A stretch of 64,000 nt of DNA, taken from NCBI GenBank assembly GCA_021775735.1, contig JAJFHG010000068.1, positions 62,001-126,000 of the forward strand. Direction: 5' to 3'. The DNA is from Hyphomicrobiaceae bacterium. GTDB taxonomy: Bacteria; Pseudomonadota; Alphaproteobacteria; Rhizobiales; Hyphomicrobiaceae. Below the pieces are notes generated by a model, which worked only from the letters and a program-made list of their open reading frames with translations, had not been told where the DNA came from and did not search any database. Shown in pieces: positions 1 to 64,000 of this stretch. Made by a program: the position numbers and the translations under genes. Numbering within the stretch: position 1 is the stretch's first letter; every line of letters starts with the position of its first letter.

Positions 1-2
1 TT

Positions 3-1697
3 GAAACCCTAGGCTTTGCCGGTGGGCGAACTGATGATTGGGAAGCCGACCTGGTTTACTGGGGCAAAGAAAAAAAATGGCTCGCGAATGATGAGCGGTT
101 CAAAAAAGGCAAACTGGAAAAACCTCTGGCCGCTGTGCAGATGGGCTTGATCTACGTAAATCCAGAAGGACCCAACGCTAATCACGATCCGCTCTCTGCG
201 GCTCAAGACATGCGCTTATCGTTTGGTCGCATGGCAATGAATGATGAAGAGATCATAGCGCTTGTCGCGGGTGGGCACACCTTAGGTAAGGCTCATGGCG
301 CCAAATCCACCAAATGCGTAGGTGCAGAACCAGCTGCAGCCCCCATCGAGGAGCAAGGTTTCGGTTGGGGGAACAAGTGCGGAAAGGGTAACGCTGAAGA
401 TACGATGACTAGCGGACTGGAAGGCGCCTGGACCTCAACACCCACCGCGTGGTCAGTTCTCTACCTTGATAACCTAATGAGATTTGAGTGGAAGAAGGTG
501 GAGAGTCCCGCCGGTGCAACCCAATGGATCCCAACTGACGAGTCGGCGGCAAGCCTCGTACCGGATGCTCACATTGAGGGCAAACGACATGCGCCCATCA
601 TGTTTACAACCGACATTGCGTTGAAAAGAGATCCTGGTTTTCGCAAGATCACCAAGCGTTTTCTCAAAAATCCAAAAGAGTTTGATCTCGCTTTTGCTAG
701 GGCCTGGTTTAAGCTCACACACCGCGATCTAGGTCCACGCGCACGTTATGTGGGTGCCGATGTTCCGAAGGAAGAATTCCTTTGGCAAGATCCGGTTCCG
801 GCCATTGACCATGAACTAATCAGCAACGATGAGGCCGAGCAACTCGAAGTCGCGATTCTGAAGTCAGGGCTTACGGTCTCTGAACTGGTCCAAACGGCTT
901 GGGGATCGGCTGCAAGTTTCCGCGGTTCTGATATGCGCGGTGGTGCAAATGGCGGACGCATCAGGTTGGCTCCGCAAAAAGACTGGGCTGCAAACAATCC
1001 CAAAGAACTAGCCAAAGTTCTAGAGGCCCTAGAGAAGGTACAGAGTGACTTCAATAAGTCGTTGTCAGGGGGCAAAAAGGTTTCTCTGGCGGACGTGATT
1101 GTAATTGGCGGCAATGCTGCTGTTGAGAAGGCTGCAAAAGACGCCGGTCATAGTATTGAGATTCCGTTCAAGCCTGGTCGTGCCGACGCCACGCAGGAAC
1201 AAACGGATGTGAACTCGTTTGCTGTTTTGGAGCCGACGGCCGATGGCTTCCGCAATTACTATAGCGACGCAAGCTATGGTTCACCGGCGGAAATGCTGGT
1301 TGAAAAAGCTGACTTGCTGACTTTGACTGCGCCTGAAATGACGGTGTTGGTCGGCGGAATGCGCGCCCTAAATGCCAACACGGGTCAATCAACGCACGGT
1401 GTATTCACCAATAAGCTAGGTACGTTGAACAATGACTTCTTTGTCAACTTGCTCGATATGTCGACGAAGTGGCGCAAGTCCTCCGGCAAACCTGGGATTT
1501 ACGAGGGCGTTGATCGTGCTTCGGGTAAAGTCAAATGGACGGCGACCCCCGTCGATCTGATTTTTGGCTCTAACTCTGAGTTACGTGCGCTTGCCGAAGT
1601 CTATGCCTCTAACGATGGCAAAGAAAAATTTGTCAAAGACTTTGTTTCGGCATGGACCAAGGTGATGAGCCTGGATCGCTTTGACACCGGTAGTTAA
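3..1697 (+). CDS. katG: Catalase-peroxidase KatG, 5' end cut off by the window edge
   Basis: This heme enzyme removes H2O2 by catalase and peroxidase reactions. The open frame runs from base 3 with no start, leaving 564 residues of a family usually 720-740 long, so the distal Arg/Trp/His of the N-terminal domain lie outside the window. Visible hallmarks are [12 protein letters not shown], which holds the Tyr of the Met-Tyr-Trp adduct, RMAMNDEE, which holds the adduct Met, and [12 protein letters not shown] with the proximal heme His. The C-terminal, heme-free duplicated domain follows and ends normally at TAA. An internal GTG at 135 is in frame but sits inside the conserved domain, so it is not the start. 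Identification is secure from these motifs. Confidence 0.97.
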
Positions 1698-2216
1698 ACA
1701 CATTGGCATTCCGGCAGTTCTTGGTACTTCAGGATCAGGGGCTGCCGGTTGCTTCACTTTGAAATCATGAATTACTTTTTACCTTTGTTGTTTTAGATCA
1801 ATTCATTTTCGAGGTTAGCGATTACAACCGCGTCAGCTTTGATCGTGAAGGTATCCCAATTTGTATTGTTATTGCGCCCGCTTCCAGCTCTTCGTGGCCA
1901 AAGCCGAGCGACGTCGTGGATACCCAGTATTGAGACCAAAGCGGACGCTTATCCCCGTTGGTCTTTTTGTCCGCTTATGAGCCTGAGTGGACATAAAACG
2001 TCTCACACCTCAATTGATTTCCTGTGACTGCCACGGCATTCTGGAATAGCTCTGTAGAATTCTATAGACTGGCCCATATTGGGCGCACCTTGCGCTGCGA
2101 AACATCCTTCGGGACCTTCTTTGTCCCTAAGGAACAGCTCTTTGGCCCCCTAACCTGTTGTCTAGCCCAAGGGCGGTTCGCACTGCGCTGCCACAGATAA
2201 GGGTTGAGGATCTGGC
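1698..2216. other. 519-bp spacer after katG
   Basis: No convincing gene is seen here. An imperfect stem CCGGCAG (1711-1717) / CTGCCGG (1742-1748) with a long loop lies just after katG and could be a weak terminator. Bases 1788-1801 read TTGTTTTAGATCAA, a one-mismatch match to an FNR/FixK-type box. Bases 1865-1990 hold copy A of the intergenic repeat. GAGGA at 2206-2210 is the ribosome binding site of the kinase gene. The 62-codon frame at 1839-2027 crosses the repeat and looks spurious. Confidence 0.6.
1865..1990 (+). repeat. Intergenic repeat, copy A
   Basis: An ungapped 126-bp match to 5508-5633, with about 20 mismatches by hand count. It contains two interleaved inverted repeats: GACCAA (1934-1939) with TTGGTC (1958-1963), and AAGCGGAC (1939-1946) with GTCCGCTT (1969-1976). 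A T5 run lies between the third and fourth arms. The first hairpin followed by T5 would work as a terminator on the + strand. The second pairing is an alternative or pseudoknot-like partner. The copy lies about 170 bp past the katG stop. Confidence 0.75.
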
Positions 2217-5200
2217 ATGGCGTATCAGCAAATACTACCTGCCGACACCGAGCTGATTGGTGAGTTCCAGATTCTTTCCCATTTGGGAAGCGGCGGGTTT
2301 GCAAATACCTATCATGCTCTTGAGAAAAGCCTTGGCCGGGAAGTCGCGATCAAGGAATACTTTCCATCCGATCTGGCTGTGCGGGCTGACAATGCGCACG
2401 TAGAAGCTAAAACGCCGGCGGACGAAAAACACTTCAAGTGGGGTCTGCGCCGGTTCATTCGCGAAGCCCAGACCCTGGCCAAGTTCCGCCATCCAAGCGT
2501 AGTTCGTGTGCTCCGTGTTTTTGAGGAAAACGACACCGCCTACATCGTGATGGAGTTTGTGTCAGGCTCCAACATGGAGGCGTGGCTGCACGCCCTTGAG
2601 CGTCGCCCAACACAGCCTGAATGCGATCATCTGTTGGCGCCACTTTTGGATGCTCTCGAAGTCGTGCACTCTGCTGGCATTCTGCATCGGGATATCAAAC
2701 CAGCAAACATCTACATTCGCGCCGAAGATAGTAGTCCGGTGCTTCTCGACTTTGGGTCTGCCCGACATGCTGTTGCTGACCAGGCTGGCACGACAGCAGC
2801 CATTGTATCAAAAGGCTATTCACCACACGAAGCCTACACGACCGATACCAAGCAGCAGGGTCCCTGGTCGGATATTTATGGGCTGGCGGCGACTATATAC
2901 CGGGCATTATCCGGGTCCGCGCCACCGGAATCGACACGGCGTATGCTTGGAGACACCTACAACTCATCAACATCGCTTCCCGCGACGCAATCGGGATATC
3001 GACCTGAGTTTCTAGATGCAATTGACGCAGCGCTGAAGGTCATGCCAGGCGCGCGCCCCCAGTCGATCAGTGACTGGCGCAAGCAACTCTTTCCGAGTTT
3101 GCCGTCGACCACGATTGCTGAGGGTCACGCGCCGTCGTTTGCGACGACAAAGATATGGAAACCGATCAGTGATGACTTCAGTGATAGCCCTTCCAGCGCC
3201 TCAGTGACGAAGGAACACGAGAGAAGGTCCGGATTATATCGGTCCAGAACGCTGGCATTTCGAATCGGGTTGGCGCTGTCGTTAATCGGTGGTGCGGCAC
3301 TTTACGTGGCGCTTAATCCTGCCTCCGTCTCTTACGTCCAAGACTTGCTGAACAACAGCAAACAGGCAAAAGTTTCACCTCAACCAGACGATGCCACAAA
3401 ACCGCAAACCCGACCGAAAGTTACTCGTGAGGTAACACCCACACCCAAGCAGACGCCTCGCGGCGCGCGCGAAAAGCAACGTGTCAAATCTGCAGAAGCT
3501 ATATTTTGGGAAAGTATCGACAGAGATAACCCCAATGAGTTGCAAGCCTATCTTGACGCCTATCCAGACGGCAAATTCGTAATACTTGCTAGAATCCGTC
3601 TGAATAAAATTGAGCAGGCTGCAGCCGCAGCAGCTACGACTTCAAGTGGAAAAAAAAGCAGAGAACTCCTGACAACGTCTACACCACCGGTTCATGATTG
3701 CGACAAGCTCGCAGCACACCCAGGCGACCCCGCACGAAAGAGTGAAGGTGTGGACTTCAATCAAATGCAGGCCGATGACGCAGAAACAGCGTGTCGGCGT
3801 GCGCTTGAGGTCTATCCGGGGACGACTCGTTTTGAGTACCAACTTGGTCGGGCGCTCCATCACAAAGAGTCCTACAGCGAGACTTTGACACTTTATCGGA
3901 GTGCTGCCGATAAAGACCATGCAGCCGCCATGCATGGCATCGGGCGGATATACGACAAGGGGGAGGGTATTGAGAAGGATGCGCGCGCGGCGAACCGGTG
4001 GTTCCGCAAGTCGATCGAAAAGGGATTTCCAACTGCAATGATCAATCTAGCCAACAACCTACTTACCGGTGACGGTATTAAGAAGGACCAGAAAGAAGCC
4101 TTCCGTTGGTACCGCAAGGCGGCAGATATGGGCATTGCGGACGCTATGTACGGTGTCGGGTTATTTTACCACCGGGGCTGGGCTGTACAGAAAAGTGTGG
4201 TGGAAGCCAACCATTGGTACCGCAAGGCGGCCGAGAAGGGCAGCACGTATGCCATGGTCAATCTCGGCAACAACCTACGAGCAGGTGCCGGTATTGCCAG
4301 AAGTGCTAAAGAGGCCGAACGTTGGTACCGCAAAGCCGCCTACAAGGGTAATGCGAACGCGATGCACAATCTCGGGGCCATCCTGCAATATGGCAGGGGT
4401 ATCACAAGAGATGTTGCCGAAGCCAACCGTTGGTACCGCAAAGGCGCCGACAAGGGTAACGCGGACGCCATGTACAAACTTGGTGTCAACCTGGAAAACG
4501 GCAGGGGCTTCCCAAGGGACTACCAGGAAGCCAACCGTTGGTACCGCAAGGCGGCCGAAAAGGGCAGCACGTCTGCCATGGTCAATCTCGGTCTCATGTT
4601 TGACCGGGGCCTAGGTGTGGCTAAGGATCAGGTGGAAGCCAACCGTTGGTACAGCAAGGCGGCCGAAAAGGGCAACACGTATGCCATGTACAATCTTGGA
4701 CTGAGCCTGGCAAGAGGCCAGGGCATTGCCAAAGATGAGGCGGCAGCTTTCCGCTGGTTCCGCAAGGCGGCCAAAAACGGCAATACGGACGGCATGTACA
4801 GTCTGGGCGTCATGTACAATCGCGGCTATGGCATTGCCAAAGATAAGGCGGAAGCTGGCCGCTGGTACCGCAAAGCCGCCGACAAGGGTCATCCGAGGGC
4901 GATGTACAATCTTGCAGTGAAACTGACAAAAGGCAGTGGCATTGCCAAAGATAAGGTGGAAGCCAACCGCTGGTACCGCAAAGCCGCCGACAAGGGCCAT
5001 GCGAACGCCATGTACAATCTTGCACTGAACCTGGCAAAAGGCAGTGGCATTGCCAAAGATAAGGCGGAAGCTGTCCGCTGGTACCGCAAAGCAGCCGACA
5101 AGGGCCAATCGGACGCCCTGTATCAACTCGCGATGGCGTACGACGACGGGTTGGGCGTAACCAGAGATCGGCGGGAGGCGGCACGCTTCATGGTTGAGGC

Positions 5201-5381
5201 AATCAAAAGGAAGAATGCATTCGTGCTTAAGCAGATGACCACAAATTCGGCCGCCTGGAGTAAGGAATTTCGTCGTGAACTGCAACGGTTGGTGCGAGAT
5301 GCTGGTGTTTATAATGGCGCCATCGACGGTTCGTTCGGTCCAAGCACGCGCCGGGCCATGGAGGCGTTAGCCAAGCAATAG
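2217..5381 (+). CDS. Transmembrane Ser/Thr protein kinase with 12 Sel1 repeats and a peptidoglycan-binding tail
   Basis: A 1054-residue Hanks-type kinase, probably a cell-envelope sensor. The kinase domain (about 18-270) has the glycine-rich loop LGSGGFANTY from residue 23, VAIK Lys46, HRDIKPAN with Asp159 and DFG from Asp178, so it should be active. A single membrane segment lies near 346-366, putting the kinase in the cytoplasm and the rest in the periplasm. Next come an FWESI...AYLDAYPDG segment also seen in caspase-like and kinase multidomain proteins, twelve 36-residue Sel1 repeats (about 569-1000), and a C-terminal PG_binding_1-like motif (GVYNGAIDGSFGPSTRRAM). The ATG is preceded by GAGGA at 6-nt spacing. 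The gene stands alone between two intergenic repeats. Substrate and ligand are unknown. Confidence 0.9.
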   Translation: MAYQQILPADTELIGEFQILSHLGSGGFANTYHALEKSLGREVAIKEYFPSDLAVRADNAHVEAKTPADEKHFKWGLRRFIREAQTLAKFRHPSVVRVLRVFEENDTAYIVMEFVSGSNMEAWLHALERRPTQPECDHLLAPLLDALEVVHSAGILHRDIKPANIYIRAEDSSPVLLDFGSARHAVADQAGTTAAIVSKGYSPHEAYTTDTKQQGPWSDIYGLAATIYRALSGSAPPESTRRMLGDTYNSSTSLPATQSGYRPEFLDAIDAALKVMPGARPQSISDWRKQLFPSLPSTTIAEGHAPSFATTKIWKPISDDFSDSPSSASVTKEHERRSGLYRSRTLAFRIGLALSLIGGAALYVALNPASVSYVQDLLNNSKQAKVSPQPDDATKPQTRPKVTREVTPTPKQTPRGAREKQRVKSAEAIFWESIDRDNPNELQAYLDAYPDGKFVILARIRLNKIEQAAAAAATTSSGKKSRELLTTSTPPVHDCDKLAAHPGDPARKSEGVDFNQMQADDAETACRRALEVYPGTTRFEYQLGRALHHKESYSETLTLYRSAADKDHAAAMHGIGRIYDKGEGIEKDARAANRWFRKSIEKGFPTAMINLANNLLTGDGIKKDQKEAFRWYRKAADMGIADAMYGVGLFYHRGWAVQKSVVEANHWYRKAAEKGSTYAMVNLGNNLRAGAGIARSAKEAERWYRKAAYKGNANAMHNLGAILQYGRGITRDVAEANRWYRKGADKGNADAMYKLGVNLENGRGFPRDYQEANRWYRKAAEKGSTSAMVNLGLMFDRGLGVAKDQVEANRWYSKAAEKGNTYAMYNLGLSLARGQGIAKDEAAAFRWFRKAAKNGNTDGMYSLGVMYNRGYGIAKDKAEAGRWYRKAADKGHPRAMYNLAVKLTKGSGIAKDKVEANRWYRKAADKGHANAMYNLALNLAKGSGIAKDKAEAVRWYRKAADKGQSDALYQLAMAYDDGLGVTRDRREAARFMVEAIKRKNAFVLKQMTTNSAAWSKEFRRELQRLVRDAGVYNGAIDGSFGPSTRRAMEALAKQ
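3921..5216 (+). repeat. Twelve 108-bp tandem Sel1-coding repeats
   Basis: Each unit encodes a 36-residue alpha-helical Sel1 repeat of the pattern AMYNLG...GxGIAKDxxEAxRWYRKAADKG. Units 8-11 (about 4680-5110) are nearly identical at base level, with GGCATTGCCAAAGAT recurring every 108 bp. The earlier units are more diverged. This points to recent expansion or gene conversion at the 3' end of the array. Confidence 0.85.
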
Positions 5382-5507
5382 AAATTGTTCTACGTCCTCC
5401 AGCCGAATTACGATCCAACGGCGGAAGAGTGGTCCATCGTCAACGAGTGGGCGCGTCACACCAACCTGCAAATCGCAATGCATATGTGAACATCGTCACG
5501 CGCCACG

Positions 5508-5633
5508 ATTGTTATTGCGCCCGCTTCTAGCTCTTTGTGGACAAAACTGAGCGCTGTCGTGGATGTCCGCTATTGAGACCAAAGCGGACGCTAAGCCCCC
5601 TCGGTCTTTTTGTCTGCTAATGACCCGAAGCGG
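5508..5633 (+). repeat. Intergenic repeat, copy B
   Basis: Partner of 1865-1990. It keeps the core TTGAGACCAAAGCGGACGCT unchanged. The GACC/GGTC arms persist at 4 bp. AGCGGAC pairs with GTCTGCT through one G-U wobble, so both interleaved stems are still possible. As in copy A, T5 follows the GGTC arm and the copy lies about 130 bp after the stop of a + strand gene. Confidence 0.75.
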
Positions 5634-5646
5634 TCAGACAGCAGGC

Positions 5647-5664
5647 TTCTGATCTAGATCAGAA
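5647..5664. promoter_or_regulatory. 18-bp perfect palindrome, operator-like
   Basis: The sequence TTCTGATCTAGATCAGAA is fully self-complementary. Its core TGAT-N4-ATCA has the spacing of FNR/CRP-family half-sites, though the outer bases are C and G where FNR boxes have T and A. It lies about 370 bp upstream of the next start. Regulator unknown. Confidence 0.4.
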
Positions 5665-6033
5665 TTTGGTCAAAAAGCGAGCGTCACACAGCGCTCGGCA
5701 CCGCAGTCGTCGCGCTCATGCTCTGACAGCCATCAGGTAGAAGAATTCTAACATGTCACTATCGCCTTGGTGGTCGGTAGCACCACCACAACAGCTGCAA
5801 ACAATCATCAAGCACGCGCAAAACAGAGCAATGGTGACGCCCCTAGTAATCTATTGAAAAAGAATGCCCAACTAATTTGGTCCAGTACGTTCCAGTTTTC
5901 TGCAGCGTGGAAGCAAGTTGATTTGCTCAAGCTTACGGCCAAGTGGTAATCTTCTATCAATTTTATACTTTTGAAAATTCAGACTTCGATGAATTCGGGA
6001 GTAACTAATTAAAACCTAGGAGGAGATGGCCAG

Positions 6034-6534
6034 ATGACCCCTAGATATTCTCGGTCAAAACACTTGGCGTTTTTTGTCTGCACTCTAAGCTTTGCGATCG
6101 TCATATTAGTCACAACGGGCACGTCGCTTCGCGCGCAATCTCTGCATCAACAGCGATCGAATGTGGTATCGGAAATTGAGTATTTACAATCCAGTCTAAG
6201 GGATCTTGAATCTTCCAAGCAATGGTGCCTTGAAGGCGTTAGGGAGGGCTCCAGTGAATGTGGCGATGGCACAAGTGTCTCCTCCTGCACCCAATGCGTC
6301 CGTAGAAATAGCAGCTTGATCAATACATTTCAAAACGATCTTAGTGCAGCAACGCAGAGACTTATAAATATCGACCAAGCCCTCTCCGCGACGCCACCTC
6401 GGAATGTCTTTGAGAGTAATCCATTCCCCACCGGTAGTCGTCCGAATAATCCAAACCCCGAGCGTATTCCTTCAATCTGCAGTTCGTCTAGCGGCAGCAG
6501 ACCGTTTGGTCTCGATTGTAACCTAGTCAAGTAG
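6034..6534 (+). CDS. Secreted cysteine-containing protein of unknown function
   Basis: A 166-residue protein I cannot assign to a family. Residues 1-34 form a Sec signal peptide (hydrophobic core AFFVCTLSFAIVILVTTG, cleavage probably after LRAQ or nearby). The mature part has a predicted helical first half, six cysteines (four clustered at about 68-92 as WC, EC, SSCTQC; two near the C-terminus as SICSS and LDCN) and a Pro/Asn-rich stretch around 135-150. The even cysteine count fits three disulfides in the periplasm. An AGGAGG ribosome binding site 9 nt before the ATG and the exported TPR gene 66 bp downstream suggest expression and possibly partnership with that gene. Confidence 0.75.
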   Translation: MTPRYSRSKHLAFFVCTLSFAIVILVTTGTSLRAQSLHQQRSNVVSEIEYLQSSLRDLESSKQWCLEGVREGSSECGDGTSVSSCTQCVRRNSSLINTFQNDLSAATQRLINIDQALSATPPRNVFESNPFPTGSRPNNPNPERIPSICSSSSGSRPFGLDCNLVK

Positions 6535-6600
6535 AATTAGAAGTGAATCCTTAGGAAAACCTCTGTGCTGAGGATATACGAAGCGTCGAGAAGTGATGAT

Positions 6601-9372
6601 ATGTGGCGATATACTTGTACACTTTTGATCACCTTAATCTGCGGACAAGGATTTACAGGAACCGTTCGTTCACAAAGTGCGAGTGACCCTAAAGACCTTC
6701 AAGCCAAAGTGATGAATCTCTATCGCGAGGGAAAGTGTGCTGAAGCACTTCCAATAGCAGAGCAGCTCGTCGAGATTCATAAAAAAAAACTGGGACCAAC
6801 CCATCGAAAGGTTGCCACGTTGCTCGGTAACTTGGCACAAATTCACCATTGCCTGCAGCAATATACAGAAGCTGAAACACTCTTTAAACGCAGTCTTGCC
6901 ATCCGTGAGGCTGCTCTTGGTTCAGAAGACTTGCGTGTCGCCGACATACACTCAAGCCTTGGTGTTCTCTATAGGCAAATGGGCAATTATTCCCAATCTG
7001 CACCCCATTTAGTGCGTGCACTTGAGATACGAGAGCCGCAGTTAGGTCAGTCTCATTCGAAGACTATTGCCTCGCTTAGTGACTTAGCTCTCCTATTTAA
7101 AAAAGAAGGGCGCTACCAAGATGCAGAACCACTTTACCAACGCGCAATAAGTAACACCGAGAATGCACTGGGCATTGACAACCCCAATCTTGGCCAGCTG
7201 GAAAATAATCTTGGAGAAATGTACCGTTTAATGGGACGGTACAGAGAAGCACAAAATTTGCTAGAGCATTCATTGCAAATTGTTGAAAAAACATACGGCT
7301 CAGATCACGTGAATGTTGGCGCCGTATTAAACAACCTGGCGCTTCTTCATGTTGAGCGCGGCGATTATGACGCTGCATTAGATCTTCAAAAACGTGACCT
7401 CAACATTGTAGAAAACGCGCGAACATCAAAAGACAATCCAGACGTAGCCAACGCGCTCAATAATTTGGCGTATGTCTACACATTGTCGGGCCGGTATGCA
7501 GAGGCGGAAGTATCATACAAGCGAAGCCTAAAGATGCTTGAAAAGTTGTTCGGTACAAAACACCCAGATGTAATTGTGACGCTCGAAAATCTTGGCAGCT
7601 TGTTTGAAAAACAAGGCCGTTACGTAGAAGCCGAAGCACTGTTAAAACTGAGTCTTGATACCGCTAAAAAAGCACTTGGTCCCGACCACCCGATTGTTGC
7701 AGACATACTCAGCGATCTGTCCGTTCTTTACTTAAATGAACAGCAAAACGCACAATCAGCGAAGCTAGAGCAACGTGCACTTGATATTCGTGAAAGGTCG
7801 TTTGGACCAGAGCACCCCAAAGTCGCGACCTCGTTGAATAATTTAGGAGCAATTTACGAATTCCAAGGCCGCCACCATAAAGCGAAAAAGAGCTATCAAC
7901 GAAGTCTATCTATTCGCATGGCTAAATTCGGAGAACACCACCCGGACGTAGGGCAGTCACTTAACAACTTGGCGATCTTGCTAATGGCTGAAGGCCGTGT
8001 CGCCGAAGCCATCGGCTACTTTAAGCGTAATGTGACAGTTATTGAGAATTCAAAGGGATTCGAACACCCCGAACTAGCAACCGCCCTTAACAATCTTGGT
8101 TCTCTTTATCTTAGGTTGAGCCGTTTTGACAAAGCCGAAAATCTTCTCAAACGCTCCTTGATGATTCGAGAACAAGAGCTTGGATCGGACCACCCAAACG
8201 TCGCCATAGTATTGGAAAGCCTTGCAGATCTATACAAAAGCTTGGAGCACTTTGCCGATGAAGAGGAGATAAGAAAACGCCTCGCTCAAATGCCGCCGAA
8301 AGGGTCTCGGCATGTACCGCTCTACTTTGCAACGAACAGGCGCTCGGACCATGACGGAATCTATGGACATCAAATCTCCAAGGGCCTTAGCATGGGGCAA
8401 GTTGTGATGCAGGTGCCAGTCGATATGGTCAGAAATCGCGCCGAGCGTATCGGGCAGAACTTGGGCCAGTTAGAGAAAGCAAAAACCGGGAAGTTGACCA
8501 AAGCAGAGACACTCGAGCTAGTGCGCACCGAGTCGTTTCATACCATCGATAAGTTTTCTCAATTTGCAAAATCTAGCCAGCACCGTGCTGCTATCTTCAA
8601 AAACCAAGCCTTGGTCTTTGTACATGGCTACAACACAAACTTCGAAGACGCAATGAAGCGTGCGAGTCAGGTCGCATTCGACCTTGACTTTGATGGCATC
8701 TTGATCCCGTTTACCTGGCCGTCGCAAAACAGCATTACCGGATACCTGACAGACCGGGAGATGGCCGAGAAATCCGTCGAACCATTTCTTGCGTTTCTCA
8801 ACAATCTGACTCGCACACTGCCCGGTGTGAAGATTCACCTTCTCGCCCACTCCATGGGCAATCAGGTGTTGCTGCCGGCACTTTGTAAGAAGGCGTCGGG
8901 CAAAGTAAAAGACCAAGATTTACAGAAGAACAAGCTTGGGCAAGTTATCGCGGCCCATGCGGACGTTGGCCTGGAACTCTTTCGAAAGCTCGCTAAGTGT
9001 GTCAGTCCCATTGTTTCTGGGCTAACACTTTATGTAAACGAAAATGATGCCGCCCTTCGAGTCCGATGTCTAGGTGGGACATGCCGGGCAGGAAACAGTG
9101 CGCGCGGTTACGTACACGCTGACGTTATTGACACGACCGCAATGAGTGAAGGTTTCCTGCGTTCCTACATGAAGGGCTTTGATCATGATGTCTTCGTACG
9201 AAATCCGCTTTTGTTTGGGGACATTACGCGGCTGCTCATCACAGGTCAGCGTCCCGTTGATAAACGCACACCTGAATTCAGACCACGAAAAGGCAGAAAT
9301 GGCGCGATCTACTGGGCCTATGACAAGTCGGAAGACCCAGCAGCCAAAATTGTTGCAAGTTCGCAAAACTAA
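6601..9372 (+). CDS. Exported TPR protein with C-terminal DUF900-type alpha/beta hydrolase
   Basis: A 923-residue protein. The start is placed at ATG 6601 because it gives a normal signal peptide (WRYTCTLLITLICG core). The GTG at 6565 in the same frame would bury it. About 12-13 kinesin-light-chain-type TPRs of 42 residues fill roughly residues 40-560, each with an LG-x-x-HPxV signature. From about 570 the COG4782/DUF900 hydrolase begins: VPLYFATNR, then LVFVHGYNTNFEDAM, FTWPSQ, and the nucleophile elbow AHSMGN with Ser751. Several conserved cysteines occur in the last part. The TPR solenoid likely recruits a protein partner in the periplasm, and the hydrolase may be an esterase or lipase. 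Substrate unknown. Confidence 0.85.
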   Translation: MWRYTCTLLITLICGQGFTGTVRSQSASDPKDLQAKVMNLYREGKCAEALPIAEQLVEIHKKKLGPTHRKVATLLGNLAQIHHCLQQYTEAETLFKRSLAIREAALGSEDLRVADIHSSLGVLYRQMGNYSQSAPHLVRALEIREPQLGQSHSKTIASLSDLALLFKKEGRYQDAEPLYQRAISNTENALGIDNPNLGQLENNLGEMYRLMGRYREAQNLLEHSLQIVEKTYGSDHVNVGAVLNNLALLHVERGDYDAALDLQKRDLNIVENARTSKDNPDVANALNNLAYVYTLSGRYAEAEVSYKRSLKMLEKLFGTKHPDVIVTLENLGSLFEKQGRYVEAEALLKLSLDTAKKALGPDHPIVADILSDLSVLYLNEQQNAQSAKLEQRALDIRERSFGPEHPKVATSLNNLGAIYEFQGRHHKAKKSYQRSLSIRMAKFGEHHPDVGQSLNNLAILLMAEGRVAEAIGYFKRNVTVIENSKGFEHPELATALNNLGSLYLRLSRFDKAENLLKRSLMIREQELGSDHPNVAIVLESLADLYKSLEHFADEEEIRKRLAQMPPKGSRHVPLYFATNRRSDHDGIYGHQISKGLSMGQVVMQVPVDMVRNRAERIGQNLGQLEKAKTGKLTKAETLELVRTESFHTIDKFSQFAKSSQHRAAIFKNQALVFVHGYNTNFEDAMKRASQVAFDLDFDGILIPFTWPSQNSITGYLTDREMAEKSVEPFLAFLNNLTRTLPGVKIHLLAHSMGNQVLLPALCKKASGKVKDQDLQKNKLGQVIAAHADVGLELFRKLAKCVSPIVSGLTLYVNENDAALRVRCLGGTCRAGNSARGYVHADVIDTTAMSEGFLRSYMKGFDHDVFVRNPLLFGDITRLLITGQRPVDKRTPEFRPRKGRNGAIYWAYDKSEDPAAKIVASSQN

Positions 9373-9599
9373 GCGCTCTCCAGGCTCATCAAAAAAGTTA
9401 GATGTTTTGCATTGGTTTGAAGCTCGTTGCGGTCGGTTAGGGATGTCGCCTGTTGGCCCTTAGCGGACGTCGGTTCGTTTGGGCAGTCACGTTTGCTATC
9501 GAAGCGAGAGCGGACATCCCTCAGTCCATCTGCATAGGTCGGCTATAACCTCAAGCGACGTTTGCAGTCGCTAAAATCAGAGATGAAGACTCCAATACG
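9373..9599. other. Convergent spacer with faint repeat similarity
   Basis: A 227-bp region between convergent genes. AGCGGAC occurs twice (about 9461 and 9512) with TTGCTATCGAAG between, loosely resembling the core of the intergenic repeats at 1865 and 5508. The match is too weak to call a third copy. No clear terminator is seen. Confidence 0.35.
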
Positions 9600-10706
9600 C
9601 TAAAAAAACCGAACGCTATAAACGGGTGGAAGGTTTTGCGAGACGGTTTGCCAACTGTCGCCCTGGTCTTCGCTGATCCAAAGCCCACCGGTTGTTGAGC
9701 CCATAGCAAGACGTGTCCCATCATCATCAAGTGCGAGCGCGTGGCGATAGACGAGATCGTAGGCATGGCGTTGCGGCAGGCCGTTTGTCAGGATCTCGAA
9801 GGTCTTGCCGCCGTCGCGGGTGCGTGTCAGCACAAGGCGGCCGTCAACGGGGATGCGTTTTTCATCCTTGATGCCCGGCACAAACCACGCGGTGTCGGGA
9901 TCGTCGGGGTGAACCACACACGGAAAGCCAAACACAGACGGTTTGACGTCCGTGATTTCGCGAAACGTGCGGCCAGCATCGTCTGAAATGAACATACCGT
10001 TGTGATGTTGCACCCACATGCGTTCTGGTTCGGCACGGCATTGGGCCAGGCGATGCACGTCCTGGGCTATCGGCTCATGCACCAATTCGTCCGGCACATA
10101 TTCTGCGCGCATGCCTTCACCGCGTTGCTGCCAAGTCTCGCCCCCATCTTCGGTGTGCCAAAGTCCGCCGATCGACACGCCAAGGGTGACATGTTTTGAA
10201 TTGCGCGGATCAACCAGGATCGAATGGACACCCGGTAGATCCATACCACCACCCATCCACTTCTGACGCTTGGGGTCATCCCAAAGCGTGCGCATCATCT
10301 GCCAACTCGTGCCATGGTCTGTTGACTTGAAGACGCCGCCTGGAATGGTGCCACACCACACTGTGCCAGGTTCATCCGGCCCACCGGATTCCAATGCCCA
10401 CACCTGGACGATGGACCACGGGATCGGCCGCCCCCACATGTCGTGCTCTTCATGACCTTCAGGTTTTTCCGGATACTCAGGCGTTGCAATTTCCTGCCAG
10501 TCGCTGCCTTTTTCACGGCGATGGATTTTGACACCGAAGTGACCATGATCGAGGGCTGCAATCGTGGTCCCGCTTTTGGCGTCATGCAAACTCAGCGAGA
10601 CATTGTCGCCGACAAAGTCCGCGTCAGTAATGTCCCATCGCCCATCTTCGCCGCGCGCGACCGTGAACAAACCTTTGCGGGTTGCGACATTTATTGAGGG
10701 CACCAT
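9600..10706 (-). CDS. BNR/YCF48-like beta-propeller protein (annotated in relatives as sialidase-like or glycosyl hydrolase)
   Basis: A 368-residue soluble protein without a signal peptide. Repeated Asp-box/BNR motifs are visible (STDHGTSWQ, TEDGGETWQ, SDDAGRTF, TRDGGKTFE, SEDQGDSWQ), one per blade of a six- or seven-bladed propeller. True sialidase catalytic residues are not evident, so an enzymatic role is unproven; photosystem-II-assembly-factor-like scaffolds share this fold. It begins 3 bp after the MoaD-like gene. Its Shine-Dalgarno GGAGG (10718-10714) is formed by the last two glycine codons of that gene, so the two are probably translationally coupled. Confidence 0.8.
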   Translation of the reverse strand: MVPSINVATRKGLFTVARGEDGRWDITDADFVGDNVSLSLHDAKSGTTIAALDHGHFGVKIHRREKGSDWQEIATPEYPEKPEGHEEHDMWGRPIPWSIVQVWALESGGPDEPGTVWCGTIPGGVFKSTDHGTSWQMMRTLWDDPKRQKWMGGGMDLPGVHSILVDPRNSKHVTLGVSIGGLWHTEDGGETWQQRGEGMRAEYVPDELVHEPIAQDVHRLAQCRAEPERMWVQHHNGMFISDDAGRTFREITDVKPSVFGFPCVVHPDDPDTAWFVPGIKDEKRIPVDGRLVLTRTRDGGKTFEILTNGLPQRHAYDLVYRHALALDDDGTRLAMGSTTGGLWISEDQGDSWQTVSQNLPPVYSVRFF

Positions 10707-10709
10707 TAC

Positions 10710-10979
10710 TTAACCTCCGGACAAAGCTTGGAAGACATGGATGGCGGAGCTGTCGGGAACGGGATCGGATAGGTGTGTGCGATCGCGCACCAGTGCGCCG
10801 TCGATAAAGATTGCCATATGTTTGCGCAGCGCGCCTTGATCGTCGAGCACGTAGCGGCGTGCCAACGGGTTTTCCGCAAACACGGCATCAAGCGCTGCGC
10901 GCACGGTGTCGCCTTTGACGATCATCGCCGGACAGGCCACATGGCGCTGGATGTTGGCTGTAAATGAAACCCTCGGCAT
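10710..10979 (-). CDS. MoaD/ThiS-family small beta-grasp protein ending in Gly-Gly
   Basis: An 89-residue ubiquitin-like protein. The start is ATG 10979 (MPRVSF...), giving the usual family length. The frame stays open upstream to 11234, but that part is non-conserved in style and overlaps the TetR operator. The C-terminus is FQALSGG followed by TAA, the exposed diglycine that MoaD/ThiS proteins use for adenylation and thiocarboxylate transfer. No E1-like (MoeB/ThiF), MoaE or ThiG gene lies nearby. The only operon partner is the beta-propeller gene. A carrier role is inferred from family and tail; the pathway is unknown. Confidence 0.8.
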   Translation of the reverse strand: MPRVSFTANIQRHVACPAMIVKGDTVRAALDAVFAENPLARRYVLDDQGALRKHMAIFIDGALVRDRTHLSDPVPDSSAIHVFQALSGG

Positions 10980-11324
10980 CGCATCACGCCGCTTAAAGTT
11001 TAGGACGCTCACAAACCGGCAAGCGGCCTCTCCCATGGGCACCAATCTACCAAGGCTTTGGTGCTCTGTCGCTGCCCTTGGTTGGATAAAATGTAGGCGC
11101 AACACAAGCCTAGCCTGAATGAAATCAAGGCTATAACCTTGTGATAACCCAACGCCTATCTTCGCCTTGACCACAGCACAATTTGCCCTCAAAATGAATG
11201 AACGTTCGTTTTTATTGGCCTGTTTCAGGGCCATTCCTCAGAGCTGTCTGATCTGTTGGCTTGGGTCACCGTTGAGCCCTCCAACAGCCCGCCCCCAGCT
11301 TCCTTTTTAAGAGTAACGCTTTCG
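10980..11324. promoter_or_regulatory. Divergent promoter region between the MoaD-like gene and tetR
   Basis: A 345-bp intergenic region serving both directions. Apart from the TetR-type dyad at 11197-11210, I see no other clear element. The open frames across it are extensions of the neighbouring genes beyond their likely starts. Confidence 0.5.
11197..11210. promoter_or_regulatory. TetR-type operator candidate
   Basis: AATGAACGTTCGTT is a near-perfect dyad centred on GAACGTTC, the half-site style common for AcrR-like repressors of RND operons. It lies 115 bp upstream of the tetR start, so it probably serves autoregulation of the whole tetR-efflux operon. Confidence 0.55.
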
Positions 11325-11972
11325 ATGCCGAAACTGTCTCCCGATACCCAACGCGCGCGTCGTGAAAATATATTGGATGCTGCCGAAGTGTGCTTTGCGC
11401 GCGCTGGCTTTCATAGTTGCACCATGCAGGACATCTGCAAGGAAGCTGGAGTGAGCCCTGGCGCGCTCTATCTCTACTTTGACTCCAAGGAAGATTTGAT
11501 CGCCGGCATTGCCGAGCGTGATCGCGCGCAGTTTCAAAGCCGCTTTGCCAATCTTGCCGATGCGCCAGACTTTCTCGAAGCGTTGTCTATTCTTGGTGAG
11601 CAGTACTTCATTGACGAGCCTTCAGAGCGCCGCCTGATGTGCATCGAGATTGGAGTTGAAGCAACGCGCAATAAAAAAGTCGCGGAGATCTATCACTCCG
11701 TCGATAAGTTTATTCTGCAAAGCTTTGAGACCTTATTTGCGCGTCTGAGGGATGAAGGCCGCATTGCGCCAGAAGAAGATATTCCGACGTTGGCAAAGCT
11801 GTTTGCGTTGATTGGCGATGGCATGGTGTGGCGGCGGGCAACGGACCCGAGTTTTGATGCAGGTGCGTTGCTGCCCGCAGTGACACGTCTTGTCAACATG
11901 ATGATCAAGCCAACCGAAACCGGTGTTGAAACCTCTGTACCAGCGGCTGAACCGAAGAGGGCGCGCGCATGA
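11325..11972 (+). CDS. TetR/AcrR-family transcriptional repressor
   Basis: A 215-residue regulator with an N-terminal TetR helix-turn-helix: RRENILDAAEVCFARAGF, then CTMQDICKEAGVSPGALY and LYFDSKEDLIAGI. A ligand-binding helical domain follows. ATG 11325 is chosen over upstream TTG 11256 because family members begin a few residues before the first helix; GAG around 11310 can serve as ribosome binding site. The stop overlaps the next start in ATGA (11969-11972), so the gene is first in the efflux operon and most likely its repressor. Confidence 0.9.
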   Translation: MPKLSPDTQRARRENILDAAEVCFARAGFHSCTMQDICKEAGVSPGALYLYFDSKEDLIAGIAERDRAQFQSRFANLADAPDFLEALSILGEQYFIDEPSERRLMCIEIGVEATRNKKVAEIYHSVDKFILQSFETLFARLRDEGRIAPEEDIPTLAKLFALIGDGMVWRRATDPSFDAGALLPAVTRLVNMMIKPTETGVETSVPAAEPKRARA

Positions 11973-13213
11973 AAACACGTACGCTCATCTTCGCCCTCGT
12001 CGGGTGTGCTGTAGCTGCAGGCGTTGGGTTTGCAACCTTTGGCGATACCGCTCCGCTGGTTGAAAAGGTCAAAACCAAGCTTGAAAAAAAAGAACCAACG
12101 GTGAAGGCCGTGCCACCGCCCGCTGTAACGGCTGCACGGGTTAAGAAATATGATTTCGTAGAAACGGTTTTGGTGACCGGATCGTTTGTCGCGCGCGACG
12201 AAATTGTGGTCGTGCCCGAAGTTGAGGGTTTGCGCATTGTCGAACTGCGGGCTGATGAAGGTGATCGTGTTAAAGCAGGTGCCGTGCTGGCCGTTCTTGA
12301 AAGCAAAACGCTCAGTTATCAATTGGAACAACGCGATGCAGCGTTAAAGCGTGCTGTTGCTGCGATTGAACAGGCCAAAAGCCAAATCACGGAAGCCAAG
12401 GCACGGCAAAGTGAAGCCGATGACGCGCTCAAACGCGCGAAGCCTTTGCGGCGCCAGAAATACATTTCGCAATCCGTCATAGATCAACGCCGTGCATCGG
12501 CCATTTCAGCTGGCGCGCAACTGGCCTCAGCCAAGGAAGGGTTGCGCGTTGCCGAAGCCAACAAAGCGGAAATTGAAGCGGCGCAACGCGAGCTGGCCTG
12601 GCGCGTTAGTCGCGCTGAAATTAAAGCACCCGTTGCGGGTCTGATTTCAAAACGCAATGCGCGTATTGGGGAAATCGCTATCGGTGCCAATGCGTTTAGT
12701 GGTGATGCGCCGATGTTTCGTTTGATCGCAAATGGCGAAGTTGAACTTGATGCAGAAGTACCAGAGACGGCGATTGCAAAAATCAAAAAAGGACAAGAGG
12801 CTTACATCAACACGGTGGGACTTCGTGATGTGAAAGGGACTGTGCGCTTGGTGTCGCCGGAGATTGATAAGAAAACACGTCTTGGTCAGGTGCGCATCTA
12901 TTTTGGAGATGACGAACGGTTGAAGATTGGCAGTTTTGGGCGCGGTAGAATAGAAACCCGGCGTTCAAATGGATTGAGCGTGCCGCTTTCATCGGTGATC
13001 TATACGGACGAGGGTCCAAGTGTTCTTGTAATTGAGAACGGAAAAGCCAATTCACGATTGATAAAGACCGGACTGGTCGCAAAGGGATTTCAAGAAGTTC
13101 TTTCAGGCCTCAGCGACGGCGACTATGTCGTTGCTAAAGCGGGCACCTTCCTGCGCGATGGTGATGCCGTCAAAGCCATCCTGCCAGAGCCGAAGGTGAG
13201 TGACGCGAGATGA
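11969..13213 (+). CDS. RND efflux periplasmic adaptor (membrane fusion protein)
   Basis: A 414-residue HlyD/AcrA-type adaptor joining the inner-membrane pump to an outer-membrane channel. An N-terminal signal/anchor (LIFALVGCAVAAGVGF) is followed by a lipoyl-like half (VPEVEGLRIVELRADEGDRVKAG), a long coiled-coil hairpin at about 110-210, the second lipoyl half (RAEIKAPVAGLISKR), then beta-barrel and membrane-proximal domains. It overlaps both tetR and the pump gene by 4 bp. No TolC-like gene is in the window, so the outer-membrane partner must be encoded elsewhere. Confidence 0.92.
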   Translation: MKTRTLIFALVGCAVAAGVGFATFGDTAPLVEKVKTKLEKKEPTVKAVPPPAVTAARVKKYDFVETVLVTGSFVARDEIVVVPEVEGLRIVELRADEGDRVKAGAVLAVLESKTLSYQLEQRDAALKRAVAAIEQAKSQITEAKARQSEADDALKRAKPLRRQKYISQSVIDQRRASAISAGAQLASAKEGLRVAEANKAEIEAAQRELAWRVSRAEIKAPVAGLISKRNARIGEIAIGANAFSGDAPMFRLIANGEVELDAEVPETAIAKIKKGQEAYINTVGLRDVKGTVRLVSPEIDKKTRLGQVRIYFGDDERLKIGSFGRGRIETRRSNGLSVPLSSVIYTDEGPSVLVIENGKANSRLIKTGLVAKGFQEVLSGLSDGDYVVAKAGTFLRDGDAVKAILPEPKVSDAR

Positions 13214-16200
13214 ATAATCTCAATATTTCCGCCTGGGCCATTCGCCATCCGGTACCTTCACTGGTGCTGTTTTTGGTGTTGATGGTGCTTGGAACGCTGA
13301 GTTTCCAAGCGCTCCCGGTCACAAAATTTCCCAACATTGATGTGCCGATTATTCAAGTGCATGTCTATCAGTCGGGCGCCGCGCCGTCGGAGCTTGAGAC
13401 TCAGGTCACAAAAAAAGTGGAAGATGCAATCTCCGGCATCGTTGGGGTCAAACACATTACATCGACGGTGACTGAGGGCGTGTCGATGGCCGTTGTTGAG
13501 TTTGAGCTTGAGACGGATGCTGATCGCGCGCTGAATGACGTCAAGGATGCGATTTCTCGTATCCGAACAGATCTTCCACGCACCATCGAAGAACCGGTTA
13601 TCCAGCGCTTGCAGATCGAAGGTCTGCCAATCCTGCAATATTCCGCAAGCGCGCCACAGATGACATTGGAAGAGTTGTCGTGGTTCGTCGATGATGTTGT
13701 CAAACGCGAATTGCAAAGCGCGAAGGGCGTATCATCCGTCGCCCGCGTTGGTGGTGTTGATCGAGAAATACGGGTCGCGCTTGATCCTGATCGATTGCTT
13801 GCCATGGGAGTGACGGCGGGAGACGTTAATCGTCAGGTGCGCGCCACGAATGTCGATCTGGCGGGTGGACGCGGCGAAATTGGTGGGCGTGAACAAGCCA
13901 TTCGCACACTTGCTGGCAAGCAAACGGTCGAAGAGTTGGCAGCAACAACGATCGCATTGTCGGGAGGGCGCAAAGTTCGCCTCGACTCGTTGGCAACGGT
14001 GGAGGATTCCATTGAGGAACCGAGTACCTTTGCAACGTTGAACGGCGAACCGATTGTTGCCTTTTCAATTTCGCGGGCAACGGGCGCGAGTGAGACCGAA
14101 GTTGAAAAATCGGTAGAGAAGCACCTAGCGACTTTGCGTATGAAATATCCTGACGTTCAGCTCAGCCAAATTGATACAACAGTCAACTATACGCTTGGGG
14201 CATATCAATCGACCATGACAACGTTGATTGAAGGTGCGCTTCTCGCGATTCTGGTTGTGTTTATTTTCTTGCGCGATGTCCGCGCCACCATTATTGCCGC
14301 GATCGCGTTGCCGCTTTCTATTATTCCGGCATTTTGGGCAATCGACGCCATGGGCTTTTCGCTCAACCTGGTTTCGCTACTTGCCATCACCATTGTCACC
14401 GGCATTCTTGTTGATGATGCGATTGTCGAGATTGAAAATATCGTGCGCCACATGCGCATGGGCAAATCGGCCTATCGTGCTTCGCTTGAAGCCGCCGACG
14501 AGATTGGTCTCGCGGTGATTGCAATCACAGTGACCATCATTGCGGTCTTTGTGCCGGTTAGTTTTATGGGTGGTATCGCAGGGCAGTACTTTAAGCAGTT
14601 TGGTTTGACCGTTGCAGCTGCAGTGTTGTTCTCGCTGCTTGTGGCGCGCTTGATTACGCCGCTGCTTGCTGCCTACTTCATGCGTGAAACTGATCGTGTT
14701 GAAAAAGAAGGCTGGCTCCTCAAAACCTATACCCGCCTTGTCGGTTGGTCGGTTGATCATCGCATTAAAACTGTGGTGCTTGGTTTGCTGGTGTTTGCAG
14801 GGTCTATTGCAAGCTTCTATGTGATCCCATCTTCATTTCTTCCGCAGGAAGATACCGGGCGCAGTCTATTGGCGGTAGAGTTGCCGCCAGGGTCCAGGCT
14901 TGATGATACCCGCCATGTCACTGATGACATTCAGCAGCGGATCCGCAAAATTAAGGGTGTGAAAAGCGTTTATGTGTCTGGCGGCATGTTGCTCGGCGGT
15001 GGTGCGGAACGACGCAAAGCGACGCTGATTATTACACTTACGCCTAAAGAGGAGCGCACGGTCAGCCAAGATACATTGCGTGGCGTAATCAGCGAGAACT
15101 TGCGCGTGGTACCAGATGTACGTTTTTGGTTTGTCGAAGAGGACGGTCAGCGCCAATTCCAGTTGGTGGTTTCCGGACGTGATAGCAAGGCTGTCGACGA
15201 GATTGGCGCGGCACTTGCCAGTCAAGCCAAACGTTTACCTGAATTGGCGAACGTCGTTTCAACGGCTGAACTGGATCGACCGGAATTACGTGTTTACCCG
15301 AAGACGGATGTTGCAGCTGATCTTGGTGTGACGACGGAAGCCATATCAGAGGCTGTGCGGATTGCGACCATCGGTGATATCGATGCCAACCTTGCAAAGT
15401 TTGATGTTGGTGATCGTCAGGTTCCAATTCGTGTTCAGTTAAAAGAAGCGGCGCGCGAAAAACGGGATCTGATTGAGAATATTCGCGTGACGACAGCCGA
15501 TGACAGCACGGTTCCACTGGTGACCGTTGCGCGTTTTGAACTCGACCAAGGCCCAACGTCGATCGATCGTTATGATCGGACACGGCGCGTCATCCTGGGC
15601 GCTGATCTGATTGGCAACACACCACTTGGTGATGCGATGGCAAGAGTTCTCGCACTGCCTGCCGTGCAGAATCTGCCTCCTGGCATTGAAGTCAAAGAGT
15701 TTGGCGCTGCAGAAATTATGGGTGAAGTGTTCGAAAGCTTTGCAGCAGCAATGGGTGCCGGCCTTATGATGGTCTATGCCGTTCTGGTACTGCTGTTCTC
15801 AAGCTTCCTACTACCCATCACCATTTTGTTTTCGCTGCCATTGTCGATTGGTGGCGCGATTATCGCTCTGGCAATTACCCAAAACCCCGTGAGTTTGCCG
15901 GTTGTTATTGGCATCTTGATGCTGATGGGCATTGTCACCAAAAACGCCATTATGCTGGTTGATTTTGCGGTTGAAGAAATTGCCAAAGGTGTGCCGCATC
16001 GTGAAGCGATTGTTGATGCCGGACGCAAGCGGGCGCGTCCCATTGTGATGACCACCATTGCCATGGTCGGGGGCATGTTGCCCTCTGCGATGGCAGTTGG
16101 ATCGGGTGGTGAATTCCGCGCGCCGATGGCAATTGCGGTTATTGGTGGATTGATTTCTTCAACCATGCTGTCTCTCGTGTTCGTACCGGCTGTGTTTGCG

Positions 16201-16347
16201 TTGCTTGATGATGTCGCCCAGGGCTTGTGGTCGTTTTTCTCGCGTTTCATTGGCCCGACCGATGAGGTGGATGCAGAAAACGATCAAACGTCCAAATCTG
16301 AGACCAGCTTGGTTTCTGCTAAATCAACACCCCTGGCTGCCGAATAG
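13210..16347 (+). CDS. RND multidrug efflux pump, AcrB/MdtB-like (HAE1)
   Basis: A 1045-residue proton-driven transporter of the standard length. It opens with the canonical cytoplasmic start and TM1 (AIRHPVPSLVLFLVLMVLG), has two large periplasmic loops after TM1 and TM7, and carries the proton-relay Asp pair in TM4 (GILVDDAIVEIEN, Asp402 and Asp403) and the partner TM10 segment (GIVTKNAIMLVDFA). The C-terminal tail after TM12 is short and acidic. It is translationally coupled to the adaptor through ATGA. Substrates cannot be read from sequence; control by the upstream TetR protein is the likely regulation. Confidence 0.94.
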   Translation: MNNLNISAWAIRHPVPSLVLFLVLMVLGTLSFQALPVTKFPNIDVPIIQVHVYQSGAAPSELETQVTKKVEDAISGIVGVKHITSTVTEGVSMAVVEFELETDADRALNDVKDAISRIRTDLPRTIEEPVIQRLQIEGLPILQYSASAPQMTLEELSWFVDDVVKRELQSAKGVSSVARVGGVDREIRVALDPDRLLAMGVTAGDVNRQVRATNVDLAGGRGEIGGREQAIRTLAGKQTVEELAATTIALSGGRKVRLDSLATVEDSIEEPSTFATLNGEPIVAFSISRATGASETEVEKSVEKHLATLRMKYPDVQLSQIDTTVNYTLGAYQSTMTTLIEGALLAILVVFIFLRDVRATIIAAIALPLSIIPAFWAIDAMGFSLNLVSLLAITIVTGILVDDAIVEIENIVRHMRMGKSAYRASLEAADEIGLAVIAITVTIIAVFVPVSFMGGIAGQYFKQFGLTVAAAVLFSLLVARLITPLLAAYFMRETDRVEKEGWLLKTYTRLVGWSVDHRIKTVVLGLLVFAGSIASFYVIPSSFLPQEDTGRSLLAVELPPGSRLDDTRHVTDDIQQRIRKIKGVKSVYVSGGMLLGGGAERRKATLIITLTPKEERTVSQDTLRGVISENLRVVPDVRFWFVEEDGQRQFQLVVSGRDSKAVDEIGAALASQAKRLPELANVVSTAELDRPELRVYPKTDVAADLGVTTEAISEAVRIATIGDIDANLAKFDVGDRQVPIRVQLKEAAREKRDLIENIRVTTADDSTVPLVTVARFELDQGPTSIDRYDRTRRVILGADLIGNTPLGDAMARVLALPAVQNLPPGIEVKEFGAAEIMGEVFESFAAAMGAGLMMVYAVLVLLFSSFLLPITILFSLPLSIGGAIIALAITQNPVSLPVVIGILMLMGIVTKNAIMLVDFAVEEIAKGVPHREAIVDAGRKRARPIVMTTIAMVGGMLPSAMAVGSGGEFRAPMAIAVIGGLISSTMLSLVFVPAVFALLDDVAQGLWSFFSRFIGPTDEVDAENDQTSKSETSLVSAKSTPLAAE

Positions 16348-16459
16348 GGCGCATATATCGCTCAGTGCGTTTAGTCATTTCGCTGATCTGTGAATTCTTT
16401 TGTGTGTCCGCGCCCTCTTTGCCATGCTGGCGGATAAGATTCGGAACCGGGGGTGCGAC

Positions 16460-17089
16460 ATGACTGAAGCAGGCTTAATTACCTACATTGCAGCACTGTT
16501 TTCGATGACCAATCCTATTGGCAATGTCGGAATTTTTGCAGGCATGACCTCAGGTCGCAGCGCAGGCGATGCGAAACGCATTGCATGGACGTGTGCAATA
16601 GCTGTTGCAGCAACACTGCTCATCGTAACCTGGTCAGGGGGACTGCTTCTCAAATTTTTTGGAATTGATATTCATGAATTGCGTGCTGCTGGTGGTGTGA
16701 TCGTGTTGCTCATCGGATTGTCGATGTTGCGCAGTGATACAAGTCATCAGCAAACATCCGCCGAAGCGGAAGATGACAAAAATCGCGACCAGATTGCGAT
16801 CGTCCCAATGGCTATTCCAATTGTCGCTGGTCCTGGTGCTATGGCAACGGCTATTTTGGCGGCCGAACATCACGCAAGTTTTGCGTCAAAGATTGAACTA
16901 TCGCTCGCCATCATTGCATTGGCCGGACTGATTGGCTTGTTATTTTCTTTTTCACGTCCCATTGCCGACAAGCTGGGCACGTCTGGAATGGGTGTCGTAA
17001 CGCGTGTGATGGGCATGATCTTAACGGCCATCGCCATGGGTATGTTAGCCGATGGTCTCAAAGGTATGTTGCCCGGGTTGGCTTCGTAG
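16460..17089 (+). CDS. MarC-family integral membrane protein
   Basis: A 209-residue protein with about six membrane segments. The family-typical ALFSMTNPIGNVGIF near the N-terminus and IPIVAGPGAMATAI in the middle support the call. The start at ATG 16460 follows a GGGGG stretch and matches family length; GTG 16400 adds 20 non-hydrophobic residues and is less likely. MarC proteins were once linked to multiple antibiotic resistance, but their transport function remains unproven. The gene is 112 bp after the efflux operon and may be a separate unit. Confidence 0.88.
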   Translation: MTEAGLITYIAALFSMTNPIGNVGIFAGMTSGRSAGDAKRIAWTCAIAVAATLLIVTWSGGLLLKFFGIDIHELRAAGGVIVLLIGLSMLRSDTSHQQTSAEAEDDKNRDQIAIVPMAIPIVAGPGAMATAILAAEHHASFASKIELSLAIIALAGLIGLLFSFSRPIADKLGTSGMGVVTRVMGMILTAIAMGMLADGLKGMLPGLAS

Positions 17090-17139
17090 GGCGCGATGGG
17101 CAACGAAGTCTTCTTTTCTATCGTGGTTGAGGTGCTGTG

Positions 17140-18039
17140 CTAAAACCGGCTCATCCAATTCAGCGTGACATAGGGAGTTGTTTCTTCTTCGATGTCGGCG
17201 GAGACACCGCCTGAAGCAGATATCTCACCGCCTGCCCATTCATAACGCGTAAACGCTCCGGCACGGCCACGCGTGTAAACGAGGTCGCCACTACTATGGC
17301 TTTGGATATGACCGCTCATGCCTGCTTCGGGGCCAATTGAGAGTGATGGCAAAATGCGGTAGCCGTAGCGTGTGCGACCCGAAAATGTGTTGTGCGCAGT
17401 TGAGTAATAGGTGTCGAGAGAGGCCCACGCATCGTCGCCGAGATTCAACCACAACTCGATGCCACCCTTGACGCCCCACTCTGCGCCTTGCACTTCATTT
17501 TCAGGATCAGAGGGACCAATGTGATGGGATGAGTAGGCCGCACCAACAAATACTTTGGTCGTCAATTCGCCAATGCGTTTGAGATAGCCGACGAGAATTT
17601 CGGCGTATTGTGTCACCGCTTCAAAATTGAATAAGCGGGAGACCGGTCGGCAACCCAGAATCCGGTGGCAGGCGCTGGTGTCCGCAATGGTTCGAAAGCC
17701 GGAATAATCGTACTGGCCATAGCCGGTGGCGAAGCGAATTCTCAGACCGTCGTCGTGGATGTGGCCGAACGGTGAAAGCGTCATACCGGAATAGACAAGC
17801 CACGTATTATGGGTTGCGTCGACGCCGGTCCATACTTCGCGCCAGGGGATGGGCGTGGGTTTGTCGTCATCGGCTGCTGCAGAATTTATGCTGATTAGAA
17901 AAAGGAGTGTGATCAAGCAGACGTGGAAAAGGGCTGCTTGGCCTTGGCGCAATAAACATATGGATCTCGGCCCGCCGCGAGCCTCGCCATCCCACACAAC
18001 ATCACCAAAATACACATTAAATAAAAGTGCTGCCGACAC
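17140..18039 (-). CDS. bcsS: BcsS-like cellulose biosynthesis outer-membrane protein
   Basis: A 299-residue predicted beta-barrel protein. A hydrophobic signal (HVCLITLLFLISINSAAADD) precedes alternating beta-strand segments ending in an aromatic C-terminus (TLNWMSRF), as in outer-membrane barrels. The EVWTGVDATHNTWLVYSGMT...PFGHIHDDGLRIR region matches what I know of BcsS (CBP_BcsS). The start is uncertain: GTG 18039 leaves about 33 residues before the signal, and internal GTG 18015 or a TTG near the hydrophobic stretch are alternatives. No bcsA/B/C genes are nearby, so this is an orphan copy. An FNR-like box lies at 18061-18074. Confidence 0.7.
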   Translation of the reverse strand: MSAALLFNVYFGDVVWDGEARGGPRSICLLRQGQAALFHVCLITLLFLISINSAAADDDKPTPIPWREVWTGVDATHNTWLVYSGMTLSPFGHIHDDGLRIRFATGYGQYDYSGFRTIADTSACHRILGCRPVSRLFNFEAVTQYAEILVGYLKRIGELTTKVFVGAAYSSHHIGPSDPENEVQGAEWGVKGGIELWLNLGDDAWASLDTYYSTAHNTFSGRTRYGYRILPSLSIGPEAGMSGHIQSHSSGDLVYTRGRAGAFTRYEWAGGEISASGGVSADIEEETTPYVTLNWMSRF

Positions 18040-18060
18040 ATGGCAGCTTTTAAAAACGTT

Positions 18061-18074
18061 TTGATATTAATCAT
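18061..18074. promoter_or_regulatory. FNR/FixK-like box upstream of bcsS-like gene
   Basis: TTGATATTAATCAT matches nine of ten defined positions of TTGAT-N4-ATCAA. It begins 22 bp upstream of the GTG chosen for the minus-strand gene. Assignment to a regulator is inference. Confidence 0.4.
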
Positions 18075-18228
18075 GATGAACAAGGTACGGCAACTAACTA
18101 TACTCCAAACTACTTAGAGTATACATGCTCTATATTATACAACTTTAGCGTGTTGTCTTGCGGACTGAGGACGGTGTCGGAGATGTGAGGGCTGCACCCG
18201 TACGATCTGACTGATTGGGCTGCCCGAT

Positions 18229-18260
18229 CTTGATCAAAGGGCCTGGGCTTGATCAAAGGG
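18229..18260. repeat. Two perfect 13-bp direct repeats
   Basis: CTTGATCAAAGGG occurs at 18229-18241 and 18248-18260, a 19-bp period or nearly two helical turns, upstream of the phasin-like gene. The arrangement suits a dimeric regulator binding one face of DNA. Confidence 0.5.
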
Positions 18261-18383
18261 GATGACCGACGCCAATCTGTGCCTGAACTCACTAATGTCA
18301 CCGGTTGTTGATTTTCTAGTGCCTCTTGGTGCTATCATGATCGACGGGCACGGTTGCTGGTCTCTATATTTGGAGGGCGCGTT

Positions 18384-18887
18384 ATGAGTAAGCGCACTAA
18401 AGAACCTGATACGTATGGTCCCGCCGCGTTGGTGCAGGTCAGCATGCCTTTTTGGCAAGCGATCCTGGAAACAGATACGCCTGATTCTGTGTTCCAGCCC
18501 ATCAAAGCAATGGCGCTGGGTCAAATCCAGGCGGCAGCGTTGATCAATAAGCGTTGTCTGGCCTATCTAGAGTTTCCGCAAAAATTGGCGGCTTGTCGGT
18601 CTCCCGATGAGTTCATGCAGGTCAATCAGACCTTTTTTCAAACCGCGATGCGCGACTATTCTCATGCCGTCCAGGACATGACGATCGCCTGGGACAACGC
18701 CGGCGTCATGCAGAGCGATGGTCAGACACAAACTATGGTGAGCCACGATTATCTGCGGTTGCCTGGGTTAGGACCTGAGGATGATGAGACGGTCAACGAG
18801 GATGCAGCAGAGACGCGATATTCCACCTCAGCGACAGCACAAAAAGGCGCTCATTCAAACGGCGTAATAAGCCGATTTGGCGCCTAA
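18384..18887 (+). CDS. Phasin-like protein
   Basis: A 167-residue soluble, largely helical protein with the look of the alphaproteobacterial phasin families: about 100 residues of amphipathic helices (LGQIQAAALINKRCLAYLEFP, then DEFMQVNQTFFQTAMRDY) followed by an acidic low-complexity tail. Phasins coat polyhydroxyalkanoate granules; no PHA synthase or regulator gene lies in the window. ATG 18384 is preceded by GGAGGG at about 6-nt spacing, which decides it over the upstream in-frame codon at 18354. The match is by style rather than a strict motif, so the name is moderate. Confidence 0.6.
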   Translation: MSKRTKEPDTYGPAALVQVSMPFWQAILETDTPDSVFQPIKAMALGQIQAAALINKRCLAYLEFPQKLAACRSPDEFMQVNQTFFQTAMRDYSHAVQDMTIAWDNAGVMQSDGQTQTMVSHDYLRLPGLGPEDDETVNEDAAETRYSTSATAQKGAHSNGVISRFGA

Positions 18888-18903
18888 AACCGGTACTATC
18901 TGG

Positions 18904-19458
18904 TTATTTGAGTTCTTTGAGTGCTGTGCCAAATCCCGCCAGTGAAACCGGAATACCAATACCAGCCTCTTCGGTTTGGAAAATAATGAATACCGCAGTT
19001 TTACCGGTGTTCATGCGCTCAATCAGTTTATCGTCCACGGTGACCTGCGCATAACAAGCAAACGAGTGACAGCGCAAAAAGGGTGCGTTGCCAATATTCT
19101 TATCGTCAATCTTGAGACCGATACCTCGGGGTAATAAGATGCCGAGCGGGGCGAAAATGCGCAAAACCTTCGTTCCATTGGAAAATTTCTGGAAATAGAC
19201 GGTCAGTCCAACGTTATCGCGGTCTTCGGCCGTGACGGCCTGAACAGCCGCGCAAATTTCGTTTTTGGCCCCTTGAGGTGGTTTTTTGCAGATCACCTGC
19301 CAATCACCGTGCTGGGCGCGGACCGTGCCATTTTGGGGGTTCTGGGTTTGGGCGACCAAAGGCGTGGCGCCAAAAGCCAACAGCGTGGCCAGACATGCCA
19401 ATCCCCAATTAGGGCGCCGACTTCGGGTTTTGGTAGAGGTTGAGGGAGCGATGGTCAC
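18904..19458 (-). CDS. Invasion-associated locus B (IalB) family periplasmic protein
   Basis: A 184-residue exported protein. The signal peptide core is GLACLATLLAFGATPLVAQ. The mature domain shows the IalB pattern: HGDWQVICKKPP, an NEICAAVQAV segment, LRIFAPLGILLPRGIGLKID, PFLRCHSFACYAQ and an F-x-x-AGIGIPVSLAGF tail. Four conserved cysteines likely form two disulfides. In Bartonella, IalB is linked to erythrocyte invasion, but the family is widespread in free-living alphaproteobacteria, where its role is unclear. It points away from the oxidase operon and shares a 444-bp divergent spacer with it. Confidence 0.85.
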   Translation of the reverse strand: MTIAPSTSTKTRSRRPNWGLACLATLLAFGATPLVAQTQNPQNGTVRAQHGDWQVICKKPPQGAKNEICAAVQAVTAEDRDNVGLTVYFQKFSNGTKVLRIFAPLGILLPRGIGLKIDDKNIGNAPFLRCHSFACYAQVTVDDKLIERMNTGKTAVFIIFQTEEAGIGIPVSLAGFGTALKELK

Positions 19459-19902
19459 GCAGGTTCCTTCTCATTTAACGTCATTTGGCGCAGTTGTGCC
19501 GGACTTAGGGGACCCATTTGACGGCATATTAGGTGCCGTCAATAGGAAAAATATGTGGTGGAATCAAAAATCGCCAGTGCTTAGGGGTAACGTTACGGTC
19601 CAACAGGACACCAATGCAACGCTCTGATGATGAATGCAGTTCCAAGTGAAGTTTTGCCGAACAGCGCTTGACTTAAGTCAAAAATGCCGCTTGACCTGTA
19701 CGGGACGGAAGAGGCGCATTCGTGGCGCGGACTTTGGCTTTTGTTTGTCGATACCACAGGCAAAGGTCGGGGCAGCAAAGCCAGTGCAATGTGAGGCAGT
19801 ACCATGGACGTCCACTGCGACGGTCGGGGCTTGCATCTCTTTTACGAAGCATTGGGAAAGAGTTGGCTGAAAAAAGCCAGCCTGACACTGGGGAGCGGTT
19901 AC
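19459..19902. promoter_or_regulatory. Divergent promoter region of ialB-like gene and the oxidase operon
   Basis: A 444-bp spacer. It carries a perfect FNR/FixK-type palindrome at 19668-19681 and the ribosome binding site GGGGAG at 19890-19895. The frame reaching back to ATG 19804 is an open extension of coxB without signal-peptide character. No RNA gene is evident. Confidence 0.5.
19668..19681. promoter_or_regulatory. FNR/FixK/NnrR-type box upstream of the aa3 oxidase operon
   Basis: TTGACTTAAGTCAA is a perfect 14-bp palindrome fitting TTGA-N6-TCAA, the class bound by FNR/FixK/NnrR regulators. It is centred about 228 bp upstream of the coxB start. Such a site would link oxidase expression to oxygen or nitric oxide. 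Confidence 0.5.
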
Positions 19903-20799
19903 ATGGTGAAGCGGTTATTGGGCGCGGCATTCTGCGCAGCATTTTCGGTTGCTTTGGTGATGGTGATGGCACTTGAGCCAGCAGTTGCCGGAGCTGGTCA
20001 GCCAACCGATGGCCAGATAGGCTTTCAGGCACCGGTTACGGAAGTCGCCCGCGAAATTCATGCGCTTTATAACATGGTCAATTACATCATCATTGCGATC
20101 ACGTTATTCGTTTTGGTGCTGATGGCTTATGTCATGTGGCGGTTTAGAGAGAAGTCTAACCCAACGCCAAGCAAGACAACTCACAATACATTTCTTGAAG
20201 TTGCCTGGACCATTATTCCAATTTTCATCTTGATTGCAATCGCAGTCCCATCATTCAAACTGCTGTACCTTCAATATTCATTTCCCAAACCTGATGTGAC
20301 GATTAAAGCAACGGGTAATGCTTGGTTCTGGTCGTATCAGTATCCGGATCAAGGCGAGTTTGAAATCTCATCTTACGCATTGAGCGATGAAGACGCCAAA
20401 GCCGCAGGCAAACCGCGTCTGCTGGCGGTCGACAATGAAATCGTCGTGCCGGTCAATAAAGTCGTTCACATGCTGGTGACGTCAAATGATGTGATCCACA
20501 ACTGGACCATTCCGTCGTTTGGATCGAAAATTGATGCGGTGCCTGGGCGCACGACGTTGACTTGGTTTAAAGCCGAAAAAGAAGGCGTTTACTATGGTCA
20601 GTGCTCGGAGCTGTGCGGCAAAGACCACGCCAAGATGCCGATCGCAGTGCGGGTCGTGAGTGACGACGTCTATTCCAAGTGGATTGAAGCTTGGAAGGAA
20701 GAAGACGAAGACGCTGCACGTGATCTTCTGAGTGCAATCCCCCAGGCACCAGATGAGGCGCACAAGCAAGTCGCAAACGTCATAAAGACCAACAACTAG
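19903..20799 (+). CDS. coxB: Cytochrome c oxidase subunit II
   Basis: Subunit II of the aa3 terminal oxidase accepts electrons from cytochrome c at the binuclear CuA centre. ATG 19903 gives a typical signal peptide (KRLLGAAFCAAFSVALVMVM) and has GGGGAG at 7 nt; ATG 19804 in the same frame is rejected. Two membrane helices follow (NYIIIAITLFVLVLMAYVMW and TIIPIFILIAIAVPSF). The cupredoxin domain contains NAWFWSYQYP and the complete CuA ligand set in YGQCSELCGKDHAKMP. The C-terminal tail is acidic and helical. First gene of the oxidase operon. Confidence 0.96.
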   Translation: MVKRLLGAAFCAAFSVALVMVMALEPAVAGAGQPTDGQIGFQAPVTEVAREIHALYNMVNYIIIAITLFVLVLMAYVMWRFREKSNPTPSKTTHNTFLEVAWTIIPIFILIAIAVPSFKLLYLQYSFPKPDVTIKATGNAWFWSYQYPDQGEFEISSYALSDEDAKAAGKPRLLAVDNEIVVPVNKVVHMLVTSNDVIHNWTIPSFGSKIDAVPGRTTLTWFKAEKEGVYYGQCSELCGKDHAKMPIAVRVVSDDVYSKWIEAWKEEDEDAARDLLSAIPQAPDEAHKQVANVIKTNN

Positions 20800-20888
20800 G
20801 CAGTAAGCCAAAGAGGTGGCATCGCAATCGTGGTGTCTCCTTGTTTTCATATATTGGGAATAACCCAAGGCATAAGGGCAGTTAGAAA

Positions 20889-22508
20889 ATGGGTACCACG
20901 GCACAAGCAACAGACGATCATGATCACACGCCGCGCGGAATAAAGCGCTGGATTTTCTCCACCAATCATAAAGACATCGGCACCATGTATTTGATCTTTG
21001 CCATGGTGGCAGGTGTCATAGGTGGTGCTCTTTCGATTGGCATGCGTATGGAACTGCAAGAGCCTGGCATGCAGTTTTTTGCAAACGGTCATTCGTTCAA
21101 TGTGTTTGTGACTGCGCATGGTCTGATCATGGTGTTCTTCATGATCATGCCGTCAACAATGGGCGGGTTTGGTAACTGGTTTGTGCCACTGCAGATTGGC
21201 GCGCCGGATATGGCCTTTCCACGCATGAACAACATCTCTTTCTGGTTGTTGCCCGTTGCTCTTACTTTGCTGGTGACATCGTTGTTTGTGCCTGGCCCTC
21301 CAGGCATGAACGGTGTCGGTGCCGGTTGGACGGTTTACGCACCGTTGTCAACGAATGCCGGTCACCCAGGACCTGCCATGGATTTTGCCATTCTGGCGCT
21401 GCACGTTGCCGGTGCGGCGTCCATCCTTGGTGCCATTAACTTCATCACTACGATCTTCAATATGCGGGCCCCGGGCATGACTCTGCATCGCATGCCGCTG
21501 TTTGTTTGGGCAGTCTTGGTGACAGCGTTCTTGCTGTTGTTGTCGCTGCCGGTTTTGGCGGGTGCAATCACCATGCTGCTGACAGATCGCAATTTCGGCA
21601 CCACGTTCTTTGATGCTCAAGGTGGTGGTGATCCGCTGCTCTATCAGCATCTGTTCTGGTTCTTTGGCCATCCGGAAGTCTACATTCTGATCATTCCAGG
21701 CTTTGGCATCGTCAGCCACATCGTTTCGACCTTCTCTAAGAAGCCTGTGTTTGGTTATCTTGGCATGGTCTACGCCATGATCGCTATTGGTGTGGTCGGC
21801 TTTATCGTCTGGGCGCACCACATGTATGCCGCGGGTATGAAGGTCAATACGCAGGCTTACTTCATGGCGGCAACGTTGGTGATCGCGGTGCCGACAGGTG
21901 TGAAGATTTTCTCATGGATCGCAACCATGTGGGGGGGGTCAATTTCATTCCGCTTGCCGATGATGTGGGCGTTGGGATTCATTTTCCTATTCACCTTAGG
22001 TGGTGTCACAGGTGTGATGTTAGCCCAAGCTGGTATCGACCGCGCGTTGCATGACACATACTATGTGGTCGCGCACTTCCACTACACGATGTCCATTGGC
22101 GCCTTGTTTACAGTCTTTGCGGGCTACTATTTCTGGTTCCCAAAGATGACCGGTTACATGCTGTCAGAGTTTTGGGGCAAATTGCATTTCTGGCTCACGT
22201 TCATTGGCGTCAATGTCTTGTTCTTCCCTCAGCACTTCCTTGGCCTGGCGGGTATGCCACGGCGCTATGCAGACTATCCAGATGCGTTCGCGTTGTGGAA
22301 TGAAGTGTCATCTTATGGATCATACATCACGGGTGTCGGGACGATTTGCTTCTTCATTGGGTTGGCAGTGGCGTTTGCGCGTAAGGAAAAAGCTGGCAAC
22401 AGCCCATGGGGTGAGAGTGCAACGACACTGGAGTGGACGCTATCTTCACCACCACCGTTCCACAGCTACGAAACCCTGCCTCGTATTGAGGGTTCGAGTA
22501 AGCACTAA
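20889..22508 (+). CDS. ctaD: Cytochrome c oxidase subunit I
   Basis: The 539-residue catalytic subunit with 12 membrane helices, reducing O2 at the heme a3-CuB site and pumping protons. Ligand motifs are present: [16 protein letters not shown] (heme a His), [18 protein letters not shown] (CuB His and the cross-linked Tyr), the HH pair in WAHHMYAAG, and [15 protein letters not shown] (heme a3 and heme a His). The K- and D-channel regions look intact. It follows coxB by 89 bp, with AAGGGCAG as ribosome binding site. Confidence 0.98.
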
Positions 22509-22519
22509 GAACACACCAG

Positions 22520-22549
22520 CCAGCGCAGCCCTCACTGGGTGAGCGCTGG
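22520..22549 (+). other. Intra-operon mRNA hairpin after ctaD
   Basis: Outer stem CCAGCGC/GCGCTGG and inner stem CTCAC-TGG-GTGAG form one bulged hairpin 12 nt past the ctaD stop. No T-run follows, so it is unlikely to end transcription; protection of the ctaD message 3' end is one possibility. Confidence 0.45.
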
Positions 22550-22638
22550 TCGGCAACGATCTGATTTGGGGCGGGGCCTCACGACAATCCCGCCTCAGAT
22601 TCCAAAAAGTAAAAACGTATCGCGGAGGAACATTGGCA

Positions 22639-23571
22639 ATGTCGGGGACACCGGTAAGCAGCGGCGCTGAGGCTGGCACGCCTGTTTTCGAGTCGTCATT
22701 GACTGACTTCTTCCAATTGATGAAGCCGCGTGTGATGTCGCTGGTGATCTTCACAGCACTGGTAGGCATGGTCGCTGCACCTGGAAATCTTCATCCTGTT
22801 CTTGGTGCGATTGCGCTGCTTGCAATTGCAGTCGGTGCTGGCGCTTCTGGCGCACTCAACATGTGGTACGAAGCAGATATTGATGCCGTTATGCAGCGAA
22901 CGGCAGCTAGGCCTATTCCACGTGGTCGGGTGACAGAGGATGAAGCGTTGAGCTTCGGCGTTATACTTTCTGTTGCTTCGGTTTTAACACTTGGCGTTCT
23001 CGTGAATTGGGTCGCTGGCTCTTTGCTGGCTCTGACCATCGCATTTTACGTTTTCGTCTACACGATGTGGTTGAAGCGACGCACACCACACAACATCGTT
23101 ATTGGGGGTGCAGCGGGTGCATTCCCTCCGATGGTTGGTTGGGCTGCTGTGACAGGCAGTGTTTCCATTGAAAGCATCGTACTGTTTTTGATCATCTTCA
23201 CGTGGACACCGCCGCACTTTTGGGCGCTGGCGCTGTATCGCAACCGTGACTATCAACGCGCTGGCATCCCCATGCTGCCAGTGGTGGCCGGTGATGTTGA
23301 GACGCGCAAGCAGATCTTGTTCTATTCCGTTTTGATGGTGGCGACAGCAGCAGTGCCGATTTTCATCGGTCTGGGTGGTCTTGCGTATGCCGTGACATCC
23401 AGCGTGCTTGGTGTTGTGTTCTTGTGGTTCGCGTTTCGCGTTTGGAGCATTCGCGAAGGCCGTGACAGCGACAAGGCCGCCAAGCAACTGTTTCTCTTTT
23501 CGATCTTCTATTTGTTTGTTCTGTTTGCTGTGTTGATGGCCGAGCACGCAATAGCAGCGTTTTTGACATAG
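22639..23571 (+). CDS. ctaB: Protoheme IX farnesyltransferase (heme O synthase)
   Basis: A 310-residue UbiA-family prenyltransferase that makes heme O from heme B on the way to heme A for the oxidase. The two Asp-rich motifs are visible as [19 protein letters not shown] and [20 protein letters not shown], separated by the usual membrane helices (about nine in total). GGAGG at 22624-22628 lies 10 nt before ATG 22639, and a TTG at 22633 is also possible. Its position between the oxidase genes is standard. Confidence 0.95.
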
Positions 23572-23590
23572 CGTTGCAAGAGGATTTCAA

Positions 23591-23764
23591 ATGACAACGA
23601 TAGGAACCGTGATGACAGGTGAGGACAAAAGCGAGGAACAGCGGGCTCAAAAGCAGCGCACGCGTTCAATCGGAATTGCTCTCGGCTTGGCATTGCTGGT
23701 TGTCTTGTTTTATGTCGCAACGTTGGTGCGCCTTGGCCCCGACGTGCTTAATAGACCAATTTAG
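23591..23764 (+). CDS. Small single-span membrane protein of the oxidase operon (CoxF-like)
   Basis: A 57-residue protein beginning MTTIGTVMTGEDKSEEQ, with a charged N-terminus, one transmembrane helix (IGIALGLALLVVLFYVATLV) and a short LGPDVLNRP tail. AGAGGA (23579-23584) precedes the ATG at 6 nt. Small proteins of this type, called CoxF or hypothetical, commonly sit between ctaB and ctaG in alphaproteobacteria. A role in oxidase assembly is inferred from that position only. Confidence 0.75.
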   Translation: MTTIGTVMTGEDKSEEQRAQKQRTRSIGIALGLALLVVLFYVATLVRLGPDVLNRPI

Positions 23765-23793
23765 TGTGGATGCAGTGAAAGGGAGATGCGCGG

Positions 23794-24384
23794 GTGTCAA
23801 TGGACCGCAATAAGATTGTCGCTTTGACTTGCGCCGGGTGCGTCGCAGGCATGATTGCGATGTCGTTTGCTGCCGTCCCGCTCTATCGTCTCTATTGCCA
23901 AGTGACCGGTTATGGCGGCACCACACAACGCGCTGACACGGCGTCGGATGTGGTTTTGGATCGCATGATTACGGTGCGCTTTGACGCCAACGTGGACCCG
24001 GATTTGCCGTGGGATTTTCGCCCTGTCGTCACAACGATGAAGGTCAAAATTGGCGAAAGCGCATTGGCTTTTTATAAAGCCACTAATCTGTCAGACAAGC
24101 CGATCAAAGGCACTGCTGGTTTTAATGTGACACCAGATACAGCCGGTGTGCATTTCAATAAAATTGAGTGCTTCTGCTTTACGGAGCAGGAGTTGGCCGC
24201 TGGTGAAACAGTTGAAATGCCGTTGACGTTTTTCATTGATCCAAAGATCGTTGGGGATATTGATGCGGCACACTTGAATACGATCACGCTGTCGTATCGG
24301 TTTTATCCCTCTGAAGAGGGTGAAAGCGTAGATAAATCTGCAGTGGTGAAGAATTCTGATGTGAGACGTGAAAAAGGAACATGA
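23794..24384 (+). CDS. ctaG: Cytochrome c oxidase assembly protein CtaG (Cox11 family)
   Basis: A 196-residue copper chaperone that delivers CuB to subunit I. One N-terminal anchor (IVALTCAGCVAGMIAMSFAAVPLY) followed by RLYCQVTGYGGTTQ, the copper-binding IECFCFTEQ motif and the EMPLTFFIDP segment are diagnostic. GGGAG at 23781-23785 is 8 nt before GTG 23794 and 14 nt before ATG 23800, so GTG is favoured. Confidence 0.95.
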   Translation: MSMDRNKIVALTCAGCVAGMIAMSFAAVPLYRLYCQVTGYGGTTQRADTASDVVLDRMITVRFDANVDPDLPWDFRPVVTTMKVKIGESALAFYKATNLSDKPIKGTAGFNVTPDTAGVHFNKIECFCFTEQELAAGETVEMPLTFFIDPKIVGDIDAAHLNTITLSYRFYPSEEGESVDKSAVVKNSDVRREKGT

Positions 24385-24544
24385 GCACGGCGTATGGATG
24401 CGCTAGGCTTTGAGGTAATGATTTGATCGAATGTTGGGGCCGTGCATGTGCATTGGCTCCCACTGCAAACGAAAACGAGACTTGCAATTGGGGCTCTTTG
24501 AATAAAGGGTCTAAAGATTAAGAAGACTGGGGACGGAGAAACTA

Positions 24545-25483
24545 ATGTCTGGATCGCACGCAAACCAACACGACTATCATCTTGTCAATCCGAGCCCTTG
24601 GCCGATTTTGGCGTCATTGGCAGCTTTGACAACGGCGTTTGGCGCCATCATCTGGATGCGCTCAATGGGCGCGTCCGCTGCTGGTTTATTTGGTGTCAAA
24701 GGCTCATGGGTGTTTGCGCTTGGCATGACTTCGCTGATCGCTTGCGCCTTTATGTGGTGGCGTGATGTCATCAAAGAAGCCCATGGTGGCGACCACACAC
24801 CTGTTGTGCAGATTCATTTGCGCTACGGCATGATTTTGTTCATTGCCTCTGAGGTGATGTTCTTTCTTGCTTGGTTCTGGGCCTACTTTGACGCGTCACT
24901 GTTTCCAAATGGCACTTATCAAGTCGACAACATCGCTGAGGCTGTTGGCATGACAACCCGTAATGAGGTGCTTGGCGGGCAATGGCCTCCTGTCCCTGTT
25001 GATGCAACATCGGCTGCGACGCCTGGTTTTTTCAAGGGTACGTTTGATCCTTGGACTATTCCATTCCTGAATACACTGATCCTGCTCACCTCAGGTGTGA
25101 CAGTGACCTATGCTCACCACGCGCTGTTGAAAGACAATCGCCGTGGCTTGATCATTGGGTTGGTTCTGACTGTCATCCTTGGTGCGGTCTTCACCGGCTT
25201 CCAGGCCTATGAATACCTCCACGCTGCCTTTAGCTATGCCGGTCATATTTATGGTTCGACCTTCTTCATGGCAACAGGATTCCACGGCGCTCACGTCATC
25301 ATCGGCACCATCTTCCTGTTGGTTTGCCTGCTGCGAGCGCTGGCTGGTCACTTCACAGCCAAGCAACACTTTGGTTTTGAGGCTGCTGCTTGGTACTGGC
25401 ACTTCGTGGACGTTGTTTGGTTGTTCCTGTTTGCTTCCATTTATGTCTGGGGCGCTGGCGCAAATGCAGGTGCTGCGCACTAA
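24545..25483 (+). CDS. ctaE: Cytochrome c oxidase subunit III
   Basis: A 312-residue, seven-helix core subunit. It contains PWPILASLAALTTAFGA at the N-terminus, EVMFFLAWFWAYF with the conserved Glu, LNTLILLTSGVTVTYAHHAL, TGFHGAHVIIGTIFLL and WYWHFVDVVWLFLFASIYVWG. It is slightly longer than most, with the extra residues in the loop near 125-155. A 160-bp spacer separates it from ctaG and a strong terminator follows at 25509-25542. Confidence 0.97.
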   Translation: MSGSHANQHDYHLVNPSPWPILASLAALTTAFGAIIWMRSMGASAAGLFGVKGSWVFALGMTSLIACAFMWWRDVIKEAHGGDHTPVVQIHLRYGMILFIASEVMFFLAWFWAYFDASLFPNGTYQVDNIAEAVGMTTRNEVLGGQWPPVPVDATSAATPGFFKGTFDPWTIPFLNTLILLTSGVTVTYAHHALLKDNRRGLIIGLVLTVILGAVFTGFQAYEYLHAAFSYAGHIYGSTFFMATGFHGAHVIIGTIFLLVCLLRALAGHFTAKQHFGFEAAAWYWHFVDVVWLFLFASIYVWGAGANAGAAH

Positions 25484-25508
25484 GCGTGCCCGAGCATGAC
25501 TTGAAATT

Positions 25509-25542
25509 AAAACGGGGCGGGCATCAGAGCCGGCCCCGTTTT
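25509..25542 (+). terminator. Rho-independent terminator after ctaE
   Basis: A perfect 10-bp stem AAAACGGGGC (25509-25518) / GCCCCGTTTT (25533-25542) lies 26 bp past the ctaE stop. The T4 end serves + strand transcripts. Some read-through into the DUF983-SURF1 genes is likely. Confidence 0.8.
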
Positions 25543-25606
25543 GCTATTGGTGCTGGAGTTTCTATTTTAAGCTTTGCGCCAGATGTAGGTGCCTGAGGAG
25601 ATGGTG

Positions 25607-25981
25607 GTGACGAAAAAAACTGAGCCAAGCACCCTGTATTCTGCGTTCATGGGCCGCTGTCCGCGTTGTGGTCAGGGGCCGCTGTTTCACCAACTTCTCA
25701 ACTTGCGCTCCGCCTGTAGTGGATGTGGTTTGGATTACAAATTTATTGATACCGGTGACGGGCCTGCCGTGTTTGTCATTTTTCTGCTTGGTGCATTGAT
25801 GATGGGAGGTGTGCTTTATGTGGAATTTGGTTTTGAACCTCCCGTCTGGGTTCATGTTGTGTTGTGGGGGCTTTTGACCCCGATCTTAGCTGTCGTTCTA
25901 TTGCGCTTCATGAAAGCACTGTTGATTGCACTGCAATACAAACACAAAGCCGAAGAAGGGCGTCTTGAAGATGGCCAATGA
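25607..25981 (+). CDS. DUF983 family protein
   Basis: A 124-residue protein with a zinc-ribbon-like head (GRCPRCGQG...LRSACSGCGLDY, two CxxC pairs) and two membrane helices (AVFVIFLLGALMMGGVLYV and VVLWGLLTPILAVVLLRF). GAGGAG ends at 25600. ATG 25601 and GTG 25604 would be too close to it, so GTG 25607 at 6 nt is preferred. DUF983 genes are regularly found beside SURF1 and ctaE, suggesting a role in oxidase biogenesis that is not established. It overlaps SURF1 by 11 bp. Confidence 0.85.
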   Translation: MTKKTEPSTLYSAFMGRCPRCGQGPLFHQLLNLRSACSGCGLDYKFIDTGDGPAVFVIFLLGALMMGGVLYVEFGFEPPVWVHVVLWGLLTPILAVVLLRFMKALLIALQYKHKAEEGRLEDGQ

Positions 25982-26732
25982 GGCGCACGGACATGGCAAT
26001 GGTGACGCGCATGCGCGGCGGCCGAATTTTTGGCCCCTAACCATTTCAACCGCAATTGTGGTTGTCATTCTTGTCTCGCTTGGTGTTTGGCAGTTGCAAC
26101 GTTTGGCCTGGAAAGAGAATTTGCTCGCAGAGATCGAAGCGCGCCAAGCCGCCCCGCCGGTGACGGTTACAGAGGTGGTGAAGCTGCAACGCGCCAATAA
26201 AGACATTCGGTATCTGCGTGTACAGGCAAAGGGCACATTTTTACATGATGAGGAGCGTTATTATTATGCGCCAGATGCGAAATTTGGCGCTGGCTTTGAT
26301 GTCTACACACCCTTTCAGTTGTCAGATGGGCAGGGCCTCATCTTGGTCAATCGTGGCTATGTTCCAGAGCCCTTGAAAGTGCCTTCAAAGCGGGCGGAGG
26401 GACACCTTGACGGCATGCAAGACGTGGTTGGTCTTATTCGTCTGCCTGGACGAAACGGGGCATTCACGCCCAACAACGATGCGGCTGAAAATCTGTGGTT
26501 CTGGCGTGACTTTGATGCCATGACCGCAGATCTCACCAGCGCTGAGTTGGGGCCAAAGTTGAGCCTCTTTTTGGATGCTGAACAGCCAGCTCCTGGGGGC
26601 TGGCCACGGGGTGGGGTGCGCAAAATAGAGATCTCTAATCGCCATTTAGGCTACGCTTGGACGTGGTTTGGGCTAGCGCTCACACTGCTTGGTGTTTATG
26701 CCGTTTTGATGTGGGGTCGCGACCAGCCATGA
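25971..26732 (+). CDS. SURF1 family cytochrome oxidase assembly protein
   Basis: A 253-residue protein involved in heme a insertion into subunit I. It has the SURF1 layout: N-terminal helix (TISTAIVVVILVSLGVWQLQRL, including the conserved GxWQLxR), a periplasmic domain with GFDVYTPFQLSDGQGLILVNRG, and a C-terminal helix (HLGYAWTWFGLALTLLGVY). ATG 25971 lies inside the end of the DUF983 gene, implying coupled translation. The upstream in-frame codon at 25926 adds residues unlike the family. Confidence 0.93.
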   Translation: MANEAHGHGNGDAHARRPNFWPLTISTAIVVVILVSLGVWQLQRLAWKENLLAEIEARQAAPPVTVTEVVKLQRANKDIRYLRVQAKGTFLHDEERYYYAPDAKFGAGFDVYTPFQLSDGQGLILVNRGYVPEPLKVPSKRAEGHLDGMQDVVGLIRLPGRNGAFTPNNDAAENLWFWRDFDAMTADLTSAELGPKLSLFLDAEQPAPGGWPRGGVRKIEISNRHLGYAWTWFGLALTLLGVYAVLMWGRDQP

Positions 26733-26892
26733 GTTCAGGCTTGGGCCGGAAATAGACGCCCGAGCGGTATGCGATTACGTTATCTTCGATAGAGAATCAC
26801 TTGCCAACAGTCGTTCTAAAAGACCCGTCAGCCACATCTGATGGAGACTGATGAGCGGATGGCCGGTGATGCCAAAGGAGTTATTTGGGCGC

Positions 26893-28293
26893 GTGAAATA
26901 TATTTCGACACGGGGGACGGCCCCTGAACTGACGTTTGATGAGGTGTTGCTGGCGGGGTTGGCGCGTGATGGCGGACTTTATCTCCCCAAAAGCTGGCCG
27001 CAATTTTCACACCAGACCATCAAATCGTTCAAAGACAAACCGTTTGCCGATGTGGCTGCTCAGATCATGGCGCCTTTTGTTGGTGACTATCTGACAGAGG
27101 CAGAGCTCAAGGTCATGTGCCAAGAGGCTTACGCCGAGTTCGGGTCCGATGCGGTGACACCGTTGGTGCCTCTTGGTGATGAGTTGTGGGCGCTGGAATT
27201 GTTTCACGGTCCTACATTGGCCTTTAAAGACGTGGCGATGCAGTTCCTGGCACGCGCGATGGATCATGTGCTTGCTAAAGTCGGACGTCGGGCAACAATC
27301 GTCGGCGCGACGTCTGGCGATACCGGCGGTGCAGCCATCGAAGCATTTCGCCATTCAAATCGCGTTGACATGGTTATTCTGTTTCCAGAGGCTCGCGTGT
27401 CAGATGTGCAGCGGCGCATGATGACCACGCCTGGGGAAGAGAACGTTCACGCGGTTGCCATTGAGGGTAATTTCGATGACTGCCAGGCGCTCGTCAAAGC
27501 GATGTTCAACGATCACGCGTTCCGCGATGATGTTCATTTGTCTGGTGTCAATTCCATCAACTGGGCGCGCATAATGGCGCAGATCACCTACTACTTTGTC
27601 GCCAGTGTTGCTCTGGGTGGTCCTGAAAAAGAGCTCTCGTTTGCTGTTCCGACCGGAAACTTTGGTGATATTTTTGCTGGCTGGGCGGCCAAGCAAATGG
27701 GCCTGCCGATCAAACAGTTGATCATCGCCTCCAATAGCAACAATATTCTGCCACGCGCGCTAGACAGTGGGCGCTATGAAATGCGTGGTGTTTCAGCGAC
27801 AAGTTCACCGTCGATGGATATCCAAATCTCCTCCAACTTTGAGCGCTATCTTTTTGAAGCTAGCGGGCGCGATGCGAATATTGTTGTCAAAGCGATGAAG
27901 GATCTCGCACGCGACGGTCAGTTTGAACTTGGCAGCTTACACGCTGGCATGAGACGGGATTTTTCTGCTTTTTGGGCGAGTGAAGATGATGTCGCCGATG
28001 CCATTAGATCTGTGAAAGCAGAAACAGATTATGTGCTCGACCCGCATACTGCTTGTGGCTATGTCGCTGCAAAACGTTGGAAAAAACAAAACGCGGCGCC
28101 CATCGTGGTTTTGGCAACGGCACACCCGGCTAAGTTTCCAGATGCGCTAGAGCAGATAACAGGTGTGCGACCAGGATTGCCGGAGCGCCTTGCATCGTTG
28201 CTTACCGATGAGGAACGCATTCCAAAGCTGCCCAATGATCTTGCTGAGGTGCAAGCGTTTATTCGCGCGCATCGGGCAGGTGCCAGCGCATGA
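26893..28293 (+). CDS. thrC: Threonine synthase
   Basis: A 466-residue PLP enzyme converting O-phosphohomoserine to threonine. Motifs are KYISTRG at the N-terminus, HGPTLAFKDVAMQFL with the PLP lysine, GATSGDTGGAAIEAF, and VPTGNFGDIFAGW. GTG 26893 is chosen because family members start at M-K-Y-x-S-T-R-G; AAGGAG ends 12 nt before it. ATG 26851 is an in-frame alternative. The 4-bp overlap with the M16 peptidase gene indicates one operon. The other threonine gene, thrB, is 8.5 kb away on the opposite strand. Confidence 0.95.
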   Translation: MKYISTRGTAPELTFDEVLLAGLARDGGLYLPKSWPQFSHQTIKSFKDKPFADVAAQIMAPFVGDYLTEAELKVMCQEAYAEFGSDAVTPLVPLGDELWALELFHGPTLAFKDVAMQFLARAMDHVLAKVGRRATIVGATSGDTGGAAIEAFRHSNRVDMVILFPEARVSDVQRRMMTTPGEENVHAVAIEGNFDDCQALVKAMFNDHAFRDDVHLSGVNSINWARIMAQITYYFVASVALGGPEKELSFAVPTGNFGDIFAGWAAKQMGLPIKQLIIASNSNNILPRALDSGRYEMRGVSATSSPSMDIQISSNFERYLFEASGRDANIVVKAMKDLARDGQFELGSLHAGMRRDFSAFWASEDDVADAIRSVKAETDYVLDPHTACGYVAAKRWKKQNAAPIVVLATAHPAKFPDALEQITGVRPGLPERLASLLTDEERIPKLPNDLAEVQAFIRAHRAGASA

Positions 28294-29576
28294 GTCTTGA
28301 GATCACAACGTTAGACAATGGCTTGCGTGTGGTGACAGACCACATGGCGCATTTGGCGACGACATCACTTGGGGTTTGGGTTGCTGCTGGTTCGCGACAT
28401 GAAAGCGAAAGCGACAATGGCATGTCGCATCTTTTGGAGCACATGGCGTTTAAAGGAACCCGCCAACGTACTGCACGCGCTATCGCAGAAGAAATCGAAG
28501 CGCTGGGTGGTGAACTCAACGCGGCCACAGGACATGAATCGACGGCGTATTATGCGCGCGTGCTGGCGGGAGATGAGGCGGCTGCCCTCGCCATTTTGGC
28601 TGATATTCTACAAGATCCCCTGTTCGCTGATGATGAGCTTCGCCGTGAACAGGAGGTGATTCTTCAAGAGATCGCCGCTACCCAGGACAGCCCCGAAGAC
28701 ATCGTCTTTGACCTGCTTCATGAGACATCCTATCCCGGCCAGGCCCTGGGACGGCCTATTTTGGGCACGCCAGCGCGGGTTCAGGGCTTTTCTTCAGCCG
28801 ATCTCAAGCGTTTTTTGGCGGCCAGTTATGGTCCCTCTCAAATGGTTGTTTCGGCAGCAGGTGGTGTCAACCATGATGCCTTGGTTCGCCACGCTGAGGC
28901 CCTATTCCAAGCGCCCAATTCGCCCTCAAAGGGTGGCTGCGTTACAGCCCGTTACGCGGGCGGTACGGTCAAATCAGACAAGCCCTTTGAGCAGTGCCAT
29001 ATCGCGATGGGATTTGAGGGGCCATCGTATCGTGACGAGGGATATTTTGCAGCGCAAGTCTTCTCCGGCATTTTTGGCGGCGGTATGTCGTCAAGGTTGT
29101 TTCAGGAAGTCCGTGAAAAGCGCGGCCTGTGTTACTCGATCTACTCCAATGTCTGGGGGTTGGAGGATACCGGAATGATCTACTTGCATACGGCGACAGC
29201 GCCAGAAGCGGCTGGCGAACTCACCAGTGTAATAGCCAGTGAGTTGGCTGCGATGTGTCAGACCCCGCCCATGTTAGCCGAGGTGGAGCGGTCCAAGGCA
29301 CAGCTTAAGGTCGGCTTACTGAGTGCGTTGGAATCTTCTGCAGCGCGTGCAGAACAAATGGCCCGTCATTTGGTTGCCTATGATCGCGTGATTTCAAAAG
29401 AAGATCTGATTGCCCGCGTGGACGCAGTATCACCACAGGACGTGTTGACATGCGCCCGCCAAACGGCTGACAGCAAAGTGACCTTTTCTGTTGTTGGTGC
29501 TGGCACATTTGGCAAACGTCTGCTTGACGATGCAAACGAACAGTTCAAACTGCATGAAACGCAGGATGGTGGGTAA
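28290..29576 (+). CDS. M16 family zinc peptidase (processing-peptidase-like)
   Basis: A 428-residue insulinase-type metallopeptidase, similar in layout to the beta subunit of mitochondrial processing peptidase. The inverted zinc motif HLLEH is in GMSHLLEHMAFKGT, and the third ligand Glu follows in the EVILQEIAATQDSPED region. The C-terminal half has the family FGGGMSSRLFQEVREKRGLCYSIYS block. No signal peptide, so it is cytoplasmic. thrC-M16-GNAT is a recurrent alphaproteobacterial cluster. Confidence 0.93.
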   Translation: MSLEITTLDNGLRVVTDHMAHLATTSLGVWVAAGSRHESESDNGMSHLLEHMAFKGTRQRTARAIAEEIEALGGELNAATGHESTAYYARVLAGDEAAALAILADILQDPLFADDELRREQEVILQEIAATQDSPEDIVFDLLHETSYPGQALGRPILGTPARVQGFSSADLKRFLAASYGPSQMVVSAAGGVNHDALVRHAEALFQAPNSPSKGGCVTARYAGGTVKSDKPFEQCHIAMGFEGPSYRDEGYFAAQVFSGIFGGGMSSRLFQEVREKRGLCYSIYSNVWGLEDTGMIYLHTATAPEAAGELTSVIASELAAMCQTPPMLAEVERSKAQLKVGLLSALESSAARAEQMARHLVAYDRVISKEDLIARVDAVSPQDVLTCARQTADSKVTFSVVGAGTFGKRLLDDANEQFKLHETQDGG

Positions 29577-30163
29577 TGGCCTTTTTGAGACCAGATCGAG
29601 CCCAACAACATACGACCGAACTCACCGGCGAAGGCATTATGCTGCGCCCGCCGCGGGTGACAGATTATGCCCCATGGGCCCAATTGCGCGCGGCAAGCCG
29701 ATTGCACCTGGCGCCATGGGAGCCAAAGTGGGTGCGCGATGAAATGACCAAACCAGCGTTTCGTCGACGCCTGAGGTTTTACGAGCGCGAAGCGCGCGAT
29801 GACCATGGCTATGCCTTTTTGATATTTTCCACAGCCAATGACATGTTGATTGGGGGGGGTACTTTGTCAAATGTCCGCCGCGGCGTTTGCCAGTCCGCGA
29901 TGCTCGGCTATTGGTTAGGGGCAGGATATGTCGGTCAGGGCTATATGACGCGTGCTGTCGGTGCTGTTTTGCCGTTTGCATTTGGGACGTTGAAGTTGCA
30001 TCGGTTGGAAGCAGCAACGCAGCCTCACAACTTACCGTCGATTGGTGTTTTGGAGCGCAGTGGCTTTCGGCTGGAGGGACGGTTGAAAAGCTATCTTAAA
30101 ATTGATGGCGCCTGGCAGGATCATCTGCTTTATGCGCGGATTGCGGAGGATGAGCGGCTCTAG
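29576..30163 (+). CDS. GNAT acetyltransferase, RimJ/RimL type
   Basis: A 195-residue N-acetyltransferase. The acetyl-CoA motif region is seen as YWLGAGYVGQGYMTRAVGAVLP, and the RimJ/L C-terminal pattern is LHRLEAATQPHNLPSIGVLERSGF with EGRLKSYLKI. Its start shares one base with the previous stop (TAATG at 29574-29578). Family members acetylate ribosomal protein N-termini or other small targets; the substrate here is unknown. Confidence 0.9.
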   Translation: MAFLRPDRAQQHTTELTGEGIMLRPPRVTDYAPWAQLRAASRLHLAPWEPKWVRDEMTKPAFRRRLRFYEREARDDHGYAFLIFSTANDMLIGGGTLSNVRRGVCQSAMLGYWLGAGYVGQGYMTRAVGAVLPFAFGTLKLHRLEAATQPHNLPSIGVLERSGFRLEGRLKSYLKIDGAWQDHLLYARIAEDERL

Positions 30164-30177
30164 GGCTGTTGCAACGG

Positions 30178-33100
30178 ATGACAGGAATTACGACACAGTG
30201 CAAAGCCGTAGGCGTGACGTCCACCGGGCGTTGGATCGTCTGTCTGTTGTTTGGCGTGCTGGTCGTTGCTTTTGCGATTGCGGCTCAAAGTGCGCCTGCG
30301 CGTGCCCTTGATGCGATTGTCATTAATCCTGATCAAGATCAAATTGAAATTACGACCCGTGGTGAACTCTATCAGGATCGTGGCGATAGTCTTCAGGTTG
30401 TGACAGCGCCAAGCGCCGGCGGCATCACTGGGCGTGTCTCGGTCAACGCCACGACGCGTGGTACCAACCCGCACTGGATTGTGTTTGCGCTTAAGAATCC
30501 ATCATCAGAACCCATTGAGCGCCTGCTGACAGCGGACCGCTATAATGTTGTTGGGTCTGGCGCGATTTGGCCGGACCTTGATGCGCAACGCATCACGGCT
30601 ATTACACCATCGATTGGCTTTGTGCCTGAGCGTATTAAGTCGGACCGTGCGGATGTCTTCCGTGTGACGCTGGAGCCGGGCCAGACCATTACATATGTGA
30701 TGGAGCTGTCATCAGATCGTTTTGCGCGCATCAATCTTTGGAAACCGTTTGAGTACGAGCTGAAGCTTAAGGACCGACAGCTCTTCAACGGAATTTTGCT
30801 CGGACTGACCGGGCTTTTGGCGATTTTCCTGACGGCAATTTTTGGCGCAAACCATAAATTGATTTTTCCTGGCGCGGCGTTGGTATGCTGGTGTGTGCTG
30901 GCGTACTTGTGCGTTGACTTTGGGTTCTTCCACAAGCTGTTTCATTTGAAGCCTGAAGACAACGCTGTTTATCGCGCTGCTGCTGAGTCGGCGATGGCAG
31001 CCAGTTTTGTGATCTTCTTGTATATCTTCTTGCGCCTTGCGTTGTGGAACAGCTTGGTGCGTATGTTGGTCAGTGTATGGATTTTATCGCAACTGGCCTT
31101 AGTGGCCTTAGCGGTGATTGATCCACGCCTTGCCGCGACGTTTGCACGACTTTCATTCGTCGTGATTGCGGCCGTCGGTGCTTTCTTCACCCTGTTCTTA
31201 GCGTTGCGCGGCCAAGATCGCGCGATGTCCTTAATCCCAACGTGGATGTTGTTCTGCGTTTGGGTGTTCAGCGCTGGCGTTCTTTTAACCGGAAAACTAT
31301 CTGGCGAAATTGCCGTCTCCGGCCTTGTCGCGTTCTTGGTTCTGATTCTCATATCGATCGGGTTTACAATCACGCAATTCGCGTTTCGTACAATTGAGCC
31401 GCAGTATGGGGCAACCCCAAATGAGATGCAGCAACGTGCGTTGGCGGTTGATGGCGCAGGTGCTGCAGTGTGGCTATGGAACGCGCGGCGCAATGAAATC
31501 AGTGTCGGTTCAACCGTTGAAGAAATTTTGGGGCTGAAGTCTGGAGAATTGTCGTCCAGCACAAAGGATTTTGTCCGTCACATCCATCCAACGGATCGTG
31601 AGCGCTTTAAGCTGACGCTGTGGACCGTGCAGGAGCGTGCAGGTGGCAAAATCCAATCAGACTTCCGCTTGCGCCATGCTGATAACAGCTACCGTTGGTT
31701 TGAATTGGAAGCAGCAAGCGTTGCCAGCAATGATCCGCGCACGCTGCGCTGCGTTGGCCTTTTGCGTGATGTGACGGAAAGCAAGCGTGCACATGAGCGC
31801 CTAGTCCATGATGCTGTCCATGACAACCTGACAAACTTGCCTAATCGCTCTCTATTTTTGGATAGATTGTCCAATACGATTTTGCGCGCTGGCAAGGATG
31901 AAAGCGTGCGCCCTGCTGTCCTGTTTATTGATCTTGATAAGTTCAAGAGTGTGAACAGTTCATTCGGTTTGTTGGTTGGCGACAGTCTGTTGCTGACAGT
32001 TGCGCGACGTTTGCAACGTCATCTGCAACCTGAAGATACGTTGGCGCGTGTCGGTGGCGACCAGTTTGCCATGATTGTGTTGGGCGAGGAAGAGGCTGAT
32101 GGACTGGCTAGTCTTGCCGAGCGATTGCGCCGTTCGTTGCGCAGCCCGATTAAGATTGCGGGTCAAGATATTGTACTTACGGGCTCAATGGGCATTGCTG
32201 TTTATGATAGCGATACGAAAAATGAGACCGAACTCCTCAAGAACGCAGAGCTTGCAATGTATCGCGCCAAGCGCGCCGGCAGCGATCATATTGAATTGTT
32301 CCGCTCTGAGATGCGTGCAGATCGCGATGATCGCGTTGAAATTGAAAGCGACATGCGCAAAGCCCTTGAAAAGAACCAATTCAAGATTCTTTACCAGCCG
32401 ATCTACACGCTTTCGACCGAAGAACTGGCAGGCTTTGAGGCACTCATACGCTGGGAACACCCCAAGTATGGCATGATGAATCCAACGCGGTTTGTGCCGA
32501 TTGCAGAAGAATCAGACCTTATCGTCAAAATTGGATCGCATGTTCTGTTGCAGGCAGCGCGGGATGCAGCGCGCTGGCATAAGGTCTTAACGACACGTGA
32601 TGACACACCTCTATTCGTGAGCGTGAACGTGTCGTCGAAACAATTGTTCCGGCAAGATTTGGTTCAGGAAATCCGCCACATCTTAGGGCAAAATCTTGTG
32701 CCACGTGGCGCGCTTAAATTGGAAGTCACAGAATCCCTCGTGATGGAAAATCCAGAGCAGGCCGTTGAGATTCTTGGCTGGCTGAAAAGCGCCGGCGCTG
32801 AACTAACGCTTGATGATTTTGGCACCGGCTATTCCTCATTGTCTTATCTGCAGCGTTTTCCATTTGATGGCATTAAGATTGATCAGAGCTTTATCAAAGA
32901 GGGCGCTCAGTCCGGCGGCACTGGGGCGGTTCTCGTGCGCTCAATGGTTGCGATGGCACATGAACTTGAATTGAGCGTTGTTGCGGAAGGCGTTGAAGAT
33001 CCTGACACCGCTGCTTTCCTGCGCTCCATCGGTAGTGAATATGCACAAGGCTTCTTTTATGGTGAGCCGATATCGCAGCGCGATGTCATTCAAATGTTGC

Positions 33101-33894
33101 GTATCATTGAGAAGTCAGAGCGCAAACGGAAGCCAGGTCGTCTGTTCAAGACACGGCGGCGTGATGCGCAAGACGGTGAACGCGAAACAACGGGTAAGCC
33201 GAACGCTGGCGTACCGCGTGACACGCAGGCAAACGAGAATGAGACGACAGGGCGTGTGGCGAAACCAACCGCTGATCGTATGGCCATGGCCAAGCGGGCT
33301 GGAAAAGGAGATAATGGTACGCAGAAAAGCGCGGCACATGTTCATCCTCAACACCGCAAAAAAGGTGTTCCAGGTCGCGAGGTGCCGCTTCAGAATGGCA
33401 CGGCGCGCCCTGCTAATGCTCCTGAGACCACGCAGCCACCACCGCTCCCGAACACAGCAGGAAATGGTGTGCTAATTTCGAGTGCACCGGGTTCGGAGCC
33501 GCCGATACAACCGCCACGCTTGCCAGCTCAAGGGCCAACGTCGCCGCGTGCGCCAGCACCACAGCAGGCCATGTCGTCGACATCAATGCCGCACAAAGCG
33601 CCGACAACCAGCCATCCTAGTTCAAGGACACAACCACCTGCCCCGCCAAAGAATGGTGGTTTGTCTCAGTTGGCGCACCAGTCGGCGTCCGCGCCAAAGT
33701 CAGCCCCTGCTCCGCAAGAGGTTCAAGATGTTGACGTACAAAGCTCCGCGGTTGACGACGTAGACTACTCCAAATTGCCACCCTCGATCGCAGATAGTCT
33801 GCGCCGTCTTGCTGGGAATTCCGCGCCAAAAACAGTGCCACCACCGTTGCCGGAGTCAGACGCCAAAGGACCATCAGGCAACCGCAAAGCCTAG
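30178..33894 (+). CDS. Membrane PAS-GGDEF-EAL protein with degenerate GGDEF and proline-rich tail
   Basis: A 1238-residue cyclic-di-GMP signalling protein. After a signal/anchor and a roughly 150-residue periplasmic domain come about seven membrane helices (about 200-405), recalling 7TMR-DISM receptors. A PAS domain with PAC motif follows (about 430-555), then a GGDEF domain whose signature reads GGDQF (residues 626-630), and a complete EAL domain (E754 in EALIRWEHP, then DDFGTGYSSLSYL, KIDQSFI, AEGVED). Cyclase activity is doubtful; phosphodiesterase activity is likely. The last 240 residues are Pro/Ala/Lys-rich and disordered. ATG 30178 is chosen over TTG 30169; neither has a strong ribosome binding site. 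Confidence 0.92.
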   Translation: MTGITTQCKAVGVTSTGRWIVCLLFGVLVVAFAIAAQSAPARALDAIVINPDQDQIEITTRGELYQDRGDSLQVVTAPSAGGITGRVSVNATTRGTNPHWIVFALKNPSSEPIERLLTADRYNVVGSGAIWPDLDAQRITAITPSIGFVPERIKSDRADVFRVTLEPGQTITYVMELSSDRFARINLWKPFEYELKLKDRQLFNGILLGLTGLLAIFLTAIFGANHKLIFPGAALVCWCVLAYLCVDFGFFHKLFHLKPEDNAVYRAAAESAMAASFVIFLYIFLRLALWNSLVRMLVSVWILSQLALVALAVIDPRLAATFARLSFVVIAAVGAFFTLFLALRGQDRAMSLIPTWMLFCVWVFSAGVLLTGKLSGEIAVSGLVAFLVLILISIGFTITQFAFRTIEPQYGATPNEMQQRALAVDGAGAAVWLWNARRNEISVGSTVEEILGLKSGELSSSTKDFVRHIHPTDRERFKLTLWTVQERAGGKIQSDFRLRHADNSYRWFELEAASVASNDPRTLRCVGLLRDVTESKRAHERLVHDAVHDNLTNLPNRSLFLDRLSNTILRAGKDESVRPAVLFIDLDKFKSVNSSFGLLVGDSLLLTVARRLQRHLQPEDTLARVGGDQFAMIVLGEEEADGLASLAERLRRSLRSPIKIAGQDIVLTGSMGIAVYDSDTKNETELLKNAELAMYRAKRAGSDHIELFRSEMRADRDDRVEIESDMRKALEKNQFKILYQPIYTLSTEELAGFEALIRWEHPKYGMMNPTRFVPIAEESDLIVKIGSHVLLQAARDAARWHKVLTTRDDTPLFVSVNVSSKQLFRQDLVQEIRHILGQNLVPRGALKLEVTESLVMENPEQAVEILGWLKSAGAELTLDDFGTGYSSLSYLQRFPFDGIKIDQSFIKEGAQSGGTGAVLVRSMVAMAHELELSVVAEGVEDPDTAAFLRSIGSEYAQGFFYGEPISQRDVIQMLRIIEKSERKRKPGRLFKTRRRDAQDGERETTGKPNAGVPRDTQANENETTGRVAKPTADRMAMAKRAGKGDNGTQKSAAHVHPQHRKKGVPGREVPLQNGTARPANAPETTQPPPLPNTAGNGVLISSAPGSEPPIQPPRLPAQGPTSPRAPAPQQAMSSTSMPHKAPTTSHPSSRTQPPAPPKNGGLSQLAHQSASAPKSAPAPQEVQDVDVQSSAVDDVDYSKLPPSIADSLRRLAGNSAPKTVPPPLPESDAKGPSGNRKA

Positions 33895-33913
33895 GCTTTG
33901 AAACGCGCTGGCG

Positions 33914-34528
33914 TTAGGCATGGCCGGCGTCATTCACGAGGTGCAGAGGGTCAATGCCAATCTTGGCAAGCGCGCGATCGTACTTTGAGTCGATGTCAGG
34001 ATCAAAGATAAGATCTGGATCCGGGGGGCAGTGTAACCAGCCATTGGCTTGAATTTCACTTTCCAACTGACCGGAAGACCAGCCCGCATATCCAAGTGCG
34101 AGCATAGAGCGATCAGGCCCGGTGCCGCTGGCTATCGCTTTGAGGATATCAATTGACGCCGTCAAGCTGGTGTTAGCGTCAATTTCTAGTGTTGAGTTGT
34201 CGACAAAGTAATCGGTGCTGTGAAGGACAAAGCCACGGCCCGTTTCCACAGGCCCACCAAAATGGACATGTTTCTCCTCAATTGGTGTGGGCATGACAAT
34301 TGCTTGATCAGAGGCTGTGATCTCAAGGCGTTCAAGCATGGTCTCGAATGTGATATTGTCAGCGTGATGATTGATAATGAGCCCCATCGCACCTTCTTCG
34401 GAATGAGCGCACAAAAAGATCACAGTTTTTGCAAAGCGTTGATCGGACATTGAAGGCATCGCGATGAGGAGCTGGCCATCGAGAAAGTCCGTTAATTCAA
34501 CATTTGATCGTTCAGAATGCTGGCTCAT
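33914..34528 (-). CDS. YqgE/AlgH family protein
   Basis: A 204-residue DUF179 protein of unresolved function. Typical features are the start [50 protein letters not shown] and the C-terminal [19 protein letters not shown] 34528 is chosen because the conserved domain begins shortly after it; the frame continues to 34609 without conserved sequence. It converges on the EAL gene with only 19 bp between the stops, including a 16-bp palindrome at 33885-33900. Confidence 0.92.
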
Positions 34529-34747
34529 TTGTGTGTTAGGCCTGACAAATCTACGTGATAGGTTGCGTATTGCGGAAACCGAAGTTGGCGGTGTTACGTA
34601 GACCAACAATGAGCCAAGATTTTAGCACCGTGCGAGATGGACGCAAGAGCCTGTCTTGTTGGTTACGTGTGGCTGTAGCGTAAAATGGCACACTAAGCAG
34701 ACAATGTGCGAATGTAGGCAAAGATGTGAAAAGGATTTGTGTGTGCA

Positions 34748-35614
34748 ATGCAAACAGTCGCGAAGCGCTATTTCCGAGTTTTAGCATTGCTGAGTTTGAG
34801 CGGTGCGTTGCTGTTTGGGGGTGATGACGTCACCGCCAAGGATGGCGCATGGCAGCAAGCCTATAAGGTGCGCGCGCGCCTGATTACAGGTGGCACGGCA
34901 GATGCAGATGTGGCTACACGCTTGGCATTTGTACAACTTGAGCTGGAACCAGGCTGGAAAACCTATTGGAGTCACCCCGGAGAAGCAGGCGGGATTCCCC
35001 CTGAGTTTTTATGGCAGGGCTCGTCAAACCTTAAGACCGCCAAGGTGCTCTATCCAGCACCCGATCGTATGGCAGAAGATCTTGGTGATACGATTGGCTA
35101 TAAAAGAAGCGTTATCTTTCCGCTGCGCTTAACGCCAGAGGATGTGGATAGTCCCATCAATCTGCACGTGGATTTAAGGTTCGGCATCTGCAAAGACATT
35201 TGCGTACCGTCCGAAGCAAAGTTCGATATTACGGTGCCTGCGCGCGACAGCCAATCGCTTCCCTCTGAATTTTTGGCAGCATTGGACGCTGTGCCGCGTG
35301 AAAGTGCAAGCCTTAGACCCAACGATCCAATGTTGCAGTCTGTCAATGCCGCGCAAAAAGAGGGAGACGTTTGGCGCATTGGCTTGACCACGAAGCATCA
35401 GTCTGAGGCAACGGACGCTGATCTGTTTTTAGAAGCGCCTGCCGGGCTGTTTGTCCCCGTGCCAAAGCGTGCAACTCAGGTACAAGATATCGGCCGAAGG
35501 GCATATGAAATTACGCTTTCAGATAGCGAATATCAGGCTCTTAAAGGTAAGGCCTTGAAGGCCACTGTTGTCGATGGCTTTGGTGCTTCGCAATCTGAAT
35601 TTGTGCTGCGCTAA
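34748..35614 (+). CDS. Exported DsbD N-terminal-domain-like protein
   Basis: A 288-residue protein beginning with a signal peptide (VLALLSLSGALLFGG). The body resembles the periplasmic alpha domain of DsbD: VQLELEPGWKTYWSHPGEAGGIPP, then a GICKDICVPSEAKF segment with a CxxxC pair. The membrane and thioredoxin parts of DsbD are absent, so it may relay reducing power to another periplasmic protein or have lost that role. The start is ambiguous: AAGGA ends at 34735, which suits GTG 34739 poorly (3 nt) and ATG 34748 only moderately (12 nt). Confidence 0.85.
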   Translation: MQTVAKRYFRVLALLSLSGALLFGGDDVTAKDGAWQQAYKVRARLITGGTADADVATRLAFVQLELEPGWKTYWSHPGEAGGIPPEFLWQGSSNLKTAKVLYPAPDRMAEDLGDTIGYKRSVIFPLRLTPEDVDSPINLHVDLRFGICKDICVPSEAKFDITVPARDSQSLPSEFLAALDAVPRESASLRPNDPMLQSVNAAQKEGDVWRIGLTTKHQSEATDADLFLEAPAGLFVPVPKRATQVQDIGRRAYEITLSDSEYQALKGKALKATVVDGFGASQSEFVLR

Positions 35615-35715
35615 GCGCAAGCAAGGCGGCACTCAGAAAACCCACGCAAGGTAATAAAAACGGTCTACAAAGGACCCTGGCAATATTTAGTACACCACAC
35701 GAAGGAGGATAGTGC

Positions 35716-36213
35716 ATGGCTTTGAAAGTCGGCGACACAGTTCCAGATGCAGAGTTTTTTGTCATGAATGCTGATGGGCCAGGCAAGACAACAACATCGG
35801 ATGTGTTCTCAGGCAAGAAGGTTGTTCTGTTCGCTGTGCCTGGCGCTTATACGCCAACGTGTGATCAACAGCACATGCCGGGTTTTGTTTCCCGCATTGA
35901 TGAACTTAAATCCAAAGGCTATGACACCGTCGCGTGCACGTCTGTCAATGACGTCTTCGTATTGGCCCGTTGGGCGAAAGATACAAATGCTGAGGGCAAA
36001 GTTCTGATGTTAGGTGATGGTGCGGCGGACTTTGCCAAAAAAGTCGGTTTAGACATCGACTTGTCAGATTTTGGTCTGGGCGTCCGGTCCAAGCGATATG
36101 CAATGGTCGTGGATGATGGCGTGGTCAAGCTGCTCAATGTTGAGGATGCGCCACCTGAACATGGCGTCTCAAGTGCTGAGACAGTTTGTTCAGCGATTGA
36201 GATGGGTCTCTAA
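35716..36213 (+). CDS. Peroxiredoxin, Prx5 type
   Basis: A 165-residue thiol peroxidase of about the usual length. The peroxidatic Cys49 lies in [17 protein letters not shown], a close match to the Prx5 consensus, and the partner residues of the active site ([27 protein letters not shown]-like region) are present. Two further cysteines (ACTSVND and ETVCSAIE) could serve as resolving residues. AAGGAGG precedes the ATG. The gene converges on rnhA with stop codons overlapping by 4 bp and no terminator visible between them. Confidence 0.94.
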
Positions 36214-36695
36214 CACCCCTCTTCGTCTCGTTCGTCAACGTGTTCGGCCATTCCTTGGCGTGCAAGTTCATCGGCGCGCTCATTTTCGGGATGGCCGGCA
36301 TGGCCCTTGACCCAGTGCCATGACACGTCATGACAATCGCGTGCCTCATCCAGACGTTGCCAGAGATCAACATTCTTCACCGGTTTTTTATCAGCCGTTT
36401 TCCAACCGCGTTTTTTCCAATTGTGAATCCATTCCGAAATACCCTTCATCACATACGTGCTATCGGTGTGAAGTGCGACACGGCTTGGTTTTTTCAGTGC
36501 TTCGAGGGCAGAGATCGCTGCAAATAATTCCATCTTATTGTTGGTGGTTTCGCTGGCACCACCTTTCATCTCCTTGCGGTGCTGCCCGGACATTAAAATA
36601 GCACCCCACCCACCAGGGCCGGGATTTCCTGAACAGGCACCATCGGTATAGATGGTGATCAGATCTTCATCAGACTTTGTCGTAGAGCTGCTCAT
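36210..36695 (-). CDS. rnhA: Ribonuclease HI
   Basis: A 161-residue enzyme that cleaves RNA in RNA-DNA hybrids. The four acidic catalytic residues are visible: Asp in [17 protein letters not shown], Glu in [12 protein letters not shown], Asp in [11 protein letters not shown] and Asp in [10 protein letters not shown]. It overlaps thrB by 4 bp and is last of ispH-thrB-rnhA, a gene order common in alphaproteobacteria. Confidence 0.97.
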
Positions 36696-37663
36696 GCGTT
36701 TGTTTTTAAGCCATAGCTGTCAGGCGTGGTGACCTGTTGGTGAAATTGAAGCCGCTTTAAAAAGTGGTGCGGGTCGTGTGGCCGCACGAGTGCATCCTGC
36801 TTGGTGTTCAACCAATCATATGCCCGCGTCAGCAAAAAACGCGTGGCGGCGCCACGACAAAGGGTCGGAAGGGACGCGCACTCATTTGAAGAAAGCGGAC
36901 GTTCACTTTGATAGCCAGCCAACAGTGCAGCTCCGTGATCCTTAATAAACTGGTCGGAATTATCGAAGCACCAGGCATTGAGACAGATTGCGACATCGAG
37001 GGCAAACGCATCATTGCAGGCAAAATAAAAATCGATCAAACCTGAAAGTTTATCGTTCAGAAAGAACACATTATCCGGGAATAAATCAGCATGTATAATT
37101 CCGGTCTCAAGATCATTGGGCCAATTCTCATCCAGCCAATTCAGCTCATCTGCAACCAATTGCGAAAAGCCGGGCGTTATGGCATCCGCATCGTTCTTGA
37201 ATTTGGCGAACAGCGGGCGCCAGCCTGCAAGCCCCAACGTATTGGGACGTGTAAGTGTGTAGGATTTTCCGGCGTGGTGAAGACGCGCCAGAGTTTGCCC
37301 GAGATCACGGCAATGTGTAGCGGTTGGCGAATGAATGCAGAAACCTTCCAGAAACGAGACAATGGCAGCCGCACGTCCAGCGAGCTCTGTGACTTGTTCA
37401 CCGCTGGCTGATTTGATTGGCGTCGGACAGGCAATACCGTTGGCGGCCAGATGATCCAGCAGGCCTAGGAAGAATGGCAAGTCGGCGCGGTCTACGCGCT
37501 GTTCATAGAGGGTGAGGATGTAGCGGCCGGTTGTGGTCACGACGAAGTAATTGGTATTTTCAACGCCCTCAGCGATGCCCTTAAAGGATACCAGGTCCCC
37601 CAAGCCATGATTGGCCACAAAAGCCTTGAGTTCGATATCGTCAACGTCTGTGTAAACGGCCAT
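36692..37663 (-). CDS. thrB: Homoserine kinase, APH-fold type
   Basis: A 323-residue kinase making O-phosphohomoserine for ThrC. It belongs to the choline-kinase-like type, not the GHMP type. The signature is [28 protein letters not shown] with catalytic Asp and Asn and the following metal-binding Asp. The N-terminus [23 protein letters not shown] forms the nucleotide-binding strands. It lies 51 bp after ispH and overlaps rnhA by 4 bp. Confidence 0.95.
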
Positions 37664-37714
37664 GGAATTGCGATCAGATCAGTGTGTTTGAGAGTGTTGG
37701 ACTAGGCTCTAGAT

Positions 37715-38728
37715 TTAAGGGTCTGCGGCGGCAACGTCACGCAATTCACGAGGTACATTGAAAGCGATCGACTCGTCAGCCGTTGATACGCTTTCTATAG
37801 ACACTTCATAGCGTGCTTCAAGCGCGGCGACGACCTCGTTGACAAGTAATTCTGGAGCAGAAGCACCCGCGGTGATACCGACAGCCTGGGCTGCATCCAT
37901 GACGTCCCACGGAATGTCTTTTGCCCGCTGGATCAAAAGCCCCTTGGGACAACCTGCGCGCTCTGCCACTTCAACAAGGCGCAGCGAATTGGAACTGTTA
38001 GGTGCGCCAACGACCAACATGCAATCAACATGATTGGCAATGGCCTTAACTGCAGCCTGTCGGTTGGTTGTTGCGTAGCAGATGTCTTCTTTGCCTGGTT
38101 CTTTGATGGCCGGAAAGCGACGCTTTAAAACAGCGACAATTTCTGCTGTATCATCAACCGACAAGGTTGTTTGGGTCACATAGGCGAGTTTGTCTGCCGC
38201 TGGCGGCTGATAGCTTTCTGCATCTGCTGCTGTTTCAATCAACTTTACCGCGCCATCGGGAAGCTGGCCAATGGTGCCGATCACCTCAGGGTGGCCATCA
38301 TGACCAATCAAAAGGATGTCCAAGCCTTGTGCAAAATGACGTGCGGCCTCGTTGTGAACTTTGAACACCAGCGGGCAGGTCGCATCGATCGCAAACATGT
38401 TGCGTGACTTTGCAGCGGCAGGTACGGCCTTAGCTACACCATGTGCTGAAAAAATCACCGGCTGGTTGGTTTCCGGGATCTCGTCGAGCTCTTCCACAAA
38501 AACGGCACCTTTTTGGCGCAAACTCTCAACTACAAACTGATTGTGCACAATCTCGTGGCGGACATAGACCGGGGCACCGTATTTTTTGAGCGCCAACTCA
38601 ACGATTTGGATGGCGCGGTCCACACCGGCACAAAAGCCACGTGGGGCGGCCAGCCGCAGGGTTAACGCCCGCCTCGGTTTGGCCTTAGAACGTTGATCAA
38701 TTTGCGGGCCTGAAAGGCTATCGGTCAT
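37715..38728 (-). CDS. ispH: 4-hydroxy-3-methylbut-2-enyl diphosphate reductase
   Basis: A 337-residue Fe-S enzyme for the last step of the MEP isoprenoid pathway. Cluster cysteines lie in [24 protein letters not shown] and CYATTNRQ. The catalytic Glu/His regions ([20 protein letters not shown]) and the [10 protein letters not shown] substrate loop are present. ATG 38728 is preferred to TTG 38746, which adds only PPKKP. Start of the ispH-thrB-rnhA operon. Confidence 0.97.
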
Positions 38729-38923
38729 GGGCTTCTTTGGGGGCAAATCGGGTGGCTATTGTAAGGAAACAGGGCTGGTCTCGGTGTACTGGGAGTAACT
38801 CTGATGGATTGTTTCGCGGCCTTGTTTGGGGACATATGATAATGGTCGGAGACGATTCGGTCGCTTGTGTTGCATGCGAGATGACGCTTTGTGAATGACG
38901 ATTATGCGGGTAGGACAATAAGG

Positions 38924-39604
38924 ATGCAATCTATCATCCAAATTCGACAAATTAGGGCTGGAGCGCAACGCGTTTTGGCGCCGGTGCTGTTGGTGATGAC
39001 CACGGTGTTAGCAGGCTGCGGGCTGCCCTCATTAACGTCTGGATTTGGCGGCTCGTCTGCCCCGCCACCAACGTCAACGGCTGGCCTTAGTGAAGAGCAG
39101 CTCCTTGCCGCCGCGCAAAATAGTACAGCAGGCGGACCGTCGGCGCCGCTTGACACCGGCTCCATTTCGCCTGGCTGCCCGAAATTTGTGGTCTGGCCGC
39201 AAGAAAACAATTTCACTGTTTATGAGCCAGGTCGAGAAGGCGATGGTTTGGCAGTGATGCATCGTGGTGAAATCACACAAACCAAACGCGAATGCACGAT
39301 TGGGCCTGGCCAAGTCTCAGTCCGTTATGGCTTCTCTGGCCGTGTCCTGCTCGGCCCGCGTGGTCGCTCAGGTCAGGTTACACTACCGCTTGATGTCAAA
39401 GTAACGGACAACAGCCGCAAAGAGATTGCTAAGGACGCGCTCACCGTCAATACAGATGTCGCGGTTGAAAACCCCATCGGATACTTCTCCGCTGTGCGAA
39501 CGATCACATTCCCTGTACCGGAAGGTGCACGTCCTGGTGATTTGGAAGTGCGCGTTGGGTTTCACAAAAAACCCACTAATACGTCCGGGCGGCCTGCTGG
39601 TTGA
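38924..39604 (+). CDS. Predicted lipoprotein of unknown function
   Basis: A 226-residue protein with a type II signal peptide: basic N-terminus, hydrophobic LAPVLLVMTTV and lipobox LAGC with Cys32. A Ser/Gly/Pro-rich linker (about 35-80) precedes a beta-rich domain containing CPKFVVWPQENNFTVYEPG, CTIGPGQVSVRYGFSGRVLLG and a fibronectin-like end (TFPVPEGARPGDLEVRVGF). The two mature-domain cysteines probably form a disulfide. ATG 38924 follows TAGGA; GTG 38891 in frame is less likely. Conserved family unknown to me. Confidence 0.75.
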   Translation: MQSIIQIRQIRAGAQRVLAPVLLVMTTVLAGCGLPSLTSGFGGSSAPPPTSTAGLSEEQLLAAAQNSTAGGPSAPLDTGSISPGCPKFVVWPQENNFTVYEPGREGDGLAVMHRGEITQTKRECTIGPGQVSVRYGFSGRVLLGPRGRSGQVTLPLDVKVTDNSRKEIAKDALTVNTDVAVENPIGYFSAVRTITFPVPEGARPGDLEVRVGFHKKPTNTSGRPAG

Positions 39605-39745
39605 GTCCATGGATTAGCTGCGGGGGATTGGCTGCGGGTTTTTCGGCGCGCATCGTGTAATCTTCTATGGGTACTGGTCGGGGGCCTGTACCGAGGCACT
39701 GCATACGCATGCCCGGCATGCGAAACGCCATCGCAGCCTCCCAAT

Positions 39746-39772
39746 AAAAAAGGCCAGGCACAAGGCCTGGCC
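39746..39772 (-). terminator. Terminator of the ATP synthase F0 operon
   Basis: Stem GGCCAGGC (39752-39759) / GCCTGGCC (39765-39772) with a 5-nt loop. On the minus strand it is followed by a T6 run (the A6 at 39746-39751), as expected for an intrinsic terminator of atpI-B-E-b'-b. Confidence 0.8.
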
Positions 39773-39776
39773 AGAG

Positions 39777-39796
39777 TTAAATCCTCCCGGATTTAA
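39777..39796. other. Second hairpin beside the F0 terminator
   Basis: TTAAATCC-TCCC-GGATTTAA is a perfect 8-bp stem with a 4-nt loop, 4 bp from the previous hairpin. For minus-strand transcripts it comes first and may protect the 3' end. Confidence 0.5.
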
Positions 39797-39923
39797 AACT
39801 TTGAAATTTATGCTCAATTCTGAGCCGTTTCTTATTTGGGTTTTTCTTACTTTGTTTTTCGCAAAGGTGGGGTTTGGCGCGCGTTAGATTTCCTGCACGC
39901 CCGATAGATAATTTTCCCCAGCC

Positions 39924-40433
39924 TTAGTTCAGTTTGCCTTTGAGGTCGCGTAGCGCCTCATCAATAAGCTTGTCGCCGGTGCCCGCAGCCACTTTGCCTT
40001 TGAGGATCGTTTCAGCTGCGCTGACAGCCGCGTCAACCGCGGCGCGACGGACATCAGTTAAAGCCTGTGTTTCCGCGCGGGCAATTTTTTCTTCAGCCAA
40101 CCTGGTGCGACGTTCAAGCGATTCAGCTGTCGCCTTGCGCGTTTCTTCGGCCAGAGCGTTTGCTTCGTGCTTTGCCTGTTCAATGATGATTTTAGCTTCA
40201 TCATCCGCTTCGCGTGCTTTGCGCTGATAGTCGGCAAGCAGTTCCTGAGCTTCTTCGCGCAACTTACGGGCATCATCAAGCTCAGTGCGGATTTTGTCAG
40301 CGCGATCATCCAACGCGCCTGTAATCATCTTTGGCACACCTTTGTAGAACAAGACGGCAAAGAACAGCAGGAATGAAATCAGAACCCAGAATTCAGCGGT
40401 GGACGGGTCCAGGCTAACGGCTAACGGAAACAT
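39924..40433 (-). CDS. atpF: ATP synthase F0 subunit b
   Basis: A 169-residue stator subunit. One N-terminal membrane helix (EFWVLISFLLFFAVLFYKGV) precedes a long charged coiled coil (about 35-150) rich in Ala, Glu, Arg and Lys. It is last of the F0 genes, 9 bp after b'. It is called b rather than b' because of its position and shorter N-terminus. Confidence 0.93.
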   Translation of the reverse strand: MFPLAVSLDPSTAEFWVLISFLLFFAVLFYKGVPKMITGALDDRADKIRTELDDARKLREEAQELLADYQRKAREADDEAKIIIEQAKHEANALAEETRKATAESLERRTRLAEEKIARAETQALTDVRRAAVDAAVSAAETILKGKVAAGTGDKLIDEALRDLKGKLN

Positions 40434-40442
40434 AGCGACCTC

Positions 40443-41018
40443 TTAGTCTTGCGAGTTGGCTGGCAACGCGCTTTTAGCTTCATCAGCACTGACCGTGTCT
40501 CCAACCAACTTTGCAACGATTGCGACAGCCGTATCAGCGGCAATTGTATTGACGCCCTGAAGGGCTTTCGTTTTTGTTTCTGCGATCCGCGCTTCGGCCT
40601 CGGTTAGCTTGGCGGAAATTTGGTCTTCCACCTTGGCTTGTTCTTTGGCGACTTCAGCGTTGAGAACTTCACGTTCTTTGTTGGCAATGCTGGAGGCATT
40701 GGAGCGCGCATCAGCTAGCGCTTTTTCATAACCATTGAGCGCTTTGTCGGTCTCGTCCTTGAGTCGCTCTGCAGCATCAAAGTCACGTTGGATGCGGTCA
40801 CGGCGTTCTTCGATTACTTCACTGACGCGTGGTAGTGCTACCCGAGACAGGATGATGTAGAGCGCGCCAAAGGAAAGTGCCAGCCAGAATAGCTGTGGTG
40901 CAAAGTGTGCAGGATCAAGCGGTGGGAAAGCTTTTGCGTGGCCCGCATCGTGGGGCACTTCAGTTCCCGTACTTAGATCATGTGGCGCATCAGAGCCGGT
41001 GGTGACGGTATTAGCCAT
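40443..41018 (-). CDS. atpF': ATP synthase F0 subunit b'
   Basis: A 191-residue second b-type stator subunit, as in photosynthetic bacteria and most alphaproteobacteria, where b and b' form a heterodimer. It has a polar N-terminal extension of about 40 residues (EVPHDAGHAKAFPPLDP), one membrane helix (PQLFWLALSFGALYIILSRV) and a long coiled coil with EVIEERRDRIQRDFDAAERL. It follows atpE by about 105 bp. Confidence 0.92.
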   Translation of the reverse strand: MANTVTTGSDAPHDLSTGTEVPHDAGHAKAFPPLDPAHFAPQLFWLALSFGALYIILSRVALPRVSEVIEERRDRIQRDFDAAERLKDETDKALNGYEKALADARSNASSIANKEREVLNAEVAKEQAKVEDQISAKLTEAEARIAETKTKALQGVNTIAADTAVAIVAKLVGDTVSADEAKSALPANSQD

Positions 41019-41123
41019 GCCGAAAACCTAGTTTTGAATTTCGTATAAAGATGCAAAGCCCAAGCGGGCAACAGACGTAGTTGTTGTCCGCACCCGCTTG
41101 GGTTTAAATCGTCGCCGCGCGTT

Positions 41124-41348
41124 CTATGTGAACAGCAGCAAGAAGGCGATCAGTAGTGCGAAGATGCCCAGGGCTTCTGTCACAGCGAAGCCGAAGATCA
41201 AGCGGCCAAACTGGCCGTCAGCTGCTGATGGGTTGCGCAGCGCGCCCTGAAGGAATTGGCCAAAAAGGTTGCCAACGCCGATGGCTGCAGCACCTGTGCC
41301 AATAGCGGCAAGACCTGCACCGATGAACTTTGCTGAAGCTGGATCCAT
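41124..41348 (-). CDS. atpE: ATP synthase F0 subunit c
   Basis: A 74-residue proteolipid that forms the rotor ring. Two helices flank the polar RNPSA loop. The proton-binding Glu is in [15 protein letters not shown]. The first helix contains a GxGxGxG-like packing pattern ([11 protein letters not shown]). No sodium-specific residues stand out, so proton coupling is expected. Confidence 0.97.
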
Positions 41349-41399
41349 AATTCGTTCTCCTGTGATGAAACGTTGTGTTTGTTTACGTGGGTTGAAGCT

Positions 41400-42179
41400 T
41401 TAATGCGCTGGGTGCAGCGCATCGTTGAGGTACATGCAGGTCAACATCGCAAAGACGTAGGCCTGCAGAAAGGCGACTAGAAATTCAAGAGCTGTGAGCG
41501 CCGTTGCAGCCAAGATTGGAAGTGGTGCAAGTGCCGCTGCCGCACCAGCTGAGCCCAAAAGCATGACAACAAAACCACCGAAGACTTTCAGTGTGATGTG
41601 GCCGGCCAACATGTTGGCAAACAAACGCACTGAGTGGCTAATCGGGCGTGACAGGAATGAGATGACTTCGATCAGCACCACAACTGGCAAAATCAAAGGT
41701 GGAACCCCGTCCGGCACAAACAGCTTGAAGAAGCCAAAGCCGTTTTTGGCAAAGCCGATGATAAGAACTGTCACAAAGACGAGCGCAGCGAGCGCCGCCG
41801 TGACAGCAAGATGCGTTGTAACGGTGAAGAATCCGGGGATCATGCCGAGCATATTCAGCACGAAAATAAAGATGAAGATGGCGAACACAAACGGGAAGTA
41901 TTTCATGCCCTGTTCGCCCATGGCATCGCGGACCATGCCAGCGACAAATTCATAGACGGATTCTGCAATTGACTGCATGCGGGTTGGTACAAGCGCCCGA
42001 CCGCGCATGGAAAAGATCAAAAAGCCAAGGATCAATACCGTTGCGGCCACCATATATAACGCCGAGTTTGTGAACGTGGCATCAATTCCAAGCACTTCAA
42101 GCGGAAAGTAGCGCTTGATTTCGAACTGATGAATTGGGTCGGGCATGCTAACACCGCCCCCTGCATGATCAGCTGCCAC
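41400..42179 (-). CDS. atpB: ATP synthase F0 subunit a
   Basis: A 259-residue stator subunit with five or six membrane helices forming the proton half-channels. The essential Arg is in [20 protein letters not shown]. The C-terminal [24 protein letters not shown] is also typical. It lies 17 bp after atpI and 51 bp before atpE. Confidence 0.97.
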
Positions 42180-42196
42180 TGTCGTCCCCCCAAGTC

Positions 42197-42628
42197 TTAA
42201 TCATCATCAACGTCTGCAAGGTCCTGGCCAATGTCGCCGCCGGTCTTCTCGGCGATCTCAGCCTGCATTTTTGTAAATGCCCGCGTCACGTTGACCATGC
42301 CTGCGGCACATCCCAACATGAAGAAGACGAGGAACATCCAAGGGGTTGTCTCAAACCACTTGTCGAGCCCATATCCGATCAATCCACCAACGATAACAGC
42401 GGCGACCAATTCAGATGACATCCGAAGGCCCATGGCCATGCCCTTAGAGCGCATAGCCTTGTCCTCGTGTGTCTCTACCTCTGTCCGACGGCGTTGCTGC
42501 ACATCGTCCAGCTTGGCATCCAGCTTCGACAGTCGATCCTTAAAGCCCTTGCGTTCTTCAGGGGTCAGATTGTCGACGCCAGACGAAAAATCGCTTCCTA
42601 CTTTGGGGCGATCCTGCGGATCAGGCAT
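42197..42628 (-). CDS. atpI: ATP synthase-associated AtpI-like protein
   Basis: A 143-residue membrane protein with two helices ([22 protein letters not shown] and [21 protein letters not shown]) after a charged, coiled N-terminal part. AtpI-type proteins help assemble the c-ring or supply Mg2+. ATG 42628 with AGGA upstream is chosen; the frame open to 42775 is judged an artefact. First gene of the F0 operon. Confidence 0.9.
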
Positions 42629-42970
42629 GACGCGATTCCTCGTTCGGACAAAGCCCGAAAACCCGGGGATCCACGGACCGCGGCAACATATGAGCGGGGT
42701 GCCAGAAGTGTCAAGAGAGGGCCTGTTTTTGGGGCCCTTTTGGGGTACGGCGAAACCGCGCAGGGCGCCTGCCATTGTGCTTTTGGAGGCGGTGCGGCGG
42801 CGGGGTGATCATCAGCCTTCGCGGATCGCCCTCAACGCGTGCCCCTTTCAGCCAAAACTTGGCTGCCAGGTGACATTTTGGACGCTTGAGAGGAACACTG
42901 CTTTTGATGACAAAAGCCCGGCGGGAAGGGGCTACCCGCCGGGCTTTCTTTGTTGGTGTTATCCAAGGCT
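42629..42970. promoter_or_regulatory. Spacer upstream of the F0 operon
   Basis: A 342-bp region containing the terminator of the first TadG-like gene (42913-42947) and, between it and atpI, the presumed promoter of the F0 operon. I see no clear operator. Confidence 0.45.
42913..42947 (-). terminator. Terminator of TadG-like gene 1
   Basis: Stem AAAGCCCGGCGGG (42913-42925) / CCCGCCGGGCTTT (42935-42947) lies 23 bp past the stop of the vWA gene. The GCCCGGCGGG core is the same as in the terminator at 44596-44637. Confidence 0.85.
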
Positions 42971-44362
42971 CTAGCTTGAGAGGCGGAGCTTGGAAAGCTC
43001 TAGAGCAATAGCCCGGAATGATTGTTTAAGCTCTTCAGCGTCATCCGCCGAAAATGCCTTCGAGGAGTCCGTGGCGCATTGAGCCATCGTTGTTGCGGCC
43101 GCTGATCCTGAAGAGAGACCAAAGCCGACGGTATAGACTGTGATACCTGCCGTCTTCATCTCCGTGCATAGAGATCTGGCCTGGTTTGTCGAAGACCCAT
43201 TATCAGCCGAGCCGGATGACCCACTGATGCCGATGACCCCGTTACTATCGATATTGAGCGACGAATACTGTCTGTTGTACTCACCGTCAGTCATCAGGAT
43301 TGCAATCTTTTGCGTTTCCGCTGTGCCATAGGCGACGGCCTGATTATCAGATGATGACCACAAGCTGTTCCAGTTTGGAGACAAGGTGTACCACGACCAT
43401 GCTGTGCCAAGTTGGCCAGCCGTTCCGCCATTGGTGGTTAAGCCATCAACAATCGATTTGAGCGCATCCTTATCGTTCGATAGCGGTTGGATGACAGCGC
43501 TGGAGTTTGGATTGCAACTGCCTGATGAATAGCGCGTATAGACCGTTGTCACAAAGGAACCCGAGCCAGGTGCTGCGTCGGTGTAATTGTCCGCACCCAC
43601 ACGTTCTGCTATGCAGTCGGTCCGATAGTACGTACGCGTCCGCAGAGTTCCCCAGGACCAATACGTATAGTTATACGTGCTTGCTGGGTTGCCGCGTGCT
43701 GCCGAAAGCGCTGATGATGGTAGTCGAACGCCTTCTGAGAATGGTACCAAAGCGATACGTGATTGATATTCGCTCTGATCGTCCCATACGACGATGTCAA
43801 TCAGATCTTTCGCTGCAACTTTAAGGGCTGCAATTCTGTCACCGTTCATCGAGCCCGTGACATCAAGCATCATTGAGATTTCAAGGTTGACACCCGCGTT
43901 ACCACCGATCGCGATTTCAGATTTGGAATAATCAGCACCCGCTGCGTCCAAAATATTCAATTCGTCAATATGAGCGATGCTCAAAAACGGCGTTGAGATC
44001 GTCGCGTTGCCGGTGGCTTCCACCGCCAAGCCGTCGTCAGTAACGGAGAAGGCGATTGAATCACTGTTAACAGGAAGCCGGTTTGTTATGTTTTCAGTGT
44101 AGTAGGCCTGAGCGGCTGCGACAGCAGCATTCGCATCCCCATCAATTTGCAATGAGCGCCCTGCGGCGAGCACAGCTGAATCCATCGCAGCAATGGTCTG
44201 ATTGCGCGCGTGCAGCCAGCGACCGTAATCAACAGCGCCACCGATTGTCAGGAACAATGCAATGGCCATGACGCCGAACAAAATGGCCACCTCTCCGTCG
44301 CTATTGCGTAGGAAAGACTTGGCCCGTTTTGTGCGTAGGGATGCTTGAGACAGGTTCAACAT
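42971..44362 (-). CDS. TadG-like pilus-associated protein with vWA domain (paralog 1)
   Basis: A 463-residue protein with TadE/TadG N-terminus: one membrane helix (VAILFGVMAIALFLTIGGAVDYGRW) near residues 25-50, then a helical stretch (AMDSAVLAAGRSL). The von Willebrand A domain starts near 165 with the metal-binding MIDAS motif DVTGSM (Asp167) and continues with ILMTDGEYN and TVYTVGFGL. The middle has a variable, Tyr/Ser/Asn-rich insertion with cysteines. Such proteins belong to tight-adherence pili or surface adhesion, but no tad/flp genes are in the window. ATG 44362 is used. It is the tandem partner of 44657-46003. Confidence 0.88.
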   Translation of the reverse strand: MLNLSQASLRTKRAKSFLRNSDGEVAILFGVMAIALFLTIGGAVDYGRWLHARNQTIAAMDSAVLAAGRSLQIDGDANAAVAAAQAYYTENITNRLPVNSDSIAFSVTDDGLAVEATGNATISTPFLSIAHIDELNILDAAGADYSKSEIAIGGNAGVNLEISMMLDVTGSMNGDRIAALKVAAKDLIDIVVWDDQSEYQSRIALVPFSEGVRLPSSALSAARGNPASTYNYTYWSWGTLRTRTYYRTDCIAERVGADNYTDAAPGSGSFVTTVYTRYSSGSCNPNSSAVIQPLSNDKDALKSIVDGLTTNGGTAGQLGTAWSWYTLSPNWNSLWSSSDNQAVAYGTAETQKIAILMTDGEYNRQYSSLNIDSNGVIGISGSSGSADNGSSTNQARSLCTEMKTAGITVYTVGFGLSSGSAAATTMAQCATDSSKAFSADDAEELKQSFRAIALELSKLRLSS

Positions 44363-44656
44363 GACATGCAATCCGTGTGTGAGCTCATTTGAGAATGGAT
44401 GTTTAAATTAGAATACATGATAAGTTCCCGCAGTATTCAAAATTACAAAATCAAAATGTGTAAATAGAAAAGTGAAACTATAAAATTCACATGCAATTTT
44501 ATTATTATTTTATCTATCGCATCGTTTCTTAAACGCGATAGGAGGCATATACGTTCTTGGTTCGATAAGGATTGTACTTGGTTGCTTCGGGCACGAAAAA
44601 GCCCGGCGGGTCGTGGCATGCCCGCCGGGCTTTTTTTAATTGAAGTGTTGGGACCT
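44363..44656. other. Spacer between the two TadG-like genes
   Basis: A 294-bp AT-rich region. It holds a bidirectional-looking terminator at 44596-44637 and a composite hairpin at 44514-44541 (outer CTATCG/CGATAG, inner CGTTT-CTT-AAACG). The promoter of paralog 1 must lie here. Confidence 0.5.
44596..44637. terminator. Strong terminator after TadG-like gene 2
   Basis: Stem AAAAAGCCCGGCGGG (44596-44610) / CCCGCCGGGCTTTTT (from 44621), with a T-run on both strands, so it can stop transcription in either direction. It lies 20 bp past the stop of 44657-46003. Confidence 0.88.
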
Positions 44657-46003
44657 TTAGCTTGAAAGACGCAGCTTAGAAAGTTCCAGTGCAATTGCAC
44701 GGAATGCTTGCTTCAACTGCTCGCCATCTTCAGCGGAGAATGCCTTGGACGCGTCCGTGGCACACTGAGACATGGTTGTTGCAGCCGTTGACCCTGACGA
44801 AAGTCCAAACCCAACCGTGTAAACCGTAACGCCAGCAGTTTTCATTGCTGTACACAGAGCACGGGCTTGAGTGGTGGAGGAGCCGTTCGCTGCATATCCT
44901 GAGTAATACGACTTGATACCTTCGCTCGTGTACTGCGTGTTGTAAGAACCGTCTGTCATCAAGATCGCAATCTTTTGTGTTTCAGGCGTGTCATAATCCA
45001 CAGCCTGATTTTCAGCATTCCAAAGCGAATTCCAATTTGGCGAAAGCGTATACCAAGACCAGGCGGTGCCCAAATGACCAGCGGTGCCCCCTGTCGTTTG
45101 CAATCTGTTGATGTTGGAACGTAGTTTGTTTTTGTTGCTGGTCAGCGGAAGGATTTTGTTGCTCGCGCTTGGCTTGCAGACCCTGCTGTTATTTGGCACG
45201 TATTGCACCATCACGTAGCGGTTGTTTCCAGGTGCAGCATCGGTGTATGCATCAGCGCCAGTGCGTTCAACCGCGCAGTTGCTGCGGTAGTACCAGGTAC
45301 CAGATTTCTTGAACTTATTCGGACGATTGCCTCTTGCCTTTTTCAAGGCCTGGTTGTTCGGAAGGCGGACGCCTTCGGAGAAAGGCACCAGGGCTACGCG
45401 AGATGTGTATTCGCTCTGATCCTCCCAAACGACGATTTCGATTAAGTCCTTTGCGGCGGTCTTAAGGTCGTTAATTCTGCTGCCGCTCATTGAACCCGTG
45501 ACGTCGAGCATCATCGAGATTTCGAGATTGACACCAGCATTGTCACCGATGGCGATTTCCGACGTAGAGTAGTCGACACCGGCAGAGTCCAAAATATTCA
45601 ACTCGTCAATGTACGCCATGCTCAAAAACGGTGTTGCGATCGTTGCATTGCCGCTTGCAGTTACAGACATCTGGTCTGCGGCGACATCAAAAGTGATTGA
45701 GTCACTCGTCAGGGGTAGGCGAGTTGCTACGTTTTGAGTATAGAACGCTTGAGCAGCTGCTACGGCGGCGGCCGGATTTCCGCCAGTTTGCAATGAGCGC
45801 CCGGCTGCGAGGACGGCCGTGTCCATCGCAGCAATTGTCTGATTGCGCGCGTGCAGCCAGCGACCGTAGTCAACGGCGCCACCGATTGTTAAGAACAAGG
45901 CAATGGCCATGACTCCGAACAAAATCGCGACTTCACCGCTACGGTCTTGTAAGAAAGACCGTCCTTTAAGAGCGCTCCGCAGCGATTTGGAAAATTTCAA
46001 CAT
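44657..46003 (-). CDS. TadG-like pilus-associated protein with vWA domain (paralog 2)
   Basis: A 448-residue close paralog of 42971-44362. The N-terminal helix region (EVAILFGVMAIALFLTIGG) and the vWA core (DVTGSM, ILMTDGSYN, VYTVGFGLSSGS) are almost the same. The central insertion (about 225-290) has diverged, with Lys/Arg-rich KKARGNRPNKFKKSG replacing a Tyr-rich stretch. ATG 46003 is chosen because AGGG lies just upstream and it matches the partner's start. It has its own terminator. Confidence 0.88.
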   Translation of the reverse strand: MLKFSKSLRSALKGRSFLQDRSGEVAILFGVMAIALFLTIGGAVDYGRWLHARNQTIAAMDTAVLAAGRSLQTGGNPAAAVAAAQAFYTQNVATRLPLTSDSITFDVAADQMSVTASGNATIATPFLSMAYIDELNILDSAGVDYSTSEIAIGDNAGVNLEISMMLDVTGSMSGSRINDLKTAAKDLIEIVVWEDQSEYTSRVALVPFSEGVRLPNNQALKKARGNRPNKFKKSGTWYYRSNCAVERTGADAYTDAAPGNNRYVMVQYVPNNSRVCKPSASNKILPLTSNKNKLRSNINRLQTTGGTAGHLGTAWSWYTLSPNWNSLWNAENQAVDYDTPETQKIAILMTDGSYNTQYTSEGIKSYYSGYAANGSSTTQARALCTAMKTAGVTVYTVGFGLSSGSTAATTMSQCATDASKAFSAEDGEQLKQAFRAIALELSKLRLSS

Positions 46004-46548
46004 GACACCCTGCCCGTAGTCTTTTTGGAATTTCAACTGGACTGACTTTACAATGGGCAGTGTACGAAGTTGTGAAAGGTACAATTGCAAATAATTGTCT
46101 GGAAAATGATCCCTGTATTTTGCATGGAGTTTTTTATTTTAATTTTGATCCATTTCGTCTGTTTCTGATATAGGTCCCGGGAAACACTCAATTTTTAGAA
46201 TCGCTTCAGTATTGAAGTAAGGAGTTGCTAACCATAATCTGTGTGGGCATTCGTAAACGTTGGAGCCGTTAGGGCGCCAACACAGGGTGTGATTTGGATT
46301 GTTGAGGGTGTGTTGCAATCCCGAGTGTTAACGGATGCGCTTATTTTCAGTGCAAAATTCTTGAAACTTCCATTTAAAACCCAACAGGATTATTGAGCGC
46401 TGATTTTATCAATCTCAAGGTATGAGCGCGCATCCTGTAACCCGAAGTTGCCTCGCATGGTCAAGGTCTGCCAACACGCAGACCTTGGGTGATCATGTTC
46501 TGGAGCCAAACCAAGACATGCCAAAGTGTTGAGACTTAAATGAGCGGA
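46004..46548. other. 545-bp spacer upstream of TadG-like gene 2 and downstream of smc
   Basis: No gene is recognised. The first 200 bases are AT-rich and should contain the promoter of the minus-strand TadG-like gene. A perfect 10-bp hairpin, CAAGGTCTGC (46462-46471) / GCAGACCTTG (46478-46487), lies 62 bp past the smc stop. It lacks a T-run on either strand, so its role as terminator is unsure. An unannotated small RNA cannot be ruled out. Confidence 0.45.
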
Positions 46549-49500
46549 TTAGCCCGCTTCGCGGAAGCTTTGTGCAGTTTCAAGGTCAACTGAGACGAGT
46601 TGCGAGATCCCGCGTTCCGCCATGGTGACCCCAAATAAGCGGTTCATGCGCGTCATGGTCATCGGGTGGTGGGTGATGATCAAGAAGCGGGTGGCCGTTT
46701 CCTGCGCCATTTTTTCCATCAGCGTGCAGAAGCGATCGACATTGGCGTCATCCAGCGGTGCGTCGACCTCATCGAGGACACAGATCGGTGCTGGGTTGGT
46801 CAGGAAGACCGCAAAGATGAGCGATAGCGCCGTCAGCGTTTGTTCACCGCCCGATAACAGCGAAAGGGTTGTTGGCTTTTTGCCGGGTGGTTTGGCGATG
46901 ATTTCCAGGCCCCCAGACAAGGGGTCTTCACCCTCAAGCATCTCAAGCCGCGCCTCCCCGCCGCCAAACAGTGAGGTGAATAGGTCGGTGAAGTGGCGGT
47001 TTACCTTCTCAAACGCTTCGGCCAAGCGTTCGGCGCCTTCGCGATTGAGCTTGTTGATGGCGCCGCGCAATTTTGAGATGGCTGCATCGACATCCGCTCG
47101 TTCTGTATCCATGCTGGAGAATTGCTCGTTGAGCACGGTGAGTTCGTCGTCGGCTGCCAAATTGACACCACCGAGGCGGTCACGATCCGTCTTCATGTGG
47201 GTCAGTTTATCAGAAATTTCTTGGAAAGCAGGCAGCGGCTTTTCAGTGTTCCAATCGGCTAAGGTGAGACAGGCTTCTGGTGCAACGTCGAAGGTTTCGC
47301 GAATGCGTCGGGCTTGTTCTTGGCGACGCGCGCGGCAGGCCTCAAGACGCGCCTCTGTGCCTGCACGACCTTCGCGCCCTTCCGCGACTTGGTTCTGCGC
47401 ATTGCGCAGATCCTGGCGGGCGGCGTTCAAGACATTTTCTGCTTCAGCCAATTTGTCGGCAGCTTCCAAGCGGTATTTTTCAGCGTCTTGTAGTTGACTG
47501 AGCAGTGCTTGGTGTTTGGTCTCAATTTTTGCGGGCAGATCAGCTAGGTCGTCCAATTCTCTTGCGGTGGCTGCAAGACGCGTTTTGAGCGTTTCAATGT
47601 GCGCGGTGGCTCCATCGCGCTTTTGTGTCCAGCGTTGGACTTCGGTTGTGTTCTCTTCAATCCGGGCTGAGCGCCCAAGACGCTGCTGCTCAAGTTTGGC
47701 AACGTGATCGCGTGTGACAACTGCATTTTGGCGCAGTTCAGACACGGCCTGTTGGGCTTGGCTGAGTTGTGGGGTCAGAGTTTCTAACTCGGTGTCACTA
47801 TCAAGTTGAGTCTGAATGGCGCTGATGCGTGCCTGCGTGGCATTGAGATCTTGTTCACCTGACAGCCGCGCGCCGGTTACTTCGCCAATCTTAGCCTCCG
47901 TTTCGCGCGCCGATCGCTCAATCGTCGTCAAGCTCTCACGGGTTTTCGCCAATTCAGATTGTTTTTCGCGCCAGAGCACGCGCAAGCGGCGTTCGTCTGT
48001 CTCAGCTTTGGCGTGGATGTCTTTAGCTTCTGCCTCTGCGCTACGGTATTTGTCAGCTTCCTCCAGCGCTTGGCGTTCCTGAATGATAATATAATGTAGA
48101 CGGTTGCGTTCTGCCAACCGTTGTGCGGCAGGCGTCATGCCTTCGGCTGCGGCTGTAAAGCCATCCCAACGCCACAGATCGCCGTTTCGAGACACGAGAC
48201 GTTGCCCCGGCTTCAACGCGCGTTGTAGGCGTTGCCCGTCATCACGGGAGACAAAACCGATTTGCGCCAAGCGGCGTGCCAATTCGACAGGTGCCGCCAC
48301 ATAATTGGTGAGTGGTTCGGCTCCAACGGGCAATACTGCATCAGATCCGTCAGCATCAGTTAGAGACCAGTGCACAGGGGCCTCGGTTGCAGTTGGTGCA
48401 TCAAGGTCGTCGCCGAGAGCCGCGCCAAGAGCGGCTTCAAAGCCCGCTGCAACCTCGATATCATCAACAATCGCAGGCCACGTCCCATCGTTGGTCGGCG
48501 TCACAAGCTTAGCCAGCGTCTCGCGTTCAGTTTTTAATTCATTAGCGCGCAGGTTTGCATCTGCGGCTGCTTCACGTCGCTCGCTGGCAATGACAGCTTC
48601 TTTTGCAGCAAGCTCTTCAGCTGCAATAGCCTGGCGTTCAATATCGGTAAGTTCTTCAGCCAGCCGTTGGCTGGTTTCGTGCGTTGCAGACAGTTTTGCT
48701 GCATCGGGCGCACTTGCTGCAATGGCCAGTGCTTGCTGAGCCAGCTTGGCCAATTGGTTCTCTATGTGCTGAGCTGCACTTGCGCGTTCCTGACGCATTT
48801 CTTCCAAGCTTTGGCGGCGCGCTTTAGCATTGGCGGTTTGCTCGGCCAATTCTGCGAGACGCTGTTCTGCGCTTGTGAGATCAGCTTGCAGTTCCGTATG
48901 CTTTTGGTTGGCCTCAGCTTCAAGTGTTGCAGCATCGACTTCTTGTGCGGACAGGGTTTTCAGTTCGCCTTCACGGCGGGTGAGAATTTCTGTTGCTTCG
49001 GCGATCAAATCCCGTTCACGGCCGATGTCAGTTTCAAGTTGGTGTTTACGTTCCGCCAACTCTTTCTGGCGATCAGATAACCGCTGGGCTTCGCGGTCAA
49101 GATTATCGCGCTCAACATTGAGCCGACCAACAACAGCACCACGCGCAGCTTCAGCTTCCCTAAGTGGTGGTAGTTCATCAGCGTGGTGGGCTTCTTTGGT
49201 CAAGGCTTGAGACTCAAGCTCGGTTGCCTTCGCCAATGCGGACAGTGCGGATTTTAGATTTTCTTCTTCGTGATCAACACCGGTTTGTGCATCCGTCCAT
49301 GCCAGATGCATTTCAAGAGCTTCAATCTTGCGGATATCGCCGGAGATTTCTTTATAGCGGCGGGCTTGTCGCGCTTGTCGCTTCAAGTTTTCGATCTGGG
49401 ATTTGATCTGTCCTAAAAGGTCAGTCAGGCGGGCCAGATTATTTTCAGCCGCTTTGAGGCGTAGCTCAGCTTCATGGCGGCGCGAATGCAGGCCAGCAAT

Positions 49501-50007
49501 CCCTGCGGCGTCTTCGAGAACGCGACGGCGTTGTTCTGGTTTGGCATTGACGATCTCAGAAATCTGACCTTGCCGGACAAGAGCAGGTGATCGCGCCCCG
49601 GTTGAGGCATCTTCAAACAAAATTTTGATGTCGCGGGCGCGGGCTTCGCGGCCGTTGATGCGATAGGCGGAGCCGGCTTCGCGCTCAATGCGCCGCGTAA
49701 TTTCTATCTCGTCTTGGGTGTTAAAGTCAGCAGGTGCCTGACGATCTGTGTTGTCGAGGAAGACCGTCACTTCAGCATTATTGCGCGCCGGACGTGTGTT
49801 GGTACCGGAAAAGATCACGTCATCCATGGCTGAAGCGCGCATCGATTTGTATGACGTTTCGCCCATCACCCATCTGAGCGCTTCAAGTAAATTGGATTTG
49901 CCACACCCGTTCGGGCCGACAACACCGGTTAGCCCCGGCTCGATCACCAGATCGGTCGGCTCGACAAATGATTTGAAGCCCAACAGCCTGAGCCGTGAAA
50001 TCTTCAT
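46549..50007 (-). CDS. smc: Chromosome segregation ATPase SMC
   Basis: A 1152-residue SMC protein of normal length that compacts and helps segregate the chromosome with ScpA/ScpB. Walker A is GPNGCGKSN near residue 32. Long coiled coils (about 170-480 and 650-920) surround a hinge near 490-620. The ABC signature LSGGEQTLTALS and Walker B with D-loop (ICVLDEVDAPLDDANV) are at the C-terminus. The gene and the DsbA-like pair upstream are co-oriented. Confidence 0.97.
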   Translation of the reverse strand: MKISRLRLLGFKSFVEPTDLVIEPGLTGVVGPNGCGKSNLLEALRWVMGETSYKSMRASAMDDVIFSGTNTRPARNNAEVTVFLDNTDRQAPADFNTQDEIEITRRIEREAGSAYRINGREARARDIKILFEDASTGARSPALVRQGQISEIVNAKPEQRRRVLEDAAGIAGLHSRRHEAELRLKAAENNLARLTDLLGQIKSQIENLKRQARQARRYKEISGDIRKIEALEMHLAWTDAQTGVDHEEENLKSALSALAKATELESQALTKEAHHADELPPLREAEAARGAVVGRLNVERDNLDREAQRLSDRQKELAERKHQLETDIGRERDLIAEATEILTRREGELKTLSAQEVDAATLEAEANQKHTELQADLTSAEQRLAELAEQTANAKARRQSLEEMRQERASAAQHIENQLAKLAQQALAIAASAPDAAKLSATHETSQRLAEELTDIERQAIAAEELAAKEAVIASERREAAADANLRANELKTERETLAKLVTPTNDGTWPAIVDDIEVAAGFEAALGAALGDDLDAPTATEAPVHWSLTDADGSDAVLPVGAEPLTNYVAAPVELARRLAQIGFVSRDDGQRLQRALKPGQRLVSRNGDLWRWDGFTAAAEGMTPAAQRLAERNRLHYIIIQERQALEEADKYRSAEAEAKDIHAKAETDERRLRVLWREKQSELAKTRESLTTIERSARETEAKIGEVTGARLSGEQDLNATQARISAIQTQLDSDTELETLTPQLSQAQQAVSELRQNAVVTRDHVAKLEQQRLGRSARIEENTTEVQRWTQKRDGATAHIETLKTRLAATARELDDLADLPAKIETKHQALLSQLQDAEKYRLEAADKLAEAENVLNAARQDLRNAQNQVAEGREGRAGTEARLEACRARRQEQARRIRETFDVAPEACLTLADWNTEKPLPAFQEISDKLTHMKTDRDRLGGVNLAADDELTVLNEQFSSMDTERADVDAAISKLRGAINKLNREGAERLAEAFEKVNRHFTDLFTSLFGGGEARLEMLEGEDPLSGGLEIIAKPPGKKPTTLSLLSGGEQTLTALSLIFAVFLTNPAPICVLDEVDAPLDDANVDRFCTLMEKMAQETATRFLIITHHPMTMTRMNRLFGVTMAERGISQLVSVDLETAQSFREAG

Positions 50008-50117
50008 GCAACGTCCCTTTGCCCGTCCCCATAAGGTTGGCTCAATAGCCAGGCCTTATCACTATCTTTGGTTGGGTCAGCTTTGTGTCGACCGGCTAAA
50101 ACGCCAAGCCCGCTCGC

Positions 50118-50936
50118 CTAGTTACTCGTTGCTAAGGCTGGCGCTTTAAGCGCTTGGTCAACCGCCTGGCGAATTTCTGCAACCGTCAGCTGCTTTTTAT
50201 AAAGCTTGTTCTGGATGAAGAAATTCGGCGTGCCAATGACGCCGAGCTTACGACCGCGATCCTTGACCCATTGTAGGTCATTGATCATGCCTTGATTCTT
50301 CAAGCAGGCGTCAAACTCACTCCGCTTCATCCCCACTTGTTGTGCCACAGCGTAGATGCGGTCCAGGCGTACATCCTGGGACACCCAGTTGGCCTGTTGA
50401 GCGAGAAATTTCCCATAAAGATCCAGGTAGTTGTCCATCTTAGCGCAGCGAAGCGCGATGGTTGCATTGCCCGAGGCGCGGCCAATCGGGAATTCGCGGA
50501 TGATAAAGCGGACTTTGCCGGTATCAATCAGTTCGCGTTTGAGCTTGGGAAATTCCTTCTGGTGGAATTGACGGCAGTAGGGGCAGGTGAGCGACGCGTA
50601 TTTGATCACGGTAACAGGCGCGTTTGCCGGGCCAAGCGTGAATTCGGCGAGCTTACCCTTCGTCAGTACATCGTCAAGCGTGGGGTTCTTGATCACTTCA
50701 CGCCCACCAGGTGCCTTCGTTGTGGGTGGGGCCAGAGGATTAAAGCCGCCACCTGATGTTTTGGCATCCGGTGCAGTGCTCGCGTTAATCAATGCGCTGG
50801 CGCTGCTGTCTCCTGAACCCGAACCAAGTCCGCCTGAAAGACCGGGTACGGCAGAATTATTGCAGCCTGCACTAAGCAAGCTGGCAGCAAGTGCCGCTGT
50901 AAACACAGGCCAGGAACGCGTGGGCCAAATACGCAC
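50118..50936 (-). CDS. DsbA-family thioredoxin-like lipoprotein
   Basis: A 272-residue periplasmic oxidoreductase. Start GTG 50936 follows AAGGGG and lies 16 bp after the previous stop; the frame open to 50993 would overlap that gene by 41 bp. The signal ends in LLSAGC, a lipobox, followed by a Gly/Ser/Pro-rich linker (about 28-75). The thioredoxin fold carries CPYC in LTCPYCRQFH, and the cis-proline is in IGTPNFFI. Role: oxidation or quality control of envelope disulfides. Second of two tandem DsbA-like genes. Confidence 0.85.
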   Translation of the reverse strand: MRIWPTRSWPVFTAALAASLLSAGCNNSAVPGLSGGLGSGSGDSSASALINASTAPDAKTSGGGFNPLAPPTTKAPGGREVIKNPTLDDVLTKGKLAEFTLGPANAPVTVIKYASLTCPYCRQFHQKEFPKLKRELIDTGKVRFIIREFPIGRASGNATIALRCAKMDNYLDLYGKFLAQQANWVSQDVRLDRIYAVAQQVGMKRSEFDACLKNQGMINDLQWVKDRGRKLGVIGTPNFFIQNKLYKKQLTVAEIRQAVDQALKAPALATSN

Positions 50937-50952
50937 CGAGATGTGCCCCTTG

Positions 50953-51666
50953 TTATTTGTTTTCAGCCAGTACTGAATCAATGGCTTTTTCAAAGTTTTC
51001 TAACGTTGGCCCGCCACGTAAGCGTTTGCCATTGATGAAGAAGGCAGGTGTTGCGTTCACGCCAAACGTTTCGCTGGCTTTAGTAAACTGTGATGTCAGA
51101 TCATTCAACAATTTGTTGTTACCAAGGCATTTATTGAAATCATCTTCAGAAAGGCCAGCCTGCTTTGTAAAGTCAAAAAGGGCTTGTTTAAACTCTGCAT
51201 TGGTGCGTTTAAACGCCCAGTCCTTTTGGGTTTCAAACAAACCGTCGATGAGCGCCAGCGTGGCGCCATCGTTGGTGCACCGTGTAATCATCGAGGCGGC
51301 ATAAGCGCGGGCGTTGAGTGGAAACTCACGCATGATAATGCGGGCTTTGCCTTTGGAAATGTATTTTTCCTTCAGCTGCGGTAGCACCTGGGTGTGGAAG
51401 TTTGCGCAATGGCCACATGTTAACGAGGCGTATTCAACAATTGTCACCGGTGCGTTGGGTTCACCAATGCTGATGTTCTTGAGCTGACCTTCTTTGATCA
51501 GTTCTGCTTGGTCAATTTCATCGGGCCCGCTGGTGCGCTGGGCCAAACTGTCGGCTGGCGCAAATGCGAGTGTTGCCATCACCGTGAAGGCCGCCGCGAG
51601 GGCGCCGAGAGCAAAGCGGGGCGCATTGAGCTTAAATACTGTCAGATAAGATGACGACTTCGACAC
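50953..51666 (-). CDS. DsbA-family periplasmic thiol oxidoreductase
   Basis: A 237-residue exported protein. A signal peptide (ALGALAAAFTVMATLAFAPADSLA) precedes the DsbA-type thioredoxin domain, with the active site CGHC in LTCGHCANFH, the same dipeptide as eukaryotic PDI. The cis-proline loop is VNATPAFFI. A further cysteine pair (TRCTND, NKCLGN) may be structural. 16 bp separate it from the next DsbA-like gene. Confidence 0.9.
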   Translation of the reverse strand: MSKSSSYLTVFKLNAPRFALGALAAAFTVMATLAFAPADSLAQRTSGPDEIDQAELIKEGQLKNISIGEPNAPVTIVEYASLTCGHCANFHTQVLPQLKEKYISKGKARIIMREFPLNARAYAASMITRCTNDGATLALIDGLFETQKDWAFKRTNAEFKQALFDFTKQAGLSEDDFNKCLGNNKLLNDLTSQFTKASETFGVNATPAFFINGKRLRGGPTLENFEKAIDSVLAENK

Positions 51667-51918
51667 GTGGTAGAACTCCTTCGTAGCTGCCAGCTACCTC
51701 TCGTTGCGGTGGCAGCAAATTGGTCTGGCCCCAGCGGTTAGCATGGGTTGGCTGCCTGATTAAGGCAAATCAGCACTGAATGCGACCTGAATGGTGGTCT
51801 GCATCGCGATGGTGGGCTCACTTATTGGTGTGGCGTGGTCTGACTTCAGGTCGATTTTGGGGCTTGAACGTGGATTTGGGCCATGAACGATACAAAATTA
51901 ACATTTCACAACAATGGC

Positions 51919-52572
51919 TTAGCTTTCAGTCAGAACGCTTTTGCGCATACGAGCCAGGGCCGCTTTGAGGCCGTCGTCTTCAATCTCTGAGATCGCAGCA
52001 TCAACGCTCAGCGCGACGTCTGGGTCGGTGTGGCGCGGGCGACGATGTGGGGTTATCGAGGGGTTGGTATCGTCCCTGTCGACCAACGGGCCCTGCACAA
52101 TCTTGAGAGTAGTGATGGCGCGATAGCCAAAATAGGCGTTGATACGCTCCAAAATTTGCGCACTGGCGTATTCAATTTCAAGAGCATAGGCGGCATCGGT
52201 GCGCAAGGTGAGTGTTGCGCCTGTGGGACGTGTCGGTGGCGCGTCATCAGCTCGGGTTCTGGTGGCGCGTGGCCACTTTAGGCGCTCCGGCAGACATTGC
52301 CCCGCAAGGGACGTTCCAACGATGTCTGACCAATCCGCCACCAATGCTGCTGATGAAAACCCCTGTTTTTGAAAAACCTTTTTGGTTACGTTCGGAATAA
52401 AGCGCGCTAACGGCTTGGCAGCGACATAGCGCTTGGGCCCATCTGGTAAGGCGGCAAAGACGCGCTCCGGCAACACCGGCGCCGGTGTTGTGGCGCGCGG
52501 GGGATGTGTCCGTTTCACCGCCCGGTCTGGCGATGGTCGGCGGACGGAGCGTTTTTCTGTGAGCTGGTCCAT
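51919..52572 (-). CDS. DUF721/DciA-like protein
   Basis: A 217-residue protein. After a basic, Pro-rich N-terminus, the DUF721 domain runs from about 60 to 165: VFQKQGFSSAALVADWSDIVG, LAGQCLPERLKWP, then YALEIEYASAQILERINAYFGY. DciA proteins load the replicative helicase in bacteria without DnaC; whether this long alphaproteobacterial form does so is inferred. ATG 52572 is used; GTG 52590 is an in-frame alternative. It is divergent from mutY across 92 bp. Confidence 0.85.
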   Translation of the reverse strand: MDQLTEKRSVRRPSPDRAVKRTHPPRATTPAPVLPERVFAALPDGPKRYVAAKPLARFIPNVTKKVFQKQGFSSAALVADWSDIVGTSLAGQCLPERLKWPRATRTRADDAPPTRPTGATLTLRTDAAYALEIEYASAQILERINAYFGYRAITTLKIVQGPLVDRDDTNPSITPHRRPRHTDPDVALSVDAAISEIEDDGLKAALARMRKSVLTES

Positions 52573-52664
52573 ATCAGGTCCCGAATTCACGTGCCAAGGT
52601 GGCGCGTGCCTGCCTACTCTTTAAGGCGTGATTCGCGGCAAACCACTAGGACCCGCTTGGCTCA

Positions 52665-53771
52665 GTGACCGAAATTCTTCGACATCAATTGCCACTTCGA
52701 CCAGCCGGGCCAGATACCGTGCAGGCGCTTCTGGATTGGTATGACCAAGAGCGCCGCGAATTGCCATGGCGGGCCAAGCCTGGAGAAACGCCGGATCCCT
52801 ATCGGGTCTGGCTCTCAGAGGTGATGCTACAACAAACAACCGTGCGGGCGGTTATTCCGTATTTTCAAAAATTTGTTGCTCGCTGGCCGACGGTGAAGGA
52901 TTTAGCGCGCGCCGAGCAGGAAGACGTGCTCAGTGCCTGGGCGGGTTTGGGTTATTATTCCCGAGCACGCAATCTACATGCCTGCGCGCAGCAGGTTGCA
53001 GCGCTGCCTGGCAGCGAATTCCCGCAACAGGAAATAGAGCTACAGGCGCTGCCCGGCATTGGCCCTTACACAGCGGCTGCCATTGCAGCCATCGCGTATG
53101 ATCATCCGACAACGCCCGTTGATGGCAATATTGAGCGTGTCGTTTCGCGCTTGTTTGCTGTGACGCATCCCTTGCCCGGTGCAAAGCCTGAAATTAAACA
53201 GCTGGCTGCAACACTAACGCCGGACGAACGTCCTGGTGATTTTGCGCAAGCGATGATGGATCTTGGGGCAACCGTATGCACGCCTAAAAAACCATCGTGC
53301 TTGATGTGTCCGTTGCAGGGCGACTGCCATGCCAATTTTAAAGGCATTGAAGCGCAGTTGCCGATGAAGGCACCTAAGCCTGAACGCCCAACGCGGTTTG
53401 GTGTTGCATTCTTGGCGTTACGCGAAGATGGCCGCGTGCTGCTGCGCAAGCGTCCTGACACAGGGTTGCTGGCCCAGATGTTGGAGGTGCCGTCAACCGA
53501 TTGGGTAGATGAAATGCTTGCAGCGGATATTGCGCTGAAGGGTGCCCCTTTACATGCGGACTGGTGGGCGATGCCAGGCCAAGTGGTGCATACGTTCACG
53601 CATTTTCGCTTAGAACTTTTGGTGTTTCGCGCAATCGTGTCAGAGGGTGCAGAGCTGACGTTTTGGGCTGATTCTGCGCGCTGCCGCTGGGTGCCGCGAA
53701 ACGACCTGGCTGATCAAGCCTTGCCAAGCGTTATGCGCAAAATCATCGCCCATGCGCTGAAAGAAAACTAA
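52665..53771 (+). CDS. mutY: A/G-specific adenine glycosylase MutY
   Basis: A 368-residue DNA repair enzyme removing adenine mispaired with 8-oxoguanine. The N-terminal domain has LPWR...PYRVWLSEVMLQQT with the catalytic Glu, a helix-hairpin-helix LPGIGPYTAAAI followed by VDGNIERVVSRLF with catalytic Asp, and the four-Cys Fe-S loop CTPKKPSCLMCPLQGDC. The C-terminal part is NUDIX-like and recognises 8-oxoG. Start is GTG 52665. Confidence 0.97.
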   Translation: MTEILRHQLPLRPAGPDTVQALLDWYDQERRELPWRAKPGETPDPYRVWLSEVMLQQTTVRAVIPYFQKFVARWPTVKDLARAEQEDVLSAWAGLGYYSRARNLHACAQQVAALPGSEFPQQEIELQALPGIGPYTAAAIAAIAYDHPTTPVDGNIERVVSRLFAVTHPLPGAKPEIKQLAATLTPDERPGDFAQAMMDLGATVCTPKKPSCLMCPLQGDCHANFKGIEAQLPMKAPKPERPTRFGVAFLALREDGRVLLRKRPDTGLLAQMLEVPSTDWVDEMLAADIALKGAPLHADWWAMPGQVVHTFTHFRLELLVFRAIVSEGAELTFWADSARCRWVPRNDLADQALPSVMRKIIAHALKEN

Positions 53772-53903
53772 CAGAACCCCGTGCATTGTGTTGAAACATG
53801 CACAGTTCTCCAGGCGATAACTCCAATCCAGCAATTACAATTGTCTCAATAGTGCCTGCAGCCTAGTATCTGAACCCTGTTAAGCGTCGCGAAGGAGTTT
53901 GTC

Positions 53904-56045
53904 ATGCGTAGATATTTAAAGGCTCAACGCGCCATACGTTTTTTTGCTTTTTGGGGTGCCGCATTGTTAAGTCAGGTAGCCCAGGTTTCGGCCAACACAG
54001 CTAAAGCTGTTTTCATCGCTGACAATCAACACGTTGAGGATCACGGTTACTCAGTTGGCGAACAGTCGTTCTTCGCAGATCAACTAATCCCAGTCGCGCG
54101 CCGACCGGCACTGACCAATGTCTTCTCGTTGCGTATTCTGGAATATGTTTTGAAGCGCGAACTTGCCAGCCCCGATCAATCGGCTGCCGATGTCGTGATT
54201 CATCTCGGAGATGCGATCAACAATGGCTGCGTCAGCGAGTTCCGCGAATTCAACGCCACGATGGCAGCGCATACACGCGATGAGGCAGGTAATCCCGTGC
54301 CCTGGTACATGGCGCCAGGTAATCATGACAGTTTCTTTCTTGGCATTTCTCACCCAGAGAAGGTCGTAAGTTCACGATTTCTTCCGTCAAACTTGGAGAA
54401 CAAAAAATACTGGTTTTCATTATGTCGTAATATGCGCAGCTTTGATCGCCTGGACCCAATCGGCGATGTCAATGCAACGATCATGACCAAGCAGAAATTT
54501 ATCAAGCGCTATTTGAGTGCCGTGGTGCCACGCTTTAACGCCGACTTGCGCTTTGGAAAGATTGCCGCTGACTCTGACTATGCTGAATTGGAAAGTCGCT
54601 CTGGCGTTGATCTGAAATGCTCAGAAGATACCGGGGCAAAACATCTCCATCGCGTGTGCTGGGCCTGGGACAAGACGCAGCGCTGGAAAGGTTTTATTGT
54701 CCAGGAAGTGCGCCTGCCGGTTGGCCGTTCTGGAAAATTCAAGTCTTTGATTTTGGTCGACACCTGCGATTATAGAGACCGCCCACAATTGTTGAGTGCG
54801 CACATGTTTCAGGGTGCGGGCAACAACGGTTCGATGAGCGACGTGCAACTTGAGATCATTGAGCGCTGGTTGAAGGAAAACAAAAAAACGGGCATCTCCT
54901 CAACGCTGGTGGGACACCACCCATTTACGTCTTTGAAGCGGCGCTCCCTGCTTGGTCTTCGATTTGGCTCGACGCGCGTTGGAGGGCAATTCCGCAGGTG
55001 GGCGCAGATGGGATTGTTTGATCGCTATTATTCTGCCCACACCCACAAAGGCTTTAGTGAACTGCACGCAACCAATGAGGATGGCAGTGCTGCTTTTGTT
55101 GAGGTCAACGTTGGTTCGTTGGTGGATCGGCCGAGTGAGTACGTCAAACTTACTCTGACGGAAGGTGGTGGGGATGCCATCAACGCCCACTGCTTGCGCC
55201 GTCCTTTGACACGGCGAAAAACCCCGGCCTCCCAAATACCGAGAGACCCCCATTGTGAAATGGGCGGGCGTGACCGGCTTTATAATCAGTGTTTCAAACT
55301 GCTGGATCGTAATGCGGATCGCGACCCTGATATTCCAGATCGCTATGCACATTTTCCACAAAAAGCATTTGGAGTCGTGCAGCGCGCCATCTATGCCCGC
55401 ATTGATTTGCGCAAGGATTTTGCCTCGGACAAGCGCGGGCAGAGTTCGCACATCCGTGCTTTAGCGCAGGAGCTATTTGGCTATAGCTCGATATTTTCTT
55501 CCATTGATATTGAGGCTGACCTTGGTAAGCAAAACCGTTCGGTAACACCGGTTTGTTTTCGTGCTTACACAGACACCTGTGATGCAACCTGTGAAGATGG
55601 CAAGCATTCGCCCTGCGATCCAGAGGATATGAAAAAGTGGCGGCAGCGGCGTGCGGAGCGATGCCGCAAATCCATCACGCTTGAGACGCAATGCACGAAG
55701 AACTTCGATGTGCGAAAAACAGTGTCAGGTGACTGGGTGCGTACCAATGGGCGTGTGTTAGACAGCTCGCGTGCTGTACGCCACTATATCCATTATTATT
55801 TGTCGAAGGTTTTGTCGGCGTCTCGGGCGCCAGAAGTCTGTTCGGGGGACCGTTGGGATATCGCGGGTATTTGCGTTGGCCCCTATCCGCTTGAAATTGA
55901 ATTGGCGCGTTTTAATGAAGCGGTCAAACTGTTCCTGCAACGCAATGCAGGTCCTGAAACGTCCACTCGAAATTTGTGTTATGCTCTTTTGAGTTCAAAC
56001 TACGACATTGTCAGTCGCGATGCGTTTAACCCGCATTATGATTAG
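53904..56045 (+). CDS. Secreted metallophosphoesterase
   Basis: A 713-residue exported protein. The signal peptide (FFAFWGAALLSQVAQVSA) precedes a calcineurin-like phosphoesterase domain (about 30-410): FIADNQHVEDH, VIHLGDAINNGC, APGNHDSFF, LVGHHPF and YSAHTHKGFSE supply the two-metal ligands. The last 300 residues are a cysteine-rich extension of no recognised family (many Cys pairs such as TDTCDATCEDGKHSPC). AAGGAG lies 7 nt before the ATG. A bidirectional terminator follows. Substrate unknown. Confidence 0.85.
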   Translation: MRRYLKAQRAIRFFAFWGAALLSQVAQVSANTAKAVFIADNQHVEDHGYSVGEQSFFADQLIPVARRPALTNVFSLRILEYVLKRELASPDQSAADVVIHLGDAINNGCVSEFREFNATMAAHTRDEAGNPVPWYMAPGNHDSFFLGISHPEKVVSSRFLPSNLENKKYWFSLCRNMRSFDRLDPIGDVNATIMTKQKFIKRYLSAVVPRFNADLRFGKIAADSDYAELESRSGVDLKCSEDTGAKHLHRVCWAWDKTQRWKGFIVQEVRLPVGRSGKFKSLILVDTCDYRDRPQLLSAHMFQGAGNNGSMSDVQLEIIERWLKENKKTGISSTLVGHHPFTSLKRRSLLGLRFGSTRVGGQFRRWAQMGLFDRYYSAHTHKGFSELHATNEDGSAAFVEVNVGSLVDRPSEYVKLTLTEGGGDAINAHCLRRPLTRRKTPASQIPRDPHCEMGGRDRLYNQCFKLLDRNADRDPDIPDRYAHFPQKAFGVVQRAIYARIDLRKDFASDKRGQSSHIRALAQELFGYSSIFSSIDIEADLGKQNRSVTPVCFRAYTDTCDATCEDGKHSPCDPEDMKKWRQRRAERCRKSITLETQCTKNFDVRKTVSGDWVRTNGRVLDSSRAVRHYIHYYLSKVLSASRAPEVCSGDRWDIAGICVGPYPLEIELARFNEAVKLFLQRNAGPETSTRNLCYALLSSNYDIVSRDAFNPHYD

Positions 56046-56070
56046 GTCGACAGACTGTAACGTTGGTCAT

Positions 56071-56113
56071 TAAAAAAGCCCGCCAGCAACGACGCTTGGC
56101 GGGCTCTTGTTTT
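56071..56113. terminator. Bidirectional terminator between convergent genes
   Basis: Stem AGCCCGCCA (56077-56085) / TGGCGGGCT (56097-56105) with A6 on the left and CTTGTTTT on the right. It ends the metallophosphoesterase gene on the + strand and the DUF2147 gene on the minus strand. Confidence 0.8.
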
Positions 56114-56133
56114 GGGATGTGTTTGCCGGTGTT

Positions 56134-57039
56134 CTAGCACTTCACGCGAATGGTACGTCCCACATACGGGATACGATACTTGCATTTTCCACCGCTCTTA
56201 CCGTTCCCCTTTAATCCTTTGAGGCCTTTGCCACCGGTGAATTTCTTAATCACAGATTCGAGTTTAGCTAACTTGTCATCACCACCATCTGAGAGACCAC
56301 CTGGTGGTGAGAGGTCATCAACACCGTCAGTGTTCGCTTGTGGTTCTTCGGTGTTCGCTTCTGGTTCTGGTGTGGCGACTGGAACTGCTTCCGGAGCGGG
56401 TGTTTCGGCAACAACTGGCGTTGCGAGCAATGCTGTAGTTGCGGATGATGCGTTGCCAGGCTCACTATCGGTGCTTGCTGTTGTTGTTTTGATCTCGGTT
56501 TTTGGTTTAGCCGGGGTCGTTGCTGGCGACGCTTTTGCGACAGGCTTTACAGTCGGGGTGACCTTGGCTTTTGCGACAGGCTTTACGGTAGGTGCGACCT
56601 TGGCTTTTGCGACAATGGCTTGCTCGCAATTGACGATGCTGTCGGGTGCACGTTTCCAAACGTAGGTCTTGGTAAAGAAAGAACCGGCATTGCCAACGAT
56701 ACGCAGGCGATTGTTGCTCAGGCGTTTCATCGCCAGTGGGAAACTACGGCCACGCGTTGGGCTGTAAATCCAGCCACGTCCATTGCTGCGTACGTTGCCA
56801 ATAATCTGCTGGCCACAACGCTTCTTGTGACGTGTCTTTTTTACATAAACAACATGACCGCACAGGCGCTTGGCGTTGCTGGAGCATTCTTTAATTTCAA
56901 CGGCGCCGCGGCCATTGTGATCATACCAGATGCCACGGGGATCGCCGGCAGCATTGGCGCTGGCTGTAAAGCTCAGGGCTGATAGGGCGATGGCGCCAAA
57001 GCTAACCGTTATGTGAGATGTGAAACCGCGCAAAGACAT
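56134..57039 (-). CDS. DUF2147 domain protein with Ala/Pro/Lys/Thr-rich linker
   Basis: A 301-residue exported protein. The start is ATG 57039: the codons ATG-AGG-AGG at 57057 of the open frame form its Shine-Dalgarno sequence at proper spacing. Signal peptide FGAIALSALSFTASANA. DUF2147 domain: GIWYDHNGRGAVEIKEC, LCGHVVYVKK, GWIYSPTRGRSFPLAMKRL, SFFTKTYVWKR. Then about 130 residues of low-complexity linker with a 12-residue repeat (VAKAKVxPTVKP), and a short basic C-terminal segment ending GRTIRVKC. Function unknown. Confidence 0.82.
   Translation of the reverse strand: MSLRGFTSHITVSFGAIALSALSFTASANAAGDPRGIWYDHNGRGAVEIKECSSNAKRLCGHVVYVKKTRHKKRCGQQIIGNVRSNGRGWIYSPTRGRSFPLAMKRLSNNRLRIVGNAGSFFTKTYVWKRAPDSIVNCEQAIVAKAKVAPTVKPVAKAKVTPTVKPVAKASPATTPAKPKTEIKTTTASTDSEPGNASSATTALLATPVVAETPAPEAVPVATPEPEANTEEPQANTDGVDDLSPPGGLSDGGDDKLAKLESVIKKFTGGKGLKGLKGNGKSGGKCKYRIPYVGRTIRVKC
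56533..56616 (-). repeat. 36-bp tandem repeat in the DUF2147 gene
   Basis: Two full copies and a partial of a unit encoding VAKAKVxPTVKP lie in tandem (GGCTTTTGCGACAGGCTTTA recurs at 36-bp spacing). Copy number could vary by slippage. Confidence 0.65.
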
Positions 57040-57210
57040 TTGAAAAATCCTCCTCATCTAGGTGCCGCATTGGCAACTCAGTCTCGCGTCATGTGCGGTA
57101 CTGGGATGCTGCTCAACTGATGAGGACAATGGCGCAGGTTTGTCCGGGCGGCTGTTTCGCGGGGAACACGGCACCCAAGTTCGTGATAGATCGTCGTGCT
57201 GACGCTTGGA

Positions 57211-57648
57211 TTAGCTATCTGATTCAGTGGTTTGACCAGAGTGGATTAAAATACCAGCAATCATGGCCAAGACGAAAACATAGATGGTTGAGACGTCACG
57301 GCCTATCGAGGCGATGGCGGGGCCGGGGCACAGGCCTGAGATCGCCCAGCCGATTCCAAAGATGGCAGAACCGGCAAGAAGCGGCTGGTCGATCTGACCA
57401 TTGCTTTCTGGCACATGAAATGTGTCATCAAGAACCGGCTTTGACATCGCTTTGCTGAGTAGGTTTCCAACGGCCGCGACTGCAACGGCTCCGACCAGAA
57501 CAAATGCCAACGATGGGTCCCACGCGCCGGTAATATCGAGAAAGCCGCGGACGCGTTCTGGGTTCAGCATACCGGAAATCGCAAGGCCGCTGCCAAACAA
57601 GATCCCAGCCAGAAGCGCAATGAATGTGCGTAAGGTCGCTGTCATCAC
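57211..57648 (-). CDS. YeeE/YedE-like membrane protein, half 2 (DUF6691 type)
   Basis: A 145-residue protein with about four membrane segments. The family motif [25 protein letters not shown] is near the N-terminus and the conserved Cys motif SGLCPGPA near residue 110. It overlaps its partner by 4 bp. In relatives the two halves occur as separate genes or fused and are implicated in thiosulfate or sulfur-compound uptake. Confidence 0.88.
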
Positions 57649-58070
57649 AACATCTCCAATGAGCGCATAATGAAGACGGTGACAACGCCACTGGCGACAA
57701 ACGTTGCTGCCGCAGCTATTGAGCGTGGTGACAAGCGCGCCAGCCCGGCAATGCCATGGCCACTGGTGCAGCCATTACCTAGGCGCGTGCCATAACCAAC
57801 CAAGAGGCCAGCAAGTGCCATAAATAGGAGTGGCATGCGAAATTCAGCGGCTGGCCAAGCGCCATAGATCACACTGTAACTTAGCGGTCCGAGCACAAGG
57901 CCAATAACAAAGGCTAGATTGGCACCAAGGTCGGTCCCGCGAAAACCCAAAGCCCGCGCAAATATACCGCTGACACCTGCAATGCGGCCATTGATCAGCA
58001 ACAGCAGGGCGGTTGCAAGGCCAATTAATGCCCCACCAAAAAGGGCTTGTAAGTATGGCTCTGGAATCAT
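57645..58070 (-). CDS. YeeE/YedE-like membrane protein, half 1
   Basis: A 141-residue protein with four membrane segments. It has the typical [20 protein letters not shown]-like start, [13 protein letters not shown], and the conserved Cys motif [19 protein letters not shown]. Together with the next gene it forms the YeeE/YedE bipartite transporter. No sulfurtransferase or ArsR-type regulator gene is adjacent. Confidence 0.88.
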
Positions 58071-58352
58071 GTTGTCTTCTTAGCAGACGTTGGTTGCGTC
58101 CACCGCCCCCAGTTTGATTTACCTATACGTACCCAACCAGACCGAGTGCGCCAAGAGAAAATCTTAAGTGTTCAAATAGAGAAAATGATCAAGCTCGTCA
58201 TTGTTCTTGGGTTCTGAGTGCAATTTTCCTGGCTTCACGGCCCCAGGGTTAAGCTATTTTTTCCGTGTTCCTGCCACACTCTTCGGGCACTTCTACCCCG
58301 GGGAGCTTTGCGGTAGTTGCGGCTAATATGATGGTTTGAGGGACGCGTATAT

Positions 58353-59294
58353 ATGTTTCGGTGGGTTATGATTTTGGGATGGCTTGTCGTGGCAACCTCG
58401 GCATATGCAGGCCCCCGTGAATTAGCAGGCCCTGCGATCAAGCGCCTCGTGACTGGCACCGTGATGTACATCAGCACCCCTCTCAACACAATAATTCCGG
58501 TGCGTTATGGCGCGGACGGATCGTTGGCAGCCAATGCCGGAGCGATGGGATTTTATCTTGGCGCAAAGGAAGATACCGGACGTTGGTGGGTATCCCGCAC
58601 GCGCTTGTGCCACAAATGGAACCACTGGTTTGATGGCGACGCGCAATGCCTGAAATTGCGCAAACATGGCAACAAAGTTTTCTGGGAAAGCCAGAAAGGC
58701 GAAACGGGTACCGCGTTGATCAAGCGCACAAAGCCGATTGCCCCTGATGTGCAGTTGGCGATGGCCCTTCAAGCCCCGGTGAAGCCTGATCCAAAACCGC
58801 AGGTGGATCGCATACCAGTCGCTCAGAAAAAAGTCGTGCAGGCGGCTACACCAAAGCCACCAAAAATAAAGTTTCAAATGGCATCGCTTGGTGCACGCCT
58901 AACAGTGAAAACAGAAAAGCAAGAACGCTTGGTGCGCGATAAGACAGCAGCACCTAAAAAAGTAAAGGTTAAGTCGCGCAAGAAACCGCACGTGAAGCGA
59001 ACGGCCAAAGCGCTGGCTCGCAATAAGAAGGTCACTAAGGTGCCAAAAGTCGCCGCTGCGTTGCGTCAAACGTCCTGGAAGATGAATCCGTCTTTCCGTG
59101 TTGCTCATGTTTCAGAGCTGGACGTACTAAACATCCGCAAAAGACCCTCTGAGTATTCCCCGATTGTTGGTGCTATTCCACACCGCGCAGGTGGTGTTAA
59201 AATTGTAGGTATCTGTCAGGCTTGGTGGTGCCCTGTTTCTCATGGGGCCGTAACAGGCTGGGTCAATCGCTTTTACTTGGCTGCCGAACACTAG
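58353..59294 (+). CDS. Exported protein with Lys-rich linker and C-terminal SH3-like domain
   Basis: A 313-residue protein. The signal peptide is short (MILGWLVVATSAYA). The first domain (about 20-130) contains WWVSRTRLCHKWNHWFDGDAQC, resembling small uncharacterised periplasmic domains. A very basic linker (about 150-240, runs of Lys, Ala and Pro) leads to a bacterial SH3 domain (about 250-313: LNIRKRPSEYSPIVGAIP, WWCPVSHGAVTGWVNRFYL). SH3b domains often bind peptidoglycan; the Lys-rich linker could span or bind the wall. Confidence 0.75.
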   Translation: MFRWVMILGWLVVATSAYAGPRELAGPAIKRLVTGTVMYISTPLNTIIPVRYGADGSLAANAGAMGFYLGAKEDTGRWWVSRTRLCHKWNHWFDGDAQCLKLRKHGNKVFWESQKGETGTALIKRTKPIAPDVQLAMALQAPVKPDPKPQVDRIPVAQKKVVQAATPKPPKIKFQMASLGARLTVKTEKQERLVRDKTAAPKKVKVKSRKKPHVKRTAKALARNKKVTKVPKVAAALRQTSWKMNPSFRVAHVSELDVLNIRKRPSEYSPIVGAIPHRAGGVKIVGICQAWWCPVSHGAVTGWVNRFYLAAEH

Positions 59295-59295
59295 A

Positions 59296-60462
59296 TCAGC
59301 TTACCGTCATTGCCGAGCGTTCTTTGTCTTCCCAGAATTTCCGTCTGATCTCTGTGCGGCCGACGAGATAGGCTGTTGCGTAACACAACAAGAAAACCAA
59401 TCCTACATTGTAGGCAGGCCTGTTGGCGGTCAGAAGCGCGTTGACCAGGACCAGCGATAGTATCGGGATCGCAACCAGCAGTGTTGGCCCAAGGCGGGCG
59501 TCTTCACGTGAAAATTTTAACAGCGATGGCAGGTGGATCAGGCCGAGTAGCGTCAGGATAGGCGTGCCCACCCAAAGCCCGCGTAAAAAAATCCCAGGCG
59601 TCGTGATGAGATAGGAGAGCAGGTCGTTAGATTCGGTCAGACGTTCTGACGTGTTGTGGATGAGCTGCTGCCACATCACAGCTTTGAGATCTGCAGCGTG
59701 CAGAAATACTGCCACCGCAGTTGCAACGCTTAGGGTGCCGATGGCCAGTGCTCCGGCATGAGCCAGAGGATGTCTGAGGTTGAGGTGCCGACCCTTGCCA
59801 ATCAGCCAAACACTAACTGTCGACACAATACCCACCACCAAAAGCTGAGGTGAGAACAATGCTCCGCATCCGAGCGTTACGCCGGCTGCAAGCGTCCATT
59901 TCACATCGTCACGTGTTGCGGCAAGCGCCAAAAACAGTAGAAAGAAAAACATAAGTGTTTGCAGCCATATGAGCGGCGAAAGCAGACCTGCAAGGCCGCC
60001 AAAAGAGCCAGCCACAAATGCAAAAATGAGAGTAAGAAGCGCAACGCTCCAAGAGCGCGACAATACCCATGCCAACAGAAAAATCGCAACAAGACTAAGA
60101 AGCGCAAAGACATATTGAAGTGCGAACAGGCTTTTGAACGCGCCGGGGTCGCAGGTTACCTGTTGTTGATGACAGTGTAGTGCGCTCTTAAGTTTGTGAT
60201 CGAACGAAGCGAGTGCCGCGATAACAATGGGATAGCCGGCGCCTGAAGTATAAGAGTGTTGATCTCTATCGCCAGGTTCTGGCGGCTCGGCGCGCGTGAG
60301 ATCTTGCGCGAGTTTGAGGCTTTGTAAGGAGACAACTCCGTGCGTGTCGGTTTGGAATGGTTTTGTTTGTACAGTCTTGTACGCCACCAAAACAGCCATA
60401 ACAGTCAACATGACCACTGTCAGCGTGCAGCGGTTTTGGAGCAGTCCTTCAAAGCGGGCCAT
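59296..60462 (-). CDS. Multi-pass membrane protein, GT-C-glycosyltransferase-like
   Basis: A 388-residue protein with about ten membrane helices. After the first helix (LTVVMLTVMAVLVAYKTV) comes an extracytoplasmic loop with acidic residues (DTHG, EPPEPGDRDQHS), as in GT-C sugar transferases using lipid-linked donors. The match is by topology only. ATG 60462 has GGAG at 8 nt and is preferred over the frame open to 60555, which would overlap the transporter gene. It may be transcribed with the metal transporter genes just upstream. Confidence 0.6.
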   Translation of the reverse strand: MARFEGLLQNRCTLTVVMLTVMAVLVAYKTVQTKPFQTDTHGVVSLQSLKLAQDLTRAEPPEPGDRDQHSYTSGAGYPIVIAALASFDHKLKSALHCHQQQVTCDPGAFKSLFALQYVFALLSLVAIFLLAWVLSRSWSVALLTLIFAFVAGSFGGLAGLLSPLIWLQTLMFFFLLFLALAATRDDVKWTLAAGVTLGCGALFSPQLLVVGIVSTVSVWLIGKGRHLNLRHPLAHAGALAIGTLSVATAVAVFLHAADLKAVMWQQLIHNTSERLTESNDLLSYLITTPGIFLRGLWVGTPILTLLGLIHLPSLLKFSREDARLGPTLLVAIPILSLVLVNALLTANRPAYNVGLVFLLCYATAYLVGRTEIRRKFWEDKERSAMTVS

Positions 60463-60505
60463 AAGATCGGCTCCATGGTGCACGGGGTCGTTGCCCGCAA
60501 TATGG

Positions 60506-61351
60506 TCAGCCCCTGGCGGGCGCTTTGCGGGCGATCTGCCATTGTTGATAAACAAATACGGCGATGAACACCATGGTCATGGTCAAGACGATGGTTGGTG
60601 CGGGCGCGCTATCAATAAAAAAGCTGACATAGACGCCAAATAGAGCCGAACCGATGGCAATGAGGGTGGCAACAACCAGCATCATATCGAACCGGCGCGT
60701 CAATAAAAATGCAATGGCGCCCGGGGCAACCAGCAAGGCAATAGCCAAGATGATGCCAACTGCTTTCAGTGCGCCGACAATGGTGAGCGACAGGATGGCG
60801 AGCAGGCCATAGTGCAACACGGAGACCGGCAATCCAATAGCTTTGGCGTGCTGCGGGTCAAAGGCATAGAGCAACAGGTCTTTGCGGTTCCAGAGAATAA
60901 GTGCGGCTACGACTGCACCAATGGCGGTACTCTCAAGAACATCGCGCCAACTGACGCCCAGGATGTTGCCAAACAGGATGTGATCGAGATGGACGTCCGT
61001 TTGAATGTTGACGTAGAGCACCAAGCCAAGCGCAAACATGCCTGAGAACACCACGCCCATCACGGTATCTTCTTTCACGCGACTGTTTTCTTTTAAGTAC
61101 CCCGTTGCCAGCGCACAGACCATGCCAGCTCCAAATGCGCCTACGACAAGAGGGATGTTGGCGATATAGGCGAGCACAACGCCGGGTAAAACGGCATGCG
61201 AAATGGCATCGCCCATCAGCGACCAGCCTTTGAGTACCAGAAGGCAAGACAGAAGTGCCATGGGAATAGCGACGGCAAGCGCGATGAGAAAGGCTTGCTG
61301 CATAAACGCCAGCGTGAAGGGTTGCAACGCGTGTTGGATGAGATCTGTCAT
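60506..61351 (-). CDS. sitD: Metal ABC transporter permease, SitD-like
   Basis: A 281-residue ABC-3 family permease with eight or nine helices. Recognisable are LSCLLVLKGWSLMGDAISHAVLPGVVLAY (a family hallmark) and GIILAIALLVAPGAIAFLLT. It overlaps the SitC-like gene by 4 bp. Order SBP-ATPase-permease-permease is that of SitABCD, which imports Mn2+ (and some Fe2+). Confidence 0.88.
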   Translation of the reverse strand: MTDLIQHALQPFTLAFMQQAFLIALAVAIPMALLSCLLVLKGWSLMGDAISHAVLPGVVLAYIANIPLVVGAFGAGMVCALATGYLKENSRVKEDTVMGVVFSGMFALGLVLYVNIQTDVHLDHILFGNILGVSWRDVLESTAIGAVVAALILWNRKDLLLYAFDPQHAKAIGLPVSVLHYGLLAILSLTIVGALKAVGIILAIALLVAPGAIAFLLTRRFDMMLVVATLIAIGSALFGVYVSFFIDSAPAPTIVLTMTMVFIAVFVYQQWQIARKAPARG

Positions 61352-62223
61352 GGCGTTGCCTCACGGCTAGTCTTGTCGAGACTGGCTTTGGCGCGGGCGC
61401 GTTGCGCGATAAGGCCGTATTTTGGAGCAAACAAAAACGCGGTCAAAAACACCAATGTTTGCAAGATAACGATGATTCCGCCCGTAGCACCATCCAGAAA
61501 GTAGCTCACGTAGGCACCAATGAAACTGGTCAGGGTGCCGATGATGACGGAAATGATAATGAGGCGCGGGAAGTGGTCGGTGAGCAGGTAGGCTGTCGCG
61601 CCAGGTGTTACCACCATGGCAATGACGAGAAACGCGCCGACGGTCTGCAAGGCGGCAACCGTTGACGCCGCCAACAGGGTGAAAAACAGAACTTTCAGGT
61701 GGTCTGGGTTAAGCCCAATGGTCCAGGCGTGGTTTTCATCAAAAAATGCGACCATCAGGTCTTTCCACTTCAGCGTCAGAACTAAAAGCGTGACCCCGCC
61801 AATGATCGCGAGTTGCAAAGTGTCTCCTGGTGAGATGGCGAGCACGTTGCCAAGCACAATGGTCTGCACATTGACCGATGTCGGGGAGAGCGAGACCATG
61901 AACAGGCCGAGACCGAAGAAAGAGGTGAAGATCAAGCCAATGATGGCGTCTTCTTTGAGTTTCGTACGCTGATTGAGAAACAACATAGCGCCGGCCGCTA
62001 GGCCGCCAGCTAAGAATGCGCCAAGTGAAAACGGCAGACCCAGCATGTAGGCGCCAGCAACGCCGGGTACAATAGAGTGTGAAAGTGCGTCACCCACCAA
62101 TGACCACCCCTTCAGCATCAGATAGGCAGATAGAAACGCACAGATCGCACCAACAAGTGCGCTGACCCACATGGCGTTGACCATGTAGGCATATGAGAAC
62201 GGTTCAAGAAGGGTTGCGAGCAC
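61348..62223 (-). CDS. sitC: Metal ABC transporter permease, SitC-like
   Basis: A 291-residue ABC-3 permease. The same hallmark as SitD appears as AYLMLKGWSLVGDALSHSIVPGVAGAYMLG, and GAFLVIAMVVTPGATAYLLT occupies the matching place near the C-terminus. The two permeases are thus ancient paralogs forming a heterodimer. 5 bp separate it from the ATPase gene. Confidence 0.88.
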   Translation of the reverse strand: MLATLLEPFSYAYMVNAMWVSALVGAICAFLSAYLMLKGWSLVGDALSHSIVPGVAGAYMLGLPFSLGAFLAGGLAAGAMLFLNQRTKLKEDAIIGLIFTSFFGLGLFMVSLSPTSVNVQTIVLGNVLAISPGDTLQLAIIGGVTLLVLTLKWKDLMVAFFDENHAWTIGLNPDHLKVLFFTLLAASTVAALQTVGAFLVIAMVVTPGATAYLLTDHFPRLIIISVIIGTLTSFIGAYVSYFLDGATGGIIVILQTLVFLTAFLFAPKYGLIAQRARAKASLDKTSREATP

Positions 62224-62228
62224 GGTGC

Positions 62229-63152
62229 CTATTTTTTCTTGTCTGAAGGTTTCTTAGTCGTGCTACGCGCCTCGTCGCCATAGATCACGAATGGCCGCTC
62301 GTCATCTGTCAGAACTGTGACACCACGGCTGTCATCATCATCATGCAGGTCTTTGCCACTCAGAGTGAAGTGGCGCAGCACGCCGCCAAAGGCTTTTTCA
62401 AGATTGGCTTGGGTAAACACGTCGCGTGTCGGTCCTGCGGCAAGCACGGTACGATTGATGAGTACGGCGCGATCACAAAACTCGGGCACACTGCCAAGGT
62501 TATGTGTTGAAACGAGCATCACGCGGCCTTCATCGCGCAAGTCTTGCAGCAATGATGTAATTTGTTCTTCTGTTGTCACGTCAACGCCGGTGAAGGGTTC
62601 ATCAAGCAGGATGACCTGACCTTCTTGCGCCAGGGCACGGGCCAAAAACACGCGTTTTTTCTGACCACCGGAGAGCTCGCCAATTTGGCGGGTGCGAAAG
62701 TCGGTCATGCCGACCCGTTCAAGCGCTTCTGTGACCATGGCATGATCGCGCGCACCAGGCTTGCGCATCCAGCCCATGTGCCCATAGCGACCCATCATCA
62801 CGACGTCCTCAACAAGAACAGGGAAGTTCCAATCGACATCTTCACTTTGCGGCACGTAGGCAACGAGGTTTTCAGCCAAAGCCTCTTCACGTTTTTTGCC
62901 CAGAACGGTAACAGCCCCTTTGGCCAGGGCAACAAATCCCATGATGGACTTAAACATGGTGGATTTGCCGCTGCCATTAACACCGACAACGGCAGTGATG
63001 CTGCCTTTTGGGATGTCAAAGCTGACATCTTGCAGCGCCGTCACACCGTTACGGTAGGTGACGGTGACGTTGGAGACCTCAAGGCCTGCTGGTTCAGGCG
63101 CAGCTTTTGGTGCGTGTAGACCAGCGTCGAGTGTGGTTGCAGCTTCGGTCAT
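62229..63152 (-). CDS. sitB: Metal ABC transporter ATPase, SitB-like
   Basis: A 307-residue nucleotide-binding protein. Walker A is [15 protein letters not shown], the Q-loop [15 protein letters not shown] is typical of Mn/Fe uptake ATPases, the signature is [10 protein letters not shown] and Walker B is [12 protein letters not shown]. An approximately 50-residue C-terminal tail rich in Asp and Lys is longer than usual. It overlaps the binding-protein gene by 4 bp. Confidence 0.92.
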
Positions 63153-64000
63153 GGGGTTTGTCCTTTGGGGGTTAGCCCTTTGGCAATTGTTTCGGTCGTT
63201 ACCCGTAGAAGATCAAGGTAGGTGGGTACCGGACCGTCAGCGTTAGATAAAGAGTCTACGTAGAGTACGCCAGCGTAGTGCGCGTTGGTTTGCTGGGCAA
63301 TGACTTCTGCAGGCGCAGACGATACCGTGCTTTCTGAAAAGATTGCTGGAATATTATTCGCATTGATGGTGTCGATCACTTTGCGCATTTGATGTGGCGT
63401 ACCTTGTTGATCGGCATTTATTGGCCAGACATACAATTCCTTCAATCCAAGATCCCGCGCCAAGTAGCTGAATGCGCCTTCACTTGTTACGAGCCAGCGG
63501 CGGGCATCAGGAACTTTGAACAATTGTTTGCGTAGCGGCTCGATTGTGGCTTTGATCTTATCGCTATAAGCTTTGGCATTGGCGGTGTAGGTGTCAGCAT
63601 TCTCGGGGTCGTGCTTCACCAATGCTTTGCGAATATTTTCAACATAGACCAATGCTGTGCTTGGGGACATCCATGCGTGCGGATTAGGCTTGCCGCTGTA
63701 AGGACCCTCGCCAATGCCCATTGGTTTGATGCCGTCGCTGACGACAACAGATGGAACACCTTTCAAGTTAGCGAGGAATTTCTCAAACCAAAGTTCCAGG
63801 TTCAGGCCGTTCCATAAAATGAGCTTTGCATCTTGGGCTTTGAGAATGTCTCGCGGCGTTGGCTGATAGTTATGGATTTCAGCGCCCGGTTTGGTGATTG
63901 ATTGGACCACTGCCGCATCACCGGCCACGTTGGATGCCATGTCCGCAATCACCGTGAACGTTGTGATGATTTTGAACCTGTCAGACGTCTTAGTTTGCTC
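63149..64000 (-). CDS. sitA: Metal-binding periplasmic protein, SitA-like, cut by the window edge
   Basis: A cluster A-I solute-binding protein for Mn2+ or Zn2+/Fe2+. The frame is open through base 64000, with [19 protein letters not shown] continuing past the GTG at 63952, so the true start and signal peptide lie beyond the window. Metal ligands are His in [12 protein letters not shown] and His in [11 protein letters not shown], with a Glu (FSESTVSS) and Asp (YVDSLS) later. The absence of a long His-rich loop speaks for Mn/Fe rather than ZnuA-type zinc. Confidence 0.9.

Follow-up and report, generated by a model that had tools for sequence, protein, structure and literature searches.

Among the closest described counterparts of the locus studied here are the CysO systems, and CysO carries a Gly-Gly tail like that of the ubiquitin-like protein (Ubl) encoded in our window (the whole stretch of DNA that was analysed, 64,000 nucleotides). 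PMC3227635 describes for mycobacteria an E1 that CysO has in common with Moco synthesis, and one E1 serving several carriers, with MoeZR sulfurating MoaD1, MoaD2 and CysO. We searched the open-licence full-text literature (supplements excluded) for a pair of a Ubl and a beta-propeller, or for a propeller with selenocysteine (Sec), and found no report of either. Both were likewise absent from the passages covered of PMC1779556, PMC2948915, PMC1796856, PMC1949818, PMC4807772, PMC1794560, PMC13188914, PMC12013277, PMC9312934 and PMC2398784. Where we saw public annotation, the Ubl was called only 'MoaD/ThiS family protein' and the propeller 'exo-alpha-sialidase' or 'hypothetical protein'.

The Ubl and propeller genes of the window

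The two genes lie on the minus strand. The Ubl gene (10710-10979) encodes 89 amino acids of the MoaD/ThiS superfamily, CysO/SAMP1-like, ending in QALSGG (...FQALSGG) directly at the stop codon TAA. The BNR/Asp-box beta-propeller gene (9600-10706, 368 amino acids) starts 3 bp past that stop codon. An earlier sequence-only reading had placed the Ubl at 10704-10979; the reading frame exists and its end at 10979 holds, but the true frame is 10710-10979, and 10704 is the final base of the propeller ATG. The intact C-terminal diglycine that this reading described on a small beta-grasp protein was borne out, with the conserved Gly88-Gly89 encoded by GGA GGT (10713-10718, minus strand).

The AlphaFold model of the Ubl (pLDDT 94.2) had the MoaD/CysO beta-grasp fold with a free C-terminal Gly-Gly. 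Its nearest solved folds were CysO, the Thermus MoaD-related 1v8c and SAMP1 (Z 12.9-13.4), with Z 13.4 and rmsd 2.1 over 86 for CysO 4n6e_B, Z 12.9 for CysO 3dwg_C, and Z 13.0 and rmsd 1.8 over 85 for SAMP1 3po0, against Z 9.8 for MoaD 1fm0_D and Z 5.4 for ThiS. Pfam ThiS matched residues 23-89 above its cut-off (24 vs 22.5 bits), and the NCBIfam SAMP1 equivalog (NF041918) gave 43.2 bits, under its curated cut-off of 60. Genes for MoaE, ThiG and E1 were absent beside the pair, as the earlier reading had noted, and present elsewhere in the host genome: MoaE on contig C42 beside another MoaD (PPVTGG), and a separate ThiS (SARQGG) preceding a ThiG-like frame, named by eye, on C33. A further host Ubl (PPVAGG; L085, G000:C35, 2652-2903, minus strand) adjoins a frame resembling an FAD-dependent oxidoreductase by eye.

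The propeller matched Pfam BNR (32.5 bits, cut-off 27), and the Sortilin-Vps10 profile was also above its cut-off; Ycf48 (NF010237) gave 18.3 bits, well short of its cut-off of 326. For the ortholog at L017, in which 29 residues separate the Ubl from the propeller Met, AlphaFold modelled a Ubl-propeller read-through fusion with pLDDT 90.8 and pTM 0.81. The propeller of this model superposed on 3b7f with Z 50.2 and rmsd 1.8 over 355 at 35% identity. The Gly-Gly tail and linker had pLDDT below 50, and the model does not settle the interface.

Around the pair, the window encodes on the plus strand a Ser/Thr kinase fused to about 10 Sel1 repeats (2217-5381) and a DUF900 alpha/beta hydrolase fused to a TPR array (6565-9372), both by Pfam. 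Divergent from the pair at 11256-16347 (plus strand) lie a TetR regulator (Pfam) and, by eye, a periplasmic adaptor and an RND pump.

Conservation of the pair

A genome scan returned 48 relatives with a best segment at 50-75% identity. By record title they came from Alpha-, Beta- and Gammaproteobacteria, Planctomycetota, Gemmatimonadetes, Verrucomicrobiia, a cyanobacterium, Vicinamibacterales, Myxococcales and Elusimicrobiota, though most are MAGs and single taxon assignments may be wrong. The propeller followed the Ubl in 46 of the 46 relatives whose contig continues past the Ubl (L038 and L049 end there; in the propeller gene itself, L004 breaks off and L009 has a frameshift). The first alignments omitted L038 and L048 for the Ubl, and the cut or frameshifted L004 and L009 for the propeller. 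Annotated pairs were present in records of Pseudomonas aeruginosa, Mitsuaria and Burkholderia stagnalis, and both genes were recognized by profile in Cupriavidus metallidurans (L052). PA1355-PA1356 of P. aeruginosa PAO1 may be such a pair; searches of the open-licence literature for PA1355/PA1356 showed no description of one.

We then counted from the propeller side, scoring a Ubl within 1 kb. Of 249 genomes of the window's own phylum, its own included, 12 gave a strong propeller match (E of 1e-60 or lower), and 11 of these 12 propellers had an adjacent Ubl on the same strand (G125 had none); six of these pairs, the window among them, were Ubl-first and five propeller-first. Among 199 genomes of Planctomycetota, a Ubl lay within 1 kb of at least 89 of 108 propellers, on the same strand every time (propellers at 1e-57 or better; weaker ones dropped). 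By score class, this held for at least 29 of the 31 propellers closest to the window, at least 26 of the 31 intermediate ones and at least 34 of the 46 of the distant class II, the last with 27 propeller-first and 7 Ubl-first. At most 19 of the 108 lacked a Ubl within 1 kb, four of them second tandem propellers. Four genomes of this draw (G010, G013, G014 and G020) had also given relatives in the first scan. A confinement to close relatives, which the sequence-only reading had named as evidence against itself, was thus not what we found, and the Gly-Gly was kept throughout this range with the exceptions given below.

On both FastTree trees (Ubl and propeller), four or more switches of gene order are required. 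The mirror-tree correlation of Ubl and propeller was r 0.84 over 135 pairs, and 0.54, 0.79 and 0.74 inside the three score classes, values reached by 0 of 1000 permutations. Since shared descent of neighbours feeds such a correlation, the switches of gene order carry more weight. In some planctomycetes that encode two propellers, each propeller is flanked by its own Ubl (e.g. G336, G386, G417 and G422). The Ubl and the propeller are a widespread two-gene module whose partners stay together and co-evolve. In L156, L158, L160 and L167 the first Ubl-propeller pair is followed in tandem by another propeller that lacks a Ubl of its own.

No third gene family generally accompanied the pair when reading frames were clustered around the 48 relatives and the window, and around 84 pairs; the most frequent family occurred at 7 of the 84 loci, and no neighbour pointed to a substrate. 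At L002, L007 and L183, and by homology clustering also at L005, a sigma factor with DUF6596 was found together with a YCII protein as a minor recurring set of neighbours; this neighbourhood occurred with both gene orders. VOC-type genes lay near the pair at L007, L183 and L184, and sigma factor, YciI and VOC genes are annotated near the pair of P. aeruginosa (L050). The 18 pattern matches in IMG/VR included no propeller relative, and PHROGs and PADLOC gave no match at E 0.01. Two Burkholderiaceae plasmid loci (L062 and L082) carried a MoaD/ThiS-like Ubl alongside E1 and YcaO/TfuA genes, in a RiPP-like arrangement.

The ribosome-binding site within the Gly-Gly codons

The Shine-Dalgarno sequence of the propeller gene, GGAGG (10714-10718, minus strand), is built from the last two Gly codons of the Ubl and sits 7 nt before the propeller ATG, in agreement with the sequence-only reading. 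The pattern GGAGG-N7-ATG alone is not rare, with 3 occurrences in the window vs 1.7 expected. Across 44 pairs, the window included and L009, L033 and L034 excluded, GGAGG was present in the Gly codons of all 21 pairs with a gap of at most 7 nt vs 5 of the 23 more widely spaced pairs (Fisher p 3e-8); it is thus in use when the two genes are closely spaced. The further claim that the pair is fixed in stoichiometry was too strong, as intergenic gaps ranged from -4 to more than 100 nt and the gene order is reversible. Because the Gly-Gly is kept in the propeller-first order too, ribosome binding alone does not explain its retention.

A probable selenocysteine site in the propeller

We compared the propellers residue by residue, with or without a Ubl. 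H161, H218, Q233, H235, G260, F261, R284 and R321 were identical in all of them, the poorly aligned L058 being the sole exception; in the window, H218, Q233 and H235 lie in the stretch His218-His235 (10002-10055, minus strand), which includes Q233-H234-H235. GHFGxK, H234 and H322 showed little or no variation within class I, and propellers of other classes mostly have different residues there. Judged from their position at the ends of blade strands, the conserved residues appear to line one face of the central channel. Propellers for which no neighbouring Ubl was found (L053, L056, L057 and L087) retain the core residues as well. Together with the planctomycete propellers that have no Ubl within 1 kb, this suggests that in some cases the chemistry may proceed without a carrier of its own.

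One variable column stood out beside these residues. At Asp216 of the window (codon GAC, 10059-10061, minus strand), which adjoins conserved His and Arg, relatives have Asp, Cys or an in-frame TGA: across 149 propellers we counted 116 GAY, 24 TGC/TGT and 9 TGA, and after merging identical stretches the 143 unique ones gave 110 Asp, 24 Cys and 9 TGA (the residue of L087 varies between Cys and Asp by alignment and was left unused). The nine TGA propellers are planctomycete class II (L138, L140, L142, L145, L146, L149, L119, L120 and L130), come from seven genomes and have one in-frame TGA each. These were the sole in-frame stops among the 108 planctomycete propellers, and 9 of 9 fell in the D216 column. 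The 34 class II planctomycete loci had 15 Cys, 10 Asp and 9 TGA, so the class is not uniformly Cys; the three nearest non-TGA relatives of every TGA propeller have Cys. All nine TGA propellers have a Ubl within 1 kb. The TGA in these propellers is probably selenocysteine, and its repeated position is the main argument.

The machinery for Sec was present but not specific, being found in most class II genomes without TGA as well. A tRNA-Sec was found in all seven TGA genomes (65-75 bits). Of the 19 class II genomes that lack TGA, 14 had one above 60 bits (9 of the 11 carrying a Cys copy and 5 of the 8 with Asp only). SelB was above its cut-off in 6 of the 7 TGA genomes (not G417) and in 16 of the 19 others. 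In the host SelB was below its cut-off, and the tRNA-Sec score was 47.9 against a gathering score of 47, level with second-best matches elsewhere. A hairpin with a triloop starting in GG (GGC or GGT), a candidate SECIS element, followed the TGA in 8 of 9 genes. Its stability was -15.0 kcal/mol in TGA genes vs -9.5 in Cys genes, a difference much of which is explained by synonymous recoding: in a synonymous-codon control the mean z was -1.0 vs -0.1, values below -1.5 occurred in 3 of 9 vs 4 of 24 genes, and the hairpin was partly dictated by the protein motif HPAAPG. RNAalifold on 7 of the 9 TGA regions returned another structure and not the expected hairpin.

Sec occurs at the active sites of oxidoreductases, according to PMC1794560. 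Together with this, a column of Asp, Cys and probable Sec near invariant His and Arg argues for the propeller being an enzyme rather than a mere scaffold. The sequence-only reading had offered acceptor, scaffold or substrate as its roles; these are narrowed towards an enzyme by the residues around position 216, and a mere scaffold is disfavoured.

A rival reading makes the propeller an ordinary exo-alpha-sialidase or other glycoside hydrolase, with the Ubl as an incidental neighbour. The name exo-alpha-sialidase stands in public plasmid annotation and GH74 enzymes are among the propeller's fold matches, but the NCBIfam F510_1955 glycosylhydrolase profile (NF045728) gave 65.3 bits against a cut-off of 175, and the association with the Ubl is steady. 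To our knowledge a Cys/Sec column is no feature of a glycosidase, and we consider this role most improbable.

The same column prompts a further reading, in which Asp/Cys/Sec216 and the invariant histidines would coordinate a metal used in redox sulfur chemistry and the Ubl would act as donor or regulator. The alternation of Asp, Cys and probable Sec alongside invariant His would fit such a site. The fold matches include thiocyanate dehydrogenase 6sji, a copper propeller (Z 24.6), but many unrelated propellers match too and its rank is not specific. We regard a metal site as unlikely, although it is compatible with the Ubl being a sulfur carrier and both can be true.

The Gly-Gly tail and its possible activation

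In 133 of 142 Ubls from pairs the Gly-Gly was terminal, the propeller-first order included (the set holds some duplicates, e.g. L034 and L106 from one genome, and was reduced to 135 for the trees). Six of the 142 had one to six residues beyond it; Ubls with such residues include L033, L034, L095, L117 and L136. Two had an in-frame domain after Gly-Gly, LMWPc in L119 (G386:C279) and DinB_2 in L132 (G277:C23), and one, from the actinobacterial Nonomuraea (L054), had no Gly-Gly and ended in PALA. The LMWPc domain of L119 is arsenate-reductase-like by eye. Other Ubls of the draw from the window's own phylum (L078-L081) ended one residue past Gly-Gly in AIAGGC or AIAGGK, and their genomes gave no propeller match.

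These exceptions (the tail lost in L054, extended in the five named Ubls and fused to a domain in two) would suit a Ubl that stays unactivated throughout and serves the propeller as a non-covalent subunit or chaperone, and binding alone would suffice for adjacency and co-evolution. Against such a subunit, nearly all pairs of either gene order retain Gly-Gly, beyond what a binding surface needs, and the extended tails could be trimmed by JAB peptidases, which were present in both tail-extended genomes tested (G019, 96.7 bits; G020, 56.7 bits) and above 50 bits in 2 of 11 other genomes tested, all of these being small numbers. We therefore find a purely structural Ubl rather doubtful.

Activation, if any, would use a shared housekeeping E1. 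The sequence-only reading had suggested looking for a separate E1 with the phyletic pattern of the pair; such a gene was not found, as the host has a single ThiF-family match and so does G034, a pair-carrying genome with a completeness rating of 100%. The host protein (L083:2602-3441) is 279 amino acids long with no further Pfam match. A dedicated E1 for the pair was therefore rejected on the basis of these two genomes. The presence of an E1 in itself proves little, since it is near-ubiquitous (12 of 14 control genomes).

An activated Ubl could be conjugated through its Gly-Gly to lysines. These could belong to the propeller itself or to targets which it presents or releases, acting as a receptor or deconjugase. 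SAMP1 is among the nearest Ubl folds, and the Cys/Sec column could serve as acceptor or deconjugating nucleophile. However, the site is Asp and not Cys in most propellers (110 of 143 unique), no third family, and so no E2/E3-like or JAB gene, recurs at the clustered loci, and JAB matches in the host were weak (best 26.5 bits, cut-off 25). Conjugation therefore seems an improbable role for the pair.

We lean towards a reading in which the Ubl carries sulfur specifically for the propeller and the propeller is the enzyme that accepts it, a proposal that we put only a little short of even. A housekeeping E1 of the MoeB/ThiF type would adenylate the Gly-Gly tail, which would then take up sulfur as a thiocarboxylate, by analogy with CysO and MoaD. 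The charged Ubl would dock on its cognate propeller with the tail entering the central pocket, where either a small molecule or residue 216 would receive the sulfur. A recurring Ubl partner found in many phyla would bring a new acceptor fold into the sulfur-carrier or ubiquitin-like field, and the probable selenocysteine marks a site to mutate, which makes the function of the propeller directly testable.

Comparison with known systems

The whole proposal, a new class of Ubl-dependent enzyme in which a central Asp/Cys/Sec site of the propeller takes sulfur from the thiocarboxylate of its cognate Ubl, with a shared E1 and a planctomycete selenoprotein branch, is a more tentative one. The propeller itself shares its fold with 3b7f, the BNR protein Reut_B4987 of Ralstonia eutropha JMP134, whose structure title is 'putative glycosyl hydrolase' and in which the equivalents of D216, H218 and H235 are kept by sequence. 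SAMP1 resembles the window Ubl in fold and by profile, but the Ubl stays under the 60-bit cut-off. We do not know of SAMP1 pairing with a propeller, and at the one haloarchaeal SAMP1 locus included (L060) no propeller was annotated nearby. The CysO systems, nearest in Ubl fold, differ in that their partner is CysM or BexX whereas here it is a beta-propeller, and identity is about 20%. MoaD-MoaE molybdopterin synthase likewise combines a Gly-Gly beta-grasp carrier with the gene of a dedicated partner, but the host has a separate MoaD-MoaE, and the MoaD fold is further from the window Ubl. By analogy, the propeller would stand to its Ubl as MoaE does to MoaD, ThiG to ThiS and CysM to CysO.
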